Below, piece after piece: positions 1-64,000 of a DNA stretch of 64,000 bases; positions within the stretch are counted from its first letter, which is position 1; each line of letters starts with the position of its first letter. This stretch comes from an uncultured Alphaproteobacteria bacterium (GTDB lineage Bacteria > Pseudomonadota > Alphaproteobacteria > HIMB59). The position numbers and the translations under genes were made by a program. The notes under the pieces were generated by a model. That model saw only the letters and a list, made by a program, of their open reading frames with translations. It ran no database searches and was not told the DNA's origin. Where the stretch lies: assembly GCA_902527045.1 (NCBI GenBank), contig CABZNL010000002.1, forward strand, positions 62,001 through 126,000. The letters are read 5' to 3'.

Positions 1-342
1 AAAGATTTTAATTATTTGTCAGGTGAAGATGGAACAATAGCTGGATTTCTTGCTCAAGGCGGTCATGGTTGTATATCAGTGACAGCTAATGTAGCGCCAA
101 AATTAACATCGATGCTACACTATTATTGGCAAAAAAAGAATTATAAAGAATTTGATAGAGTAAACTTAAGGTTGGCATCTTTATCAAAAATATTATTTGC
201 TGAACCTAACCCTACACCAGCAAAGTATGCACTTTCTTTAATGGGTAAATGTAAAGCTGACATTAGAGAACCTCTGTATGAGCTTAGTCCTGAAACAAAA
301 AAGCAATTAAGAAAAACAATTAAAGATTTAAATTTTATCTAA
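1..342 (+). CDS. dapA: 4-hydroxy-tetrahydrodipicolinate synthase, C-terminal part (gene cut by window edge)
   Basis: The reading frame is open from base 1, so the listed TTG start at 16 is only the first start-like codon inside the window. The protein begins KDFNYLSGED and continues with the GHGCISVTANVAP stretch typical of DapA, which condenses pyruvate with aspartate semialdehyde in lysine and diaminopimelate synthesis. Only the C-terminal third of the usual roughly 290 residues is present, so the catalytic lysine lies upstream and cannot be checked. Its stop abuts the smpB start, which suggests co-transcription. The family is clear from this segment. Confidence 0.9.
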   Translation, partial: KDFNYLSGEDGTIAGFLAQGGHGCISVTANVAPKLTSMLHYYWQKKNYKEFDRVNLRLASLSKILFAEPNPTPAKYALSLMGKCKADIREPLYELSPETKKQLRKTIKDLNFI

Positions 343-783
343 TTGTCTATTCAAAATCGTAGAGCAAAATTTGATTATGAAATAAAAGAGACCTACGTAG
401 CTGGTATTGTTCTTGAAAGCAATGAGGTCAAACCTTTAAGAAACGGGAAAGCTTCTATTCAATCAAGTTTTATAAACGAACAAAAAGGTGAAATTTATAT
501 TAATAACTTTGAAATTATCTCCAGAGACAAGAATTTCGACCTTAAAAAGAAAACTAGATCAATAAAAAAACTTCTTTTAAATAAAAGAGAAATAAAAAAA
601 ATTCTTGGTATGTTGACCACTAAAGGTTTTACAGCAGTTCCTATGGAGATATTTTTTAATGACAAAGGTCTTGCAAAAGTGAGATTTGGATTAGGAGTTG
701 GTAAAAAGAAATATGATAAAAGAGATACTATTAAGCAAAGGGAGTGGGACAGGAAAAAACAAAGAATTATAAAGCAACAATAA
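343..783 (+). CDS. smpB: SsrA-binding protein SmpB
   Basis: SmpB binds tmRNA and delivers it to stalled ribosomes for trans-translation in the cytoplasm. The family signature is visible as [10 protein letters not shown], the [18 protein letters not shown] segment and the GEIYINN segment. The basic C-terminal tail ([18 protein letters not shown]) is the part that enters the ribosomal A site. At 146 residues the length is normal. The start is a TTG placed directly after the dapA stop with no intervening base, and no other start fits the conserved N-terminus. dapA-smpB adjacency followed by rpoZ fits an alphaproteobacterial housekeeping operon. No tmRNA gene was seen in this window. Confidence 0.95.
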
Positions 784-788
784 TTTTC

Positions 789-817
789 TTGTATTTTCAT
801 CTACTTTTTCATATAAA
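789..817 (+). promoter_or_regulatory. Predicted sigma70-type promoter of rpoZ, near-leaderless
   Basis: TTGTAT (789-794) and TATAAA (812-817) are separated by exactly 17 bases, a good housekeeping promoter. Transcription would be expected to start at about 823-825, essentially on the rpoZ ATG at 824, so the transcript would be leaderless or nearly so. No Shine-Dalgarno sequence is present. The boxes are seen in the sequence; the start site is inferred. Confidence 0.55.
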
Positions 818-823
818 ACTCAC

Positions 824-1090
824 ATGGCAAGAGTTACAGTAGAAGATTGTACTAAAAACGTTGATAGTCTTTTCGACTTAGTATTATTGGCTTCACATAG
901 GGCTAAAGTCCTAAACGCTGGCAATGAAGCACAAGTTCCACTAGATAATGACAAAAGCACAGTAATAGCTTTGAGAGAAATAGCTGATGAGAAAATCAGT
1001 GTAGGGGATGTCAAAGAAGACATTATTAAAAGCTACCAACTTGTTCAGGAAAAAGAAGAAGAAAACGAAGACCATCTTCTTGAAGATTAA
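824..1090 (+). CDS. rpoZ: DNA-directed RNA polymerase omega subunit
   Basis: The 88-residue product matches RpoZ, the small subunit that helps fold and hold the beta-prime subunit in RNA polymerase. The conserved MARVTVEDC start, the F[11 protein letters not shown] helix and the [12 protein letters not shown] segment are all present. The acidic C-terminal tail ([13 protein letters not shown]) is typical of proteobacterial omega. It is followed 29 bases later by the rel/spoT gene, the same order as in many proteobacteria. The ATG is confirmed by the conserved N-terminus and sits at the predicted transcription start of its own promoter. Confidence 0.95.
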
Positions 1091-1119
1091 AAATTAAATT
1101 TAGTTTATGATTTTAACTG

Positions 1120-3258
1120 ATGTTCCAAACCAGCTATTTTAATGATAGTTACACAGATTTTAAGTCAGCTTTACAATCCTATGATAAAAATTTTAATGAG
1201 AATTTATTTGTTAAAGCAATAGAGGTAGCAGAAAAATCCCATAAAGATCAATTCCGTGCCTCTGGAGATCCATATATAATACATCCGTACGAGGTTTGTA
1301 AGTCGCTTATTGAACTAAAATTAGACACAGAAACAGTTATTACAGGCTTACTCCACGATGTAATTGAAGATACAAAATTTTCAAAATTAGAATTAAAAGA
1401 AAACTTTGGTCCTAGTATTACAAATTTAGTGGATGGTTTAACAAAAATTGATTTTTTAGAGGAAAAAAAAACAACAAGATCAGAAAAAGAAGCAGAAAAT
1501 TTTAGAAAACTTCTCATCTCAACTGCAAAAGATATAAGAGTTTTAATTATTAAATTAGCAGATAGGTTGCACAACATAAAAACAATTCATTATTTTAAAG
1601 ATGTTGAAAAAAGAAAAAGAGTTAGTAATGAGACCTTACTAATTTACGCCCCCTTAGCTCAGCGACTAGGATTTGAAAATTGGAAGTCCATTTTAGAAAA
1701 TATATCTTTTAAAAACCTTCATCCAGATATCTTTAGTAGAATTAACGATAAAATTGATAACACTTTTAAAAATCTAGAGGGCTCTTTTATTGAGCTTGAA
1801 AATTTAATGAAAGAATATCTAAATAAGTCAGATATTGATGCAGAAATTCATTATAGAAAAAAAAATCCATATTCAATTTGGAAAAAAATAAATAAGAAAA
1901 ATACTGACTTAAATTCTATTTCAGACATAGCTGCTGTCAGGATCATCACTAAATCAACAAGAGATTGCTATAAAGTATTAGGTATAATTCATCGTAATTT
2001 CTCCGCAAAAGTGGGAAGAACTAAAGATTATATATCAAGTCCTAAACCCAATGGATACCGATCAATACACTCAGACCTTATTTTTCAAAAAAAAATATTT
2101 GAGGTACAAATAAGATCAAGAGCAATGCATATGATTGCTGAGAATGGTATTGCTGCACACTGGAGATATAAATATTTAAATAAAGATAGTAACAGTGAGG
2201 GGGTATATGCTTGGTTAAGGGATGCTGTTAATTATGTTGAAGAAAATGAACAACATTTAATTTTAAATAAAACTTCCCAACAATTTTTTGATGAGCAAAT
2301 ATATGTTTTTTCTCCAAAAGGTGAATTATTTACACTCCCTTTAGACTCTACACCTGTTGATTTTGCTTATACAATTCATACAGATATAGGAGATAGGTGT
2401 GCTGGTGCAATTGTAAATGGACAAGAGTTACCTTTAAGTACAAAACTTGATAATGGAGATCAGGTTGAAATTATCTTAGATGAAAACACTACAATTTCCC
2501 CGTTATGGATTAGATTTGTAAAAAAAGAAAAAGTTAAAGAAAAAATTAGGTACTTTTTTAGGTCAAAAAGAAGAAGAGAATTTGAAATTCTTGGAAAAGA
2601 TATTTTAAATTATATAGCTAAATCTAAAAATATAATTTCTGATGATGGTATTTACGAAAAGATTTTAAGAAAGACTGACTTTAAATATAAAAATAAACTT
2701 TTTGAAAATGTTGGTAGGGGTTTTTTATCTAAAGCAGAACTTGATAAACTTTTTAAAGAAATGGAAAATAACATTGTCAAAAAAATTTTTCAATCTAAAG
2801 AAGATGAAGAGAGAATAGATGTATTAAAATATGAAAATGGTATAGCTGTGAACTATGCAACTTGCTGCTCACCTATAAAAGGTGATAGCATCATATCTAT
2901 AATGTCTTACGGTCGTGGCTTAGTTGTTCATAATACAATTTGCGATAGTTTGGGTTATTATCATAAAGATAATTTCTATAAATCAGAATGGGGAGAGGGT
3001 GAAAACCAATCTGAATTTAACTCAAGAATAGAGATAATTATTAAAAATCAACCAGGTGCACTATTTAGTATCACTTCAATTTTTGATAAACATGAGATTA
3101 ATATTGAAAATATTCGTATCGCTAATAGAACTAAAAAAGTTTATACGTTTATAATCGATATAAGTATTGAAAGCTCAGATAAATTAAAATTTGTTCTTGC
3201 CGAAATGAAAACTTTAAGCCAAGTTGATAAAGTTAAAAGACAATCAATTAATTATTAA
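1120..3258 (+). CDS. spoT: Bifunctional (p)ppGpp synthase/hydrolase, Rel/SpoT family
   Basis: This enzyme makes and degrades the stringent-response alarmone (p)ppGpp. At 712 residues it is full length. The N-terminal HD hydrolase domain carries HDVIEDT with the metal-binding His79-Asp80 pair. The synthetase domain has the RTKDYISSPKPNGYRSIH region near residue 300. The R-x-K-D form there is the signature of bifunctional rather than synthesis-only enzymes. A TGS domain (near residues 390-450) and a C-terminal ACT domain (about 640-712) follow. It is probably the only long RSH protein of the cell, as in most alphaproteobacteria. The stop overlaps the pdxJ start as TAATG, so translation is probably coupled. 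Confidence 0.95.
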   Translation: MFQTSYFNDSYTDFKSALQSYDKNFNENLFVKAIEVAEKSHKDQFRASGDPYIIHPYEVCKSLIELKLDTETVITGLLHDVIEDTKFSKLELKENFGPSITNLVDGLTKIDFLEEKKTTRSEKEAENFRKLLISTAKDIRVLIIKLADRLHNIKTIHYFKDVEKRKRVSNETLLIYAPLAQRLGFENWKSILENISFKNLHPDIFSRINDKIDNTFKNLEGSFIELENLMKEYLNKSDIDAEIHYRKKNPYSIWKKINKKNTDLNSISDIAAVRIITKSTRDCYKVLGIIHRNFSAKVGRTKDYISSPKPNGYRSIHSDLIFQKKIFEVQIRSRAMHMIAENGIAAHWRYKYLNKDSNSEGVYAWLRDAVNYVEENEQHLILNKTSQQFFDEQIYVFSPKGELFTLPLDSTPVDFAYTIHTDIGDRCAGAIVNGQELPLSTKLDNGDQVEIILDENTTISPLWIRFVKKEKVKEKIRYFFRSKRRREFEILGKDILNYIAKSKNIISDDGIYEKILRKTDFKYKNKLFENVGRGFLSKAELDKLFKEMENNIVKKIFQSKEDEERIDVLKYENGIAVNYATCCSPIKGDSIISIMSYGRGLVVHNTICDSLGYYHKDNFYKSEWGEGENQSEFNSRIEIIIKNQPGALFSITSIFDKHEINIENIRIANRTKKVYTFIIDISIESSDKLKFVLAEMKTLSQVDKVKRQSINY

Positions 3259-3965
3259 TGAAACTTGGAGTTAATATAGATCATATTGCTACCCTTCGTA
3301 ACGCTAGAGGGCAAAACAATCCAAATTTGTTAAGAGCATTAAAAGTTTGTCATGATTCAAAAGTTGACACTTTAACCATTCACTTGAGAGAAGACAGAAG
3401 ACATATAAAAGATCAAGATTTATTAGAATTAAAAAAAAATTCTAAGATTCCAATTAATCTTGAAATGGCCCTTACAGATGAAATGATACAAATAGCTAAT
3501 AAGATTAATCCTGAGTTTATTTGCTTGGTTCCTGAAAAAAGAAATGAAATCACTACAGAGGGTGGTTTAAATTTAAATAAAATATCTTATCCAAGATTAA
3601 AGAAGCTATTAAAAATTTCTCAAAAAAAAAATATACAAGTTAGTGCTTTTGTAAATCCTACAAAAAAAATGATTAATTTAGCTAAAATTTTAGGTTTTGA
3701 CACTGTTGAAATACATACAGGGCCTTTAGATAAAAAAATCATAAAAAAAAATATAATTAATAAAATAAACGAAATGATCGAGTATGCTCACTCTAAGAAA
3801 CTAATAGTTAATGTAGGGCATGGTTTAAATTTTAATAACATAAAATATATAAAAAAAAGAAGTTATGTGGATACTGTCCACGTTGGTCATTTCATAATAT
3901 CTGAAGCTATATTTATTTCACTAGTTAAAACTATTAAGACTTTCAGAGGTTTAATAAAAAAATGA
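3258..3965 (+). CDS. pdxJ: Pyridoxine 5'-phosphate synthase
   Basis: PdxJ closes the pyridine ring in DXP-dependent vitamin B6 synthesis, joining 1-deoxyxylulose 5-phosphate and 3-amino-2-oxopropyl phosphate. The conserved N-terminus KLGVNIDHIATLRNARG and the HLREDRRHI motif are present, as are LEMA, CLVPEKRNE and TTEGGL. The C-terminal GHGLNF and VDTVHVGHFIISEAI segments, which form the phosphate-binding end of the barrel, are intact. At 235 residues the length is normal. It overlaps rel/spoT by one base and acpS by four, and pdxJ-acpS-lepB-rnc is the classic proteobacterial order. Confidence 0.96.
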   Translation: MKLGVNIDHIATLRNARGQNNPNLLRALKVCHDSKVDTLTIHLREDRRHIKDQDLLELKKNSKIPINLEMALTDEMIQIANKINPEFICLVPEKRNEITTEGGLNLNKISYPRLKKLLKISQKKNIQVSAFVNPTKKMINLAKILGFDTVEIHTGPLDKKIIKKNIINKINEMIEYAHSKKLIVNVGHGLNFNNIKYIKKRSYVDTVHVGHFIISEAIFISLVKTIKTFRGLIKK

Positions 3966-4330
3966 TAATTGGCCACGGAATAGATTTAGTTGAGATAGAT
4001 AGAGTAAGTAATATCTATGCTAAATATAAAGAAAACTTCATATCTAAATACTTTATTAATGACCAATTAAAAAAAATTAATACTAATTTACTGGCAAATA
4101 ATTTTGTTATTAAAGAGGCCTTTTCCAAAAGTATTGGTCTAGGATTTAGATCTCCTTGTTATCCAAATAATATTGTTGTTAGCAGGGATACCTTAGGTAA
4201 ACCAGTTATTTCTTTGAAAGATAAACTTGAAAGTTATTTGAACGAAACTTTTGGAAAGTGTGTCATTCATGTCAGCCTTACAGATACAAAATTATATTCG
4301 ATTGCGTCGGTAATTATTGAGCAAAATTAA
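3962..4330 (+). CDS. acpS: Holo-[acyl-carrier-protein] synthase
   Basis: AcpS transfers 4'-phosphopantetheine from CoA to apo-ACP, switching on fatty acid synthesis. The N-terminal GHGIDLVEIDRV contains the magnesium-binding Asp. The KEAFSKSIGLGF stretch supplies the second metal ligand (Glu) and the family signature. The C-terminal VSLTDTKLYSIASVI strand is also typical, with T-D where many homologues have S-H/D. It is 122 residues long, which is normal. It starts inside the pdxJ stop (ATGA-type overlap) and overlaps lepB by 14 bases, showing tight operon packing. Confidence 0.95.
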   Translation: MIIGHGIDLVEIDRVSNIYAKYKENFISKYFINDQLKKINTNLLANNFVIKEAFSKSIGLGFRSPCYPNNIVVSRDTLGKPVISLKDKLESYLNETFGKCVIHVSLTDTKLYSIASVIIEQN

Positions 4331-5048
4331 ATCATCTTTTATTAGTAATTTTAAAGCTCTTTTTTGGGCTTTAATTATTGCTGGTGTAATTAGAACTTTT
4401 GCTATTGAGCCATTTAAAATTCCCTCTGGTTCAATGAAACCTAATTTATTAGTAGGAGATTTTTTATTTGTTTCTAAATGGGACTACGGCTACTCAAGAT
4501 ATTCATTTCCCTTTGGAATGCCACCCTTCAAAGGAAAAATATTAGAGAGCAATCCTGAAAGAGGAGACGTAATCGTCTTTAAACTTCCTGGTCAAGAAAA
4601 TATAAACTATGTAAAAAGATTAATCGGTTTACCAGGGGAAACAATTAAGATTATAAATGGTGAAGTTTATATTAAGTCAAATAATTCAAATGAATTTGAA
4701 ATGTTAAATCAATTCGATGATGGGGTTTTTTTTGATGATCAGTATAAAAAAGATATTCAGCAGTTAATAGAAAATGAATATAAAATATTAAATATTACTG
4801 ACAACGGACCACTCGACTACACTCCAGAATACCAAATTCCTAAAGACAAATTTTTTTTTATGGGTGACAATAGAGACAATTCATCTGACAGCAGAGTTCT
4901 CAGTGGGGTAGGTTTTGTTCCCAAGGTAAATATAATAGGAAAAGTTTGGTTTATCTGGTTTTCAGTTGATACAGATTTTTCAATCTCAAAATTTTGGAAT
5001 TTACCTCTACATATCAGGTATGATAGGCTATTTAATATTATCAAATAA
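4317..5048 (+). CDS. lepB: Signal peptidase I
   Basis: LepB removes signal peptides from exported preproteins at the periplasmic face of the inner membrane. An N-terminal membrane anchor (ALFWALIIAGVIRTF) precedes the catalytic serine in IPSGSMKPNLLVGD (Ser39). The general-base lysine lies in YVKRLIGLPGE (about residue 99). The conserved MGDNRDNSSDSR box E follows. The 243-residue length is usual for alphaproteobacteria. The start is TTG at 4317, inside the end of acpS; no in-frame ATG would keep the anchor. The gene is immediately followed by rnc. Confidence 0.95.
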   Translation: MSKIKSSFISNFKALFWALIIAGVIRTFAIEPFKIPSGSMKPNLLVGDFLFVSKWDYGYSRYSFPFGMPPFKGKILESNPERGDVIVFKLPGQENINYVKRLIGLPGETIKIINGEVYIKSNNSNEFEMLNQFDDGVFFDDQYKKDIQQLIENEYKILNITDNGPLDYTPEYQIPKDKFFFMGDNRDNSSDSRVLSGVGFVPKVNIIGKVWFIWFSVDTDFSISKFWNLPLHIRYDRLFNIIK

Positions 5049-5053
5049 ATATT

Positions 5054-5707
5054 TTGAATAAGGCACAAATTTTTAAAACTCTTAAAAGCCTTAAGGGCTT
5101 CGATAAAAGTTTGCAACATGATAGTTTTGAAAAATCAAAAAAACATTCTGATAAACCATTTCAAAAATATGAGTTCTTAGGAGATAGGGTTTTAGGTTTA
5201 GTAATATCAGAATATTTGATTGCTACTTACTCTCATAATACACTGGATGAAATTTCAAGAAGATTTATTCATCTTGTAAATACAAATACTTTAGCCAAAA
5301 TATTTAAAAAATATAACTTAGGTGATATTTTTAAACATCAGCTTGACCCCAACTCAAATAAAAATTCTGTATACGCTGATGCTCTAGAGTCTTTAATTGG
5401 ATTTGCATACACGAGAAAAGGTTTAGATTTTTCAAAAAAATTAATAATGGAATTATGGCAAGATGAATTAGATACTCTTCCTCAAAAAGACCCTAAAACG
5501 TTTATCCAAGAATATTGTCAAAAAAAATATAAAACTATTCCTGACTATAATCTAATTGAAGAAGCTGGTACAAAACATAAACCTAAATTTATAGTATCTT
5601 TAAAAATCAATGACAACGAAGTAGAGGCAGAGGGAATTTCTAAACAAAAAGCAGAAATTTTAGCAGCAAAAAAAATGATTAAGATAATCAATAACTTGAA
5701 TAAATAA
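5054..5707 (+). CDS. rnc: Ribonuclease III
   Basis: RNase III cleaves double-stranded RNA, including rRNA precursors. The catalytic signature YEFLGDRVLGLVISEYL is at about residues 36-52, and the second acidic cluster appears as YADALESLIGFAY. A C-terminal double-stranded-RNA-binding domain begins near residue 145 (DPKTFIQEYCQKK) and ends KQKAEILAAKKM. The total of 217 residues is normal. The start is TTG six bases after lepB. The usual next gene, era, is absent here and recO follows directly. Confidence 0.94.
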   Translation: MNKAQIFKTLKSLKGFDKSLQHDSFEKSKKHSDKPFQKYEFLGDRVLGLVISEYLIATYSHNTLDEISRRFIHLVNTNTLAKIFKKYNLGDIFKHQLDPNSNKNSVYADALESLIGFAYTRKGLDFSKKLIMELWQDELDTLPQKDPKTFIQEYCQKKYKTIPDYNLIEEAGTKHKPKFIVSLKINDNEVEAEGISKQKAEILAAKKMIKIINNLNK

Positions 5708-5711
5708 TTAA

Positions 5712-6344
5712 TTGTATAAAACCGAAGCTATAGTAACAAAAGTAGAAAATTTTAGAGAAAATCATTTAAGTGTCTCATTTTATTCTACTGAACACGGCCA
5801 AAAATCTCTTGTTGTATTTGGAGGAAAGTCCAAAAAAAAAAGTACTAATTATGTTAAGGGTGGATTAAATAATATTGAATTTGATAGCAATAATGTTTGC
5901 CTTTCCTCCACATCTATTAATTCTTTTAAATGGTTCTTATTTTCAAAATATGAACTAAAGGCGATCGATTATTTTTGCTTTTTAATAAATAAGTTACTTT
6001 TTTTAGCTGATCAAAATTCTAATGTTATAAATTATTATTTGCTATTAATGTCTAAAATGAATGATAGGTCTAATTATCTGTCAGAGCTATTATTATTGGA
6101 GCTTGAAATCTTAAAAACCTCAGGCTATCAACCTGATTTCAATCAAAGTGTTTTAGAAAAAATATTTAATTCAAGTAATATGAGTAATTTGCGAACTAAT
6201 GAGGATATTTACGAATATTTAAAAAACAATAAGGATCAACAATCGGTTTTTTTTGATTTTATGAGCAGAATAGTCAACAGAGTATTGATTAATTTGAATA
6301 TTAATTTACCTTTTTCTAGAAATGAAGTTGCCAAGAAAAATTGA
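5712..6344 (+). CDS. recO: DNA repair protein RecO
   Basis: RecO loads RecA on SSB-coated single strands together with RecR. The N-terminal OB-fold is recognisable from TEAIVTKVENFRENHLSVSFYSTEHGQKSLVVFGGKSKK-like spacing; in most homologues this reads A-x-V-L-x-x-R-x-x-G-E. The helical middle contains LLLLELEILKTSGYQPDF, matching the conserved LEL-LLxxLGyxPdl segment. At 210 residues it is slightly short. The start is TTG at 5712. The sequence is diverged, but position downstream of lepB-rnc supports it. It overlaps rpiB by 23 bases. Confidence 0.85.
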   Translation: MYKTEAIVTKVENFRENHLSVSFYSTEHGQKSLVVFGGKSKKKSTNYVKGGLNNIEFDSNNVCLSSTSINSFKWFLFSKYELKAIDYFCFLINKLLFLADQNSNVINYYLLLMSKMNDRSNYLSELLLLELEILKTSGYQPDFNQSVLEKIFNSSNMSNLRTNEDIYEYLKNNKDQQSVFFDFMSRIVNRVLINLNINLPFSRNEVAKKN

Positions 6345-6762
6345 AACAATCTATATAGCCTCAGATCATGCAGGTTTTAGGTTAAAATCGTTTATAATCA
6401 AAGAATACCTTGGCAAAAAAAAATACAATTTTGTAGATTTAGGTACAAATTCAGATAAATCCGTTGATTATCCAAAATTTGCAAAAACATTATGTAAAAA
6501 TATCAATAAATCCAGCATGGGTATCTTGATCTGTGGTTCAGGATTAGGAGTAAGTATAAGTGCAAATAGGCATAAGCACATTAGAGCTTCTCTTTGTCAT
6601 AATGCACAAACAGCAAAAATGACAAGAAAACATAACGATAGTAACGTAATTTGTTTAAAAGGAAGATCTTTTGTAAAAAAAAATATTTTTGCTATGCTCA
6701 ACGCCTATTTTAAAACAGAATTTGACAAAGGCAGACATTTAAGGAGAATATCGCAAATATGA
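6322..6762 (+). CDS. rpiB: Ribose-5-phosphate isomerase B
   Basis: RpiB interconverts ribose 5-phosphate and ribulose 5-phosphate in the pentose phosphate pathway. The SDHAGF N-terminal motif, the VDYPKFA segment and the [17 protein letters not shown] loop with the catalytic cysteine are all present. The histidine-bearing [21 protein letters not shown] region also matches the LacA/RpiB family. At 146 residues it is full length. It overlaps recO upstream and glyA downstream (ATGA). rpiB-glyA-nrdR-rib is the conserved alphaproteobacterial order. Confidence 0.94.
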
Positions 6763-8033
6763 CACTCAGTGAGAATTTTTTTTCTAGTAACCTAGAACAC
6801 GCGGATAAAGATCTATACCAAAGTATTTCACAGGAACTATCAAGACAACAAAATCAAATTGAATTAATAGCTTCTGAAAACATTGTTTCTAAAGCTGTTC
6901 TTGAAGCTCAAGGTTCCATCATGACTAACAAATATGCTGAGGGTTATAGTGCTAAAAGATATTATGGTGGATGTGAGTTTGTAGATATAGCGGAAAATCT
7001 TGCTATTGATCGTTTAAAAGAGTTATATGGTTGCAATTATGCCAATGTCCAACCTCACTCAGGTGCTCAAGCTAACCAAGCTGTATTTTTAGCATTAATT
7101 AAACCTGGAGACACAATCTTAGGAATGTCTTTAGACGCTGGTGGACACTTAACTCATGGCTCACGTCCTAATCAATCTGGAAAATATTTTAATGCAATTC
7201 AGTATGGCATTAAACCAGAAACCTCTTTAATAGATTATGATGAGGTTGAGCGTTTAGCAGTCGAAAATAATCCTAGTATGATAATTGCTGGTGGCTCCGC
7301 TTACCCAAGAAATATTGATTTTAAAAAATTCAGAGAGATTGCAGATAAAGTTGGATCATATTTACTAGTTGATATGGCTCACTATTCTGGTCTTGTCGCT
7401 GCAAAAGAGTACCCAGATCCATTGCCACACGCACACGTGGTTACATCAACTACCCACAAGACTATAAGAGGACCAAGAGGCGGAATGATACTTTCTAATG
7501 ACCTAGATCTTGGAAAGAAGTTCAATAGTTCAGTTTTTCCTGGTTTACAAGGCGGACCTTTAATGCATGTTATTGCAGCCAAAGCAGTTGCTTTTGGAGA
7601 AGCTCTTCAACCTGAGTTTAAAAGCTATATTCAACAAGTCAAAAAGAACGCCTCAATTCTAGGCGAAGTACTTATGTCAAATGGAATAGATATCGTTACT
7701 GGTGGTACAGACTCTCATATGGTCTTAGTAGATTTAAGATCAAAAAATGTAACTGGTAAAGATGCTGAAGAAAGCTTAGAGAGAGCCGGAATGACTTGTA
7801 ACAAAAATGGTGTTGCAAATGACCCAAATCCCCCAACTATTACCTCAGGTATTAGGTTAGGATCTCCAGCTGCAACAACAAGAGGTTTCAAAGAAGAAGA
7901 GTTTAAATTTATTGGAGAAAAAATTTCAACAATAATTAATAATCTCTCTGTATCTAATTCTGATATTTCTATGCTTGAAAGTTCTATTAATAAAGAAGTT
8001 CAGGACCTTTGCTCTAAGTATCCCATTTATTAA
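6759..8033 (+). CDS. glyA: Serine hydroxymethyltransferase
   Basis: GlyA interconverts serine and glycine with tetrahydrofolate, providing 5,10-methylene-THF. The protein has 424 residues and carries [14 protein letters not shown], the [20 protein letters not shown] segment and the PLP-lysine motif [12 protein letters not shown] (about residue 233). It is a full-length, unremarkable SHMT. Beyond housekeeping it would use the glycine released by the betaine/sarcosine pathway and by the glyoxylate aminotransferase elsewhere in this window. The start overlaps the rpiB stop. Confidence 0.97.
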
Positions 8034-8038
8034 ACCTG

Positions 8039-8497
8039 ATGAAATGTCCTTTTTGTATTGACAAAAACAAAGAGACATCTGTTTTAGACTCAAGACCCTC
8101 GGAAAACGGCTCTGTAATAAGGAGAAGAAGAATCTGCATAGATTGTAAAGGTAGGTTTACTACTCATGAAAGAATACAATTTAGAGAGATATTAGTTGTT
8201 AAAAAAGATGGTGATAAAGTAAATTTCGATAGAGACAAAATAGCAAAGTCTGTTGAATTAGCACTTCGCAAAAGACCTATAGATACAGACACTAAAGAAA
8301 AATTAATTTCTAGAATTGTAAATGATGTTGAGGGCATGGGTGAAAACGAAATTAGTTCTAATGTAATTGGTGAGTCTGTTATGAAAGCACTTTTTTCAAT
8401 TGATAAGGTTGCGTATGTAAGATTTGCCTCTGTCTATAGAGATTTCCGTGAGACTAAAGATTTTGAGCAGTTTTTAGACACAATAGACAAAAAGTAA
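8039..8497 (+). CDS. nrdR: Transcriptional repressor NrdR
   Basis: NrdR represses ribonucleotide reductase genes in response to ATP/dATP. The N-terminal zinc ribbon is visible as MKCPFC and CIDCKGRFTTHERIQ, four cysteines in the expected spacing. It is followed by an ATP-cone domain (VVKKDGDKVNFDRDKIAKSVELALRKRP). The 152-residue length is standard. Five bases separate it from glyA and three from ribD, so it belongs to the same operon; glyA-nrdR-ribD is a common alphaproteobacterial arrangement. Confidence 0.96.
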   Translation: MKCPFCIDKNKETSVLDSRPSENGSVIRRRRICIDCKGRFTTHERIQFREILVVKKDGDKVNFDRDKIAKSVELALRKRPIDTDTKEKLISRIVNDVEGMGENEISSNVIGESVMKALFSIDKVAYVRFASVYRDFRETKDFEQFLDTIDKK

Positions 8498-8500
8498 AAT

Positions 8501-9490
8501 TTGGTTAGTCAAAATCACCTTAACTATCTTCAAAGTGTAAATAACTTATCAATTAGAAATACTGGACTGACAGGAAAAAACCCTTCAGTTGCATGTTTGA
8601 TTGTAGATTACTCTAAATCATTAAAAGGGATAATCCTCAGTTATGGTTTAACTTCAAAAAATGGTAGACCTCATGCAGAAATAAATGCTTTAAAAAAAAT
8701 CTCATTTAATAAAATAAATAATAAAACTGTCATGTACATTAGCTTAGAACCTTGTTTTAAAAAAAGTAGCTGTTGTGCCAAAGCAATAGCTAAGGCTGGA
8801 ATTAAAAAAGTTTATATCAGCTCATTAGATCCAAATCCAAAAATAAAAGGCAAGGGAATTGATTTTTTAAAAAAACAAAAGATAAAAGTTTTTCATTCAT
8901 TAAAATCGACAGATAGATTTAAGATAATTAATAAATTTTTTTATACTCATAAAACTTTGAATAGACCCTTCATTACTCTTAAAATCGCAATCTCAAAAAA
9001 TGGGTTTAGTAAAAGCCCAACTCGTAAAAATATAACTTCTCATCAAACTCAATATTTTATGCATAGTCTAAGATTATCTCATGACGCCATTGGTGTTGGA
9101 ATGAATACGGTGTTAGATGACAAGCCAAAATTAACATGTAGATTACAAGGTGTTTCAAAAAATATTGTAAAATTATTATTCTCAAATAAAGAAATTTCAT
9201 TAAACAATTATAAGTCAATAATAGTTGACTATAAAAAATCAGTTACTGAAAATTTTGCTTTATTTAAAAAATTGAAAATTCAATCTGTTCTTATCGAAGG
9301 TGGACTTAGTACTTTTAAATACTTTCTTAATTGTAATTTATATGACGAGGTTATAGTCTGCCAGTCAAACATGACTATAAAAAATGTAAGTAAAAAATAT
9401 TTTTTATCAATGAAATCATTAACAAATAATCTCAAATTAAAATCTTCTCAAAAGTATGGAGAGGATATGATTTATAAATTTACTAAATAA
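8501..9490 (+). CDS. ribD: Bifunctional riboflavin biosynthesis deaminase/reductase RibD
   Basis: RibD deaminates and then reduces the pyrimidine intermediate of riboflavin synthesis. The N-terminal deaminase half has NPSVACLIV, HAEINAL and LEPCF, and the reductase half (RPFITLKIAISKNGFS) starts near residue 155. The zinc-binding loop is unusual: EPCFKKSSCC is shorter than the common EPCSHHGRTPPC loop, though both cysteines could still bind zinc. At 329 residues it is a little short. The start is TTG at 8501. The order ribD-ribE-ribBX-ribH-nusB supports the assignment. Confidence 0.9.
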   Translation: MVSQNHLNYLQSVNNLSIRNTGLTGKNPSVACLIVDYSKSLKGIILSYGLTSKNGRPHAEINALKKISFNKINNKTVMYISLEPCFKKSSCCAKAIAKAGIKKVYISSLDPNPKIKGKGIDFLKKQKIKVFHSLKSTDRFKIINKFFYTHKTLNRPFITLKIAISKNGFSKSPTRKNITSHQTQYFMHSLRLSHDAIGVGMNTVLDDKPKLTCRLQGVSKNIVKLLFSNKEISLNNYKSIIVDYKKSVTENFALFKKLKIQSVLIEGGLSTFKYFLNCNLYDEVIVCQSNMTIKNVSKKYFLSMKSLTNNLKLKSSQKYGEDMIYKFTK

Positions 9491-10068
9491 TGTTTAGCGG
9501 AATAATTCAATCTCAAGGTAAAATCAAAAAGTTGATAAGAGAAGAAAAGTCATTAGTGGTTGAAATCCAATCTTCATTAAAAGGATATAAGTTAGGTTCT
9601 TCAATATGTTGTTCTGGAATTTGTTTAACAGTTACATCAATAAAAAAAAATACTTTCAAGGCAGATATTTCATATGAAACAATGAATAAAACTAATGCTA
9701 AACATTGGAAAGTTGGAAAAAAAATAAATTTAGAAAGATCTTTAAAAGTTGGTGACGAGATTTCTGGTCATTTTGTTTTTGGACATATTGATACAACTTG
9801 CTCTGTCGAAGAATTGTATAAAGTTGGAAGTAGTTGGTTTTTATCCTTTATTTTCCCAAAAAATCTCAAAAAATTTATTGTACAAAAGGGCTCAATATCT
9901 CTAAATGGTATTTCTCTTACAATAAATAATGTTAAAACAAATAAATGTCATTGTATGATCATCCCTCACACCTATAAACATACCGATATTCATACATATA
10001 AGAAAAATGAAATTTTAAATCTTGAAGTAGATATGCTAGCAAGATACGCTCACTCCTCAAAATCATAG
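9490..10068 (+). CDS. ribE: Riboflavin synthase alpha subunit
   Basis: This enzyme dismutates two 6,7-dimethyl-8-ribityllumazine molecules to riboflavin. It shows the two tandem lumazine-binding repeats. The first begins MFSGIIQSQGKI with CCSGICLTVTSI, and the second begins SGHFVFGHIDTT with GSISLNGISLTI. It has 192 residues, as expected. The first base of its ATG overlaps the ribD stop (TAATG), which implies translational coupling within the riboflavin operon. Confidence 0.95.
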   Translation: MFSGIIQSQGKIKKLIREEKSLVVEIQSSLKGYKLGSSICCSGICLTVTSIKKNTFKADISYETMNKTNAKHWKVGKKINLERSLKVGDEISGHFVFGHIDTTCSVEELYKVGSSWFLSFIFPKNLKKFIVQKGSISLNGISLTINNVKTNKCHCMIIPHTYKHTDIHTYKKNEILNLEVDMLARYAHSSKS

Positions 10069-10080
10069 GTTGTTAAATTA

Positions 10081-11154
10081 ATGTCAGATTTTACAAATAT
10101 CGAAAATATTATAAATGATGCCCGTAACGGCAAAATGTATATTCTTGTTGATAGCGAAGATAGAGAAAACGAAGGAGATTTAATTATACCTGCCTCTCTT
10201 TGCAAACCAGAGCATATCAATTTCATGGCAACTCATGGAAGAGGCTTAATTTGTCTATCTATATCAGAGACCAGAGCTGATGAATTAAAACTACCTTTAA
10301 TGAATCCAGATAATTGGAAGAAGAAGACCACAGCATTCACCATTTCAATCGAGTCTAGCACCAACATTACGACAGGTATTTCTGCATTTGATAGAGCAGA
10401 AACAGTCAGTGCAGCAATAAACCCAAATTTTAAACAGGGAGATATTGTTAGTCCCGGACACGTATTTCCTCTAATTGCATGGGATGGAGGTGTACTAACA
10501 AGGGCAGGTCACACCGAGGCTGCAGTAGACATATCTAGACTAGCTGGATTAAATGACTCTGCTGTAATTTGTGAGATCATGAACGATGATGGTAGTATGG
10601 CAAGAGTTCCAGATCTAATACCTTATGCAAAAAAACACTCAATAAATATAGGCACCATCCAAGACTTGATCGCGTATAGAATTAAAAACGACTTACTCAT
10701 AAAAAAAATTCCAGAAAAGCAACACCAAATTAAAAATATTTACTCAGATATTTTTGAATTCAACGTATTTGAAAATACTATTGATGGATTACACCACGCA
10801 ACTTTACACTTAGGAGATTTATCCAACCAAGACAGCGTAATGACTAGAGTTCATCCTGTCCAAGGCTTTGATGATATAATTATGAATTTTAACAATCCAA
10901 AAACAAAAGATTTACATGCCTCAATTGAAAAAATAAAATCTCATGGATCTGGAATAATAGTACTCATTAATAATCCAATACTGGGAGATCTTGGAAAATT
11001 ATCAAATGATGAAAAAGTAAAATACTATGGTCTAGGAGCACAAATACTTAAAAATTTCTCAATTAATAATATCTCTGTCTTGTCTAATTCACTTGGAGAA
11101 GATTTAAATTTAGGAATTTATGGATTAAACGTCAATAAAATAGAGAGTCTTTAG
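10081..11154 (+). CDS. ribB: 3,4-dihydroxy-2-butanone 4-phosphate synthase with degenerate GTP cyclohydrolase II-like domain (RibBX type)
   Basis: The N-terminal half (about residues 1-205) is a complete RibB, which makes dihydroxybutanone phosphate from ribulose 5-phosphate. The DSEDRENEGDLIIPA, HGRGLICLSIS and RAGHTEAAVDISRLAGL motifs are intact. The C-terminal half resembles GTP cyclohydrolase II (TRVHPVQGFDDIIMNF). However, the zinc-binding cysteines of the usual C-x10-C-x-C motif are absent and the domain is short. This fits the alphaproteobacterial RibBX proteins, in which the second domain lacks cyclohydrolase activity. A working RibA or another GTP cyclohydrolase must then be encoded elsewhere. 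It sits between ribE and ribH. Confidence 0.9.
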   Translation: MSDFTNIENIINDARNGKMYILVDSEDRENEGDLIIPASLCKPEHINFMATHGRGLICLSISETRADELKLPLMNPDNWKKKTTAFTISIESSTNITTGISAFDRAETVSAAINPNFKQGDIVSPGHVFPLIAWDGGVLTRAGHTEAAVDISRLAGLNDSAVICEIMNDDGSMARVPDLIPYAKKHSINIGTIQDLIAYRIKNDLLIKKIPEKQHQIKNIYSDIFEFNVFENTIDGLHHATLHLGDLSNQDSVMTRVHPVQGFDDIIMNFNNPKTKDLHASIEKIKSHGSGIIVLINNPILGDLGKLSNDEKVKYYGLGAQILKNFSINNISVLSNSLGEDLNLGIYGLNVNKIESL

Positions 11155-11159
11155 TCATT

Positions 11160-11585
11160 ATGAAATCAAAATTAAAAATAAAAATAATTGTCGCTGACTA
11201 TTACAAAGAGATAACAGATCCATTGACAAAATCTTGTATTAAAGTCCTAGAAAAGAATAATTTAAAATATGAAATTTTAACTGTTCCTGGTGTTTATGAA
11301 ATCCCACAAATGATAAAATGGAAAATAAAATCAAATAACTATAATTTATTTATTGCTTTGGGATGTGTTATTAAGGGTCAAACTTATCATTTTGAAGTTA
11401 TATCAGACTCTGTTGGGAAGGCCCTTTTAAATATTGTAAATCAAAATAAAACTACTCTTATATCTAATGGAATAATCAATGCATACAATAAGCCCCAGGC
11501 TTTAAAAAGATCAAAAAATGATAATAAAAATAAAGGACTTGAAGCTGCAAGTGCAATGGTAAAAATGATTAAATGCTTAATTTAA
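11160..11585 (+). CDS. ribH: 6,7-dimethyl-8-ribityllumazine synthase
   Basis: RibH condenses the pyrimidine and butanone-phosphate intermediates to lumazine. The VPGVYEIP segment and the GCVIKGQTYHFEVISDSV active-site segment are recognisable. In the latter, a tyrosine replaces the usual residue before the catalytic histidine of the common GETxHF form. NGIINAYNKPQALKRS corresponds to the phosphate-binding end (NGVLTxxxxxQAxxR). At 141 residues the length is normal. It overlaps the nusB-like gene by 13 bases. Confidence 0.93.
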   Translation: MKSKLKIKIIVADYYKEITDPLTKSCIKVLEKNNLKYEILTVPGVYEIPQMIKWKIKSNNYNLFIALGCVIKGQTYHFEVISDSVGKALLNIVNQNKTTLISNGIINAYNKPQALKRSKNDNKNKGLEAASAMVKMIKCLI

Positions 11586-11971
11586 ATAAAAACACTAGAC
11601 TATTTTTTTTTCAATTTATATTTCAAAGAAATTATTCAACTGACTTTGAATTAGATGAATTCATCAAACAAAATATTAAAAAAAGACCTTTTAATAAAAA
11701 AAAATTATTTTCTTTAAATGAGAGCTTTAATACTAATATAGAGAAAATTAAGGGGTTGATAGATTCTAATAATATTGAAAAAACTAACAAAATTATTGTT
11801 TTTTTACTTTATGCCTTTTGCTCTGAATATCTCTTAAATAAGGAAAAAAAAAAGATATTAATGAGTGAATATATTAAGCTTTCTAAGGATTTTCTGACTC
11901 ATGACGAGGTTAAATACTTCAATTTTCTGTTAGATGATGCATCTAAAAAAAGCACCTTGAAAATAAAATAG
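11573..11971 (+). CDS. nusB: Transcription antitermination factor NusB (diverged)
   Basis: NusB acts with NusE in rRNA antitermination. The 132-residue protein is strongly diverged, but the N-terminal TRLFFFQFIFQRN matches the R-x-x-A-x-Q-x-L-Y-Q pattern. The C-terminal LMSEYIKLSKDFLTHDEVKYFNFLLDDAS matches the NusB helix pattern of N-E-x-V-x-L-A-K-x-F ending in F-V-N-G-x-L-D. Its place immediately after ribH, overlapping it, is the classic ribH-nusB linkage. The call relies on both weak motifs and position. Confidence 0.78.
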   Translation: MLNLNKNTRLFFFQFIFQRNYSTDFELDEFIKQNIKKRPFNKKKLFSLNESFNTNIEKIKGLIDSNNIEKTNKIIVFLLYAFCSEYLLNKEKKKILMSEYIKLSKDFLTHDEVKYFNFLLDDASKKSTLKIK

Positions 11972-11991
11972 AAATAGATTAACAACTTACC

Positions 11992-14115
11992 ATGTCTCAA
12001 ATACAGTACTTGCAAATAGTATTATTTGCTGCAATCGCAGCGATTGCTTTCGGTTTATTTACAACAAATAAAATATTAAGTTTGTCTAAAGGCACCAAAA
12101 AAATGATTCAAATATCTGGTGCTATTCAAGAAGGAGCAAAAGCTTACCTAAACAGACAGTACACTACAATAGCTATAGTTGGTGTGTTAATCTTTCTTGC
12201 ATTCTTTTTAATACCTTTTGAACATACATATGATGTTCCATTTGGTTTTTTAATTGGTGCTGTTTTATCAGGCTTAGCTGGCTATATAGGAATGAACGTA
12301 TCAGTTCGCGCAAATGTTATAACCGCTCAAGCTTCTAGTGTATCTTTGAAAAAAGGTTTGTATGTAGCATTTAACGCTGGAGCTGTTACTGGTCTTTTAG
12401 TTGTAGGTTTAGCATTAGCAGGTATTGCTGGATATTTTTTCCTTTTATATTTTGGTTTTGGTAGAAGTGGAAGAGAACTTATTGAGCCTTTAGTAGCTCT
12501 GGGTTTTGGTTCATCTTTAATTTCAATTTTTGCAAGGTTAGGTGGGGGCATATTTACAAAAGGTGCTGACGTTGGTGCAGACTTGGTTGGTAAAGTTGAA
12601 AAAGATATTCCGGAAGATGACCCTAGAAATCCTGCTGTTATTGCAGACAATGTAGGAGATAATGTAGGAGACTGTGCTGGTATGGCTGCAGATTTATTTG
12701 AGACTTATGTCGTTTCTATTGTTGCAACCATGGTATTGGCAATAATCTTTCAAGGAGCAGTGACTGATTTAACAATTTATCCATTACTATTAGCTGGATC
12801 AAGCATCATTGCCTCTATTATAGGTTCACAGTTTGTCTCAATATCCACACCGAAATCCTCTATTATGGGAGCTCTTTATAAAGGGTTCTTTATGACACTG
12901 ATAATCTCAGTTGTGCTTTTTGCTATAATCACTCATTACTCAATTAGCTTTGATCAATATTTCCAAATAGGATCTAAATGGTATAACGGTATGGATTTGT
13001 TTCTCTGTGCTGTTTATGGTTTATTAATTACTTTAGCTCTTGTTTTCATAACTGAATACTACACAAGCACAGAGTACCGACCTGTGAGGAGCGTTGCTGA
13101 AGCTTCCCAAACTGGTCATGCTACAAATATTATTCAAGGATTAGCCATGGGTATGGAGTCTACTGCTATTCCTGTGCTTATTATAGTTGCAGGTATTGGA
13201 TTAACATTTGCAACTGCAGGTCTATTCGGCATTGCTATTGCAGTAACTTCAATGTTAGCTCTAGCAGGAATGGTAGTTGCGCTTGATGCCTACGGTCCTG
13301 TAACAGATAATGCAGGTGGTATTGCTGAGATGTCTGGATTGAGAAAAAGTGTTAGACAAAGAACTGACGCTCTTGATGCCGTTGGAAACACTACTAAAGC
13401 TGTTACTAAAGGATATGCAATCGGATCTGCTGGTCTTGGAGCCTTAGTTTTATTTGCAGCATATACAGAAGATTTAAAATATTTTAACAAGGAAACAGGT
13501 AACAATGTTTTTGACGTATCTTTTGATCTGTCAGAGCCATATGTAATTATTGGTCTTCTATTAGGAGGGTTACTTCCATATTTATTTAGTGCATTAAGTA
13601 TGACGGCTGTTGGAAGAGCAGCTGGATCAGTTGTTTTAGAAGTTAGACAACAGTTTAAAGAAAAAAAAGGAATTATGTCAGGTAAAGAGAAACCAGATTA
13701 TGGAAAATGTGTAGACATTTTAACAAAATCTGCAATTAAAGAAATGATCATACCATCTTTACTGCCAGTTTTATCGCCAGTGGTTGTCTTCTTCGGTGTT
13801 TATTCCCTTACAGGTAGTGTTAATACTGCATTTCAAGCGCTTGGCGCTCTTTTAATTGGAGTTATAATTACTGGTTTTTTTGTGGCTATTTCAATGACTG
13901 CTGGAGGTGGTGCATGGGATAATGCAAAAAAATTTATTGAAGATGGTAATTTGGGTGGAAAAGGTAGTGAAACGCATAAAGCTTCTATCACCGGTGATAC
14001 TGTTGGTGATCCTTACAAAGATACCGCAGGCCCAGCTGTTAACCCAATGATTAAAATAACAAATATTGTATCAATTCTATTGCTATCAATAGTTGTTCAT
14101 TTAAACATTATTTAA
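11992..14115 (+). CDS. hppA: Membrane-bound proton-translocating pyrophosphatase, K+-independent type
   Basis: HppA couples hydrolysis of pyrophosphate to proton pumping across the inner membrane. The 707-residue protein has about 15-16 hydrophobic segments. The catalytic region [20 protein letters not shown] and [17 protein letters not shown] lies near residues 183-225. A C-terminal [10 protein letters not shown] and [19 protein letters not shown] complete the active site. In [15 protein letters not shown] (near residue 468) lysine occupies the position that is alanine in K+-dependent enzymes, so this should be the K+-independent proton pump. Its stop shares TTAA with the convergent bamE. 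Confidence 0.97.
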
Positions 14116-14444
14116 TTTAAGTCAATTTCTTCAACAGACTTTAAAATATTATCTTCAAATTTTAGTTTTAAGGTCTTGTTGTAGACAGTTTGCTTGAAAG
14201 CAGCTATTCCTATTTTTTTATCGGTTCTATAAATCCACAAATTTTCAAGGTTTTCTTTTATTAAAGGGGGACCAATAATAGTTATTATGTCCTCTTTCGT
14301 ATAATCGATTTTTTGATAATTTTCTTTAATTTCATTAAAACTATTTTCTGAAATACCAGAAAAATAAACATCTTTTGAGCAAGAAAATAAAATTATTGAG
14401 CATAGAAGGGCTAAAAGAATTTTATGAATTTTTAAAATATTCAC
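14112..14444 (-). CDS. bamE: Outer membrane assembly lipoprotein BamE (SmpA/OmlA family)
   Basis: BamE is a small lipoprotein of the beta-barrel assembly machine. I shortened the ORF-track model: a GTG at 14444 gives the signal sequence [22 protein letters not shown] with a lipobox cysteine. The longer ORF would start on top of plsX. After the cysteine come a K[10 protein letters not shown] segment and LWIYRTD, matching the tt-x-D-V-x-x-x-L-G-P-P and W-x-Y motifs of BamE. The mature protein is about 90 residues. It is divergent from plsX, 49 bases away, and bamE near plsX is a known alphaproteobacterial arrangement. Sequence similarity is modest. Confidence 0.75.
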
Positions 14445-14493
14445 AATAAAAACAAATAAGGTATAAGTTTCTTTAAAGCAATAATAAACATAC

Positions 14494-15498
14494 ATGAATA
14501 AGTATTTAATAAATCTTGATCTTCACGGTGGTGACTTTGCACCAAACTCAGTTCTAGAAGGAGCAAATATTGCTAAAACCAATAATTCATCTATTAATTT
14601 TAATCTACATTCAGAAAAATCTATTTATGAAAAATTTAAACCAATATTTTCAGACTTATTTGATAACTCTCAATGGACCCAATCTCAAAACTTTATTTCC
14701 CCAGATATGAAACCTAGTGATGCATTAAAAAAAGATAATCGAAACAGTTCTATGTCTAATGCTATTTTGAATTTAAAAGAGAATAAAAATCAAATAAGTA
14801 TTTCAGCAGGGAATACGGGTGCCATGATGGCCTATTCAACTGTTTATTTAAGGACAATTGAAAATATAACTAGACCAGCGATTGCCTCTTTTTTTCCATC
14901 AGAAAAACATCCAGTATGTTTTTTAGATTTAGGAGCAAATACTGAATGCAGTTCAGAAAATTTATTAGATTTTGCTGTTATGGGCAGCACTTACTATAAA
15001 GTTCTTTATCCGCAAATTGAAGCCAAAGTAGCACTTTTAAATATCGGATCAGAGGAACTCAAAGGAAATAATTTAATTCAAGAGACACATGAATTAATGA
15101 AAAGTGATAAAAGAATAAATTATAAGGGTTTTGTTGAGGCGGATGAGATAACCTCTACAAACAACCATGTCATTGTCACTGATGGATTTTCCGGAAATAT
15201 TGCACTTAAAACAGCTGAAGGTGTATCTAAATTTATAACTGATTCTTTAAAAAAAAGTTTGACTTCTTCTCCATATTCAAAATTTTTGTCTTTATTGCTT
15301 AAAAAAAATTTTAATAATTTTAAAAATTCAATCGATCCTAGAAACTATAATGGAGGAATGTTCATTGGAGTAAACGGTATAGTTATAAAAAGTCACGGTA
15401 ATGCAGACTCACATGCGTTTGCAAATGCAATAGAGTTTGGTGTCAAATGCATCGATGCTAATTTACTTAATGAGATTAAGAAAAATGTCTCGAGATAA
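14494..15498 (+). CDS. plsX: Phosphate acyltransferase PlsX
   Basis: PlsX converts acyl-ACP to acyl-phosphate, the first committed step of phospholipid synthesis together with PlsY. The protein starts NKYLINLDLHGGDFAPNSVLEGA, equivalent to the family I-A-x-D-A-x-G-G-D-x-x-P motif. It contains ISAGNTGAMMAYS, LDLGANTECS and the TDGFSGNIALKTAEGV stretch. The 334 residues are full length. In most alphaproteobacteria fabH follows; here ihfA overlaps the plsX end by 14 bases and fabH is absent. Confidence 0.95.
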   Translation: MNKYLINLDLHGGDFAPNSVLEGANIAKTNNSSINFNLHSEKSIYEKFKPIFSDLFDNSQWTQSQNFISPDMKPSDALKKDNRNSSMSNAILNLKENKNQISISAGNTGAMMAYSTVYLRTIENITRPAIASFFPSEKHPVCFLDLGANTECSSENLLDFAVMGSTYYKVLYPQIEAKVALLNIGSEELKGNNLIQETHELMKSDKRINYKGFVEADEITSTNNHVIVTDGFSGNIALKTAEGVSKFITDSLKKSLTSSPYSKFLSLLLKKNFNNFKNSIDPRNYNGGMFIGVNGIVIKSHGNADSHAFANAIEFGVKCIDANLLNEIKKNVSR

Positions 15499-15760
15499 AT
15501 TAAATAGAGAAATAATAGCTAAACAAATATCAATTGAATTCGGTATTGCTTATTCTACAGTTTATAAAAAAATTGATAAAATTTTAGAAATTTGGAGCAA
15601 TATGATGATCAACTCAGATCTATCAATAAATTATATTGGCTCTTTTAAAATAAATCAAAAAAATGAAAGAATTGGAAGAAATCCAAAAACAAAAGAAGAG
15701 CATTTAATAAAATCAAGAAAAGTTATAAGCTTTAAAAAATCTAATAAATTACATTTATGA
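15485..15760 (+). CDS. ihfA: Integration host factor / HU-family DNA-binding protein, alpha-type
   Basis: This is a small nucleoid protein that bends DNA. I moved the start to the ATG at 15485, giving 91 residues starting MSRDKLNREIIAKQIS, because the longer ORF runs inside plsX. The GRNPKTKEEHLIKSRKVISFKKS segment contains the signature GRNP loop that intercalates in DNA. Position between plsX and a merR-type gene is the standard site of alphaproteobacterial ihfA. The middle region is diverged (SMMINSDLSINYIGSFKI), so the HU/IHF family is sure while the IHF-alpha name rests on context. Confidence 0.88.
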   Translation: MSRDKLNREIIAKQISIEFGIAYSTVYKKIDKILEIWSNMMINSDLSINYIGSFKINQKNERIGRNPKTKEEHLIKSRKVISFKKSNKLHL

Positions 15761-16059
15761 ACAAAAACTTTTATAATATAGATGATGTATCCCGGATAGT
15801 GGGCGAGCAAAAACACACTATAAGATTTTGGGAAAGTAGAATTTTAAAATTGAAAGTTATTAGAACTCAATCAGGCCACAGATTGTACGATTATGAAAAC
15901 TTACTCCTTTTAAAAAAAATAAAAAATTTACTTAATGTTCAAAAATTAACATTAGATGGTGTAAATGATTATTTATTAAAATCAAAAAATAAATCATTAA
16001 ATGATAATATCCTCTCAGATTTAAAAGATTTATTGGGACTTCTTAAAAACTCTAAATAA
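15757..16059 (+). CDS. MerR-family transcriptional regulator (ihfA-linked)
   Basis: The N-terminal winged helix-turn-helix reads YNIDDVSRIVGEQKHTIRFWESR and then GHRLYDYENLLLLKKIKNLL, clear MerR-family DNA-binding features. Only about 100 residues are present, with no metal or drug-binding C-terminal domain and no cysteines. It is of the small type found directly after ihfA throughout alphaproteobacteria; its target genes are not known to me. The start overlaps the ihfA stop by four bases, and the two genes are surely co-transcribed. Confidence 0.9.
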   Translation: MNKNFYNIDDVSRIVGEQKHTIRFWESRILKLKVIRTQSGHRLYDYENLLLLKKIKNLLNVQKLTLDGVNDYLLKSKNKSLNDNILSDLKDLLGLLKNSK

Positions 16060-16060
16060 T

Positions 16061-16133
16061 CTCAGATTAACAAAGGTTCTTAGAGTATTCGTCTTGCGGG
16101 CTTGAGTTCGCTGGTTCAAGTCCAGTGATCATA
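16061..16133 (+). pseudogene. Probable decayed tRNA directly after the merR-type gene
   Basis: The stretch keeps a nearly perfect T arm (GCTGG TTCAAGT CCAGT, 16110-16126) and a D-arm 3' half (GAGT, 16083-16086). The 1-5-7-5-5 spacing expected between them is also kept. However, the anticodon stem halves (TTCGT and GCTTG) do not pair, and the D loop is swollen to about 19 bases. The 3' acceptor half (GATCATA) has no partner and no CCA is encoded. In other alphaproteobacteria a tRNA-Pro gene often follows merR, so I read this as a relic. A real but highly unusual tRNA-like RNA cannot be excluded. Confidence 0.4.
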
Positions 16134-16210
16134 AACACATTAAAATTACGAAAATAATGATTAAAACTCTATAGTATTTCCATTTATGTCAAAAATTTTA
16201 TCTATAATCC

Positions 16211-16238
16211 TTGATTTTTTAATGATTTTACTTATATT
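16211..16238 (+). promoter_or_regulatory. Predicted promoter of rplM-rpsI, near-leaderless
   Basis: TTGATT (16211-16216) and TATATT (16233-16238) are separated by 16 bases. The expected transcription start at about 16245 is only three bases before the GTG of rplM at 16248. There is no room for a Shine-Dalgarno sequence. Boxes are seen; the start is inferred. Confidence 0.5.
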
Positions 16239-16247
16239 CCCCCTATC

Positions 16248-16715
16248 GTGAAAACAACTACTCTAAAAAAATCTGAGTTTCAGAAAGAATGGCATCTATT
16301 AGATGCTACTAATATTTCTGTTGGGAGACTTGCTTCTAGAGTTAGCTTAATACTCAAAGGTAAAAATAAACCTCAATACTCCCCAAACTTACCAGTTGGA
16401 GATGGTGTGATTATTATTAATACTGATAAAGTAAGATTTTCAGGCAATAAAACTACTGATAAAAAATATTATAAACATACAGGTCATCCTGGTGGTATAA
16501 AAGAAATTACCCCAGAGAAGCTAAAAGAAATAAATAAATCTGATGATATTATAAAAAAAGCAATAAAAGGAATGCTTCCTAATTCACCTTTATTTAGGGA
16601 TCTCATGAAAAATAACTTAAAAATATACAAGGATGCTAATCATCCTCATGACTCTCAAAATCCAAAATTATTAGATTTTAAGTCAATGAATAGGAAGAAT
16701 GAAGTCAATGTCTAA
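16248..16715 (+). CDS. rplM: 50S ribosomal protein L13
   Basis: L13 is an early-assembling protein of the large ribosomal subunit. [25 protein letters not shown] near the N-terminus and the [18 protein letters not shown] segment are the standard family blocks, followed by [13 protein letters not shown]. The protein has 155 residues. The GTG start at 16248 matches the conserved MKT N-terminus and follows its promoter almost immediately. rpsI overlaps its end by 17 bases, preserving the universal rplM-rpsI pair. Confidence 0.97.
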
Positions 16716-17097
16716 TCAAGTTTACAGCACAGGCAGACGTAAAGAATCTATTGCGAGGGTATGGATATCCAACGGAACAGGAAATATTACAATTAACAAA
16801 AAAAAAATTGATGATTATTTTCCAGATAAAGCTCTAAGAATGATAATCAACCAACCTTTGGAAGTTGCTAAAAAATTAGACTCTGTAGATTTAAGAATCA
16901 CGGTACTTGGAGGAGGGCTATCTGGTCAAGCTGGTGCAATCAAACACGGTATTAGCAGATCTTTAACAAAAATTGATCCTAATACTAAAGATATATTAAA
17001 AAAAAATGGTTTCTTAACTAGAGACTCGAGAACAGTAGAACGTAAAAAGTATGGTAGGCAAAAAGCTAGGCGAAGTTTTCAGTTCTCTAAAAGATAA
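16699..17097 (+). CDS. rpsI: 30S ribosomal protein S9
   Basis: S9 is a small-subunit protein whose C-terminal tail contacts P-site t[36 protein letters not shown] and the C-terminal [19 protein letters not shown] tail are diagnostic; the tail ends in the conserved S-K-R. An ATG at 16708 (MSNQVYS) would be an alternative to the listed start at 16699. Length is 132 residues. A small lipoprotein ORF overlaps its 3' end. Confidence 0.97.
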
Positions 17098-17272
17098 TCT
17101 TTTATTTATTTTTTCTGTCATTTTACTATCAATAACTATTATTTCCTGTGAAAGATCTTTTCAGAATTTTGATAAAAATTTACTTGAAAAGAAAAAAGAA
17201 TTAGAGGAATTTAATGAAAAGAGTAGTATTAGAAAAGAACAAATTTTAAAATCTCAAAATGAACAAAATTAG
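17051..17272 (+). CDS. Small predicted lipoprotein ORF between rpsI and hom
   Basis: I do not recognise a family. The 73-residue ORF has a hydrophobic segment ([17 protein letters not shown]) ending in a lipobox-like I-I-S-C. After the cysteine comes a short, highly charged tail rich in Lys and Glu ([21 protein letters not shown]) that could form a helix or coiled coil. It overlaps rpsI by 47 bases and hom by 14. No internal start gives a shorter form with the signal intact. The overlap and the signal-like N-terminus argue for a real gene, but its size leaves room for a chance ORF. Confidence 0.5.
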
Positions 17273-18545
17273 AATAGCAATTTTAGGATTAGGTGTCGTT
17301 GGCTCTCATGTAGTAAAGCTACTAGAAAAAAACTCATATATTATAGATAATACGAAATGTGAAATAGTTGCTATTGGTGCAAAAAACAAAAAAAAGAAAA
17401 GAATTTTCAAAATTAGTAAATACAAATGGGTTAATGATTTTAAAAGCTTAAATCAAATCAAACCTGACTTAATTATTGAAACTATTGGAGGCACTGGGAA
17501 ATATATAAATGATCTCTATAAATTTTGCTTAAAAAATAAAATATCTTTAATCACTGCAAATAAATCACAACTAGCAGAAAAGTCAGATTTATTCTTTGAT
17601 GGATTTGATAAGAAAAATTTATTTTTAGGTTTTGAAGCTGCAGTGTTAGGCGCAGTACCAGTAGTGCAAACAACACAACAAAGTATTTACCCCTCAAAAA
17701 TTAATGCTATTTATGGAATTTTTAACGGAACAACCAATTATATAATTTCAAAGATGTACGAAAATAAGATTAGCTTCAAAGAAACTTTAGAACAGGCAAT
17801 TAATAACGGATTTGCAGAACAGGACTCAAGTGCAGATTTGTCTGGCAGAGACGCTATGCATAAGCTTGTATTACTCTCAAATATATCATTTGGAAAAAAA
17901 TTTAAATTTTCTGATATGCACTTTGATGGAATAGAAAATATTAAGCTCATAGACTTAGAGCAGGGTCTTAACCTTGGTTATAAATTAAAACTTGTTTCCA
18001 TAACAGAGAGGAATAAAGATAAATTTTTCTCATCTGTAGCACCTTGTTTCGTTCCAGATTCTAGCTTAATAGCAAAAACTAATTTTGAAGAGAATGTAAT
18101 TACTTTTGAAGGAGAAAATTTTATAAAAACTAGCTTAGTTGGAAAAGGTGCAGGTGGATATCCGACAGCTACTTCTATTATTTCTGATATCAAAAGTTTT
18201 ATTAATTATTCACCAGACAAAGGCGTGTTTATTAAAAAATATTCACAAATGTTGAAAGCTAGGTTTGTTAGTCAATCTCAAAGAATTAGACCATACTATT
18301 TAAGAATGTCTGTACTAAATAAAGTAGGTGTTCTTAAATCGATAGCACAATTATTTTCACAAAAATCTATTTCTATAAAATCTATAATTCAATTAAATAC
18401 TTCAAATCAGAAAGTCGTCCCTATAATTATAATATCCGATCCAGTTGGTTTAAAAAATATCACACAAGTAGTTAATAATTTAAAGAAAATTAATTTTCTT
18501 AAAAACGAAATTTCTGTAATCAGAATAGAGGAAAATATTGGATAG
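17259..18545 (+). CDS. hom: Homoserine dehydrogenase
   Basis: This enzyme reduces aspartate semialdehyde to homoserine for threonine and methionine synthesis. The N-terminal nucleotide-binding motif is ILGLGVVGSHVVKLL. The substrate domain carries GIFNGTTNYIISKM, FAEQDSSADLSGRDAMHKL and GKGAGGYPTATSIISD. A C-terminal ACT domain (YYLRMSVLNKVGVLKSIAQLF, about residues 350-428) suggests feedback control by threonine or another amino acid. At 428 residues it is normal. hom-glpX-recJ is a conserved alphaproteobacterial cluster; glpX overlaps its stop. Confidence 0.96.
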   Translation: MNKIRIAILGLGVVGSHVVKLLEKNSYIIDNTKCEIVAIGAKNKKKKRIFKISKYKWVNDFKSLNQIKPDLIIETIGGTGKYINDLYKFCLKNKISLITANKSQLAEKSDLFFDGFDKKNLFLGFEAAVLGAVPVVQTTQQSIYPSKINAIYGIFNGTTNYIISKMYENKISFKETLEQAINNGFAEQDSSADLSGRDAMHKLVLLSNISFGKKFKFSDMHFDGIENIKLIDLEQGLNLGYKLKLVSITERNKDKFFSSVAPCFVPDSSLIAKTNFEENVITFEGENFIKTSLVGKGAGGYPTATSIISDIKSFINYSPDKGVFIKKYSQMLKARFVSQSQRIRPYYLRMSVLNKVGVLKSIAQLFSQKSISIKSIIQLNTSNQKVVPIIIISDPVGLKNITQVVNNLKKINFLKNEISVIRIEENIG

Positions 18546-19491
18546 AAACCTAGCTATTGAGTTGGTCAGGGTTTCTGAATTTGCTGCATTAGCTGCATCC
18601 AAACATATTGGAAGAGGAAATGAAAAGGCAGCTGATCAAGCCGCTGTTGATGCAATGCGAAAGTGCCTAAACTCCCTTACAATATCAGGTACAGTTGTAA
18701 TAGGTGAAGGTGAAAGAGATGAGGCTCCTATGCTTTATATTGGTGAAAAAGTTGGTCAAGGTGGACCAAACGTTGATATTGCACTTGATCCTTTAGAGGG
18801 GACGACAATAACAGCAAAAGGTGGTGAAAATGCTATGGCAGTTATTGCGCTAGCACAAGAGGGTGGCTTTTTAAATGCTCCCGATGTATATATGAGAAAA
18901 ATTTCAGCCAAAGTCGACAATGATAGCATTATATCTTTAAGCCAAGATCTGAAATCAAATATTAAAGAGCTAGCAAAATATAAAAAAATTAATACTGAAG
19001 ATTTAGTAATATGTATTCTCGACCGTGAAAGACATCATGAGGATATTGAAACTATAAGATCTGCAGGTGCAAGAATTAAAATAATTGGTGATGGAGATGT
19101 TAGTGCAGTAATTTCCTCAGTTATAGATAATAGTAATATTGATATGTATTATGGTATTGGTGGCGCACCTGAGGGCGTACTAGCTGCTGCTGCTTTGCAA
19201 TGTGTAGGTGGTTATTTAGAGGGCCAGCTAATATTTTACAATGATCATGAAATAGAGAGAGCAAGAAAAACAGGCATAGAAAATTTAAATATGATTTATA
19301 AGCTTAATGATCTAGCAACTGGAGATGTAATGTTTTCAGCCACAGGCGTAACTGATGGAACCATGCTTCGAGGTATAAACATCAATAAAAAATTTGCAGA
19401 AACACACTCTATTGTGATGCGTTCTAAAACAGGAACTATCAGACAAATTGATGGAAAACATAACTTCGACATCAAGCAACTTGACTACTGA
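18538..19491 (+). CDS. glpX: Class II fructose-1,6-bisphosphatase
   Basis: GlpX removes the 1-phosphate of fructose 1,6-bisphosphate in gluconeogenesis. The motifs VVIGEGERDEAPMLYIGEKVG and IALDPLEGTTITAKG, both lithium-sensitive-phosphatase-type metal sites, are intact. YYGIGGAPEGVLAAAALQCVGG follows. The 317-residue protein starts at a TTG inside the end of hom, and its conserved N-terminus (RNLAIELVRVSEFAALAASK) requires that start. Presence of glpX points to gluconeogenic growth on organic acids, in line with the carboxylate uptake genes downstream. Confidence 0.95.
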   Translation: MDRNLAIELVRVSEFAALAASKHIGRGNEKAADQAAVDAMRKCLNSLTISGTVVIGEGERDEAPMLYIGEKVGQGGPNVDIALDPLEGTTITAKGGENAMAVIALAQEGGFLNAPDVYMRKISAKVDNDSIISLSQDLKSNIKELAKYKKINTEDLVICILDRERHHEDIETIRSAGARIKIIGDGDVSAVISSVIDNSNIDMYYGIGGAPEGVLAAAALQCVGGYLEGQLIFYNDHEIERARKTGIENLNMIYKLNDLATGDVMFSATGVTDGTMLRGININKKFAETHSIVMRSKTGTIRQIDGKHNFDIKQLDY

Positions 19492-21169
19492 AAAGACCTT
19501 TAACAATACGGTTTGGAGACCATCAAATTTAGATTTAAATGAAGATACAGCTTTTGAAGTTGCTCAAAAAAATAATATATCAATAAATTTATCAAAATTA
19601 TTAATTAACCGTAATATAAAAAATATATCTCATTTTTTAAATTCAAAGTTAAAAGAGAATATCTCTGTAAATGAAATCTTAAAACTATCTAATTTAAAAA
19701 AGATAATTACTTTTTTTGAAAATATTAATAATGATAAGAAAATTTCTATTTTTTCAGATTATGATGTAGATGGAGCTTGTGCTGCTGCTATTTTTAAAAA
19801 ATATCTTACTCAATTTGGCATTGAGGTGTTTGTTTATATTCCGAATAGGTTGAATGAGGGGTATGGATTAAGTACCCCAGCCTGCGATAAATTACTAGAT
19901 TTCAGCTCTAATATTTTAGTTTTAGATTGTGGGAGTAACAATATTGATGAACAAAAATATATTCATAAACAAGGAGCAAATCTTCTCATAATAGACCATC
20001 ATGAATGTGAAAGTTATTTTAATGAAATTATTATTATAAATCCTAAAACTCCAGAAGATAAGTCTAATCTTGATGATTTATGTGCCACAGCATTATCATT
20101 CCTAGTTCTGGTTTTTTTAAACCATGAAGATATTTTTCAAAAAAAAGATATATTACAATACCTTGATCTTGTTTCACTAGCTACAATTTGTGATTTAGTT
20201 CCTCTAAATAATATAAATCGATCATTTGTTAAGCAAGGATTGAGGATAATTAATTCAGAAAATAAAAATAAAGGTATCCAAACTCTAATAAATCTAACAA
20301 AGATTAAACAGAAAATATCTGAGTATCATCTTGGATATATTATTGGGCCTAGAATTAATGCAGGGGGAAGAATGGGGGAGTCTTTACTGGCCTATAACCT
20401 TTTATCATCTGAAAACATACACCAAGCTATTCAAGTTGCACAAATTATTGAGTCTCATAATCAAAATAGGCAAAAAATTCAAACTAAAATCGTAAAAGAG
20501 ATAGATTTAGACAATAACAATAACGTTAATATAAATTTTTTTTATGATGAAAAATGGCATATCGGTGTAGTAGGGATTATTGCCGGAAGGCTTATGCGTA
20601 TAAATAACCGACCGTCATTTGTAATGACGCAGTCTAATGATTTAGTAGTTGGTTCTGGTAGATCTCAGGGTGAAAAAAATATTGGACTATTAATGATACA
20701 AGCAACACAAAAAGGTATTCTAGTAAAAGGAGGCGGTCATCACAAAGCCTGTGGTTTTACATTAAAAAAAGAAAATGTTGATACTTTTAAAAAATTTTTA
20801 ATTGATCAGACAAAGGATATAGAAATTTTAAACGAAAAGTCTTATGACTCATTAATTGATGTGAATGTGATCAATGACAATCTTTTAAAAGACCTAGAAT
20901 ATTTAAGTCCCTTTGGTCAACAAAATGCAGAACCAATTTTCAAAATTGAAAAAGCTAAAATTGATATTTTAAAAATCTTTAAAGATAAGCATGCAAAATT
21001 AAAGGTATCTGATAACCTTGGCTTTTCATGTGAAGGTATGTTTTTTGATGTTTCATCAATAGATCTTAAAAATTATTTAGCAAATCGATCTGAGTTTAAT
21101 TGTTATTTTAAGGTTAAAAAAGATCCGTATAGCGATAAAACTATAATACATCTTGAAGATATTCATTGA
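19451..21169 (+). CDS. recJ: Single-stranded-DNA-specific exonuclease RecJ
   Basis: RecJ is a 5'-3' single-strand exonuclease of recombinational and mismatch repair. The DHH-family motifs are visible: SDYDVDGACAAAIF (motif I), LDCGSNNIDE (II) and LLIIDHHECES (III). The DHHA1 domain contains GVVGIIAGRLM and GGGHHKACGFTL. The start is uncertain; I chose the ATG at 19451, inside the glpX end, just after the listed TTG. At about 572 residues it is normal. The conserved hom-glpX-recJ order supports it. Confidence 0.94.
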   Translation: MENITSTSSNLTTEKTFNNTVWRPSNLDLNEDTAFEVAQKNNISINLSKLLINRNIKNISHFLNSKLKENISVNEILKLSNLKKIITFFENINNDKKISIFSDYDVDGACAAAIFKKYLTQFGIEVFVYIPNRLNEGYGLSTPACDKLLDFSSNILVLDCGSNNIDEQKYIHKQGANLLIIDHHECESYFNEIIIINPKTPEDKSNLDDLCATALSFLVLVFLNHEDIFQKKDILQYLDLVSLATICDLVPLNNINRSFVKQGLRIINSENKNKGIQTLINLTKIKQKISEYHLGYIIGPRINAGGRMGESLLAYNLLSSENIHQAIQVAQIIESHNQNRQKIQTKIVKEIDLDNNNNVNINFFYDEKWHIGVVGIIAGRLMRINNRPSFVMTQSNDLVVGSGRSQGEKNIGLLMIQATQKGILVKGGGHHKACGFTLKKENVDTFKKFLIDQTKDIEILNEKSYDSLIDVNVINDNLLKDLEYLSPFGQQNAEPIFKIEKAKIDILKIFKDKHAKLKVSDNLGFSCEGMFFDVSSIDLKNYLANRSEFNCYFKVKKDPYSDKTIIHLEDIH

Positions 21170-21216
21170 TTGATTTTTTATTAAATCTAGCTATTTTGTT
21201 TGTTTTAAAGATCGAT

Positions 21217-21291
21217 GTCTCCTTCGTCTAGCGGTTAGGACATCACCCTTTCACGGTGAAGACACGGGTTCGATTCCCGTAGGAGATGCCA
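21217..21291 (+). tRNA. tRNA-Glu (anticodon TTC)
   Basis: All arms fold. The acceptor is GTCTCCT paired with AGGAGAT, the discriminator is G and the CCA is encoded. The anticodon stem-loop CACC CTTTCAC GGTG gives anticodon TTC for glutamate. The T arm is CGGGTTCGATTCCCG, with the D arm at TCTAGCGGTTAGGA. It lies in the gap between recJ and the aminotransferase. Confidence 0.97.
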
Positions 21292-21305
21292 AAATATTGA
21301 CTTTT

Positions 21306-21322
21306 ATTTCACTTAGTGAAAT
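21306..21322. promoter_or_regulatory. Palindrome upstream of the aminotransferase operon, candidate operator
   Basis: ATTTCAC-TTA-GTGAAAT is a perfect inverted repeat with 7-base arms and a 3-base spacer. It lies 68 bases upstream of the 21391 start and just upstream of a plausible TTGTAA promoter element (21337-21342). No run of T follows, so it is not an intrinsic terminator for the tRNA. The binding protein is unknown. Confidence 0.4.
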
Positions 21323-21390
21323 TGCTAAAATAATCTTTGTAAAGCAATCCATAAAGTCATTATTTGAATAGAAAGGATATAGACTAAATT

Positions 21391-22551
21391 ATGCCAGGTA
21401 AAATTTCACTTTTCGTTCCAGGTCCAACCAATATGCCTGATAGAGTAAGACAGGCAATGGATATTTCAAATGAGGACCACCGTGCACCAGGCATGGATAA
21501 ATTTTGGCATCCACTAATAAATGATTTAAAAAAAGTTTTTGAAACAACCTCAGGTCAACCAATTATATTTCCAGGTACAGGCTCTAGTGGATGGGAAGCA
21601 GCACTTACTAATTTATTAAGTAATGGAGATAAAGTTTTATCTGGAAGATTTGGACATTTTTCTCACCTTTGGATTGAAATGTGTAAAAAACTTCATATTG
21701 ATGTTGAAGAAGTAGATTGTGAATGGGGCTCAGGAACGCCTCATGAAGAATTTGAAAAGATATTATCAGCTGATAAAGAACATAAAATAAAAGCTTTACT
21801 TGTTACACAAAACGAAACATCTACTGGAGTAACAAATGATGTTAAAGCCACAAGAGAGCTTTTAAACAATCTTAACCATCCAGCTTTATTATTTGTCGAT
21901 GGGGTAAGCTCCATAGGTTCAATAAAATTTGAAATGGATGCGTGGGGCGTTGATGTTGCAGTCTCAGGATCTCAAAAAGGTTTTATGTTACCTGCAGGTC
22001 TTGCTATTACCTGCGTTAGTCAGAAGGCACTTGAAATTGCTAAAACTGCAAATTTACCTAGAGCCTATTACGATTATCAAGATATGTTAAAAATTAATGA
22101 AACAGGTTACTGGCCTTATACTAACCCAATGCCATTATTAAGAGGTCTTCGAGAGGCTCTTGATATGATGATGGAAGAAGGACTTGATAACATCTATTCA
22201 CGTCATAAGTTTTTAGCTGAAGCAGTTCAAAAAGCCTCAAGTGCTTGGGGACTTAAACTTTGTGCAAAAGATCCATCTTTATATTCTAATACTGTAACAG
22301 CTATCATGGTTCCAGAGGGTATTGACTCCACAGACGTTGTTAAAACAGCTTACAATAAATATAATACTTCCTTCGGCGGTGGATTGAATAAAGTCGCTGG
22401 AAAGTTATTTAGAATAGGTCACCTTGGTGATTTAAATAGTACTATGATACTTGGAGCAATTTCGACAGCCGAATTAGCAATGTATGATGTAGGAATAAAG
22501 TTTGAACTTGGAAGTGGCGTTGCTGCAGCCATCAAACATTTAAAAGTCTAG
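21391..22551 (+). CDS. Serine-glyoxylate (alanine-glyoxylate type) aminotransferase, class V
   Basis: This PLP enzyme most resembles serine-glyoxylate aminotransferase, which converts glyoxylate plus serine to glycine plus hydroxypyruvate. The N-terminus FVPGPTNMPDRVRQAMD and NEDHRAPGM are typical. FPGTGSSGWEAALTN and FVDGVSSIGSIKFEMD mark the cofactor site, and the PLP lysine is in SGSQKGFM (about residue 195). It has 386 residues. A purine-rich GAAAGGA ribosome-binding sequence precedes the ATG. It abuts the ketopantoate-reductase-family gene with no gap. Aspartate-glyoxylate aminotransferases are close relatives, so the amino donor is not certain. Confidence 0.8.
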   Translation: MPGKISLFVPGPTNMPDRVRQAMDISNEDHRAPGMDKFWHPLINDLKKVFETTSGQPIIFPGTGSSGWEAALTNLLSNGDKVLSGRFGHFSHLWIEMCKKLHIDVEEVDCEWGSGTPHEEFEKILSADKEHKIKALLVTQNETSTGVTNDVKATRELLNNLNHPALLFVDGVSSIGSIKFEMDAWGVDVAVSGSQKGFMLPAGLAITCVSQKALEIAKTANLPRAYYDYQDMLKINETGYWPYTNPMPLLRGLREALDMMMEEGLDNIYSRHKFLAEAVQKASSAWGLKLCAKDPSLYSNTVTAIMVPEGIDSTDVVKTAYNKYNTSFGGGLNKVAGKLFRIGHLGDLNSTMILGAISTAELAMYDVGIKFELGSGVAAAIKHLKV

Positions 22552-23529
22552 ATGAAAATTTGTATTTACGGTGCTGGTGCAATAGGTGGTTACCTTGGAG
22601 CAAAGTTAACTGAAATTGGCGCTGATGTCACTTTGATTGCAAGGGGCCCTCATTATGAAGCCATTAGACAAGATGGATTAAGATTAAGAAAAGATGGTAA
22701 AGAGCTTGTGGTTTATCCCAAGTGTGTTGACACAGCAGAGAAAGCAGGAAAGCAAGATTATATTTTTGTGACTCTAAAAGCGCATTCTGTGCCAGGTTGT
22801 CTTGATGCTTTTGAAGTACTTATGAAAGAAGATACGTCATTTGTCTGGGGTGTAAATGGTATTCCTTGGTGGTACTTTTATAATCACAGTAATCCTGGCT
22901 TCAAAGATAAAAAAGTTACCTCAGTAGATCCAGATGGAAGTCAATGGTCTCGAATAGGCCCTGAAAAAATTATTGGTTGTATTGTCAATCCAGCCTCAGA
23001 GGTCATCAAACCAGGTGTTATTCAACACCTAGAGGGTGACAAGTTTCAATTAGGAGAAATTAACGGCGAGGAAACAGATAGAATTAAAAATCTTTCTGAG
23101 ACATTAGAAAAAGCTGGATTTCAAGCACCAGTTAGACCAAATATTAAGGGAGATATATGGCTAAAGCTTTTTGGTAACTTGTCTCTTAACCCTATCAGTG
23201 CACTTACTACATCTACTCTTGTCAAAATATGTAGCAACCATGAAGTTAGGGATGTTGTCAAAAATATGATGAATGAAGCACATGCTATTTCTCAAAGATT
23301 AGGAATTGACAAACCTTTTGATGTGGAAAGAAGAATAGATGCTGCAAAAGCAGTCGGTGAACACAAAACATCAATGCTTCAAGATTTAGAACGTGATCGC
23401 CCAATGGAAATTGATGCTTTAATTTCTTCAGTTCAAGAACTTGGAAGAATTACAAACATTCCAACACCAACAATTGATACAGTGCTCGCTTTAACAAAAC
23501 TTAGAGCAAAAGAAGCAAAATTATATTAA
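22552..23529 (+). CDS. 2-dehydropantoate 2-reductase family (PanE/ApbA) oxidoreductase
   Basis: The N-terminal NADPH-binding motif [14 protein letters not shown] and the [14 protein letters not shown] segment define the ketopantoate reductase family. So does the C-terminal helix [23 protein letters not shown], with the catalytic lysine. At 325 residues it is full length. It directly abuts the glyoxylate aminotransferase, so its substrate may be a small 2-oxo acid or CoA ester rather than ketopantoate. A paralogue in Methylobacterium (PanE2) was shown to reduce oxalyl-CoA to glyoxylate, and the Frc gene downstream makes that attractive here. This is inference; pantothenate synthesis remains possible. 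Confidence 0.75.
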
Positions 23530-24398
23530 TTTAGTGCCTCTTTAATTGTTTCACCTAATTTTGCTGGTGACTTGGAGATATGAACTCCAGCTTCCTCTAA
23601 AGCACTAAACTTTGACTCAGCAGTGCCTTTTCCTCCGGATATAATGGCGCCGGCATGACCCATTCTTTTTCCAGCAGGAGCGCTTGCACCAGCTATAAAA
23701 GATGCAACTGGTTTTTTAATTTCAGATTTTTTTATAAACTCTGCAGCCTCTTCTTCAGCAGTGCCACCAATTTCTCCTATCATAATAATACCCTCAGTTT
23801 CAGGGTCTTTTAAAAACAGATCAAGACAGTCTATAAAGCTTGTACCGTTAATTGGATCTCCACCAATACCAATACAAGTTGATTGTCCTAGACCTACTGC
23901 AGATGTTTGAGCGACTGCTTCATAAGTAAGGGTCCCGGATCTACTAACAATACCTATTTTGCCTTTTTGATGAATATGGCCAGGCATGATACCTATTTTA
24001 CATTCATCTGGTGTAATTATTCCTGGACAGTTTGGACCAATTAAACGTGATTTCGATTTTTCTAATTTTCTTTTTACCCGCATCATATCTAGTACTGGGA
24101 CACCCTCAGTTATACAAACAATTAACTCTATATTAGCATCGATAGCTTCAATAATTGCCCCTGCAGCAAAGGGAGGTGGAACATATATTACAGTTGCATT
24201 TGCTTCAGTACTTTCTTTAGCTTCTTTGACACTGTTAAATACTGGAAGGCCCAAGTGTTCTTGACCACCTTTCTTTGGGGTCACGCCACCGACCATTAGT
24301 GTTCCGTATTTAATTGCTTGATCTGAATGGAAAGTTCCTTGCGAGCCTGTAAATCCTTGGCAAATTACTTTGGTATTTTTATCTATTAATACTGACAT
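23526..24398 (-). CDS. sucD: Succinate-CoA ligase (ADP-forming) subunit alpha
   Basis: SucD with SucC interconverts succinyl-CoA and succinate with nucleotide phosphorylation in the TCA cycle. CoA-binding N-terminus [19 protein letters not shown], the [19 protein letters not shown] segment and the phosphohistidine loop [18 protein letters not shown] (about His247) are intact. It has 290 residues. It follows sucC by ten bases on the minus strand, and its stop shares TTAA with the convergent reductase gene. The pair lies outside the usual mdh-sucCD-sucAB operon. Confidence 0.95.
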
Positions 24399-24408
24399 GA
24401 TCTTTCCT

Positions 24409-25596
24409 TTAATTTAAAGCCCTAACTGCTTTTTGAGCTGCATCATCTAAATTATCAGCAGATATGATTGAGAGCCCAGATTTATTTAAAATTTCTTTTC
24501 CTAGGTCAACATTGGTTCCTTCTAATCTTACTACCAATGGAACCTCTATAGACAACTCTTTAGCTGCAGCTACAACACCTTCAGCAATGATGTCACATTT
24601 CATGATACCGCCAAAAATATTTACCAAAATTGCTTTCACATTTGGATCCTGCAAAATAATAGAGAATGCTTTTGCTACTCTTTCTTTTGTAGCTCCACCT
24701 CCAACATCTAAAAAATTTGCAGGACTGCCACCATGTAATTTAATAATGTCCATTGTGCCCATTGCTAATCCTGCTCCATTAACCATGCAACCAATTTGAC
24801 CATCTAATTTTACATAGTTAAGTTCGTGTTTTGATGCTTCGATTTCAGCTGGATCTTCTTCAGTTTCATCTCTCATAGACACAACATCTTTATGTTTATA
24901 AAGTGCATTATCGTCTATGGATACTTTTGCATCTAAAGCTAAAAAATTACCTTCGCCAGTTAAAACAAAGGGATTAACCTCAACTAGAGATGCATCTGTT
25001 GATAAGAAGCTACTATATATTTTTTGAATTTGATCACAGAAGTCTGTTGATAGATTTTGATCTATTTTTAAACCTTTAATCAATTTATCTAAACTAATTT
25101 GATCAATCACACTATCCCCGGGTATGTAAACTTTAATGATTTTTTCAGGTTCTCTCTCAGCTACTTCTTCAATTTCCATGCCACCTTCGGTAGAAGCTAT
25201 TATTGAAATTGAAGAAGTAGCTCGATCTACCAGCATACTTAAGTAATACTCTTTTTTAATATCACAACCCTCCTCAATATAAAGGCGATTTACTTGCTTT
25301 CCGCTAGGACCGGTTTGTTTTGTTACCAGAGTTTTACCAAACATTTTTTTAGCATTATCTTTTGCCTCATCCTTCGAAAAACAAACTCTAACTCCACCTT
25401 TTTCATCACCACTATCTTTAAACTTACCCGCACCTCGTCCTCCGGCATGAATTTGAGATTTCACCACCATTACCGGTGTTTGGATAGAGTCTACAGCAGT
25501 ATCTATATCGCTATCATCCAAAACTGGATATCCATTTAAAACCCTTACATTATTATTTTTTAATAAAATTTTTGCTTGGTACTCGTGCAGATTCAT
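24409..25596 (-). CDS. sucC: Succinate-CoA ligase (ADP-forming) subunit beta
   Basis: The ATP-grasp beta subunit starts [12 protein letters not shown] and contains [15 protein letters not shown] followed by an insertion before KGGVRV, a hallmark of alphaproteobacterial Suc[11 protein letters not shown] and [14 protein letters not shown] are also present, as are [14 protein letters not shown] and [11 protein letters not shown]. The protein has 395 residues. I considered malate-CoA ligase (MtkA) because of the neighbouring glyoxylate aminotransferase, but the insertion and the NIFGGI motif favour succinate. It overlaps the upstream quinone oxidoreductase by four bases, forming a minus-strand operon. 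Confidence 0.93.
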
Positions 25597-26585
25597 GCCT
25601 GTTCTCCTTTTATATCTAATACTATTTTTCCGATGTGATCGGACTTTTCCATAACTTCGTGTGCTTTATTTACTTCATGCATTTTAAATGTTTCATAAAT
25701 TGTAGGTTTATATTTACCATCCTCTATCAAAGGCCATATTTCTTTTTGCACTTGATCGACAATACTTCCTTTTTCTAAAGGAGTTCTAGACCTCAATGTT
25801 GAACCAGAAATTTTTAGTTGTTTGTTCATAATATGTAGGAGATTAGCTTCACCTTTAATCCCACCTAATGCAGCTATGTATGTGAGTCTTCCTTTAAAAT
25901 TTAAAATTTTTAAATTTTTCTTTAGATATTCTCCTCCAACCATGTCTAATATAACATCAACTTTTATATTTTTATCATTAAAAAATTCCTCAAAATCTAA
26001 ATCTTTATAATTAATAGCTTCTGTGGCTCCTAATTCTATACAGCTCTCACACTTTTGATTTGTCCCTGCAGTAACATAAAGATTTTTTGTATAGTTTTTA
26101 AGAATAGAAATAGCTGTAGTGCCAATACCACTGCTTCCCCCATGTACCAGGATAGTTTCATCTTTTTGGAAGTTTGATACATTAAAAATATTTTCATAAA
26201 CAGTGAGTGTAGTTTCAGGCAAACCTCCCGCCTCAAGGGAATTTAAATTGCTTGGTAAGGGCATAACTTGTTTTTCATCAACATTTACAAATTCTGCATA
26301 ACCACCACCTGCAAGAATTGCACAAACTTGATCTCCCAAGCTAAATTTTTTTACTAACTTACCTAATTTTGAAACTTTGCCAGAGCACTCGAGACCAATT
26401 ATTTCACTTTCACCTTTTGGTGGAGGGTAGTGACCTTTTCTTTGAAGAATATCGGCTCTGTTGATACCAGCGTATTCAATTTCAATCTGTATTTGACTAT
26501 CGAGAGGATCATTCAATACTTTTTCATCTATAAAGAGATCACCCTCATTATTATTGATAAATTTCAAAATTATTTCCTCTGGCAT
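25593..26585 (-). CDS. NAD(P)H:quinone oxidoreductase, zinc-free MDR family (PIG3-like)
   Basis: The medium-chain dehydrogenase fold shows [19 protein letters not shown], the TP53I3/PIG3-type quinone reductase signature. GLECSGKV and the nucleotide motif [16 protein letters not shown] follow. Structural zinc cysteines are lacking. I start it at the ATG at 26585 (MPEEIILKF, 330 residues) rather than 26603, because a TATAAT box and a palindrome fill the bases between and beyond. The longer start is still possible. It leads the minus-strand sucCD operon. Substrate is unknown, probably a quinone or enone. Confidence 0.85.
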
Positions 26586-26586
26586 T

Positions 26587-26603
26587 TTGTATACATTATA
26601 CAA
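26587..26603. promoter_or_regulatory. Palindromic operator candidate (site 1 of a shared GntR-type motif)
   Basis: TTGTATA-CAT-TATACAA is a perfect 7-3-7 inverted repeat. Its 13-base core GTATACATTATAC recurs exactly at 30613, upstream of the ThDP enzyme gene. On the minus strand it contains a TATAAT -10 box for the quinone oxidoreductase, so a bound repressor would block that promoter. GntR/FCD regulators commonly bind T-x-G-T-x-x-A-C-x-A type palindromes, and such a regulator is encoded at 29921. Confidence 0.6.
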
Positions 26604-26687
26604 TTCTTAAAAACAATCTCTGTTATAAGGCTTATTAAAAGATAGCTTATACCAACAATATTCAGCAAAAATTTCAAACTATGGAAC

Positions 26688-26710
26688 ATTGAAAATTATT
26701 ATTTTTCAAT
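26688..26710. promoter_or_regulatory. Inverted repeat upstream of tctC
   Basis: ATTGAAAA and TTTTCAAT are perfect 8-base arms around a 7-base AT-only centre. The repeat ends 48 bases before the tctC ATG and overlaps the likely -35 region of a promoter whose -10 could be TATTCT at 26726. It is too AT-rich and lacks a T-run to be an intrinsic terminator. It may be an operator; the regulator is unknown. Confidence 0.35.
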
Positions 26711-26758
26711 CCACTATAAATAGTCTATTCTACGCCCTAACCTATAGGAGGAAACAAT

Positions 26759-27736
26759 ATGTCAATAATTAAGAAATTAGCATTAGTAGTTGTTTCACTT
26801 TCACTTGTCGCTGTTAGCTCAGTGTCTTCTGCGAAGCCTTTTAGTCCGAAGAAGCCTGTTGAGCTTATCATTCCAGCTGGTCAAGGTGGTGGAGCTGACG
26901 AAATCGCTAGATTAGTTCAAGGTGTTATCGAAAAGAACGATTACGCATCTAAGCCTGTGATCCCAATTAACAAATCTGGTGGATCAGGTGGTGAAGCTAT
27001 GACTTATGTTAAGAAAAAAGCTGGTGATGAGCACACACTTATCATTACTCTTAACAACGTTCTTACTACACCCGTAAACCAGCCAGAATTAGGCATTGAT
27101 TTCTTTAATGACTTTACACCTTTAGCAAGACTTATCACTGATACTTTCCTAGTATGGATTGCAACAGAAGGTAAGAACACTGCTGGTGTAGAGACATTTG
27201 ATGATTTCATTGACTTAGCAAAAGGTAACGGTCTTGTAATGGGTGGTACAGGAAGTATGTCTGAAGACGAATTACTTCTTGGTATGATGAGAGGTCAATT
27301 TGGATTTGACGCTAAGTATGTTCCATACAGCGGCGGTGGTGCTGTTGCTAAGGGACTAGTTGGTGGCGAGTCTGATTTCACATTAAACAACCCTTCAGAG
27401 CAAATGGGTTTCTACCAATCAGGTGACTCAAAAGCATTAGTCATGATGACTCCTGAAAGAAATCCTGCATTCCCTGAAGTACCATCTTCATATGAATTAG
27501 GTTATCCTGATCTTGAATACTACATGATGAGAGCATTTATGGCTCCGGCTGGTATTGATGCAGAAGTAGAGAAGTACTACACAGGTCTTCTTCACACTGT
27601 TTATCATGATGACGAATTCCAAACTTTCAATATTGACGACGGAAAGTTAATGAGTTGGTTAGAAGGTTTTGGTCTTAAAGACTTCTTAGCAATTGAATAC
27701 GCTAAGCACGGTGAGATCATTAAAAACTTTAACTAA
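26759..27736 (+). CDS. tctC: Tripartite tricarboxylate transporter substrate-binding protein, TctC family
   Basis: This is the periplasmic solute receptor of a TTT importer. The signal peptide (MSIIKKLALVVVSLSLVAVSSVSSA) is followed by the family N-terminus KPVELIIPAGQGGGADEIARL and the KSGGSGGEAMTYV segment. It has 325 residues. A strong TAGGAGG ribosome-binding site precedes it. The regular, GGT/CTT-rich codon use differs from neighbours and suggests high expression, as is usual for marine solute receptors. tctB and tctA follow. The ligand cannot be read from sequence; the downstream frc gene suggests oxalate or another small carboxylate. Confidence 0.93.
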   Translation: MSIIKKLALVVVSLSLVAVSSVSSAKPFSPKKPVELIIPAGQGGGADEIARLVQGVIEKNDYASKPVIPINKSGGSGGEAMTYVKKKAGDEHTLIITLNNVLTTPVNQPELGIDFFNDFTPLARLITDTFLVWIATEGKNTAGVETFDDFIDLAKGNGLVMGGTGSMSEDELLLGMMRGQFGFDAKYVPYSGGGAVAKGLVGGESDFTLNNPSEQMGFYQSGDSKALVMMTPERNPAFPEVPSSYELGYPDLEYYMMRAFMAPAGIDAEVEKYYTGLLHTVYHDDEFQTFNIDDGKLMSWLEGFGLKDFLAIEYAKHGEIIKNFN

Positions 27737-27755
27737 TAATTAAGTTACGAGCGAT

Positions 27756-28370
27756 ATGAGCATAACAAACAAAATAACTGTCAAAAGAGCAGAAATTGCT
27801 GTTGCTGTTATTTTAGCGTTATGCTCAATCGCTCTAATGATTAAAAGTGCAGAGAATAGGATTACATGGAATGCAGAAGAAAATATGGGTGCTGGATTTC
27901 TCCCTTTTTACCTATCTCTTGGCATGCTCATATGCACTATTCTTACTATAATAAAATTTGTTTTAAAAAGATCACCACAATCTAAAGATGACAGTCCTTT
28001 TATTGATGCAGTGGCTTTTAAATTTATAGCTGTGACTATTATTTCATTAGTCGTCTTAGTTCTAGCTATTGGCTATCTTGGAATTTACTTTTCGCTTATT
28101 TTCTTTTTGGCATTCTACCTAAGATATTTTAGTGAAAAAAGAATCTCATTCATTACAATATTTGCAATAACAACACCTATATTAACCTTTTTATTTTTTG
28201 AGTGGATGTTGAAAATACCTTTGCCTCAGGGAGTATCTGAGCCATTATTTTATCCAGTCTACGACTTTATGTATGGTGGATTTTCATTTGCTGTGAAAAT
28301 GATTTTTATTATTTTAACAGTTTTACTACCAACAGCTCTAGTTTTTTTAACATCTAGATTTATTAAATAA
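27756..28370 (+). CDS. tctB: Tripartite tricarboxylate transporter small membrane subunit, TctB family
   Basis: The 204-residue protein has four to five predicted membrane segments. These include VILALCSIALMIKSA at the N-terminus and a long hydrophobic middle (FIAVTIISLVVLVLAIGYLGIYFSLIFFLAFYL). The NMGAGFLPFYLSLGMLI stretch corresponds to the conserved G-p-x-x-f-P motif of TctB. It lies between tctC and tctA, as expected for a TTT operon. TctB proteins are poorly conserved, so position contributes strongly to the call. Confidence 0.88.
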   Translation: MSITNKITVKRAEIAVAVILALCSIALMIKSAENRITWNAEENMGAGFLPFYLSLGMLICTILTIIKFVLKRSPQSKDDSPFIDAVAFKFIAVTIISLVVLVLAIGYLGIYFSLIFFLAFYLRYFSEKRISFITIFAITTPILTFLFFEWMLKIPLPQGVSEPLFYPVYDFMYGGFSFAVKMIFIILTVLLPTALVFLTSRFIK

Positions 28371-28396
28371 TTGTTTAGAGTGAATAATTAAATCAT

Positions 28397-29920
28397 ATGG
28401 AAACAGTTGGATTTCTTTTAGACGGCATTTTTACATCACTTCAGTGGTTTAATTTAGCACTACTAATATTTGGATGCTTAATAGGTTTGTTTGTTGGAGC
28501 AATGCCTGGTCTTGGTTCAGTTAATGGTGTAGCAATTCTTATTCCCATTACTTTTATTATTCCACCCACTGCAGCAATAATTTTTCTTGCTGCTGTATAC
28601 TACGGTGCAATGTATGGAGGAGCCATTAGCTCTGTTATGCTTGGAATTCCGGGAGCCTCTACTGCAGTTGCCACAGTTTTTGACGGCAGACCACTTGCGG
28701 TCAAAGGAGAGGCTATGACTGCATTAACTGCTGCTGCAGTTGGTTCATTTGTTGGTGGTACTGTCTCTGTTATTCTATTTACTTTATTTGCCCCACCTCT
28801 TGCTGAAGTTGCACTCAGGTTTAATGCTCCAGAAACATTTGCTTTAATGGTTATGGCTTTCGCAACGTTTGTAGGTTTAGGTGGAGACGATGTACCTAAA
28901 ACTATTTTTTCAATTTTAATCGGACTAGCACTATCAACTATTGGTTTGGATTTAATTACTGGAAAACCAAGATTAATTTTCTTTAACATACCAGGTTTCC
29001 TTCATGGAATTAATTTCCTAGTTTTAGCTATAGGTATATACGGAATAGGCGAAATGCTTTGGACCCTTGAGGAGACAAAAGGCAAAGTTCAAATGTCAAA
29101 ACTATCTGTTAACATGAAAGAAGTTGGAAGAGCATTTGGTGCACTTAAAAAAACTATTATGGCAATGAACATAGGCTCTTTTTTAGGCTTCTTTGTTGGA
29201 ATTCTACCTGCAGCAGGTGCAACACCTGCTTCACTCATGTCATACGGTATCACAAAACAATTATCAAAAAACTCCAAAGAATTTGGAGAGGGTGTTCCAG
29301 CAGGTGTTGTAGCACCAGAGTGTGCAAACAACTCAGCAAGTACAGGAAGTATGCTTCCTATGTTAACACTTGGAATACCTGGATCTCCTACTACAGCTAT
29401 TTTACTCGGAGGTATGATCCTATGGGGACTTACTCCTGGTCCTCTTTTGTTTACGCAAGAACCCGAGTTTGTATGGGGTTTGATCGGAAGTCTTTACATA
29501 GCAAATTTCTTTACACTTGTTCTAAATATTGCATTAATACCTGCCTTTTTAATGGTCTTAAGAATACCTTTTGCTATCTTAGCTCCAGTTATTTTTGTGC
29601 TTTGCGTAACAGGAGGTTATGCGCCCACTCAAAGTTTGCACGATGTATGGCTGATGTTACTATTTGGATTTGCAGGATATATCTTAAGAAAATTAGATTA
29701 TCCAGTTGCACCTGCAGTTTTGTCAATTGTTCTTGGTCCTTTGGCTGAAAAAGCTTTAAGACAATCTTTGATTTTATCTGACGGTAGTATGGGGATATTT
29801 TTTGATGTTTCGGAAAAACCTATTGCAGCTGTGATAATGTATATAGCTATTGTACTTTTAATAATGCCCGCATTTGGTCCTCTCTATAGAAGACTCTTTA
29901 AAAAAAAACAAACAGCTTAA
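28397..29920 (+). CDS. tctA: Tripartite tricarboxylate transporter large permease, TctA family
   Basis: TctA is the main membrane channel of the TTT importer, driven by an ion gradient. The 507-residue protein has about eleven to twelve hydrophobic segments and the family signatures GAMPGLGSVNGVAILIP and YYGAMYGGAISSVMLGIPG. The repeat-like GILPAAGATPASLMSYG and TLGIPGSPTTAILLGGM are also present. It completes the tctC-tctB-tctA order. The GntR gene begins directly after its stop, so transporter and regulator are probably co-transcribed. Confidence 0.95.
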   Translation: METVGFLLDGIFTSLQWFNLALLIFGCLIGLFVGAMPGLGSVNGVAILIPITFIIPPTAAIIFLAAVYYGAMYGGAISSVMLGIPGASTAVATVFDGRPLAVKGEAMTALTAAAVGSFVGGTVSVILFTLFAPPLAEVALRFNAPETFALMVMAFATFVGLGGDDVPKTIFSILIGLALSTIGLDLITGKPRLIFFNIPGFLHGINFLVLAIGIYGIGEMLWTLEETKGKVQMSKLSVNMKEVGRAFGALKKTIMAMNIGSFLGFFVGILPAAGATPASLMSYGITKQLSKNSKEFGEGVPAGVVAPECANNSASTGSMLPMLTLGIPGSPTTAILLGGMILWGLTPGPLLFTQEPEFVWGLIGSLYIANFFTLVLNIALIPAFLMVLRIPFAILAPVIFVLCVTGGYAPTQSLHDVWLMLLFGFAGYILRKLDYPVAPAVLSIVLGPLAEKALRQSLILSDGSMGIFFDVSEKPIAAVIMYIAIVLLIMPAFGPLYRRLFKKKQTA

Positions 29921-30580
29921 ATGATTCAAAAAATAGGAGCTGTAAACCTCAAAGGTAAAGTATATGAGTCTTTAAAAAAATATATTTTATCTTTGAATAT
30001 ATATTTAAAAGAAAGTGATTTTCATTTAGATGAAAGACAATTGTCAGAAAAGCTAGGAGTTAGTCGAACACCTATAAGAGAGGCTGTTGCCAAATTAGAG
30101 CAAGAGGGTATTGTAAAAACCGTTCCAAGAAGAGGTGTGTTTGTCCATAGAAAATCAAAAAAAGATTTGGTTGATATTGTAACTGTTTGGGCAGGACTAG
30201 AGGGATATGCAGCACACTTAATTATTAAAAATTCAAAAAAAGAAGAAATAGAAAGTTTAAATAAATTCTGTCATTACTCTAAGGAGAACGTTTTATCTGA
30301 ATTAGACAACTACTCAAAGGATAACATCAAATTCCATAATCAAATCATGAAATTAACTAAGGTTAAATTAATGGGAGAAATTTTGGAGTCTCAATTAATC
30401 CATTTACAATACCTTAGGAAAAAGTTTATAATCGAGTCAAATAGGGCTGTCAAATCTATTGATGAACACAATGACATTGTTAGATCTCTTGTCGCAGGAC
30501 AGGCATCAAAAGCAGAAAAACTTCTTAAAAATCACGCACTTACATTAGTGGATAAGATTCAAGAAAGCATTAATTCATAA
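29921..30580 (+). CDS. GntR-family transcriptional regulator, FCD subfamily
   Basis: The N-terminal winged helix (about residues 10-75) shows RQLSEKLGVSRTPIREAVAKLEQEGIV and RRGVFV, textbook GntR. The C-terminal FCD helical domain carries conserved acidic/histidine positions (FHNQIM, EHNDIVRSL, KNHA), likely a metal and organic-acid ligand site. It has 219 residues. It sits between tctA and the ThDP-enzyme gene, and a perfect palindrome lies immediately downstream in the promoter of that gene. I infer it is a substrate-responsive repressor of the local catabolic genes. Confidence 0.92.
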   Translation: MIQKIGAVNLKGKVYESLKKYILSLNIYLKESDFHLDERQLSEKLGVSRTPIREAVAKLEQEGIVKTVPRRGVFVHRKSKKDLVDIVTVWAGLEGYAAHLIIKNSKKEEIESLNKFCHYSKENVLSELDNYSKDNIKFHNQIMKLTKVKLMGEILESQLIHLQYLRKKFIIESNRAVKSIDEHNDIVRSLVAGQASKAEKLLKNHALTLVDKIQESINS

Positions 30581-30609
30581 GGCAAAATTCTTTGCAACAC
30601 CTAATAATC

Positions 30610-30626
30610 TGGTATACATTATACCA
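30610..30626. promoter_or_regulatory. Palindromic operator candidate (site 2) in the promoter of the ThDP-enzyme operon
   Basis: TGGTATA-CAT-TATACCA is a perfect 7-3-7 inverted repeat sharing 13 central bases with the site at 26587. A TTGCAA element at 30592 lies 17 bases before TACATT (30615-30620), so the palindrome covers the presumed -10 box. An AGAGAGG ribosome-binding site and the ATG at 30642 follow. This is the expected place for autologous GntR control. Confidence 0.65.
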
Positions 30627-30641
30627 CCAGAGAGGTTAAAT

Positions 30642-32318
30642 ATGTCTACAGGAACGAACGAACAAATGATAACTGGCGGTGAGCTAGTAGCTAAAGCCCT
30701 TAAAGCGGAGGGAGTTGAAGTGATTTACACTTTATGTGGAGGACACATTATTGACATTTATAATGGATGTTTAAATGAAGGAATTAAAATCATTGACGTT
30801 CGTCACGAAGAAGTTGCCTCTCATGCTGCTGACGGATACGCACGAATGACTGGTAAACCAGGTTGTGCAGTTGTAACTGCCGGTCCAGGAACCACTCATG
30901 CTTTAACAGGTGTTGCAAACGCTTTTAGAGCTGAAATTCCGATGCTTTTAATTGGTGGACAGAGTTCTCTTACGCAACATAAAATGGGATCTTTACAAGA
31001 TTTGCCTCACGTAGACATGATGCAACCCATTACAAAATTCGCTGCTACAGTAATGTCAACTGAGAGATGCGCAGACATGGTCTCAATGGCTTTCAGGGAA
31101 ACTAGAAATGGATCGTTTGGCCCATCTTTCTTAGAAATTCCAAGAGACATCCTTGACTCATCTATTCCAATGAGTAAAGCTGTTTTACCACAGGCAGGTA
31201 AGTATAGTGCCTCATCAAAAACATTAGCAGATCCAACAGATGTTCAAAAAGCTGCTGATATAATTTCAAAAGCAGAAAGACCTTGCGTACTTTTGGGTCA
31301 ACAAGTTTGGACTTGCCAGTCAACTGATGAAGCAATTGAATTTGTTAGAAATATGAACATACCTGCTTATTTAAATGGTGCTGCCAGAGGTTCAATGGCA
31401 CCAGGAGACCCACATCACTTTCATAGAACTAGAAGGAATGCATTTACTAAATCAGATTGTATTATAATTGTTGGAACACCATTCGATTTCAGAATGGGAT
31501 ATGGAAAAAGATTAAACCCAAATGCAACTGTGATTCAAATTGATATGGATTATAGAACCGTAGGAAAAAATAGAGACATCTCTCTTGGCTTAGTCGGTCA
31601 TATTGGAACAACTCTAAAAGCTATTTCAGAGGCAGGAACAAAGAAAGATAGATCAGATTGGTTTGGTGAACTTCGATCAGGTGAAGAGGCCGCATTAGAA
31701 AAGCTGATGCCTACTTTTACAACTGATAAATCTCCAATCAGCCCTTATAGAGTGGCATGGGAACTTAATCAGTTTTTGAATGATGACACGATATATATTG
31801 GTGATGGTGGAGATGTCGTTACTATCAGTGCTCAGGCTGTACAACCAAGAATGCCAGGTGCTTGGATGGATCCCGGACCTCTTGGAACATTAGGAGTTGG
31901 AGTACCTTACGCGCTTGCTGCAAAATTAGCGGCTCCAGAAAAAGAAATTCTTTTATACTGTGGCGATGGAGCGTTTTCTATGACTGGTATGGATTTTGAG
32001 GCATTTGTTCGTCACAAAGCTCCTGTTTTAACTGTTATAGGTAACAACTCTGCTCAAAATCAGATCAGATTTGGACAAATTATGAAGTACGGAGAAGATA
32101 AAGGTAATGTTGGAAACATCCTAGGCGATGTTAACTTTGATGAATTTGCAAAAATCTTTGGTGGTCATGGCGAGGCTGTTAGAGAAGCAAAAGAAATTCA
32201 ACCAGCCCTTAAACGAGCAAGAGAAGCTGTAAAGTCAGGTATCCCTGCTATAGTTAATATTTGGGTTGATAAAGAAGAATTTGCGCCTGGTACTAAAAAC
32301 CAGACTATGTACAAATAA
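30642..32318 (+). CDS. ThDP-dependent acyl-CoA lyase/decarboxylase (oxalyl-CoA decarboxylase or 2-hydroxyacyl-CoA lyase type)
   Basis: The 558-residue protein has the three-domain layout of the acetolactate synthase superfamily. The cofactor-activating glutamate is in RHEEVASHAADGYAR (Glu56). The ThDP-magnesium motif is GDGAFSMTGMDFEAFVRHK, continuing to GNN, in the C-terminal domain. Residues such as MGSLQDLPHVDMMQPITKFA resemble 2-hydroxyacyl-CoA lyases. The next gene, frc, argues for oxalyl-CoA, giving formyl-CoA and CO2. Classical Oxc and HACL read GDSAFGFSGME here, so this is a distinct branch. Its exact substrate is unresolved. True acetolactate synthesis seems unlikely in this operon. 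Confidence 0.75.
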   Translation: MSTGTNEQMITGGELVAKALKAEGVEVIYTLCGGHIIDIYNGCLNEGIKIIDVRHEEVASHAADGYARMTGKPGCAVVTAGPGTTHALTGVANAFRAEIPMLLIGGQSSLTQHKMGSLQDLPHVDMMQPITKFAATVMSTERCADMVSMAFRETRNGSFGPSFLEIPRDILDSSIPMSKAVLPQAGKYSASSKTLADPTDVQKAADIISKAERPCVLLGQQVWTCQSTDEAIEFVRNMNIPAYLNGAARGSMAPGDPHHFHRTRRNAFTKSDCIIIVGTPFDFRMGYGKRLNPNATVIQIDMDYRTVGKNRDISLGLVGHIGTTLKAISEAGTKKDRSDWFGELRSGEEAALEKLMPTFTTDKSPISPYRVAWELNQFLNDDTIYIGDGGDVVTISAQAVQPRMPGAWMDPGPLGTLGVGVPYALAAKLAAPEKEILLYCGDGAFSMTGMDFEAFVRHKAPVLTVIGNNSAQNQIRFGQIMKYGEDKGNVGNILGDVNFDEFAKIFGGHGEAVREAKEIQPALKRAREAVKSGIPAIVNIWVDKEEFAPGTKNQTMYK

Positions 32319-32334
32319 ATCTTAGGAGGAAATC

Positions 32335-33582
32335 ATGGAAGCTTTAAAAGGTGTCAAAATATTAGACATGACTCACGTTCAATCCGGTCCCACTTGTACA
32401 CAATTATTAGCTTGGTTTGGTGCAGATGTAGTCAAAGTAGAAAGACCAGGAGTAGGAGACGCTACTAGAGGTCAATTAAGAGATGTTCCTGATGCAGACA
32501 GCTTGTATTTTACAATGCTCAATTCTAATAAAAGAAGTATTACACTAAATCCAAAGAAACCAGAAGGTTCAAAAATATTCACTAAACTAATAAAAGAATG
32601 TGATGTAATGGTCGAAAACTTTGCTCCAGGTGCTTTAGATAGAATGGGTTTTTCTTGGGAAAAAATTCAGGAGATAAATTCAAGAATGATCTATGCATCT
32701 GTTAAGGGCTTTGGTCCGGGTAAGTACGAGGATTGTAAAGTTTATGAGAATGTTGCTCAATGCGCAGGTGGATCAGCATCAACAACAGGTATGCTTGGCG
32801 AAGTCCCACTAGTTACCGGCGCTCAAATAGGAGATAGTGGAACAGGATTACATCTAGCATTAGGCATTGTTACCGCATTGTTTCACAGAGAAAAGTCAGG
32901 AAAAGGTCAAAGAGTATCTGCTGCTATGCAAGACGGTGTTTTAAATCTTTGCAGAGTAAAACTTCGTGATCAACAAAGGCTCTCCAAAGGACCTTTAAAA
33001 GAATACTCTCAATTTGGAGAAAATATTCCTTTTGATGACGCCACGCCTCGTGCAGGTAATGACTCTGGTGGAGGTCAACCAGGAAGAATTCTAAAATGTA
33101 AAGGTTGGGAGACTGATCCTAATGCCTATACTTATTTTATTACTCAAGCTGCAGTTTGGGAAAAAGTATGTGATGTTATTGGAAAACCTGAATGGAAAGA
33201 AGACGAGAGTTACTCAACTCCTGCGCTTAGATTACCAAAACTTAATGAAATCTTTAATACAATCGAAGCTTGGACTAAGACTAAGACAAAATTTGAGGTT
33301 ATGGATATATGCAACCCTCTTGATATACCAGTTGGCCCAATCCTTTCTCTAAAAGAGTTGGCTGAAGATCAAGGACTGCGAGATACCAATACAATAGTTG
33401 AGGTTGATCATCCTGAAAGAGGAAAATATTTAACAGTTGGCAATCCAATTAAATTATCAGACTCTCCAGCAAAAGTTGAAAGGTCTCCACTTCTCGGAGA
33501 ACATACAGATGAGATACTTAAGGAATTTTGCCAAATGAGTGAAGATGAAATTAAAGCTGTAAGAGAAGCCGGAGCAGTATAA
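32335..33582 (+). CDS. frc: Formyl-CoA:oxalate CoA-transferase (class III, CaiB/BaiF family)
   Basis: Frc moves CoA from formyl-CoA to oxalate, giving formate and oxalyl-CoA. Similarity to the Oxalobacter enzyme, recalled from memory, is very high: [51 protein letters not shown] and GGGQPG then KCKGWETD. The catalytic aspartate is in IGDSGTG (Asp167). Gln47 (TRGQLRD) stands where Oxalobacter Frc has Trp48, as in E. coli YfdW. The length is 415 residues. An AGGAGG site precedes it, 16 bases after the ThDP-enzyme gene. Substrate assignment is the firmest in this locus, though related acids cannot be excluded. Confidence 0.9.
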
Positions 33583-33608
33583 GATACATTCAATTTTAAG
33601 GAGACATA

Positions 33609-34526
33609 ATGAAGTTAATTTTAATGGGACAACAAGCATTTGGAAAAAGTGCTTTAGAAAAATTTCATACAGAAACAGAGCACGAAGTTGTAGCAGTATA
33701 TTGTGCTCCCGATAAAGAAGGTAAACCAGTTGATCCTGTAAAGGAATATGCCCAAAGTGTAAGTCTCCCAGTATTTCAACCATCGAACTTTAAAGATCAA
33801 GAGGTATTAGATCAAATAAGGTCACATGGAGCAGATTTATGTGTAATGGCATATGTTATTATTTTCGTTCCTGAAGGGGCAAGAGATATTCCTACTCATG
33901 GTTCAATATGTTTTCACCCTTCATTACTTCCATTACATAGAGGCCCAAGTTCTATTAACTGGCCAATCATTGGTGGATCAACTAAAACAGGTCTCTCAAT
34001 CTTTTATCCTAACGACGGATTAGATGAAGGTGAGATATTACTTCAAAAAGAAGTCGACATAGCACCCGATGATACTTTGGGTGATGTTTACTTCAAAAAA
34101 ATATTTCCATTGGGTCTTGATGCTTGCGTAGAAGCAGCAAATCTAATTGAGTCCGGAAACGCACCAAAAACACCCCAAGACGACTCTAAAGCTACATATG
34201 AATCTTGGTGCAAAAAAAGTGATGCCCGAATTGATTGGAAAAAGCCTGGAAATGAAATTTACAACCTAATAAGAGGCTGTAACCCTCAACCAGGTGCATG
34301 GGCTGAATTTATGGGAGATGAGTATACATTCTACGATAGTAAATTTATTGATGAACAAAGCGCAGAGCATTTCCCTGGTCAAATAATATCAATAAGTACT
34401 GAGAATGTTAGAATAGCTGTAAAAGGTGGATTTATTGAAGTATCAAGGTTTAAATCTGATCAAGGTAAATTATTTGTAAAAGACATGAACACTGCAGTAT
34501 TTACAGAGGGTGATTTATTCTCATAA
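33609..34526 (+). CDS. Stand-alone formyltransferase/10-formyl-THF hydrolase-type protein (ALDH1L N-domain-like)
   Basis: The 305-residue protein resembles the N-terminal hydrolase domain of 10-formyltetrahydrofolate dehydrogenase more than methionyl-tRNA formyltransferase. Evidence is the N-terminus LILMGQQAFGKSALE, the catalytic block CFHPSLLPLHRGPSSINW (His103) and DGLDEGEILLQKEV (Asp139). The C-terminal IYNLIRGCNPQPGAW belongs to the formyl-transferase C domain. There is no fused aldehyde dehydrogenase. Third in an operon producing formyl-CoA, it may pass the formyl group to or from tetrahydrofolate or release formate; that is inference. An AAGGAG site precedes the ATG. Confidence 0.8.
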   Translation: MKLILMGQQAFGKSALEKFHTETEHEVVAVYCAPDKEGKPVDPVKEYAQSVSLPVFQPSNFKDQEVLDQIRSHGADLCVMAYVIIFVPEGARDIPTHGSICFHPSLLPLHRGPSSINWPIIGGSTKTGLSIFYPNDGLDEGEILLQKEVDIAPDDTLGDVYFKKIFPLGLDACVEAANLIESGNAPKTPQDDSKATYESWCKKSDARIDWKKPGNEIYNLIRGCNPQPGAWAEFMGDEYTFYDSKFIDEQSAEHFPGQIISISTENVRIAVKGGFIEVSRFKSDQGKLFVKDMNTAVFTEGDLFS

Positions 34527-34535
34527 TAGCTTTTA

Positions 34536-35030
34536 GTGGCTAAACATAATAAAGATTCACTTAAGACCTTATCGTTTATAACTTATTTCATAATACTTTT
34601 TGTATTTTGGTTTATTTTATCAGGTTACTTAAAAACTCTTTTACTTTTCTTTGGTGTTATCAGCGTTCTTTTTGTTTTTTGGATGTCCTACAGAGCTAAA
34701 GCACTTGAGGAAGACTCTCTTCCATTAAAAATCATACTTAGATTACCATTTTATTGGATTTGGCTTTTCAAAGAAATTTTTAAATCTGGAATAACAACAA
34801 CAGTTTTAATTTGGAATGGTAAATACTCACCTCAACTCATAACAGTTAAAGCATCTCAGAAGAATAGAACAGGAATTGCAAACTATGCAAATGCTATCAC
34901 TCTTACACCTGGTACAGTAACAATAGAAGTAGATAAAAAAATATTTCTTGTTCATGCATTAAGTAAGAAACTATCTGAAGATTTGCAGACAGATGATATG
35001 AACAAAGTAATTACAGATTTAGATAAATGA
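34536..35030 (+). CDS. mnhE: Multisubunit cation:proton antiporter subunit E
   Basis: The 164-residue protein has two or three N-terminal membrane segments and a C-terminal cytoplasmic part. Its ANYANAITLTPGTVTIEV matches the highly conserved A-N-x-I-T-L-T-P-G-T motif of MnhE/MrpE. The start is GTG at 34536, ten bases after the formyltransferase. It heads an uninterrupted run of Mrp-type genes through 41802. MrpE is needed for assembly of the complex. Confidence 0.93.
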   Translation: MAKHNKDSLKTLSFITYFIILFVFWFILSGYLKTLLLFFGVISVLFVFWMSYRAKALEEDSLPLKIILRLPFYWIWLFKEIFKSGITTTVLIWNGKYSPQLITVKASQKNRTGIANYANAITLTPGTVTIEVDKKIFLVHALSKKLSEDLQTDDMNKVITDLDK

Positions 35031-35296
35031 TCTTTTTTGCAACATTATCTGTTTTGGGGGTCTCTGTAGCATTATGCTTAGTTCGAGCAATTAAAGGACC
35101 AACTCCTTTTGACAGAATATTATCTATATCAAGCATCGGGACAATTATAGCGATAGGCATTAGTGTTCATGGTTTTGCATTTGAAAGGCCTGATTTTGTC
35201 GATATTTCTTTGATGTACATACTTTTGAATTTTTTAGGCACCATAGCAATACTTAGGTATTACAAAATAAAAAGGAAAAAAAGTAATGTCTTATAA
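35027..35296 (+). CDS. mnhF: Multisubunit cation:proton antiporter subunit F
   Basis: Small three-helix membrane protein of 89 residues. CLVRAIKGPTPFDRILSISSIGT matches the R-x-x-x-G-P-x-x-x-D-R-x-L motif of MrpF. FVDISLMYILLNFLGTIAILRYYK matches its third helix, with the conserved aspartate before it. It overlaps mnhE by four bases and mnhG by eleven, so order E-F-G is preserved. Confidence 0.93.
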   Translation: MIFFATLSVLGVSVALCLVRAIKGPTPFDRILSISSIGTIIAIGISVHGFAFERPDFVDISLMYILLNFLGTIAILRYYKIKRKKSNVL

Positions 35297-35600
35297 TTAT
35301 ATTGAATTGATCACTCTTATCTTATTAGCAATAGGTTGCTTCTTCATTTTATCTGGGAGTTTAGGCTTAATAAAGTTACCCGATGTATTTAGTCGAATTC
35401 ATGCTGCCGGCCTAATTGATACACTAGGATCAGGTTTTATAGTCTTAGCTTTAATAATTTATTCAGGTTTTAGTTTATTAAGCCTTAAACTAATGTTGAT
35501 ACCTATATTTTTAATATTCACCAGCCCTGTAACAGGTCATGCCATAGCTTTATTTGCCCATGAGTCAGGGTATAAACCAAAAGGAAAAAATAAAAAATGA
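35286..35600 (+). CDS. mnhG: Multisubunit cation:proton antiporter subunit G
   Basis: The 104-residue, three-helix protein shows IGCFFILSGSLGLIKLPDVFSRIHAAG. This is the G-x-x-G-x-x-R-x-P-D-x-x-x-R-x-H-A motif of MrpG, with lysine at the usual arginine. FIVLALIIYSG and TSPVTGHAIALFA complete the family pattern. It overlaps the next gene by four bases. Confidence 0.93.
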   Translation: MSYNYIELITLILLAIGCFFILSGSLGLIKLPDVFSRIHAAGLIDTLGSGFIVLALIIYSGFSLLSLKLMLIPIFLIFTSPVTGHAIALFAHESGYKPKGKNKK

Positions 35601-36169
35601 ACTTTTTATTAATTAATTTTTTTTTAATTTCCCTGTTACTAGTAACAACTTTTTTTATTTTTAAAACTACATCATTAATAAGCGTGGTAGCTCTTACTGG
35701 AGCATTTACTTTGCTCTGTTCTGCTATTTACGTAAATTTAGATGCAGTTGATGTAGCATTTACAGAAGCGGCTGTAGGGTCTGGTATATCAACTATTTTA
35801 ATGGTAATGGCTGCTGCAAAATTACCTGAGGGAAAAAAAAATAAATTAATAAATTTATTTCCAAGTATTATCCTCGCAGTATCGATATCACTAATATTGA
35901 TTATCATAATTGCTAATCTCCCATTACTTGGAGATCCAAATGCTCCAATCCATCTTCATGTAGTTCCAGAGTACCTTAAGGAAAGCAAAGACTTTTTTCA
36001 CATACCAAATGTCGTAACTAATATTTTAGCTAGCTATAGAGGTTTTGATACTCTTGGAGAAACAATTGTTATATTTACTGCAGGCCTAGGTGTTATAGCC
36101 TTGTTAACTAGTAACACTCTTAATCGTAAAACAAACTTTAAGAAAAATAATAAAAAAAATGAGAGATAA
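35597..36169 (+). CDS. MrpA C-terminal-type subunit (DUF4040/MbhD plus MbhE-like)
   Basis: The 190-residue membrane protein corresponds to the C-terminal part of MrpA, split off as its own gene. Its first half (NLDAVDVAFTEAAVGSGISTILMVMA) is the MbhD/DUF4040 domain. The second half (NVVTNILASYRGFDTLGETIVIFTAGLGV) is the MbhE-like part found before MrpB. Five or so membrane segments are visible. A full MrpA fusion is absent from this locus; its NuoL-like part is replaced by separate genes downstream. Confidence 0.88.
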   Translation: MNFLLINFFLISLLLVTTFFIFKTTSLISVVALTGAFTLLCSAIYVNLDAVDVAFTEAAVGSGISTILMVMAAAKLPEGKKNKLINLFPSIILAVSISLILIIIIANLPLLGDPNAPIHLHVVPEYLKESKDFFHIPNVVTNILASYRGFDTLGETIVIFTAGLGVIALLTSNTLNRKTNFKKNNKKNER

Positions 36170-36596
36170 AATTTCATCTAGTCCAGTATTAAGTGTCGTT
36201 AGTAAAATTCTTTTTGCTCCGATTATTATATTTGGGCTTTACGTGCAATTCCATGGCGACTATGGACCAGGAGGAGGATTTCAGGCAGGAGTAATAGTGG
36301 CGGCTGCTTTTATTTTATATTCAATGATATTTGGGCTTTCAAAAGGCGAAACTTTAGTTCCGATAATGATTAATCGATATTTAATGTGTGTTGGTGTCTT
36401 GTTATATGCAGGCGTTGGAATAGTTTCAATTCTTCTTGATGGTATGTACTTAGATTATAATGTTCTGTCATCAGACCCTTCAACTGGTCAACATATAGGC
36501 ATTATATTAGTTGAACTTGGAGTAGGTATCACTGTTGCAACAGTAATGATTGCCTTGTATCACTCCTTCGCATCTTTTGGAGAGATTAATGAGTAA
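36159..36596 (+). CDS. mnhB: Multisubunit cation:proton antiporter subunit B
   Basis: The 145-residue protein has four membrane segments. APIIIFGLYVQFHGDYGPGGGFQAGVIVAAAFIL is the conserved MrpB stretch with the H-G-x-x-x-P-G-G-G-F-Q-x-G motif. It overlaps the preceding gene by eleven bases and mnhC by eight. It belongs to the same operon. Confidence 0.93.
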   Translation: MRDKISSSPVLSVVSKILFAPIIIFGLYVQFHGDYGPGGGFQAGVIVAAAFILYSMIFGLSKGETLVPIMINRYLMCVGVLLYAGVGIVSILLDGMYLDYNVLSSDPSTGQHIGIILVELGVGITVATVMIALYHSFASFGEINE

Positions 36597-36951
36597 CTTT
36601 ATTTATTTTTGGAACCATTTCGCCTTTATATTACTGATGGTTGGTGGTTTATTTATAATTATCACGAGTCAAAACTATTTAAAAAAGGTAGTTGGCTTAG
36701 CAATTTTTCAAACTGCAGTCTTTGTATTTTTTGTATCACTTGCAAAAGTTTTAGATGGAACAGCTCCTATTTTAACAAAAATGGAAAATGCTTATTCAAA
36801 TCCATTACCACATGTCTTAATACTAACTGCTATTGTGGTTGGTGTTGCAACTTCAGCACTGGGATTAGCGTTAGTGCTACAAATCTACAGGAACTACGAA
36901 ACAATCGAAGAAAAAGAAATACAGTCTTTGGAGTTAAAGTCAGATAAATAA
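36589..36951 (+). CDS. mnhC: Multisubunit cation:proton antiporter subunit C
   Basis: MrpC resembles NuoK of complex I. I use the ATG at 36589 (MSNFIYFWNHF, 120 residues) instead of the track start at 36550, which would run far into mnhB. The conserved NYLKKVVGLAIFQTAVFVFFV helix and DPLPHVLILTAIVVGVATSALGLAL-like segment (here SNPLPHVLILTAIVVG) are present, with three membrane helices in total. It abuts mnhD. Confidence 0.93.
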   Translation: MSNFIYFWNHFAFILLMVGGLFIIITSQNYLKKVVGLAIFQTAVFVFFVSLAKVLDGTAPILTKMENAYSNPLPHVLILTAIVVGVATSALGLALVLQIYRNYETIEEKEIQSLELKSDK

Positions 36952-38448
36952 ATGTTTAATTTATTTTTAGATGATGCTGCTGCATTGGTAGTGGTTTTAC
37001 CTCTACTAATTTCAGCAATTATTACTTTCATGCCATCAAAAATATGGCCTTGGATTATCTCACTTGTCACTTTAGTTTTACATTTGGTTTTATCTTTACA
37101 CCTTCTAAAAGAAATTTCTATTTCAGGTTTAATAATATACGAGTTTGGAAATTGGGAACCACCATGGGGGATTTCTTTCAAAATAGATGGAGTCAACATT
37201 GGGCTTCAATTGTTGTTTTCAATTTTTGCTTTGATATCAACTTTTTATTCTAGAAAAATATTTTTAAGCGAAATTGATTCTAGGGACTCCGGAAAAGCTT
37301 ACTCTTTGTGGTTGTTGGCAATTGGAAGTTTAAACGGGATTATCTTAACCAACGATATTTTTAATTTATTTGTTTTTTTAGAAATATCTGCATTAGCTTC
37401 TATTTCCTTAATCGCATTGGGTGCAGGTCAAAATAGAAAAGCGTTATTAGCGGCATTTAATTATCTAATTATCGGAGCTATCGGTGCTACATTTTATGTA
37501 ATTGGAGTAGGTTTTGCTTATGCAATGACAGGAACGTTAAATATGAATGATCTCGTCATTCAGCTGGCTCAATATTCTGACGGCCAGTTAGCTATCTTTG
37601 CCGGAATGTCATTTATGCTTATTGGACTTATGGTAAAAGCTGCAATTTTTCCTGTCCATATTTGGTTACCCCCTGCATATAGTTATGCTCCCTCAGCTGT
37701 TTCAACTCTTTTGGCTGCATTAGCCACAAAAACAATTCTTTATTTTTTTGTGAGACTTTTGTACGAGGTATTCATAATATATCCAAGTTACTTAAGCTTA
37801 TTTTTAGATTTTGTTTTATATCCTTTATCTTTACTCGCTATATTTATCGGAACTTTGATAGCTATATATCAAGATGATATAAAAAAACTTTTGGCATTTT
37901 CCTCAATTGCTCAGATAGGTTATATAACTCTGGCTTTTAGTCTTGAAGACCATAGTGGTATTACTTCAGGTTTTATTCATATATTTAACCATGCTTTAAT
38001 TAAAGGAGGTTTGTTTATGGCTGTTGGTTACTTTGCTATTCTTCAAAAGGATAGGGTGACCCTTACTAGTTTAAAAGGTTTTGGCTACAAATACCCAATA
38101 ACTTCATTTGCTTTATTAATTTGTGGACTATCTTTAATTGGATTGCCTTTAACTAATGGCTTTATTTCAAAATTGTATTTATTTCAAGCTCTTTACACAA
38201 ACCAGATGTACTTTTCAATCGCTTTGGTAGCGGTAAGTTCAGCATTAGCTGTTGCATACTTTTGGAAAATAGTGGAACAGATGTGGTTTTCTGAAATCAA
38301 ATTTAAATTAGAAAAAGAGGATGCTTATATTTATTTACCAATATGGATAATTACAGTCTCTATCATTGTTTTTGGAATATATTCATCACCAATAATAGAA
38401 TTTTCTAACTTGTCTGCAGACTATCTAATATCAGGTTATCAAAATTGA
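36952..38448 (+). CDS. mnhD: Multisubunit cation:proton antiporter subunit D (first NuoM/N-like channel)
   Basis: The 498-residue protein has about fourteen membrane segments and belongs to the proton-conducting membrane transporter family shared with complex I. FVFLEISALASISLIALG contains the conserved glutamate. GLMVKAAIFPVHIWLPPAYSYAPSAVSTLLAALATK carries the key lysine and histidine, and IFNHALIKGGLFMAVG the second lysine. This is the closest to canonical MrpD of the three large subunits here. It overlaps the next gene by four bases. Confidence 0.93.
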   Translation: MFNLFLDDAAALVVVLPLLISAIITFMPSKIWPWIISLVTLVLHLVLSLHLLKEISISGLIIYEFGNWEPPWGISFKIDGVNIGLQLLFSIFALISTFYSRKIFLSEIDSRDSGKAYSLWLLAIGSLNGIILTNDIFNLFVFLEISALASISLIALGAGQNRKALLAAFNYLIIGAIGATFYVIGVGFAYAMTGTLNMNDLVIQLAQYSDGQLAIFAGMSFMLIGLMVKAAIFPVHIWLPPAYSYAPSAVSTLLAALATKTILYFFVRLLYEVFIIYPSYLSLFLDFVLYPLSLLAIFIGTLIAIYQDDIKKLLAFSSIAQIGYITLAFSLEDHSGITSGFIHIFNHALIKGGLFMAVGYFAILQKDRVTLTSLKGFGYKYPITSFALLICGLSLIGLPLTNGFISKLYLFQALYTNQMYFSIALVAVSSALAVAYFWKIVEQMWFSEIKFKLEKEDAYIYLPIWIITVSIIVFGIYSSPIIEFSNLSADYLISGYQN

Positions 38449-39896
38449 GTAATTCTTTTTTAATCATACTGGGTATTATTACCCCATTATTTGCAGCATT
38501 ATTTTCTTATGTCTGTAGATATAATAATAATTTAAGAGACTCTTTTGGTATAATAGGTGGTCTAGTAACCTTTTTAATTAGTTTAAAAATTTTTCATGGC
38601 ATACAAAATAACGAAATATTTCAAATAACTTTTTTTACACTTTTTGACGGAGTTGATTTTACTTTTAAAGTTACCGCTCTTGGATCTATTTTTAGTTTAG
38701 TAGCCTCATCTCTTTGGATACTGGCTTCTATTTATACTATAGGTTATATGAGAGGAGCTGGTGAAAAAAATCAAACAAGATTTGTAATTTTTTATTCAAT
38801 TGCAATCCATGCTGCACTGGCAATAGCTTGGTCTGGAAATCTTCTAGTCTTATTTATTTTTTATGAAATATTAACATTTTCAACTTTCCCTTTAGTTGGA
38901 CATAAACAAAATACTGAGTCACAATCTGCAGGACGACTTTATTTATCAATTTTAGTCGGCACTTCTTTAATATTTTTCTTACCAGCTATATTTTGGATTT
39001 GGCTTGAAACAGGGACTCTGGATTTTCAAGATGGAGGAATATTGATAAATCAGTTTCCAGCAGAGTACCTTTCTCTTCTAATAGCCATGCTTGTATTTGG
39101 AATTGGTAAAGCAGCGATTATGCCAATTCATCGATGGTTACCGGCAGCAATGGTGGCACCAACTCCAGTTTCTGCTCTACTTCATGCAGTAGCTGTTGTA
39201 AAAGCTGGTGTTTTTAGCTTTCTTGTAGTTATTGTTTATATAGTAGGTCCTGAATTTTTGCTTCAAACAAAAAGCTCAGATTGGTTAGTTTGGTTAGCAT
39301 GTTTTACAATTATGGCATCCAGTATCATTGCAATTACAAAAGATGATTTAAAAGCTAGATTAGCTTATTCTACTATTAGTCAACTTTCTTATATAATTCT
39401 TGGAGCCGCTTTGGCTTCATCACTAGCGTTAAAAGGAGCTTCCTTTCATATAATTACTCATGCTCTGGGTAAGATAACTTTGTTTTTTTGTGCTGGTGCT
39501 ATTTATGTAACAGCCCACATTAAAAAAGTAAGTGAACTAAAAGGTATGGGTTTTAAATTACCATTGATATTTTTTGCTTACACTTTAGGAGCTCTATCAA
39601 TTATCGGGGTTCCTCCATTTATAGGTTCATGGAGCAAATTTTATTTAATAATGGGTTCTATTGAAAGAGAATTTATTGTTGTTGCTATAATTTTAGGCAT
39701 ATCTTCACTTTTGAATATTTATTATTTATTACAACCAGTTGTAATGGGATTTACTCAAACCTCTAGAAGAGAAGTAAAGTTAACTAAAGCTCCTTTAACT
39801 GTTTGGCCACCAGTAATTACCGGATTGAGCTGTTTAATATTCTTTTTCTATGCAAACTATTTCTTAAATAATGTAAGCGGAGTAATAGTGATTTAA
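38445..39896 (+). CDS. Second NuoL/M/N-like antiporter subunit (MrpD family)
   Basis: This 483-residue protein has roughly fourteen membrane segments. The channel motifs are LLVLFIFYEILTFSTFPLVGH (glutamate), GKAAIMPIHRWLPAAMVAPTPVSALLHAVAVVKAG (lysine and histidines) and ITHALGKITLFFCAG. The start is TTG at 38445, overlapping mnhD. The long N-terminus with IYTIGYMRGAGEKN resembles the NuoL/MrpA N-terminal part. It may therefore take the role of the MrpA channel domain. Exact subunit equivalence is not certain. Confidence 0.88.
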   Translation: MSNSFLIILGIITPLFAALFSYVCRYNNNLRDSFGIIGGLVTFLISLKIFHGIQNNEIFQITFFTLFDGVDFTFKVTALGSIFSLVASSLWILASIYTIGYMRGAGEKNQTRFVIFYSIAIHAALAIAWSGNLLVLFIFYEILTFSTFPLVGHKQNTESQSAGRLYLSILVGTSLIFFLPAIFWIWLETGTLDFQDGGILINQFPAEYLSLLIAMLVFGIGKAAIMPIHRWLPAAMVAPTPVSALLHAVAVVKAGVFSFLVVIVYIVGPEFLLQTKSSDWLVWLACFTIMASSIIAITKDDLKARLAYSTISQLSYIILGAALASSLALKGASFHIITHALGKITLFFCAGAIYVTAHIKKVSELKGMGFKLPLIFFAYTLGALSIIGVPPFIGSWSKFYLIMGSIEREFIVVAIILGISSLLNIYYLLQPVVMGFTQTSRREVKLTKAPLTVWPPVITGLSCLIFFFYANYFLNNVSGVIVI

Positions 39897-40130
39897 ATGA
39901 AAAAGAATGATTTAACAAGTATGGGTAAAAGTTTTACAAAGTACATACTTATCATTGGGGCACTCTTAATTCTTTTAGATTTTACATTCCATAGACATGA
40001 ATATTTTTCATTTGCTGAGATTTATGGTTTTCCAGCTTTTTTTGGATTTATAAGTTTTGTTTTTATCGTTTTGTTAGGAAAGTGGTTAAGAAAATTCTTA
40101 ATGAGAAAAGAGGACTATTATGATCAGTAA
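39897..40130 (+). CDS. Small two-helix membrane protein in the Mrp operon
   Basis: I do not recognise a named family. The 77-residue product has two hydrophobic helices (YILIIGALLILLDFTF and FFGFISFVFIVLLGKWL) separated by HRHEYFSFAEIYGFPA, and ends in a charged tail. It starts right after the stop of the second large subunit and overlaps the third by eleven bases. Co-translation and membrane nature suggest a structural or assembly subunit of the antiporter. Confidence 0.8.
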   Translation: MKKNDLTSMGKSFTKYILIIGALLILLDFTFHRHEYFSFAEIYGFPAFFGFISFVFIVLLGKWLRKFLMRKEDYYDQ

Positions 40131-41802
40131 CATTATCCCAGGTTTAATAATGATACTCACTTCATTCTTATTACCAACAATACCTCAATATTTTAGACAC
40201 CCTGCAATGTTACTTTCGGTGGGTTTGTCAGCTTTATCATTATTCAATGGTTATGGAACTTTTTTAGAGTGGGATGTACTTGGATTAAATTTAATATTAT
40301 ATCAATCTGATAGCTTAACTTTTCCATTTTCTATTATTTTTCATATTGCAGCTGTTCTAGTCATTATCTTTAGCTGGCATAGTAAAAACTTAATGGAGCA
40401 TATGGCGACACTCGCTTATGCTGGTTCAGCGATAGGTGCACTTCATGCTGGTGACTTCTTTAGTTTATTTATATGGTGGGAAGCCACGGCTCTAACTTCA
40501 GTTTTTATAGTATTTGCAGGAAATACTAAAGCAGCAAGAGACGCAGCCATGAGATATTTGATTATTCAAGTCTCCTCTGGTGTATTGCTTTTAATTGGAG
40601 CATGTTTGTTGTTGTATCAAACTGGAAATCACAACTTAACTGTTTTAGATCTGACTACAGATTTTGGAATTTTTATATTTATTGCTTTTGGAATTAAAGC
40701 TGCCTTTCCCTTTTTAAATGGCTGGTTACAAGACTCATATCCTGAGTCTTCTGTTACGGGTACAGTGGCGTTATCGGCATTTACAACAAAACTAGCTATT
40801 TATGCATTAGCCAGAACGTTCCCAGGCACAGACTCATTGATTTGGATTGGAGCTATTATGACAGCGTTCCCTGTCTTTTTTGCTGTAATTGAAAATGATT
40901 TAAGAAGGGTTTTATCTTTTAGTCTAAATAATCAATTAGGTTTTATGGTAGTTGGTATTGGTATCGGAACTGAGCTATCACTTAATGGAACAGTGGCTCA
41001 TGCATTTGTTCATATTATATATAAAGCCTTACTTTTTATGAGCATGGGAGCTGTTTTATATAGAGCAGGAACCACAAAAGCTTCAGAATTAGGTGGTCTA
41101 TATAAATACATGCCCTTTACTACAATCTTTTGCATCATAGGTGCCATGTCTATTTCTGCCTTTCCATTGTTTAGTGGTTTTGTAGCAAAGTCTTTAATCA
41201 TGTCCTCTTTAGGAGGTATGGGTATGGTTTTAATTTATTTTGTATTATTTTTTGCATCTGCAGGTGTGTTAGAGCACTCGGGAATAAAGATACCTTATTT
41301 TGCATTTTTTGCGCATGAGAGAAAATCAAAAGTGAAAGAAGCACCCATTAATATGCTTATAGCGATGGGCATTGCAGCTTTTTTATGCATTGGAATTGGA
41401 GTTTTTCCTAAATACTTATATCAGATACTTCCATACACAGTTGAGTACCAACCATATACGATAGACCATGTTATAAGTCAGCTTCAACTTTTAGTTTTTG
41501 CTATTATTGCGTTTCTATTTCTCGTTAAATTTAAACTTTATCCTTCAGAGATTAAATCTACTGTATTAAACTCTGATTGGTTTTATAGAAAAATGCTCCC
41601 CGGTATAGGAAAACCACTATTTAAAAAAATAGGTTTGTTAACAGAATTTATTTACGAAAATTTAAGGTTTTTTTTCAGATTGATATTAAATAAATCTCAT
41701 AAATTTAGTAATTCATCGTATATAAAAGTAACAACACCTAGTTTTGCAGGAACAATTCTCATATCAATATTATTTATAATGCTGCTAATTGTATTGTTAT
41801 AA
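40120..41802 (+). CDS. Third NuoL/M/N-like antiporter subunit
   Basis: The 560-residue protein has about fourteen membrane segments plus a C-terminal extension with another helix (SFAGTILISILFIMLLIVLL). The channel signatures are FSLFIWWEATALTSVFIVF (glutamate), AFGIKAAFPFLNGWLQDSYPESSVTGTVALSAFTTK (lysine) and HAFVHIIYKALLFMSMG (histidine and lysine). It closes the Mrp operon and its stop directly abuts the convergent chorismate mutase gene. Together with the two preceding large genes it gives this complex three putative ion channels. Confidence 0.88.
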   Translation: MISNIIPGLIMILTSFLLPTIPQYFRHPAMLLSVGLSALSLFNGYGTFLEWDVLGLNLILYQSDSLTFPFSIIFHIAAVLVIIFSWHSKNLMEHMATLAYAGSAIGALHAGDFFSLFIWWEATALTSVFIVFAGNTKAARDAAMRYLIIQVSSGVLLLIGACLLLYQTGNHNLTVLDLTTDFGIFIFIAFGIKAAFPFLNGWLQDSYPESSVTGTVALSAFTTKLAIYALARTFPGTDSLIWIGAIMTAFPVFFAVIENDLRRVLSFSLNNQLGFMVVGIGIGTELSLNGTVAHAFVHIIYKALLFMSMGAVLYRAGTTKASELGGLYKYMPFTTIFCIIGAMSISAFPLFSGFVAKSLIMSSLGGMGMVLIYFVLFFASAGVLEHSGIKIPYFAFFAHERKSKVKEAPINMLIAMGIAAFLCIGIGVFPKYLYQILPYTVEYQPYTIDHVISQLQLLVFAIIAFLFLVKFKLYPSEIKSTVLNSDWFYRKMLPGIGKPLFKKIGLLTEFIYENLRFFFRLILNKSHKFSNSSYIKVTTPSFAGTILISILFIMLLIVLL

Positions 41803-42093
41803 TTATTTTTTTATTTTTGAGGACTCAAGCTTGATAGCCTCTTGGATAAAGATTTGCCATATCCTCACTATAATTTCAGGATCAATTTTATTTCTTTTTG
41901 CCTTTGATTGAACAGATTTCAAAATGTGAGTAATTCTTTCGTGGTCAATTATTTCATCTTTACTCTTTTTTAATTTAGTAACTTTATGAATTTCCTTAAA
42001 TCTATCTCCAATTAATTCAATAATTTTATTATCAATATTATCAATATCTTTCCTTACTTTTTGTAGATCATCCATATTATTTTTTTTAGCCAT
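41803..42093 (-). CDS. Chorismate mutase, AroQ class
   Basis: The 96-residue all-helical protein matches AroQ-type chorismate mutase, which converts chorismate to prephenate for Phe and Tyr synthesis. VRKDIDNIDNKIIELIGDRFK corresponds to the N-terminal helix L-R-x-x-I-D-x-I-D-x-x-I-x-x-L-x-x-x-R. The middle ITHILKSVQSKAKRNKIDPEIIVRIWQIFIQEAI matches the remaining helices. It stands alone, not fused to prephenate dehydratase. A start at the internal ATG (MDDLQKV) is equally possible. It is divergent from the LOG-family gene, 29 bases away. Confidence 0.88.
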   Translation of the reverse strand: MAKKNNMDDLQKVRKDIDNIDNKIIELIGDRFKEIHKVTKLKKSKDEIIDHERITHILKSVQSKAKRNKIDPEIIVRIWQIFIQEAIKLESSKIKK

Positions 42094-42122
42094 TTTTGAT
42101 TATTACTGTAAATTAAATTTAT

Positions 42123-42674
42123 ATGAATTTTAAAAATACTAAACATAAAGTTGCTGTATTCTGTGGTTCAATGTATGGATCAAATAAAAAATTTAAAGAA
42201 TTAACTATTACAGTAACTAAATACTTGGCCCAAAATAATTATGATATTGTTTATGGAGGCGGGGATAATGGATTGATGGGTGTTGTAGCTAACACAGCTT
42301 TAAAATATAATTCTCATGTAACGGGCATTATCCCTTCTTTCCTTGATAAACGTGAAAATATCCACTCTAAAATTAATAAAATTTATGTGACTAAAACAAT
42401 GGAACAAAGAAAAAAAAAGTTTCTACAAATATCAGATAGCTTCGTAGCCTTACCTGGAGGAGGAGGTACAATTGAGGAAATAAGCTTAGTTGTAAGTGCA
42501 CTTCAATTAGGAGTAATCAAGAACAAAAAATGTTTAATATTTAATTATGAAAATTATTGGAATGACATAATCAATCAATATAAAAAAGTTGTGAATGCTA
42601 AGTTTGCATACAAAAATTTTAAAGATTTATTTTTAGTATGTAATAACCTTACTGAATTTAAAGAGATCTTTTAA
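42123..42674 (+). CDS. LOG-family (TIGR00730) Rossmann-fold protein, putative nucleoside 5'-monophosphate phosphoribohydrolase
   Basis: The 183-residue protein begins KVAVFCGSMYGSN and contains VYGGGDNGLMGVVANTAL and the catalytic PGGGGTIEEIS motif. These are the signatures of LOG (Lonely Guy) proteins, which remove the base from nucleotides such as AMP or cytokinin ribotides. MEQRKKKF carries the conserved arginine pair. Physiological substrate in marine bacteria is unknown. Its stop shares TTAA with the convergent amidotransferase gene. Confidence 0.88.
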   Translation: MNFKNTKHKVAVFCGSMYGSNKKFKELTITVTKYLAQNNYDIVYGGGDNGLMGVVANTALKYNSHVTGIIPSFLDKRENIHSKINKIYVTKTMEQRKKKFLQISDSFVALPGGGGTIEEISLVVSALQLGVIKNKKCLIFNYENYWNDIINQYKKVVNAKFAYKNFKDLFLVCNNLTEFKEIF

Positions 42675-43456
42675 TTATGTTTTAAATAATTTAACCAATT
42701 TCTCAACTCTCTATTCCGGATATTATCATTTAATAAAGATTGACTATAGCTATTAACATTCGGTTTTTTGTAATCCTCGATTAGATTAGTAATTTGATTT
42801 TTAGTGAATATTTTTTCTTTGAGTAAAATACTTTTTCTTGCCTTAAGAATTTTGCCAGTATATTTAAAATTAAATTCAGGATGATATTGGGTGCCCCAAA
42901 AATTTTTAGTTACTAGAGACTGAATCGAAAAATGATTATCAGAGAGAATTTTTGAATTGTTTGGTTTTTGAGAAATATGGTCTAAATGTGAGGCAAAAGC
43001 ATCAAACACTGATGGTTTATTAGTATACATTGGGTGTATCTTACCAAACTTGTTAATGCTGATATTATAGGCTATTCCAATCTCCCTTCCTTTGGGGTTT
43101 TTTTTAACTGCTCCATTATTTGTAACTGTATAAAGTTGCATTCCCCAACAACTTCCAAACATATTTATTTTTAATTCTGACATTTTTTTCATTAAAGAAA
43201 TTTGATTTTTAATCTCTCGAGTATTGTCATAAATATTAAGGCTAGAACCAGTCCATACTACTCCTCTAAATGACTTTATGAAGTTTTCTTCGTATATCTT
43301 ATTTAAGTCCATTGATGGATAAATAAATGTAGTTCTTATATTTGGATTTATGCTTTTTAACTGATCTCTATAAAATTCACAGATTGGTTGTAATTTATGT
43401 TTTGCTAGCTTACCCCATCCGTTTTTATCGTATCCATTAACTATTAGTAAATTCAT
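42671..43456 (-). CDS. Class I glutamine amidotransferase-like protein
   Basis: The 261-residue protein has a class I GATase domain. The nucleophile elbow is FGSCWGMQLYTV and the catalytic His-Glu pair is in GTQYHPEF. An oxyanion-type segment VVWTGSSLNIYD precedes them. There is no fused synthetase domain, and a C-terminal tail of about 50 residues (KNQITNLIEDY...) follows. It resembles GMP-synthase-like amidotransferases of unassigned function, some of which hydrolyse gamma-glutamyl compounds. The true substrate is unknown. Confidence 0.82.
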   Translation of the reverse strand: MNLLIVNGYDKNGWGKLAKHKLQPICEFYRDQLKSINPNIRTTFIYPSMDLNKIYEENFIKSFRGVVWTGSSLNIYDNTREIKNQISLMKKMSELKINMFGSCWGMQLYTVTNNGAVKKNPKGREIGIAYNISINKFGKIHPMYTNKPSVFDAFASHLDHISQKPNNSKILSDNHFSIQSLVTKNFWGTQYHPEFNFKYTGKILKARKSILLKEKIFTKNQITNLIEDYKKPNVNSYSQSLLNDNIRNRELRNWLNYLKHN

Positions 43457-43484
43457 TCATATTTAATATATTTAGATTATCTAG

Positions 43485-44357
43485 ATGTCAGCATTTATCT
43501 ACAAATCAATTTCTGTTCTTTTTTTTGTTTTAATGAGTGTGTGTATCAAAGCTACTGGAGATAATTTACCACTGTTTGAAGTAGTTTTTTTTAGAAGCTT
43601 TTTTGCTCTTATTCCACTGTTTTTAGTTATTTTTTATTTTAATTTAAAAATCAATTCTATAAATAACTACAAACTTCACTTTTTAAGAGGCTTAGTAGGC
43701 ATTGCTGCCATGTCATTATTCTTTATATCCTTAAGGTATGTACCATTAATTGAAATGCAAACTATTAGCTATTCCTCAGTTTTTTTTATATCAATATTAT
43801 CAATTTTTTTCTTAGGAGAAAAAATTGGTTATAGAAGAGTAATTGCAATTATTGTGGGTTTTATAGGAGTAGTAATTATTTTAAAACCAGATGTTAATTT
43901 ATTTAGTAATTATTCTGTTTTACCTCTTTTAGCTAGCATTTTTCTATCAATGGCTGTCATAATTTTAAAAAAAATACTATTAACCAATAATAATATATTG
44001 AGTGTTTGGACTTTTACACTTTTTGCCACTTTATTCAGTTTATTCTTTTTTAATGATGATTGGATTTGGCCTAATAATTTTGATTTGGTTCTTTTAATTG
44101 CATCCGGCATTTTAGGTTTTGTGGCACAGCTTTGTCTCTCCAAATCTTTTCAACTAGCAGATGCTTCCGTATTAGCACCTCTAGATTTTACATCTGTAAT
44201 ATGGGCTTTTTTAATTGGATATATTATCTTTGGAGAATTTCTTTCAAGAGAAGTATTGTTAGGGGGGCCATTAATATTATTATCTGTGGGATATATTTTT
44301 TATCGTGAGACAGTTCTTCGTAAAAAAATTGTTTTAGGCAGTAACAAACAATTCTAA
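43485..44357 (+). CDS. EamA/DMT-superfamily permease
   Basis: The 290-residue protein has ten predicted membrane helices arranged as two EamA repeats. FEVVFFRSFFALIPLFLVI and RGLVGIAAMSLFFISLRYVPLIEMQTI lie in the first repeat, and LDFTSVIWAFLIGYIIFGEFLS in the second. FFLGEKIGYRRVIAIIVGFIGVVIILKP is the family hallmark at the junction. Substrates of this family are exported or imported metabolites and cannot be read here. It stands alone, divergent from the amidotransferase. Confidence 0.9.
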   Translation: MSAFIYKSISVLFFVLMSVCIKATGDNLPLFEVVFFRSFFALIPLFLVIFYFNLKINSINNYKLHFLRGLVGIAAMSLFFISLRYVPLIEMQTISYSSVFFISILSIFFLGEKIGYRRVIAIIVGFIGVVIILKPDVNLFSNYSVLPLLASIFLSMAVIILKKILLTNNNILSVWTFTLFATLFSLFFFNDDWIWPNNFDLVLLIASGILGFVAQLCLSKSFQLADASVLAPLDFTSVIWAFLIGYIIFGEFLSREVLLGGPLILLSVGYIFYRETVLRKKIVLGSNKQF

Positions 44358-44363
44358 TTAAAG

Positions 44364-44392
44364 TTTAGACAGTACATTTTTTTTTTGATAAT
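44364..44392 (+). promoter_or_regulatory. Predicted promoter of the glyoxalase gene, near-leaderless
   Basis: TTTAGA (44364-44369) and GATAAT (44387-44392) are 17 bases apart. The inferred start at about 44399 is only two bases before the ATG at 44401, and no Shine-Dalgarno sequence is present. This is the same arrangement as at rpoZ and rplM. Confidence 0.4.
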
Positions 44393-44400
44393 AAAAACAT

Positions 44401-44841
44401 ATGGATTATCTACATACAATGGTTCGTGTCAGTGATATTGATCAGTCAATTGATTTTTATTGCAATAAATTAGGCTTGGTAGAATTTTCTAGAAAAGAAA
44501 GTGAGAAGGGACGTTTTACTTTAATTTTTCTTTGTGCTCCTGGCGATAAAAATACAGCAGAAAGTGAAAAAAAACCCCTTTTGGAATTAACATATAATTG
44601 GGACAAGGAAGAGTACCAAGGTGGTCGAAATTTTGGACATCTTGCTTTTAGAGTAGATAATATTTATCAAGTTTGTGAAAATCTTATTAAAAATAACGTA
44701 GTAATAAATAGACCTCCAAGGGATGGTTATATGGCGTTTATTAAATCACCAGACGGTATTTCCATTGAGTTACTTCAAAAGGGTGAGAGTCTTGAAATCA
44801 AAGAACCTTGGTCAAGTATGGAAAATAATGGTTCTTGGTAA
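44401..44841 (+). CDS. gloA: Lactoylglutathione lyase-like (glyoxalase I, VOC superfamily) protein
   Basis: The 146-residue protein has the two beta-alpha-beta-beta-beta VOC repeats of glyoxalase I, which detoxifies methylglyoxal as its glutathione adduct. The first repeat reads HTMVRVSDIDQSIDFYCNKLGL. The second includes GRNFGHLAFRVDNIYQVCENL and AFIKSPDGISIELLQK. Metal ligands are plausibly the His after Leu at the N-terminus, the Glu in LLELTYNW, His in FGHLAF and Glu in ISIELL. The 3' end lies one base from the convergent DUF1476 gene. Confidence 0.85.
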   Translation: MDYLHTMVRVSDIDQSIDFYCNKLGLVEFSRKESEKGRFTLIFLCAPGDKNTAESEKKPLLELTYNWDKEEYQGGRNFGHLAFRVDNIYQVCENLIKNNVVINRPPRDGYMAFIKSPDGISIELLQKGESLEIKEPWSSMENNGSW

Positions 44842-44842
44842 A

Positions 44843-45124
44843 TTATATCTCAGAGAGTTTTTTTTCTATATCTTCTCTAGTTAAATTACCATTATTTTGA
44901 GATATCACCTCTAAAGCCTTACGAATGATATCTTCATCCCCTGGCTCCTCTAGATCAGATAAGATTATCTCTCTGAGTAATTCTGAATTATCAGATTGTC
45001 CAATATCATCAAGAATGAATTGAGCAAAAACTTTATTTCTAGAATTTCTCTTTTCAAATTCAGTTTGCTCTTTTTGACTTTGTTCTGCTTCAAAAGCCTT
45101 TTGTCTATCTTTAAATTTATCCAT
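44843..45124 (-). CDS. DUF1476 protein, F1-ATPase inhibitor zeta subunit family
   Basis: The 93-residue protein starts MDKFKDRQKAFEAEQSQKEQ and continues FEKRNSRNKVFAQFILDDIG and DLEEPGDEDIIRKAL. This matches the DUF1476 family, whose Paracoccus member (zeta) blocks rotation of the F1F0-ATP synthase. The family is essentially restricted to alphaproteobacteria, which helps place the organism. The N-terminal residues form the inhibitory helix in the family. It follows mmsA on the minus strand by six bases. Confidence 0.9.
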   Translation of the reverse strand: MDKFKDRQKAFEAEQSQKEQTEFEKRNSRNKVFAQFILDDIGQSDNSELLREIILSDLEEPGDEDIIRKALEVISQNNGNLTREDIEKKLSEI

Positions 45125-45130
45125 AGTTAA

Positions 45131-46621
45131 TTATTTCATAGTTGGCATGTTGAGTGAAGCCCCTGCGACATCATCTGGCCATCTTGATGTTATAGTCTTT
45201 CTTTTGGTATAAAAGTTAATTCCTTCTTCTCCATGCATTCCATGACCACCAAATATTGAGCCTTTCCAGCCACCAAAAGTATAAAATGACATAGGCACTG
45301 GTATAGGAATATTGATACCAACCATCCCAATTTGGACATTCTTCATAAAATTTCTTGCGAATGCCCCATTAGATGTATAAATGGAAGTTCCATTTCCAAA
45401 TTTATGCTTATTTATTAAGTTCAAAGCATCTTCAAAGTTGTTCATATTCAACACAGATAAAACAGGTCCAAATATTTCCTCTTTGTAAATGGACATATTT
45501 TCGCTAACGTCATTAAATATTGTAGGACCAACAAAATTACCATTTTCATAACCTTGTAGACTAATTCCTCTGCCATCTAGTTCTAATTTTGCACCTTCTT
45601 CAACTCCTTTTTCAATAAATGAAAGAACTTTTTGTTTGTGTTCTTTTGTAATGAGTGGTCCCATTTCACTTTGTGGGTCTAAAGACTCTCCAACTTTAAT
45701 TTTATTAGCTTTCTCTTTTAATAAATCCATAAATGGTTTTTGGATTTTACCAATAGGCATAGCTACTGAAGTTGCCATGCAACGTTCACCCGCAGATCCA
45801 AAAGCAGCCCCAATTAATCCATTTACTGCATCCTCTAAATTTGCATCTTCCATTATTAGCATATGGTTTTTTGCACCACCAAGAGCTTGAACTCTTTTAT
45901 TTGTTTTTGAACACTCAGTGTAAATATACTTAGCGACAGGTGTTGACCCAACAAAACTTACAGAAGAAATATCTTCGCATTGAAGAATTAGATCTACGAC
46001 ATTTTTATCACCATTTACTACTGTAAGAATATTATCAGGAAGACCTGCCTCACTTATTAATTCTGCAAGTTTCAAAGAGCATTGAGGAACTTTTTCAGAG
46101 GGTTTAAGCATAAAGGCATTCCCACATGCAATTGATAATGGAAACATCCACATTGGAACCATAGCTGGGAAATTAAAAGGTGTTATTCCTGCACAGATTC
46201 CTAAAGGTTGTTTAATATCAAACAAATCTACGTTTGTGCCAACGTTAATTGAGTGATTTCCTTTCAACAAATGTGGTATACCGCATGCAAAGTCAACTAC
46301 TTCAAGACCTCTTTGTAAAGATCCTTTTGCATCAGAAAATACTTTACCATGTTCTTCAGAAATGATTTTTGCAATCAAATCAAAATTTTTTTCAATTAAA
46401 ACTTTAAACTTAAATAAAATATCACTTCTCTTTGTAATAGGAGTATTGGCCCATACAGATTGAGCTGATTTCATTTTACTAATTATTTTTTCAAACTCAT
46501 TTCTAGTGGTTTTTGGTACATGTGCATATTCCTCACCCGTACTAGGGTTATATAATTTTATAAACTCTTCTGAATTACTAGATAATCCCTTAGAGTCAAA
46601 GAAATTTTCAATTATTTTCAT
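45131..46621 (-). CDS. mmsA: Methylmalonate-semialdehyde dehydrogenase (CoA-acylating)
   Basis: MmsA oxidises methylmalonate or malonate semialdehyde to propionyl- or acetyl-CoA in valine, inositol or beta-alanine breakdown. The 496-residue ALDH-family protein has GITPFNFPAMVPMWMFPLSI and SFVGSTPVAKYIY. QALGGAKNHMLIM, with GGAKN replacing the usual ELGG of other ALDHs, and the nucleophile GSAGERCMATS are both MmsA hallmarks. The start is ATG at 46621, facing the TPP riboswitch promoter region. No valine pathway partner is adjacent. Confidence 0.93.
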   Translation of the reverse strand: MKIIENFFDSKGLSSNSEEFIKLYNPSTGEEYAHVPKTTRNEFEKIISKMKSAQSVWANTPITKRSDILFKFKVLIEKNFDLIAKIISEEHGKVFSDAKGSLQRGLEVVDFACGIPHLLKGNHSINVGTNVDLFDIKQPLGICAGITPFNFPAMVPMWMFPLSIACGNAFMLKPSEKVPQCSLKLAELISEAGLPDNILTVVNGDKNVVDLILQCEDISSVSFVGSTPVAKYIYTECSKTNKRVQALGGAKNHMLIMEDANLEDAVNGLIGAAFGSAGERCMATSVAMPIGKIQKPFMDLLKEKANKIKVGESLDPQSEMGPLITKEHKQKVLSFIEKGVEEGAKLELDGRGISLQGYENGNFVGPTIFNDVSENMSIYKEEIFGPVLSVLNMNNFEDALNLINKHKFGNGTSIYTSNGAFARNFMKNVQIGMVGINIPIPVPMSFYTFGGWKGSIFGGHGMHGEEGINFYTKRKTITSRWPDDVAGASLNMPTMK

Positions 46622-46661
46622 GTGATGTTTTTATTATTAAATTTGTTTTTAGTAAAGATAA

Positions 46662-46690
46662 TTGATTTATTTTAACTCATTTGTTATGAT
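46662..46690 (+). promoter_or_regulatory. Promoter of the thiamine salvage operon
   Basis: TTGATT (46662-46667) and TATGAT (46685-46690) have an ideal 17-base spacer. The expected start at about 46697 is the first base of the riboswitch P1 stem, which strongly supports both predictions. Confidence 0.7.
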
Positions 46691-46696
46691 AAAGAC

Positions 46697-46783
46697 TTTA
46701 AGGGGTGCTGAAAGGCTGAGAAAGGTAATACTTAACCCTCGAACCTGATCCAGGTAATTCTGGCGTAGGAAGTTTCCCTTAAA
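46697..46783 (+). ncRNA. TPP riboswitch (THI element)
   Basis: The conserved pyrimidine-binding core GGGGTGCTGAAAGGCTGAGA and the pyrophosphate-binding half CCTGATCCAGGTAATTCTGG are both present. P1 forms between TTTAAGGG (46697-46704) and CCCTTAAA (46776-46783). It senses thiamine pyrophosphate. Twenty-six bases follow before the symporter ATG at 46810. No clear terminator hairpin is visible, so control is probably at translation initiation. Confidence 0.95.
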
Positions 46784-46809
46784 TACTTTTAACAATTTAT
46801 ACAAATTAA

Positions 46810-48195
46810 ATGGAAATTATTTTTTTAATATTACTAGGACTAATTTTTACTGCATCATTTATATTTTTAAAAAAAAATGAATTATCAGATGATAAATTTG
46901 TTATTAAAAATAAATATAACATATTTTTCTCAACTTCTTCTTTTGTATCATCAGCATTAGGTTTTTGGATAATTTTTTCACCAGCAGCGGCAGCTACTTG
47001 GGGTGGAATGGGCAATGTCATTGGTTATGCTCTAGGTGCTGCAATGCCTTTAATTTTATTTATATTTATAGGAAAATACGTAAGAAAAGTATTTCCAGAT
47101 TCGTCGGGCTTTCATGATTGTATTGAAAATAGATTTGGTAAAAGTTTATCACACTTTGTCATAATAGTTTCGTTAATTTACATGACAGTGTTTTTAACAG
47201 CTGAGATTACAGCTATCTCAAAGTTCTTTAATTTTTTAAATGGTACCTCTTATTGGATTTCTTCAATGATAATTATATTAATAGCTTTATCATACGTTCT
47301 AATTGGCGGTCTATCAGCAACAATATTCACAGATTTAATTCAATTTATATTTATTATAGGAATTTGTTTGTTTTTAGTTTTTAAAATTCCATTCCAAGAG
47401 TTTTCGGACAATACTTCTTTTATGACCGAAAATGCACATTTATTCGACTTTAATAATCAATTTTTATGGATTACGGGTTTAACTTTTTTAATAGCGGTTA
47501 CATTTACTAATCTTTTTCACCATGGTAATTGGCAAAGAATTTATGCTGCTAAAGATGATAACACACTAAGTATAAGCTTAATTATATCTACTTTAATTAT
47601 ATTTATAATTGTTTATTTCATTGGATATTCTGGATTGGTATCAATTTCACTTTATTCCATGGACGATCCTGACTTAACTTTTGTAAAACTTTTTGGGCTA
47701 CTGGAAACCTCGTTTATAAAATATATATTTGTAATATTGGCCGCTTCACTAGTATTGAGCAGTATCGATACTTTAATAAATGCAATAAATTCTCAGATTG
47801 TCTCGCTCAGCAAGAGTTATTCTTTTAGGTCTTCCTCAAACATCCACTTTATTATAGTTTTTTTAGTGGCAGTTTTTATACTATCTTCACAGGGTTACAA
47901 TGTCTTGTACGTATTTCTAATTGCTGATTTACTTTGTTGTTGTTTAGTTTTACCTTTTTTGCTGGGTTTGTTTGGTTTTAATATCTCTATCAAACAAATT
48001 TACATAATATCGTTTTTGAGTTTACTACTGGGAGTATTAATATTTCCTGATCCCTCATTTAGTAAAAATATAATGAGTGATTTTTTAAATATTAATTTAA
48101 CATTTATCAATAATTATAAATTATTTTCATCATTTTTAGTGCCAATTTTATTTTCGACAATATTGACACTATTGATGAAAAAGAAAGGAGTATGA
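46810..48195 (+). CDS. thiV: Sodium:solute symporter family protein, probable thiamine-precursor transporter (ThiV-like)
   Basis: The 461-residue protein has about twelve to thirteen membrane segments with the SSS-family pattern. Examples are WIIFSPAAAATWGGMGNVIGYALGAAMPLILF, a GLSATIFTDLIQFIFII segment and NLFHHGNWQRIYAAKDD. It is the first gene behind the TPP riboswitch and is followed by thiM-thiE-thiD with a four-base overlap. SAR11 genomes carry a riboswitch-linked SSS transporter named ThiV, proposed to import the pyrimidine precursor HMP. Sequence and context fit that role; the actual substrate (HMP, thiazole or a degradation product) is inferred. Confidence 0.82.
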   Translation: MEIIFLILLGLIFTASFIFLKKNELSDDKFVIKNKYNIFFSTSSFVSSALGFWIIFSPAAAATWGGMGNVIGYALGAAMPLILFIFIGKYVRKVFPDSSGFHDCIENRFGKSLSHFVIIVSLIYMTVFLTAEITAISKFFNFLNGTSYWISSMIIILIALSYVLIGGLSATIFTDLIQFIFIIGICLFLVFKIPFQEFSDNTSFMTENAHLFDFNNQFLWITGLTFLIAVTFTNLFHHGNWQRIYAAKDDNTLSISLIISTLIIFIIVYFIGYSGLVSISLYSMDDPDLTFVKLFGLLETSFIKYIFVILAASLVLSSIDTLINAINSQIVSLSKSYSFRSSSNIHFIIVFLVAVFILSSQGYNVLYVFLIADLLCCCLVLPFLLGLFGFNISIKQIYIISFLSLLLGVLIFPDPSFSKNIMSDFLNINLTFINNYKLFSSFLVPILFSTILTLLMKKKGV

Positions 48196-48992
48196 TGGAA
48201 CATATTTATAATGATTTAAAAAACCTACGGGAAAAAGGAGCGCTCGTGCATTGTATAACTAATTACGTGGCAATGAACATTAATGCGAACACGCTCTTAT
48301 CAATTGGAGCATCTCCGTTGATGTCTCATGCTAGAAGTGAACTTGGAGAAATAGCTGCCATTTCGTCTTGTTTAGTTAATAATATTGGAACGCTAGATGA
48401 CAATTGGAGACCTAGCTTTTTAGAGGCTTCTAAATTCTACGTTGAACAAGAAAAACCAATCATACTAGACCCTGTTGGCTCAGGTGCGAGTAAATTAAGA
48501 ACCCAAACTTGCCTCGACATAATTAATGGTTCCAAAAAATTAATCATCAGAGGGAATGCGTCTGAAATTCAATCACTAGTTGATCAAAATAAAATTTCTT
48601 CAAAGGGCGTAGATTCTTCAATTGAAAGCCACGCTGCTATTGAGTCTGGTAAAATTTTATCTAAAGAGAATGATTGTGTAGTATTTATTAGTGGTGGTGA
48701 TGATTTTATTATTCAGGACGATAAAATTACAAAAATATCTAACGGATCAAGTATAATGACAAAAGTTACAGCTATTGGCTGTTCTCTATCATGTATTGTT
48801 GGAGCATTTGCAGCTGTTGGAGAAAGTTTATATAAATCAGCTATAAGTTCTGCAGCTATTTTTTCAATTGCAGGAGAACTCGCAGCATCAAAATCTGAAG
48901 GCCCAGGTGATTTTCAAGTAAATTTCTTAAACAAATTAAATAATATTACTGAAAAAGAAATTTTAGATAATTTAAAAATCACTAGTGTTTAA
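48192..48992 (+). CDS. thiM: Hydroxyethylthiazole kinase
   Basis: ThiM phosphorylates 4-methyl-5-(2-hydroxyethyl)thiazole for salvage. The 266-residue protein has LVHCITNYVAMNINANTLLSIGASPLMSHA, the PIILDPVGSGASKLRT segment and GNASEI. The C-terminal active-site motif is TAIGCSLSCIVGAFAA, with the catalytic cysteine. Its start overlaps the symporter stop by four bases; a second ATG is one codon further on. It is under TPP riboswitch control by operon position. Confidence 0.95.
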   Translation: MMEHIYNDLKNLREKGALVHCITNYVAMNINANTLLSIGASPLMSHARSELGEIAAISSCLVNNIGTLDDNWRPSFLEASKFYVEQEKPIILDPVGSGASKLRTQTCLDIINGSKKLIIRGNASEIQSLVDQNKISSKGVDSSIESHAAIESGKILSKENDCVVFISGGDDFIIQDDKITKISNGSSIMTKVTAIGCSLSCIVGAFAAVGESLYKSAISSAAIFSIAGELAASKSEGPGDFQVNFLNKLNNITEKEILDNLKITSV

Positions 48993-49608
48993 ATTTTGTT
49001 TTGTTACTGATGATAAACTTACTCCCCTGAGTAAATTAGACAATTATTTAAAAATAATATTTGAAAGCAAGGTTGATTGTATTCAACTAAGATTTAAGAA
49101 TCTAAAAACAATTGATTTATACAATTTAGGAAAGGATTTAAAAAAGGATTGCGTTAGATTTAAAAAAACTCTTATTGTCAATGATCGTGTGGATATTGCA
49201 AAATCAATAAATGCTCATGGAGCGCATGTTGGAATGGATGATTTACCCTATAATCAAGCCAGAAAAATATTAGGGAAAAAATCAATAATTGGAGTTTCAG
49301 CAAGTAATAAAGTTGAATTTGCAAAGGTAAAAAGGTTAAAGGGTGTGAGTTATATAGGTGTTTCTGCTTTCTCATCGAATACAAAACAAGAAATGAAAAA
49401 TTATTTTGGTCTAGGCGGTCTTAAAAATTGTGCCAAAGCTACAAAAATTCCATTAATAGCAATAGGCGGTATTAAAGTTAATGATGTTAATAATATACTA
49501 AAACTAAAAATACATGGTGTCGCAATGATATCTTCTTTATTAAAAGGAAATATTAAAGATAATTGCTCTCAAGTAAGTAAGATTATAAAAAGTTGTGAAA
49601 AAATATAA
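48985..49608 (+). CDS. thiE: Thiamine-phosphate synthase
   Basis: ThiE joins HMP pyrophosphate and thiazole phosphate to thiamine monophosphate. The 207-residue barrel shows the IQLRFKN segment, LIVNDRVDIAKSINAHGAHVGMDDLP, GVSASNKVEFAKV and IPLIAIGGIKVNDV, in the expected order. The starts are GTG here and overlap thiM by eight bases. Distal phosphate-binding VAMISSLLKG is present. Confidence 0.94.
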   Translation: MFKFCFVTDDKLTPLSKLDNYLKIIFESKVDCIQLRFKNLKTIDLYNLGKDLKKDCVRFKKTLIVNDRVDIAKSINAHGAHVGMDDLPYNQARKILGKKSIIGVSASNKVEFAKVKRLKGVSYIGVSAFSSNTKQEMKNYFGLGGLKNCAKATKIPLIAIGGIKVNDVNNILKLKIHGVAMISSLLKGNIKDNCSQVSKIIKSCEKI

Positions 49609-50386
49609 AACTGTATTAACTATTGCAGGTTCTGACTCGTCAGGTGGTGCGGGCATCCAGGCAGATATAAAAACTATAACATATTTTAAATGCTACGCGA
49701 TGTCAGTAATCACTGCTCTAACAGCACAAAATACTCAAGAGGTAAAAAGTATTTTTAATACAACTCCCAAATTTATCAGAGAACAACTCAATACTACTTG
49801 TAAAGATATAAAACCTGATTCAATCAAGATTGGAATGCTAAGTGATAAAAAAATTATTCAAGAGATATCAAAATTTATAGAAAATTCTAAAATTTCAAAT
49901 GTTATATTAGATCCTGTGATGGTATCAACCTCAGGTTTTTTATTATTAAAAAAAAAAGCTATTTCTAGTTTGGTAAAAAATTTAATAACTAAGTCATTGA
50001 TAATTACACCTAATTTAAAAGAAGCTGAACTTCTTACAAATACTAAAATTAATACAAAAAACGATATGATTAAAGCTATAGAAATACTTCAAAATATAGG
50101 TGCAAAAAATATTTTGATTAAAGGTCTTATTAAAGAGAAAAAAATCTATGATTGTTTATTCTTAAAGAAAAACAAGGAGATACATTTTTTTATGTCTAAT
50201 ATCATTAATAGCAAAAATACTCATGGAACAGGCTGCACATTATCATCGGCTATCGCTTCTAATATTGCCTTAGGAAATGATATTTTAAACTCTGTAAAGA
50301 TTTCAAGAAACTATATAAAAAAAGCCATATATAGGGGTAGTTTTTACAAAATTGGTAAAGGAAGTGGGCCAGTCTATCATTTTTAA
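49595..50386 (+). CDS. thiD: Hydroxymethylpyrimidine/phosphomethylpyrimidine kinase
   Basis: ThiD phosphorylates HMP twice. The 263-residue protein has TIAGSDSSGGAGIQADIKTI, VILDPVMVSTSG, TPNLKEAELLT and THGTGCTLSSAIASNIALG, a complete ribokinase-like set. The start is GTG at 49595, inside the end of thiE. With thiM and thiE it covers salvage from both HMP and thiazole. De novo genes thiC and thiG are not in this window, consistent with precursor dependence in related marine bacteria. Confidence 0.95.
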   Translation: MKKYKTVLTIAGSDSSGGAGIQADIKTITYFKCYAMSVITALTAQNTQEVKSIFNTTPKFIREQLNTTCKDIKPDSIKIGMLSDKKIIQEISKFIENSKISNVILDPVMVSTSGFLLLKKKAISSLVKNLITKSLIITPNLKEAELLTNTKINTKNDMIKAIEILQNIGAKNILIKGLIKEKKIYDCLFLKKNKEIHFFMSNIINSKNTHGTGCTLSSAIASNIALGNDILNSVKISRNYIKKAIYRGSFYKIGKGSGPVYHF

Positions 50387-50394
50387 CTTTTAAT

Positions 50395-50448
50395 TTATTC
50401 AAATTGCTTTAAAAGATTTATCAATATTTAGGCTTATTATTTGAATAA
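50395..50448. repeat. Long-loop inverted repeat between thiD and cspA
   Basis: TTATTCAAAT (50395-50404) and ATTTGAATAA (50439-50448) are perfect 10-base complementary arms separated by 34 AT-rich bases. They lie in the 138-base gap between thiD and cspA. There is no adjacent T-run, so it is not a standard terminator. It could be a weak RNA end structure, a paired operator, or chance in AT-rich DNA. Confidence 0.3.
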
Positions 50449-50488
50449 CATTTAAAAAATCTCATTAAAATTTTAAACGACATTTGGA

Positions 50489-50494
50489 TATACT
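50489..50494 (+). promoter_or_regulatory. Probable -10 box of cspA
   Basis: TATACT lies 30 bases upstream of the cspA ATG, followed by a purine-rich AGAAAGGA ribosome-binding region at 50510-50517. A -35 element at the right distance (TAAAAT) is poor. The leader would be about 24 bases, much shorter than the long cold-shock leader of E. coli cspA. Confidence 0.35.
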
Positions 50495-50524
50495 AAATAT
50501 TTATTACTTAAGAAAGGACTATAA

Positions 50525-50728
50525 ATGACTACTGGAACAGTGAAATGGTTTAACCCAAAAAAAGGATATGGGTTTATTGCCCCTGATGGAGAAGATAAAG
50601 ATATCTTTGTTCACATCACAGCTGTTCAACAAGCAGGATTAGACCGCCTCGATGAAGGCGACAAAGTCGAATTTGAAATTGTTGAAGACAAAGGCAAATC
50701 CAAAGCAGATCAGTTGAAAAAAGTTTAA
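50525..50728 (+). CDS. cspA: Cold-shock protein, CspA family
   Basis: A single 67-residue cold-shock domain that binds single-stranded RNA and [21 protein letters not shown] contains RNP1 and DIFVHITAV is RNP2. [16 protein letters not shown] and ADQLKKV finish the OB fold. It has an AAAGGA ribosome-binding site. The stop shares TTAA with the convergent djlA-like gene. Confidence 0.96.
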
Positions 50729-51456
50729 TTGATATTGCGAATACTTTTTATTTTATCGTAGGCTTGATTTATCTCGGATAGTCTGTCTTCAGATTTAATG
50801 ATTAATTCTTGAGGGACACCCTGAGCACTTAATTGGTCAGGGTGTAACTCTTTACTAAGCTCAATCCATTTCTTTCTAATCTCGCCGTCTGTTGCCTCTT
50901 TATTAATTCCTAATACTTTGTATGGATTTATTTGTTTGTCCAGCCACAAAGTTTTAATGCTCTCATATTGGATTTTAGTTAGTCCAAAGTAATTAGCACA
51001 ATTCTCTATATAATTTATTTCAGGATCACTTATCTCCCCATCTGCCTCAGCAATATAAAATAAAAGATTGATGACTTGTTCAAGTACTTGTGGTTGCGCT
51101 TTAAATAACATCCCAAGTTGTTTCGCGTATTGATGAAAATCATCTGAAGTTTTTTTTGCTTCATTAAAAATTTTACCAACATCGCTTTGAAAGTCAGGAG
51201 GTATTTTAAATTTTTCTCTAAATGCTTTAACCTCATCTGAAGTAACTTGGCCATCTGCCTTAGCTAATTTTGCCGCTAATATTATAATTCCAATTGTAAT
51301 AATTTCTTGAGGAGACTGTATACCTATGCTTTCATTGTTATTTTGCCTTCTTATTTTATCTACACTATGTCCTGCAATAACACCTAGTAAAGCACCAATC
51401 GGACCACCTAAAGCAAATCCAAATGTACCAGCAAGTAATTTCCCCCAAATACTCAT
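50725..51456 (-). CDS. djlA: DjlA-like protein: TerB-type domain plus C-terminal J domain
   Basis: The 243-residue protein begins with a glycine-rich hydrophobic segment ([25 protein letters not shown]) that may insert in the inner membrane. A TerB-like helical domain follows (about residues 50-165) with two K/E-A-D-G-x-[IV] acidic motifs, [13 protein letters not shown] and [13 protein letters not shown]. The C-terminal J domain carries the Hsp70-stimulating tripeptide in KELHPDQL. This is the DjlA arrangement of a DnaK co-chaperone. It is single-copy here and convergent with cspA. Confidence 0.92.
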
Positions 51457-51491
51457 CTAATGAAATTTAATATACTTTGGTTACTTTCAAA

Positions 51492-52529
51492 TTATTTTAA
51501 CCACTGATTAACTTTATTATGGTCTTTGAGTGTAGCTTCATTGCCATGTGCAAAATGTTTGCTCATGTCAGGATAATACTTAAAAGAAATTGGTTTTCTT
51601 CCCATAGCTACTGCCATTTCTCTTACATGATGAGGGTCTGCTCCACAACAAATACCAATAAAGTTTACATTTAACTCCATACAGTTTTTCGTAAATTCGG
51701 CCATTTCAAATCTATTACATGTAAGTCCATCTAAAGCTATATGAGAGACGTTCCCATCAATACAGCCACAATTTGGATCTTTGATATACATATGCGTAGG
51801 GTACTCTTCATTTGTTCTGTAAGGAACAGGCAATGCTGCAACATGACAAGATACTTGTTTTCTAATATCAGGAAGTAATTTCATCATCATATCTGGTCCT
51901 CTGTAACAATTAAGTCCAACAACATCAGCTCCATGATCTTCTAAAATTTTACAAGCTTCAGCTGCTGTATGACCATCTCTGGTTTTATCTCCTTTGTGTA
52001 TCGCCAAATTCACAACTGCAATTAAACCAGCATTCTTTATTTCTTTAAGAGCAATTTTAGCCTCCTCAGTCCAACTAATCGTCTCCGCAATAATAAAATC
52101 AACATTATCTTCTTTAGCCCAAGCAATTTGTTCAGCAAACATTTTTTGACAGTCAATATGGGATTGTTTGTTGTTTGGGTCATAAATATTCGTGTTAGCA
52201 ACATTTCCTGCAATCATTAAGTCTAAATCGGGAAATTCATTTGCAGCATCTCTGGCAATTTTTAAAGCATTTTTTTGAAGAGGTTCTAGTAACTCTTCTT
52301 TACCTATTAGTCGAAGTTTTTCACGATGGCCGTAGTACGTAAAAGCTTGGACAACATCACTACCAGAACGAATAAACTCGCGGTGAAGTTGAGTGACTAC
52401 CTCTGGATGCTCAAGAACAACTTCAGGTACATAAGAACCTGCTTGAAGATAACCCCTTCTTTCCATAGCAAAAAGATATCCCTCAGCACATAAAATAGGC
52501 CCTTTGTTTAATCTTTCTATAAGGTCCAT
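51492..52529 (-). CDS. bhmT: Betaine-homocysteine S-methyltransferase
   Basis: BHMT moves a methyl group from glycine betaine to homocysteine, giving methionine and dimethylglycine. The 345-residue protein parallels vertebrate BHMT from the N-terminus: ERLNKGPILCAEGYLFAMERRGYL, the HPEVVTQLHREFIRSGSDVVQAFTYY segment, and the zinc cysteines GLNCYRGP (Cys208) and GICCGADPHH (Cys294-295). The conserved substrate aspartate near the start is replaced by glutamate (AEG for DGG). It is divergent from the dimethylglycine dehydrogenase operon, which would consume its product. A GGGGGA-type ribosome-binding sequence precedes it. Confidence 0.92.
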   Translation of the reverse strand: MDLIERLNKGPILCAEGYLFAMERRGYLQAGSYVPEVVLEHPEVVTQLHREFIRSGSDVVQAFTYYGHREKLRLIGKEELLEPLQKNALKIARDAANEFPDLDLMIAGNVANTNIYDPNNKQSHIDCQKMFAEQIAWAKEDNVDFIIAETISWTEEAKIALKEIKNAGLIAVVNLAIHKGDKTRDGHTAAEACKILEDHGADVVGLNCYRGPDMMMKLLPDIRKQVSCHVAALPVPYRTNEEYPTHMYIKDPNCGCIDGNVSHIALDGLTCNRFEMAEFTKNCMELNVNFIGICCGADPHHVREMAVAMGRKPISFKYYPDMSKHFAHGNEATLKDHNKVNQWLK

Positions 52530-52565
52530 TTCAATTCCCCCAATTAAATTTTTATGATAATTATT

Positions 52566-52583
52566 ATTACTTTCATAAGTAAT
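52566..52583. promoter_or_regulatory. Palindrome between bhmT and the dmgdh operon, candidate operator
   Basis: ATTACTT-TCAT-AAGTAAT is a perfect inverted repeat with 7-base arms in the 80-base divergent intergenic region. A second perfect palindrome, AGTTTAAACT (52600-52609), abuts the ATG of the rightward gene. Placement suggests joint control of both transcription units. No regulator gene is adjacent, and AT-rich DNA produces some palindromes by chance. Confidence 0.4.
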
Positions 52584-52609
52584 TTCTATTGAAAAATTAA
52601 GTTTAAACT

Positions 52610-53467
52610 ATGAATTATGTAAATAAAATTAAGTCACTACCTATCTGGAAAGGTAATATCTCTTTAAATCCCATAGAAGGAGGAATTACAAATTATAATT
52701 ATTTAGTCAAAGATGGTTCATCAGAATATGTAGTAAGAATGGGAGAGGATATTCCTGAGCATTTAGTCTATAGATCTAATGAATTAAACGTAAGTAAAGC
52801 GGCTCATGCTATTGGAGTGTCCCCCAAATTGATACACTTTGAGCCGGGTGTGATGGTTTTTGATTATATTCAATGTAAAACTCTTGATCCTGAAAGTGTT
52901 AGGGTCAACCTTGATAAAATTATACCCATCATTAAAAAAATTCATTTTGAAATGCCAAATCAATTAAATGGTCAGTCAATAATTTTTTGGGTTTTTTATG
53001 TAATTAAATATTATTCTAATTTTTTAAAAAAAAATAACTCAAGTCATGTTTTAATAATTCAAGAACTAATTAAAAAATCAGAAACACTAGAGAAATTATC
53101 TTCTCCTAGGGATATAGTATTTGGCCACAATGATTTCTTGGCTGCAAATTTTTTAGATGATGGTTCAAAAATTTGGGTAGTTGATTGGGAATATGGTGGA
53201 TTTAATGATCCATTATTTGATATTGGGGGCCTAGCTTCGAATAATGATTTTGATACTGAATTAGAAAACCACTGTTTAGAATTATATTATGATCAAAAAC
53301 CATCAAAAGAACTTCTCATAAGATATAATGCAATGAAGGCAGCAAGTCTCCTTAGAGAAACGATGTGGAGTATGGTATCAGAGATTACTTCAAATTTAGA
53401 ATTTGATTATTCTAAATACACCGAAGAAAACTTAACAAAATTTAATAACACTTTTGAAAGCCTTTAA
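52610..53467 (+). CDS. Choline kinase-like / aminoglycoside-phosphotransferase-fold protein
   Basis: The 285-residue protein has the kinase-like fold used by LicA-type choline kinases. An N-terminal LNPIEGGITNYNYLVK lobe with EYVVRMGED precedes the catalytic VFGHNDFLAANFL (Brenner motif H-N-D-x-x-x-x-N). The metal-binding WVVDWEYGGFNDPLFDIGGLA follows. A conserved SLLRETMWSMVSE helix is also typical. It overlaps the dimethylglycine dehydrogenase by one base. Whether it phosphorylates choline, a methylated amine or another small molecule is not known; context points to the betaine pathway. Confidence 0.82.
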   Translation: MNYVNKIKSLPIWKGNISLNPIEGGITNYNYLVKDGSSEYVVRMGEDIPEHLVYRSNELNVSKAAHAIGVSPKLIHFEPGVMVFDYIQCKTLDPESVRVNLDKIIPIIKKIHFEMPNQLNGQSIIFWVFYVIKYYSNFLKKNNSSHVLIIQELIKKSETLEKLSSPRDIVFGHNDFLAANFLDDGSKIWVVDWEYGGFNDPLFDIGGLASNNDFDTELENHCLELYYDQKPSKELLIRYNAMKAASLLRETMWSMVSEITSNLEFDYSKYTEENLTKFNNTFESL

Positions 53468-55899
53468 TGATTAAAAGTTCAAAAATTGTAATTATTGGTG
53501 GAGGTATAGTTGGTTGTTCAACAGCTTATCATTTGGCAAACTTAGGTTTAGAAGTTTGTTTAATTGAAAGTGGTAAACTTACAGCAGGGAGTACTTGGCA
53601 CGCCGCAGGTTTAGTTGGACAATTGAGAACAAATGCAAATATTACTCAATTATTAGGTTACTCTGTAGATCTTTATGACAAATTAGAAAAAGAAACTGGT
53701 CTTAGCACAGGTTGGAAAATGAATGGTGGATTGAGGTTGGCATGTAATAAAGAGAGATGGCAAGAGGTATTGAGACAAACAACTACTGCCCATTCTTTTG
53801 GTCTTGAGATGGAGCTATTATCTCCTAAAGAAGCACAAGATTTATGGCCTATCATGAATATTGATGATGTATATGGAGCTGCATTTCTCCCAACTGATGG
53901 ACAAGCTAATCCCACGGATATCTCTCAAGCTTTAGCTAAAGGAGCTCGTAACAAGGGAGCTAAAATAATTGAAGAAACCAAGGCTTCTAAAGTTGTAATT
54001 GAAGATGGAAAAATCATCGCAGTTGAGACAGATAAAGGAACAATTCAATGTGAAAAAATCGTTTGTTGTTGTGGTCAATGGACCAGACAGTTCGCTCAAA
54101 CCGTAGGTGTTAATGTACCTTTGGTATCATTTCAGCATCAATATTTAGTAACTGAAAAAATAGATGGAGTTGAGTCTAGCTTACCTACCTTAAGGGATCC
54201 AGATCGTTTAATATATTTTAAAGAGGAAGTTGGAGGCTTAGCAATGGGAGGATACGAGCCTAATCCTTTGTCGTGGGCAAAAAAATCTGTTCCTGATAAT
54301 TTTCATTTTTCTTTGTTAGATTCTGACTATGATCACTTTGAACAAATTATGAATAATGCTCTTGGTAGAGTTCCAAAATTAGATACAGCAGGCATTAAAG
54401 AACTTATTAACGGTCCAGAAAGCTTTACTCCTGATGGAAATTTTATTTTAGGAGAGAGCCCAGAACTAAATAACTTCTATGTGGGCGCAGGTTTTAATGC
54501 ATATGGTATTGCTGCAGGAGGTGGAGCAGGAATGGCTCTTGCAGAGTGGGTTGCTAACGGTCGTCCCCCGTATGATTTATGGCCTGTTGATATTAGAAGA
54601 TTTGGAAAACCCCATCAAGATTTAGAATGGGTGAGAAAAAGAACTTATGAAGCATACGCCAAGCACTACACCATGGCTTGGCCTTATGAGGAACATTCAT
54701 CAGTTAGACAATTTAAAACATCACCTATTTATGAAAATTTAAAAAAAGCCAATGCCTGCTTTGGAGAAAAAATGGGATGGGAAAGACCAAATTGGTTTGC
54801 TCCTCCAGGCACAGAGCCAAAAGATATATACAGTTTTAATAAACAAAATTGGTTTGAAGTTGTTGGTAATGAAGTTAAGGCAACCAGAGAGGCTGCTGTG
54901 TTGATAGATCAAACATCTTTTGCAAAATTTATTGTATCAGGGGAGGACTCTCAAAAAGCGATGGAGTTTTTATGTGCCAATAATGTTAATAAACCAATTG
55001 GTTCAACAGTTTACACACAGATGTTAAATCATAACGGAGGAATAGAGTGCGATGTCACATTAACTGTTATTGCTAAAGACACTTACTACATTATTACAGG
55101 AACTGGGTTTATGACTCATGACTTTAATTGGATAACCTCAAATATTCCAAAAGATTATAAAGTGAATGTAAAAAATATTACTTTTGATAATTCTGTTTTT
55201 TCCTTAATGGGTCCAAATTCTAGAAAAATCCTCCAAGGCCTTACTGACACAGACTTATCAAATAAGAATTTCCCATTTGCCTCATATAAAAAAATTAAAA
55301 TTGCTTCCATTGAGGTAAATGCAATAAGAATAACATATATGGGCGAATTGGGTTGGGAATTACACTTTCCAATCGAACAGGCATCGGATGTTTATGAAAA
55401 AATAATGGATTATGGAAGTCAATACGGATTAATTAACGCTGGGTATAGATGTATTGAGAGTTGTCGACTTGAAAAAGGCTACCGAGCTTGGGGCTCTGAT
55501 ATAGGTCCTGATCACACACCTTTAGAAGCTGGTTTGATTTGGGCAACAAAAATTAATAGCGATATAGATTTCATAGGAAAACAAGCATTACTAAATCAAA
55601 AAAATCTTGGAATAAAAAAAATATTTGCAGGTTTTACATGCGATGATCCTGAGCAAATTATTCTTGGAAGAGAGACGATATTTAGAAATGGTAAACAAGT
55701 AGGTTGGCTTTCTAGTGGGGGATTTGGATATACAATTGGAAAACCTATTGGCTATGGTTATGTTAGAAGTAATGAAATTATTGATAAAGATTTTTTACTT
55801 GAGGGAGACTACGAATTAGAAATAGCTACAAAAAAAGTACCTTGTAAAATTCATCTTCAATCTATCTATGATAAAGAAATGATTAAAATCAAATCTTAA
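53467..55899 (+). CDS. dmgdh: Dimethylglycine/sarcosine dehydrogenase (FAD and THF-dependent)
   Basis: This enzyme oxidatively demethylates dimethylglycine (or sarcosine), passing electrons to ETF and the C1 unit to tetrahydrofolate. The 810-residue protein has an N-terminal FAD motif VIIGGGIVGCSTAYHL and GSTWHAAGL, whose His45 aligns with the covalently flavinylated histidine of mammalian DMGDH. The middle NFYVGAGFNAYGIAAGGGAGMALAEWV closes the oxidase domain. From about residue 430 a GcvT-like folate domain follows (YMGELGWELHFP, CRLEKGYRAWGSDI). etfB-etfA lie just downstream. The substrate could be dimethylglycine, sarcosine or both. Confidence 0.92.
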   Translation: MIKSSKIVIIGGGIVGCSTAYHLANLGLEVCLIESGKLTAGSTWHAAGLVGQLRTNANITQLLGYSVDLYDKLEKETGLSTGWKMNGGLRLACNKERWQEVLRQTTTAHSFGLEMELLSPKEAQDLWPIMNIDDVYGAAFLPTDGQANPTDISQALAKGARNKGAKIIEETKASKVVIEDGKIIAVETDKGTIQCEKIVCCCGQWTRQFAQTVGVNVPLVSFQHQYLVTEKIDGVESSLPTLRDPDRLIYFKEEVGGLAMGGYEPNPLSWAKKSVPDNFHFSLLDSDYDHFEQIMNNALGRVPKLDTAGIKELINGPESFTPDGNFILGESPELNNFYVGAGFNAYGIAAGGGAGMALAEWVANGRPPYDLWPVDIRRFGKPHQDLEWVRKRTYEAYAKHYTMAWPYEEHSSVRQFKTSPIYENLKKANACFGEKMGWERPNWFAPPGTEPKDIYSFNKQNWFEVVGNEVKATREAAVLIDQTSFAKFIVSGEDSQKAMEFLCANNVNKPIGSTVYTQMLNHNGGIECDVTLTVIAKDTYYIITGTGFMTHDFNWITSNIPKDYKVNVKNITFDNSVFSLMGPNSRKILQGLTDTDLSNKNFPFASYKKIKIASIEVNAIRITYMGELGWELHFPIEQASDVYEKIMDYGSQYGLINAGYRCIESCRLEKGYRAWGSDIGPDHTPLEAGLIWATKINSDIDFIGKQALLNQKNLGIKKIFAGFTCDDPEQIILGRETIFRNGKQVGWLSSGGFGYTIGKPIGYGYVRSNEIIDKDFLLEGDYELEIATKKVPCKIHLQSIYDKEMIKIKS

Positions 55900-56434
55900 G
55901 TTCTTTAATTTTAAAGAGTATATATTTAGTTACAATATTCTGTGGTTTATTAGATCTAAGCAACTTATAGATATCATTTTTTTTTAAAGAAACTATTTTT
56001 ATAAATTCTCCTTCTTGAGGATTAGAGATTTTAAAATTTTTAATCTCTGGAACTTTAGCCAAGTAGATATCTGTCATTTCTTCTAAAATATCTGGAGCAA
56101 TTATCAATGTGTCTAACTTTTTTAAAACTAAAGGTTTAACTCCTAGTTCTTCTTGAATCTCTCTTTTTATTGCTTCACGACTTGTTTCATTTTTATTTAT
56201 TCCCCCTGCTACAATTTCAAGAGGAGATGAGGACAGTTTGCTAAAATAATAGGTAGGTCTGAATTGTTTTATAAAATAAAATAATTTTAATTTTTCATTA
56301 TAGCATATGGCAGATACACTATTCCCATTAAAAACATAATTTTCTTTAATTTCAGTAGATTCATTTTTTTTGTCAAATTTGATATTTAGTTCAAAAAAAT
56401 TTTTATAAATTCTCTTTTTTTTAATATTTTCCAT
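55889..56434 (-). CDS. Nudix hydrolase, ADP-ribose pyrophosphatase-like
   Basis: The 181-residue protein carries a complete Nudix box, GGINKNETSREAIKREIQEELGV, fitting G-x5-E-x7-R-E-U-x-E-E-x-G-U. EIVAGG before the box and the IKQFRP segment upstream are typical of ADP-sugar diphosphatases (NudF group). The remainder is Lys-rich and diverged. It overlaps the end of the dehydrogenase gene by eleven bases in convergent orientation. Substrate is probably ADP-ribose or a similar nucleoside diphosphate derivative. Confidence 0.87.
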   Translation of the reverse strand: MENIKKKRIYKNFFELNIKFDKKNESTEIKENYVFNGNSVSAICYNEKLKLFYFIKQFRPTYYFSKLSSSPLEIVAGGINKNETSREAIKREIQEELGVKPLVLKKLDTLIIAPDILEEMTDIYLAKVPEIKNFKISNPQEGEFIKIVSLKKNDIYKLLRSNKPQNIVTKYILFKIKELKI

Positions 56435-56487
56435 ATTTTTTTGTATCTTGTATCTTAATAAAGTTAGTTTATTTTATTGAAATTCAA

Positions 56488-57237
56488 ATGAAAGTTTTAG
56501 TTGCTGTAAAAAGAGTTGTCGACTACAAGGTCCAGATCAGGGTCAAAAGTGATAATAGTGGAGTAGAAACTCAAAATGTAAAAATGTCAGTGAACCCTCC
56601 TGATGAGAACGCAATCGAAGAAGCTGTTAAACTAAAAGAACAAGGCCTAGCTTCAGAAACTATTGCAGTATCAATTGGTGATGAAAAATCCCAAGATGTT
56701 TTAAGGACATCTATGGCGATGGGTATAGATAAATCAATTTTAGTAAAAACACAAAATACTTTAGAACCCTTAGCTGTTGCTAAAACACTTATGAAATTGA
56801 TAGAAAAAGAAAAACCAAATTTAGTCCTATTGGGTAAACAAGCTATTGATGATGACTCTAATCAAACTGGCCAAATTCTATCTGCTTTACTAAAATGGCC
56901 ACAAGGCTGCTTTATCTCAAATTTAAAAATTGAAGGCAATAAAGTTTCCATCTCAAGAGAAATAGATGAGGGAATTGAAAATTTAGAAACAAGTTTACCT
57001 GCTGTTCTCACTTGTGATTTAAGACTTAATACCCCACGTTTTGCTTCTTTACCAAACATAATGAAAGCTAAAAAAAAACCTTTAGATATAATTGATATTG
57101 ACTCATTAGGAGTAGATACAACACCTAGAATTAAAACATTAAAAGTTATAGAACCTCCTAAAAGAAAAGCAGGAGTAATGGTCAGTGATGTAAAAGAATT
57201 AGTTAAAAAATTAAAGTATGAGGCAAAAGTTATTTAA
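56488..57237 (+). CDS. etfB: Electron transfer flavoprotein subunit beta
   Basis: EtfB pairs with EtfA to carry electrons from dehydrogenases to ETF-QO. The 249-residue protein begins MKVLVAVKRVVDYKVQIRVK and has NPPDENAIEEAVKLKEQG, the AMP-binding LVLLGKQAIDDDSNQTGQ and the LPAVLTCDLRLNTPRFASLPNIMKAKKKP signature. It starts the etfB-etfA-etfqo operon, downstream of two dehydrogenase genes it could serve. Confidence 0.96.
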   Translation: MKVLVAVKRVVDYKVQIRVKSDNSGVETQNVKMSVNPPDENAIEEAVKLKEQGLASETIAVSIGDEKSQDVLRTSMAMGIDKSILVKTQNTLEPLAVAKTLMKLIEKEKPNLVLLGKQAIDDDSNQTGQILSALLKWPQGCFISNLKIEGNKVSISREIDEGIENLETSLPAVLTCDLRLNTPRFASLPNIMKAKKKPLDIIDIDSLGVDTTPRIKTLKVIEPPKRKAGVMVSDVKELVKKLKYEAKVI

Positions 57238-58191
57238 ATGGCGGTATTAGTAATAGCTGAGCATGATAATATTAATTTAAAATCTTCAACTTTAAATACA
57301 ATCACTGCTGCTAAAAAACTAAGTGATGATATTCACCTTTTTATCTTAGGTAGTAATATAGGCGAACTAGCTAATAAGTCTAAAGACATACACTTTCTCT
57401 CTAAAGTTATCAAGTGTGATAATGAAAAATTGAAAAATTTCTTACCAGAATTATCAGCGCCTTTAATTTCTAATCTAGCTGAAAACTATTCTCATATTCT
57501 TGCACCTGCTAGTACATTTGGGAAAAACCTTTTACCAAGAGTCTCTGCTCTATTAGATATAACTCAAATTAGTGATGTCATTGATATTGTTTCAAATGAT
57601 ACCTTTGTTAGGCCCATATACGCAGGGAATGCTATTTCTCAAGTACAAACTAACCAAAAAATTAACCTGTTAACCATTAGGCCAACTTCTTTTGAAAAAT
57701 CTGAAGACTCTGGTGGAGATGCATCTATTGAGGAAATTCCTTTTGTTGATACTGACCTAAAAACTATTTTCATTAATAGAGAAGTTTCAAAAAGTGATAG
57801 ACCAGAGCTTGGCAATGCAAGAATTGTTGTATCTGGTGGTAGAGGTTTAGAAAATTCGGATAATTTTAAATTATTATATGAATTAGCTGATAAATTAAAT
57901 GCAGCTGTTGGAGCCTCAAGAGCTGCAGTAGACTCTGGTTACATAGGTAATGAATATCAAGTTGGTCAAACAGGCAAAATGGTAGCCCCAGAACTCTATA
58001 TAGCGATAGGGATATCTGGAGCAATTCAACATCTTGCAGGAATGAAAGAAAGTAAAGTAATTGTTGCTATAAATAAGGATTTAGAAGCACCTATTTTTAA
58101 TGTTGCTGATTACGGTCTGTCTTCGGATCTTTTTCAAGCCATACCAGAAATTATTAAAGAGTTAGATCTACTTAATCAGATAGAATCGTAA
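57238..58191 (+). CDS. etfA: Electron transfer flavoprotein subunit alpha
   Basis: The 317-residue protein starts directly after etfB with MAVLVIAEHDN. Its C-terminal FAD-binding domain has RIVVSGGRGLEN and AAVGASRAAVDSGYI. EYQVGQTGKMVAPELYIAIGISGAIQHLAGMK is the ETF-alpha signature. It completes the ETF dimer. The gap of 24 bases to etfqo keeps it in one operon. Confidence 0.96.
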   Translation: MAVLVIAEHDNINLKSSTLNTITAAKKLSDDIHLFILGSNIGELANKSKDIHFLSKVIKCDNEKLKNFLPELSAPLISNLAENYSHILAPASTFGKNLLPRVSALLDITQISDVIDIVSNDTFVRPIYAGNAISQVQTNQKINLLTIRPTSFEKSEDSGGDASIEEIPFVDTDLKTIFINREVSKSDRPELGNARIVVSGGRGLENSDNFKLLYELADKLNAAVGASRAAVDSGYIGNEYQVGQTGKMVAPELYIAIGISGAIQHLAGMKESKVIVAINKDLEAPIFNVADYGLSSDLFQAIPEIIKELDLLNQIES

Positions 58192-58215
58192 TATTTAGTA
58201 TATTATTTAATTGAA

Positions 58216-59853
58216 ATGTCAGAAATTGTAAGAGAAGAGTTAAGCTATGATGTTGTGATAGTTGGTGCTGGGCCAGCTGGTTTATCTACAGCTATAAAAT
58301 TAAAACAGTTAAACACTGAACTCTCTGTTTGTATTTTAGAAAAATCCTCTGAGGTAGGGGCACATATTCTTAGCGGAAATGTTTTTGAAACAAAAGCATT
58401 GGATGAACTTATACCAAATTGGAAAGTTTTAGACTCTCCAGTTAAAACTGATGTTCGATCAGAGGACTTTTTATTTTATACAAATAATAAAAGTATAAAA
58501 ATTCCAAATTTTTTACTCCCAAAAGCATTACAAAACCATGGTAACTACATAATTAGTTTATCGAACCTTTGTAAGTGGTTAGGAGAATTTGCAGAAAATT
58601 TAGGTGTAGAAATTTTTCCAGGATTTGCTGCGAGTAAATTAATTTATGATGAGTCCAATCAAGTCATAGGAGTTCAAACTGGTGACATGGGTTTGGACAA
58701 AGAAAATAATCCCAAAGATAATTTTGAGCCTGGAATTAATATTAAAGGTAAAGTGACAGTATTATCTGAAGGATGTAGAGGTCATCTTGGAAAAGAAGCT
58801 TTAAAAAAATTTAATTTAGATAAAAATAATAAATCACCACAACAATATGGAATCGGTTTTAAAGAAATCTGGGAAATTAGTCCAGAAAACCATAGTTTAG
58901 GTAAAGTCTCTCACAGTGTTGGTTGGCCCTTGAGTAATGATATTTATGGTGGGAGTTTTTGTTATCATGCTGAAAATAATCAAATATATTTAGGTTACGT
59001 TATAGGTCTTGATTATAAAAATCCTTATCTATCTCCATATGATGAGTTTCAACAATTTAAAACACACCCTGATGTAAAAAAATTACTTCAAGGTGGGAAA
59101 AGAATTTCTTATGGAGCAAGAGCTTTAATCGAAGGTGGTATACAAAGTCTACCTCAAATGCATATGCCTGGAGCACTTTTAATAGGCTGTGATGCAGGAA
59201 CACTGAATATGCCTAAGATTAAAGGTTCCCACACTGCTATGAAGAGTGGAATTATAGCTGCAGAAGTAATCGAAAATCACATCTCTAAAAATGAGGATTT
59301 ATCATCATATGAAGATAAATTTAAAAATTCGTGGGTCTATAAAGAATTACATCAAGCTCGCAATGTGAAACCAAGTTTCCAATGGGGTTTAATTCCTGCA
59401 ATGATATTTACTGGCATTGATCAAAAATTATTTGGAGGGAAGCTTCCTTTTACTCTTCAACACAAACATGCAGATCACGAAACATTAATACCTGCTAAGG
59501 ATGCGAAAAAAATAACATACCCTAAGTATGATGGAGTATTAACTTTTGATAAACCTAGTTCAGTTTATTTGTCTGGAACTAATCATGCAGATGACCAGCC
59601 ATGTCATCTACTTCTCAATGATAAAGATTTATCAACCACATACACAATAGAGGAGTATGATGAACCTGCTCAAAGGTACTGTCCAGCGGGAGTTTATGAA
59701 GTAGAGTTTGATGAAGAACTTCAAAAAAAAGTTTTAAAAATTAATTCTCAAAATTGTATTCATTGTAAAACCTGCGATATTAAAGAACCCTCACAGAACA
59801 TAGAGTGGGTTACGCCTGAAGGCGGTGGCGGACCTATATACTCTGGAACTTAA
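58216..59853 (+). CDS. etfQO: Electron transfer flavoprotein-ubiquinone oxidoreductase
   Basis: ETF-QO takes electrons from reduced ETF to ubiquinone at the membrane. The 545-residue protein has an N-terminal FAD site VVIVGAGPAGLSTAIKLKQ. A quinone/FAD middle contains GALLIGCDAGTLNMPKIKGSHTAMKSG. A C-terminal 4Fe-4S centre has cysteines in QRYCPAGVYE and NSQNCIHCKTCDIKEP. The final WVTPEGGGGPIYSGT is universal in this family. It links the adjacent dimethylglycine and acyl-CoA dehydrogenases to respiration. Its stop shares TTAA with the convergent neighbour. Confidence 0.97.
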   Translation: MSEIVREELSYDVVIVGAGPAGLSTAIKLKQLNTELSVCILEKSSEVGAHILSGNVFETKALDELIPNWKVLDSPVKTDVRSEDFLFYTNNKSIKIPNFLLPKALQNHGNYIISLSNLCKWLGEFAENLGVEIFPGFAASKLIYDESNQVIGVQTGDMGLDKENNPKDNFEPGINIKGKVTVLSEGCRGHLGKEALKKFNLDKNNKSPQQYGIGFKEIWEISPENHSLGKVSHSVGWPLSNDIYGGSFCYHAENNQIYLGYVIGLDYKNPYLSPYDEFQQFKTHPDVKKLLQGGKRISYGARALIEGGIQSLPQMHMPGALLIGCDAGTLNMPKIKGSHTAMKSGIIAAEVIENHISKNEDLSSYEDKFKNSWVYKELHQARNVKPSFQWGLIPAMIFTGIDQKLFGGKLPFTLQHKHADHETLIPAKDAKKITYPKYDGVLTFDKPSSVYLSGTNHADDQPCHLLLNDKDLSTTYTIEEYDEPAQRYCPAGVYEVEFDEELQKKVLKINSQNCIHCKTCDIKEPSQNIEWVTPEGGGGPIYSGT

Positions 59854-60341
59854 CCAAAATCGTATTCAAAATTTTGTGAAGTGGCATTGATGTTTATTAA
59901 CTTAGCACCATGTTTGATATGAAAATGCGTAGCTATGGGCGTCAATGGTGAGAGAGTAATAAAACGATCAACATTGTTCATCTCATCTTTAACAAATTTC
60001 TTTGTATTAAAAATTGTCTCCTTACCCGCACCTCTTTTTCTTGACCAAACAGTGTAAGCAACAGCAATATGCCCATTCTTTTCATGGAAAGCATTTTTGC
60101 TCATTAAATCGAGCTCTTTCATAGTTTGAGGTACTTCATTGCAAAAAGCCAAGCATATGAATCCCTCAACATTCTCATTAGATTTTAAACCATATATTTT
60201 TCTTCCATAAGACGTCCTAAATTCATTGTCTATTTCAGGTCTTATGGGATCTTCACTAGTATCAACAGAGTCAAGTTCAACTAATTCCGCTTTAGATAAC
60301 CATGCAAAAAAATTGCTTAATCTTGTTTTAATTTTTTCCAT
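59850..60341 (-). CDS. Uncharacterised protein with GNAT acetyltransferase-like motif
   Basis: I do not recognise a characterised family. The 163-residue protein shows IAVAYTVWSRKRGAGKE, where R-K-R-G-A-G resembles the acetyl-CoA-binding Q/R-x-x-G-x-G/A loop of GNAT enzymes. RFITLSPLTPIATHFHIKHGAKLI could be the following helix and strand. The N-terminus (about 40 residues) is acidic with no signal. It sits two bases downstream of the acyl-CoA dehydrogenase gene and is probably co-transcribed with it. Function is open. Confidence 0.7.
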   Translation of the reverse strand: MEKIKTRLSNFFAWLSKAELVELDSVDTSEDPIRPEIDNEFRTSYGRKIYGLKSNENVEGFICLAFCNEVPQTMKELDLMSKNAFHEKNGHIAVAYTVWSRKRGAGKETIFNTKKFVKDEMNNVDRFITLSPLTPIATHFHIKHGAKLININATSQNFEYDFG

Positions 60342-60342
60342 T

Positions 60343-62112
60343 TTATAACCAATTGTGTTTCATAGATAAGACGTCCTCATCACCATTAATAATAATGGTC
60401 TTCAAGCTCTCAATTTTTGGAAGAATACTTGAAATATAAATACTAGATGTTGCTAGTTTTGCATTTAAAAATTCTTGGTCAATTTCATTATTATCTTTTA
60501 ATTCGATAGATTTATTAGCCGTTTTAATCATCATCCATCCACCAAAAATATATCCAAGCATCATCAAATAGTTAACTCCAGATACAGCTGGTCTTTTTTT
60601 GTTATTTGAAACTGAAACAATATGTTCAACAACTTTTTCAGCAGAATTTAGAGAAGAAGTCATTTTTTTTGATAATTCTTTAATCTTTGAGTTTTCAGAG
60701 TTTAATGAATCATCTGTTTCATCTTTAATCTCACTAATTAATTCCAAAATACTTTTTCCATTATCTCTTATAGTTTTTCGAAAAACTAAATCGTTTGCTT
60801 GTATAGCAGTTGTGCCTTCATAAATTGGAAGAATTCTTGCATCTCTGTAATGTTGTGCGATACCAGTTTCTTCTATGAAACCCATGCCACCGTGAATTTG
60901 TAAAGCATTAGAAGTTATTTCTATTGATCTCTCGGTCAGCCATCCTTTGATAATCGGTATCATTAAAGAAGATTTAGTTTCCCAATATTCACTATTTGAT
61001 GATTTCGACATATCCAAAGAGAAAGCTCCATAAATAGCAAGAGCCCTCATAGCTTCAATTTCTGATTTCATAGTAGAGGATAACCGAAGAACATCAGGAT
61101 GATTAATAATAGGATCTCCTTTTTTTCCATCTATTGGAATACCTTGCACTCGGTCAAAAGCATACATCTTAGATTGTTGGTATGCTCTCTCAGAAACAGC
61201 AAGTCCCTGAACACCTACAGAAAATCTTGCGTGGTTCATCATTTCAAACATAATGTTTAGACCTTGGTTTTCTTCACCAACTAAATAACCTATTGCCCCA
61301 TCTTTTTCTCCAAACTGTAAGACAGCAGTTGGCGAGCCTTTTACGCCAAGTTTTTTTTCTATCGATAAACAAGTAACATCATTTTTATTACCTACTGTTC
61401 CATCATCATTGGGTACAAATTTTGGTACTAAGAAAACAGAGATACCTTTATTTCCTTCTGGAGCATCAGGAGTTCTTGCTAGAACCAAGTGAACAATATT
61501 TTCAGACAAATCATGCTCACCATAAGTAATATAAATTTTTTGACCAAAAATTTTATAGTGACCATTTTCTTTAATAGCCTTAGTTTTAATAGTTGAAAGA
61601 TCTGTGCCTGACTGTGGTTCAGTTAAATTCATTGTTCCAGTCCAATGCCCAGATGCTAATTTTGGAATATAGAAATTTTGTTGATCTTCAGAGGCAGATT
61701 TTTGAAGGGCGTAAATGAGACCTTGAGTTAACAAATGACAAAGTGCAAATGACATATTCGAGCTATGCCAGATTTCATTAACTGCAGCGGATAAAGTGAC
61801 AGGTATTTGTTGTCCACCAAATTTTTCTTTTGCCTCTAAGCCAAACCAACCACCATCTCTCAAACTCTCATAGGCCTCTTTGTAACCTTTAGGTGTTACT
61901 ACTTTGCCATCATCTTGTCTTTTTGAGCCCTCATGATCTCCAGAAAGATTACATGGATCTAAAACTTCAGTTGCAATTTTTCCAGCTTCTTCTAAAACTG
62001 CTTCAACCAAGTCATCTGAAAATTCTTTGTAATCATCAACTTCTGATAATTTTTTAAGATCAATTATATTTTTGATTACAAAATTTAAATCTTTTATAGG
62101 TGCTTCGTACAT
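60343..62112 (-). CDS. Acyl-CoA dehydrogenase, long type (DmdC/AcdB-like)
   Basis: The 589-residue flavoprotein has the extra N- and C-terminal regions of the long ACAD branch. YEAPIKDLNFVIKNI is the N-terminal signature shared with DmdC (methylmercaptopropionyl-CoA dehydrogenase). The core shows MNLTEPQSGTDLSTIKTKA, NALQIHGGMGFIEETG and the catalytic-base region LPIYEGTTAIQANDL. It is encoded next to the ETF and ETF-QO genes that would accept its electrons. Which acyl-CoA it uses (methylthiopropionyl-CoA from DMSP, or a fatty acyl-CoA) cannot be told from motifs alone. Confidence 0.88.
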   Translation of the reverse strand: MYEAPIKDLNFVIKNIIDLKKLSEVDDYKEFSDDLVEAVLEEAGKIATEVLDPCNLSGDHEGSKRQDDGKVVTPKGYKEAYESLRDGGWFGLEAKEKFGGQQIPVTLSAAVNEIWHSSNMSFALCHLLTQGLIYALQKSASEDQQNFYIPKLASGHWTGTMNLTEPQSGTDLSTIKTKAIKENGHYKIFGQKIYITYGEHDLSENIVHLVLARTPDAPEGNKGISVFLVPKFVPNDDGTVGNKNDVTCLSIEKKLGVKGSPTAVLQFGEKDGAIGYLVGEENQGLNIMFEMMNHARFSVGVQGLAVSERAYQQSKMYAFDRVQGIPIDGKKGDPIINHPDVLRLSSTMKSEIEAMRALAIYGAFSLDMSKSSNSEYWETKSSLMIPIIKGWLTERSIEITSNALQIHGGMGFIEETGIAQHYRDARILPIYEGTTAIQANDLVFRKTIRDNGKSILELISEIKDETDDSLNSENSKIKELSKKMTSSLNSAEKVVEHIVSVSNNKKRPAVSGVNYLMMLGYIFGGWMMIKTANKSIELKDNNEIDQEFLNAKLATSSIYISSILPKIESLKTIIINGDEDVLSMKHNWL

Positions 62113-62114
62113 TT

Positions 62115-63206
62115 TTAGAAATACACTCTACTCAGATTTCTTCCTAAAGAAATAAGTATTTCGTGTTCATTAGTCTCAGTGTCATATGCAATATTCTCAT
62201 ATGATTGATTTATTCCTATTATCTCAACCGGCTTGCCCAAGTATAGTTTTTTCATGGGCACTTTGGAGACATCAATAGTTATAAGATCCATTGATACTCT
62301 TCCTAAAATTTTACAAGGAATTCCATCGATGAATACTTTACCTCTATTACCTCCACTTCTCAAATATCCATCGGAGTAACCAAAATCAATAGTTGCAATT
62401 TTTATTTTTTTATTTGTTTTAAATGTTTGACTATAACCAATTGTTTGAGATTTTTTTAAATCAGTTACTTGAAGGATTGGGGCATAGATACTCATAACTT
62501 GTTTTAGATTATAATTTTTTTTGTTGAAAGGACTAATTCCATAAAGACTCTTTCCAGGCCTAACAAAATCTAAGTGATATTTTTTATTCAAAAATATCCC
62601 AGCTGAATTAGCAATACTTAGAGGCTTATTGAATATTTTTGAAAAATTTAAAAGTTTTTTTAATTGATTATTACTCTCGTTTTTATTTATGTCATCAGCA
62701 GATGAAAGGTGCGACATAACAAATTTTATTTTTTTAAAGTTAATTTTATTTATAGTTTCTTCAAAATTTTCAATTTGAAATCCTAACCTATTCATTCCAG
62801 TATCAATATGTAATACGTAATTTAATTTTTTCGACGAATTTTCAATAATATCTAATTGTTCAGGACTATTAATTATTGGTATTATGTTTTTATTTTCTAT
62901 CTCTTTAACATCATTTTTTTTTATAATACCTGACAAAAGATAAATATTGATATTTTTATTGTTTTCGCTAAGTCTCAAAGCATCGTCTAATCTAGCGACG
63001 TAGAAATCAAAACAATTACTAGATTTTAGAATCCTACAACATTCTAATAAGCCATGACCATAACCATCACCTTTGATGACACTTATAACTTTGGATTTTT
63101 TCACATGCCTTTGAATAAGCTTGTAATTATAAGAAAGATTATCTTTGCTAATAAATATAGTTTTCTTGTTTATTTTAAAGTCAATTTGGGACAAATTATG
63201 TTTCAT
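62115..63206 (-). CDS. alr: Alanine racemase
   Basis: Alr makes D-alanine for peptidoglycan. The PLP lysine is in VISVIKGDGYGHGLLECC (about Lys45). HIDTGMNRLGFQ and SIANSAGIF follow, as do VRPGKSLYGISPF, the catalytic-tyrosine loop TIGYSQTF and the C-terminal GRVSMDLITIDVS. At 363 residues it is normal. It is two bases upstream of the acyl-CoA dehydrogenase on the minus strand and is divergent from the betaine-binding protein gene. Confidence 0.94.
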   Translation of the reverse strand: MKHNLSQIDFKINKKTIFISKDNLSYNYKLIQRHVKKSKVISVIKGDGYGHGLLECCRILKSSNCFDFYVARLDDALRLSENNKNINIYLLSGIIKKNDVKEIENKNIIPIINSPEQLDIIENSSKKLNYVLHIDTGMNRLGFQIENFEETINKINFKKIKFVMSHLSSADDINKNESNNQLKKLLNFSKIFNKPLSIANSAGIFLNKKYHLDFVRPGKSLYGISPFNKKNYNLKQVMSIYAPILQVTDLKKSQTIGYSQTFKTNKKIKIATIDFGYSDGYLRSGGNRGKVFIDGIPCKILGRVSMDLITIDVSKVPMKKLYLGKPVEIIGINQSYENIAYDTETNEHEILISLGRNLSRVYF

Positions 63207-63240
63207 ATTATGAAAGAATATACTTCAACCTTTATGGCAA

Positions 63241-63269
63241 TTACCATATATTACACCTACTATTATAAT
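63241..63269 (+). promoter_or_regulatory. Predicted promoter of the glycine betaine-binding protein gene
   Basis: TTACCA (63241-63246) and a perfect TATAAT (63264-63269) are separated by 17 bases. The start would be near 63276, giving a leader of about eleven bases that carries the AGGAGG ribosome-binding site (63277-63282). The strong -10 and strong ribosome-binding site suggest high expression, as expected for an abundant periplasmic receptor. Confidence 0.6.
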
Positions 63270-63286
63270 AGATATAGGAGGAGTAA

Positions 63287-64000
63287 ATGAAAAAATTTAT
63301 TTCATTATTTTATGCTCTAGTCTTATTTGCTGGTTTTACAACTGTAGCTAAAGCAGCAGATCCGATTAGAATACCAGTTTTAAACTGGTCTAGCCAAATC
63401 GTTATGGCGAACGTTATGGCACAAGCTTTTGAAGAGCTTGGTTATGATGTTGAATTAGTCCCTGCTGAGTCAGCAACAAGATATGAAGCTGTTAGAGTAG
63501 GTGAACTTCACGTTGCTCACGAAACTTGGGAGTCAACTATGGCTCTGCCTTTTTATGAAGCTATGGATAAAGGTGGATTAATTGATGCTGGAAGTCACGA
63601 CCTTATTACTTTTGAAGAAATGGGTATTCCTAACTGGGTAATCGAAGAAGGATTATGTCCTGGTCTTCCTAGCTGGGAAGCACTTAAATCTCCAGAGTGT
63701 GCAGCAAACTTTGCAACACCAGACTCTGACGGAAAAGGAAGATGGTTAGAAGGCCCTTATGAGTGGCACACAGAAGTTATGCCTAACAGACTTAAAGGCC
63801 TTGGTATAGATGATTTATGGATGGTAAAATTTGCAGGTACTGCAGATGCATTATGGGCTGAATTAGAAGCAGCTAAAAAAGAAGGAAGAGGCACAATTAT
63901 CTTTAACTGGTCTCCAAACTTTACTGATGCAGCTGGATTTACTTTCATTGACTTCCCTCCTTACTTCGAGGGTTGCAGACTTGAAAATGGTGGAACTTTA
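63287..64000 (+). CDS. proX: Glycine betaine/proline-type ABC transporter substrate-binding protein (gene cut by window edge)
   Basis: This gene is missing from the ORF track because it runs off the window; 238 codons are visible. A signal peptide (MKKFISLFYALVLFAGFTTVAKA) is cleaved before ADPIRIPVLNWSSQ. The mature part shows the OpuAC-family pattern VMANVMAQAFEELGYDVELVP, VHVAHETWESTM-like spacing (GELHVAHETWEST) and GPYEWHTEV. Several tryptophans could build an aromatic cage for the quaternary ammonium group. It would feed betaine to the BHMT and dimethylglycine dehydrogenase genes upstream. Ligand is inferred; related receptors bind choline, proline betaine or taurine-like solutes. Confidence 0.88.
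   Translation, partial: MKKFISLFYALVLFAGFTTVAKAADPIRIPVLNWSSQIVMANVMAQAFEELGYDVELVPAESATRYEAVRVGELHVAHETWESTMALPFYEAMDKGGLIDAGSHDLITFEEMGIPNWVIEEGLCPGLPSWEALKSPECAANFATPDSDGKGRWLEGPYEWHTEVMPNRLKGLGIDDLWMVKFAGTADALWAELEAAKKEGRGTIIFNWSPNFTDAAGFTFIDFPPYFEGCRLENGGTL

Follow-up and report, generated by a model that had tools for sequence, protein, structure and literature searches.

Conserved palindromes beside a gntR gene point to a regulon joining formyl-CoA genes to succinyl-CoA synthetase in HIMB59-clade alphaproteobacteria

Related systems

Oxalate assimilation in Methylobacterium extorquens combines formyl-CoA transferase (Frc), oxalyl-CoA decarboxylase (OXC), the oxalyl-CoA reductase PanE2 and the serine cycle. 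The HIMB59-clade genome described here, from an uncultured ocean bacterium, likewise encodes Frc, an OXC-superfamily enzyme, a PanE-family reductase, Fhs and a glyoxylate aminotransferase, and some of its relatives add mcl-mtkAB. It differs in that its ThDP enzyme lacks the OXC residues and its transporter is of the tripartite tricarboxylate type (TTT); the link to a regulator is new here. The yfdXWUVE (frc-oxc) operon of Escherichia coli also places frc next to a gene for an OXC-superfamily enzyme, and the two Frc proteins are 59% identical, but the ThDP enzymes share just 26% identity, and the E. coli operon is controlled by EvgA rather than by a GntR protein and contains neither fhs nor sucCD (PMC3720670).

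On the regulatory side, the closest relatives belong to the FadR/FCD subfamily, in which a GntR winged helix is joined to an FCD domain and the AT-rich palindromic site carries TKGT/ACMA boxes, usually with a GT-AC distance of 2-3 nt and with extra half-sites close to the main site (PMC4494728). The present regulator and its putative site share this architecture, half-sites included, but the outer boxes stand 9 nt apart and the sequence amounts to TKGTATACMA with an additional half-site. E. coli NanR, an FCD-type GntR repressor with a (GGTATA)n operator, offers an identical hexamer, several half-sites and an operator downstream of the polymerase site (PMC8012715). NanR, however, recognizes direct repeats and responds to sialic acid, whereas the repeats here are inverted and the genes are others. 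Literature searches turned up no GntR protein described as controlling oxalate use, no paper joining HIMB59 with oxalate, and no description of a FadR/FCD regulator with formyl-CoA, Fhs, SucCD and Pnt as its target set. The regulon proposed below is new, of an already known kind.

Two palindromes flanking the tct-gntR operon

The window, meaning the whole 64,000-nucleotide stretch analysed, carries gntR (29921-30580, + strand) as the final gene of a tct operon, after tctC-tctB-tctA (26759-29920, +), a tripartite tricarboxylate-type transporter recognized from a TctC Pfam match and open reading frames. The GntR protein exceeds the cut-offs for both the winged-helix domain (PF00392, 49.2 bits; cut-off 27) and the FCD effector domain (PF07729, 49.4 bits; cut-off 24.3). 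To the left lie three minus-strand genes: qor (25593-26567), for an MDR/quinone-oxidoreductase-like protein above the TIGR02824 cut-off; sucC (24409-25596), for succinyl-CoA synthetase beta (PRK00696, 543 bits; cut-off 370), found as a single copy in the 82% complete genome; and sucD (23526-24398), for the alpha subunit (PRK05678 and TIGR01019 above cut-off). To the right, on the plus strand, are genes for a ThDP enzyme of the OXC/2-hydroxyacyl-CoA lyase superfamily (30642-32318), for Frc (32335-33582) and for FmtL (33609-34526).

Two palindromes with perfect 7-base arms, a CAT centre and the common core GTATACATTATAC flank the tct-gntR operon, just as first annotated. Putative operator 1, TTGTATACATTATACAA (26587-26603), lies upstream of leftward qor-sucCD, and putative operator 2, TGGTATACATTATACCA (30610-30626), lies between gntR and the ThDP gene. 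The leftward gene does not start at the palindrome; its start is corrected to TTG 26567, since the N-terminus MKF(I/V)N is common to relatives, and this conserved start follows AGAGG at 19 nt from the palindrome.

The first-pass annotation also had each palindrome overlapping a -10 box. This is plausible, and site 1 does contain a minus-strand TATAAT, but no sigma-70-like promoter is scored over either palindrome, a result that counts against the operator explanation. A half-site claimed at 26648-26655, next to operator 1 in the direction of tctC, is present as TTATACCA, but as a degenerate copy of TGTATACCA, which is seen in some relatives; in one relative (L049), GGTATACAATTGGTATAC stands here as a direct repeat. 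A direct GGTATA pair of the NanR type is seen nowhere but in L049.

The boxes TTGT...ACAA and TGGT...ACCA fit the FadR-subfamily consensus. The 9-nt GT-AC spacing of the outer palindrome, against the usual 2-3 nt, weighs against the operator explanation. The inner 10-mer TKGTATACMA has a distance of 2; CAA-centred sites and the distant locus L274 carry it without mismatch, the CAT-centred sites of the window with one.

Taken alone, recurrence within the window is weak evidence, suggestive at most, because such AT-rich sequence readily yields perfect 7-3-7 palindromes (the window has 17, and shuffling predicts 10.9) and a pair with a shared 13-nt core also arises in 4 of 200 dinucleotide shuffles of the window. 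Near matches at 46274, 59136 and 34322 are located inside genes and are not taken as sites.

Conservation and a third site at fhs

Comparison with relatives turns the palindromes from weak into strong evidence for predicted operators. In all 39 orthologous loci, each of the two sites is retained wherever the contig extends far enough to include it, and both sites form islands of conservation: pairwise identity is 0.92 at operator 1 against 0.47-0.55 in its flanks, and 0.99 at operator 2 against 0.68-0.78. Random occurrence elsewhere in the genome had been named as an outcome that would speak against a regulon, and the genome scan does not refute the proposal. Across the 1.15 Mb of the HIMB59-clade genome (82% complete), exact matches to KGTATANNNTATACM number three, compared with none for the reversed-pattern control, and the only one beyond the window pair lies just upstream of fhs (formate-tetrahydrofolate ligase), whose product consumes the formate that the proposed pathway would make. 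At two mismatches the same genome gives 277 matches and the control 300, a background level, so weak matches are ignored.

A perfect site is found in 30 of 30 fhs promoters examined across the genus, whereas in 23 genomes of a sister family, which lack this GntR, no site was found ahead of fhs. The notion that two similar palindromes arose by chance in AT-rich intergenic DNA draws on the shuffle counts above, but it is refuted by these data: retention in every orthologous locus, a further exact match ahead of fhs in 30 of 30 genomes, the lack of a site in the sister family and its reappearance together with gntR in distant genomes leave it vanishingly improbable.

Further sites stand before pntAA, mcl-mtkAB and a gene for a 127-aa small membrane protein. 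Their limitation to some relatives counts against the operator explanation, as does the absence, in most HIMB59 genomes, of a near-perfect site ahead of the tct-gntR operon, which makes autoregulation uncertain here.

Several other candidates are not accepted as operators. TGGTATTAAGGATACCA, although it recurs in relatives, lies within tctA coding sequence; a palindrome between ABC-transporter genes (G025 C22:67005) is flanked by GGAGGG/CCCTCC and is terminator-like; another (G012 C23:18874) is inside a gene. Separately, one genome (G029, locus L150) has a site ahead of an ABC sugar-type transporter that is not seen in the other listed genomes.

Distant alphaproteobacteria

In distant alphaproteobacteria, a TGGTAT-N5-ATACCA element stands upstream of orthologous gntR, tctC, oxlT or ThDP genes. 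Each of the six readable loci in which gntR adjoins the ThDP gene has a matching site upstream of gntR; in L274 the site occupies the same position as operator 2, and in one genome (G169) sucCD is preceded by a perfect copy.

The palindromes might instead be RNA hairpins or core promoter elements, since they lie near start codons and contain TATAAT-like runs. This seems very unlikely: relative to transcription, the asymmetric centre faces one way at the ThDP gene and the other way at qor and fhs, the arms vary asymmetrically (TGG versus TTG), a stem of seven AU-rich base pairs closed by a 3-nt loop would have little stability, and in distant genomes the element lies some 150 nt ahead of sucC and of oxlT.

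Alternatively, the sites could be genuine operators of another regulator, such as an FCD paralog or a global factor, with the adjacent gntR a bystander. Binding by the linked GntR is a prediction, and a second FCD-type protein is encoded in some relatives (G029, G009). Against this, the site tracks this gntR lineage, standing upstream of gntR itself in those six distant loci; the four distant loci that lack a neighbouring gntR have no site at one mismatch or fewer; the sister family has neither the site nor this GntR; and the boxes match those of the FadR subfamily. A bystander gntR is accordingly judged unlikely.

Very probably, then, the palindromes serve as operators for the FCD-type GntR whose gene lies between them, in a small regulon that in this genome comprises qor-sucCD, ThDP-frc-fmtL and, outside the window, fhs. 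This reading draws on the three exact genomic sites, their conservation, the 30 fhs promoters, the sister-family absence, the further sites in relatives, the distant gntR sites and clusters, the sucCD site in G169 and the FadR-type boxes. The earlier proposal that qor-sucCD and ThDP-frc share control by the adjacent GntR gains support from conservation, the sister-family and gntR patterns and the sucCD site in G169, and the predicted regulon is larger than first proposed. Sequence comparison establishes where the sites are, that they are conserved, that they lie roughly 15-30 nt ahead of start codons and that they go together with this gntR lineage.

Enzymes and candidate pathway

Frc scores above the cut-off for formyl-CoA transferase (TIGR03253, 691 bits; cut-off 504). 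The ThDP enzyme falls below the OXC cut-offs (TIGR03254, 246 bits against 739; PRK09259, 257 bits against 557). Four residues are highlighted in MeOXC, Y134, E135, Y497 and S568 (PMC8411744); at the aligned positions the ThDP enzyme has L, Q, I and N, against Y, E, Y and S in E. coli Oxc. Oxalate is the likely substrate rather than a proven one, because these active-site residues of oxalyl-CoA decarboxylase are missing.

The regulon could be correct and the pathway another, namely degradation of 2-hydroxy acids by a 2-hydroxyacyl-CoA lyase with formyl-CoA as product. The altered residues suit this reading, as do the best PDB matches of the ThDP enzyme, which are 2-hydroxyacyl-CoA lyases; its score against the lyase model NF058623 is 351 bits, below the cut-off of 600. 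A GntR gene is also associated with an actinobacterial 2-hydroxyisobutyryl-CoA lyase (PMC7176365). Arguing for oxalate instead, Frc exceeds an oxalate-type cut-off, and orthologous clusters encode OxlT (611-673 bits; cut-off 335), glyoxylate carboligase and a PanE homolog, with a site before oxlT. The 2-hydroxy acid pathway is a real possibility, if the less favoured one.

Distant clusters also contain tct orthologs, and fhs, panE or qor can sit within the cluster itself; panE homologs adjoin frc in L276 and L279, and in L279 a qor homolog follows panE. In the window, a PanE/ApbA-family reductase gene (22552-23529, +), a candidate for oxalyl-CoA reductase, and a glyoxylate-type class V aminotransferase gene (21391-22551, +; BhcA model, 572 bits, below the cut-off of 650) have no operator found upstream.

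FmtL scores below the cut-off for methionyl-tRNA formyltransferase (TIGR00460, 157 bits; cut-off 201.5). It is nearer the N-terminal domain of 10-formyl-THF dehydrogenase, its best PDB match being 4qpd at 215 bits, versus 137 bits for the best Fmt. The 10-formyl-THF dehydrogenase domain passes formyl to a phosphopantetheine thiol. A bolder proposal, held as rather doubtful, is an undescribed C1 route in which a non-OXC ThDP clade would yield formyl-CoA and FmtL would move the formyl group directly from CoA to tetrahydrofolate, saving the ATP of Fhs, with one GntR coordinating this with SucCD, PntAB and serine-cycle genes.

Proposed regulation and implications

The GntR protein probably acts as a repressor that leaves its sites in response to a small carboxylate or the corresponding CoA ester. 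A dimer would bind at the -10 region or immediately downstream of it, blocking transcription until such a compound from the pathway released it. The transporter may import oxalate or a related acid, which Frc and the ThDP enzyme would convert to formyl-CoA and formate; FmtL and Fhs could then put the C1 unit onto tetrahydrofolate while PanE and the aminotransferase deal with glyoxylate. SucCD would be co-induced to pass products onward, as might pntAB and mcl-mtkAB in relatives.

Little is known about how streamlined and mostly uncultured alphaproteobacteria of the sea regulate their genes, and the comparison yields a regulator, its predicted operator and a coherent target set. It offers a role for genes labelled 'quinone oxidoreductase', 'acetolactate synthase' and 'methionyl-tRNA formyltransferase', and suggests that HIMB59/AEGEAN-169 cells link the use of oxalate or related acids to C1-folate loading and succinyl-CoA synthetase. 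The C1 route, if true, would operate in abundant ocean bacteria.

Palindromes in the window and the genome

Both palindromes lie exactly where the first-pass annotation placed them, one at 26587-26603 before the leftward qor-sucCD unit (the qor site) and one at 30610-30626 (the ThDP site), between the FCD-type GntR regulator gene (gntR, 29921-30580, plus strand) and the gene for a ThDP enzyme (30642-32318, plus strand). Their 13-base core has no other exact copy in the window. That annotation took exact recurrence as a strong sign of a regulon; the regulon is upheld by wider comparison, but in-window recurrence alone is not strong, because 17 perfect 7-3-7 palindromes occur in the window against 10.9 from shuffles, and 4 of 200 shuffles also had two palindromes with a common 13-nt core. 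Another perfect palindrome, ATTTCACTTAGTGAAAT (21306-21322), lies between a tRNA-like sequence and a glyoxylate-type aminotransferase gene and is unlike the GntR site.

The genome-wide scan proposed at first pass returns three exact matches to KGTATANNNTATACM in the window's own genome (G000; 1.15 Mb, 34 contigs, 82% complete): the two window sites and GGTATACAATATACC on contig C19, which precedes the ATG start of fhs, the formate-tetrahydrofolate ligase gene, by about 27 nt. With two mismatches allowed, this genome yields 277 matches versus 300 for the reversed control, which is background; thus only near-perfect sites are meaningful.

Conservation among relatives

The companion scan of HIMB59-clade relatives extends the pattern. 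Across 39 orthologous gntR loci (L018-L056), each of the two sites is kept wherever the contig extends to it, including in relatives with 73-77% GntR identity. The arms stay constant, and the centre reads either CAT or CAA. Mean pairwise identity over 17 bp is 0.99 for the ThDP site, 0.92 for the qor site and 1.00 for the fhs site, the last partly by construction because an exact inner 15 bp was the criterion for choosing those loci; adjoining 17-bp blocks reach 0.47-0.78. In a set assembled without exact-match selection, the fhs site is perfect in 30 of 30 loci. Together, 52 genomes contain 145 exact sites, versus 41 for the reversed control.

Additional targets appear in some relatives. A site upstream of pntAA is perfect in four genomes (G029, G061, G009, G025), has one mismatch in G062 and is degenerate or absent in most others. 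Five genomes have mcl-mtkAB (a malyl-CoA lyase-like gene plus malate-CoA ligase); upstream of it the site is exact in three and has one mismatch in a fourth. In four relatives (L204-L206, L232), an exact palindrome runs into the ATG of a gene for a 127-aa membrane protein with no Pfam match; this arrangement is not found in the window's own genome.

The GntR ortholog is absent from a sister family that belongs to the same order. All 23 genomes of this family carry fhs, and no palindrome was found before it, the best matches having 2-4 mismatches; in a few (e.g. L240, L253, L255) the stretch read is not true upstream sequence. Exact pattern matches in this family are few, of other sequence and mostly TGTATATGGTATACA. 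The latter is one recurrent site in most of these genomes (e.g. G037:C1:355055-355069).

Distant alphaproteobacteria

Among about 380 other alphaproteobacteria sampled, 11 encode an ortholog of the ThDP enzyme (61-71% identical), in neighbourhoods with gntR (39-46% identical), tctCBA, frc and fmtL. In three loci (L273, L274, L275) fhs directly follows fmtL in the same direction; panE adjoins frc in L279, where a qor homolog comes after it, and lies near frc in L276. Oxalate/formate antiporter genes adjoin the cluster in L276 and L278.

Searched with TKGTAT-N5-ATACMA, every distant gntR with sufficient upstream DNA (L272-L276, L279) is preceded by a site with 0-2 mismatches. In three of these loci two sites overlap, offset by 7 nt, the same layout as at the qor site of two HIMB59-clade relatives (G029, L051). 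Further sites precede tctC (L273, L274; weaker in L275), oxlT (L276) and the ThDP gene (L274). Where gntR does not adjoin the cluster (four loci: L278, L280-L282), a search allowing up to one mismatch finds no site. The gntR-ThDP locus holds two of the three matches at up to one mismatch in G319 (5.5 Mb) and two of the three perfect matches in G131. Each site outside the locus is known from one genome and could, taken singly, be due to chance: the sole perfect match in G169 lies between mdh and sucCD, so the link to sucCD is also seen beyond the window; a one-mismatch site in G142 precedes an mtkA-like gene; and a near-perfect, one-mismatch copy in G131, AGGTATACAATATACCA (L305:1115), precedes succinate dehydrogenase (sdh) genes, hinting at wider TCA-cycle control.

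Genus-wide conservation, absence from the sister family and gntR-linked distant sites make it very probable that the palindromes are the real operator of a real regulon, whose regulator is assigned through genomic association. Systems of this class are already known; the literature searched yielded no description of this GntR regulon.

Layout of the probable operator

At ThDP, qor, pntAA and fhs, in most genomes ~15-30 nt separate the site from the start codon downstream, and this interval includes a Shine-Dalgarno-like stretch. The suggested overlap with -10 boxes is plausible in that the minus strand of the qor site includes TATAAT, but no consensus promoter scored at the sites, and for that reason we only infer repression by GntR at the predicted operator. 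This layout fits a repressor that would cover the -10/+1 region. The asymmetric centre can face either way with respect to transcription, favouring action on DNA rather than RNA.

The TKGT and ACMA boxes are common to this site and FadR-subfamily operators, whereas its spacing is unusual. The predicted operator is best read as a canonical TKGTATACMA plus one further half-site, an arrangement that has been reported from many FadR-subfamily regulators (PMC4494728). The hexamer GGTATA, present in the ThDP site, is also the NanR unit (PMC8012715).

Pathway enzymes

Frc (32335-33582, plus strand) is clearly a formyl-CoA transferase. By sequence, the ThDP enzyme does not qualify as a canonical oxalyl-CoA decarboxylase (OXC): it has other residues at all four active-site positions that PMC8411744 singles out in MeOXC, and 2-hydroxyacyl-CoA lyases are its closest relatives of solved structure. 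Its clade, 61-71% identical across alphaproteobacteria, occurs with frc and sometimes oxlT, yet without the four OXC residues. The association of OxlT and glyoxylate carboligase with the cluster in relatives favours oxalate as the pathway substrate. The PanE-like protein could be an oxalyl-CoA reductase, a candidacy based on family-level homology; PMC8411744 calls PanE2 of M. extorquens a putative oxalyl-CoA reductase. FmtL (33609-34526, plus strand), labelled 'methionyl-tRNA formyltransferase', may transfer formyl groups between tetrahydrofolate and CoA, since it scores under the Fmt cut-off, has the 10-formyl-THF dehydrogenase N-terminal domain as its nearest match, and its gene accompanies frc and fhs in distant genomes.

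Relatives bearing mcl have a second sucC-like copy of the malate-CoA ligase type. The window's own genome and the complete relative G029 each have one copy of sucC, and the predicted operator would therefore act on the only succinyl-CoA synthetase.
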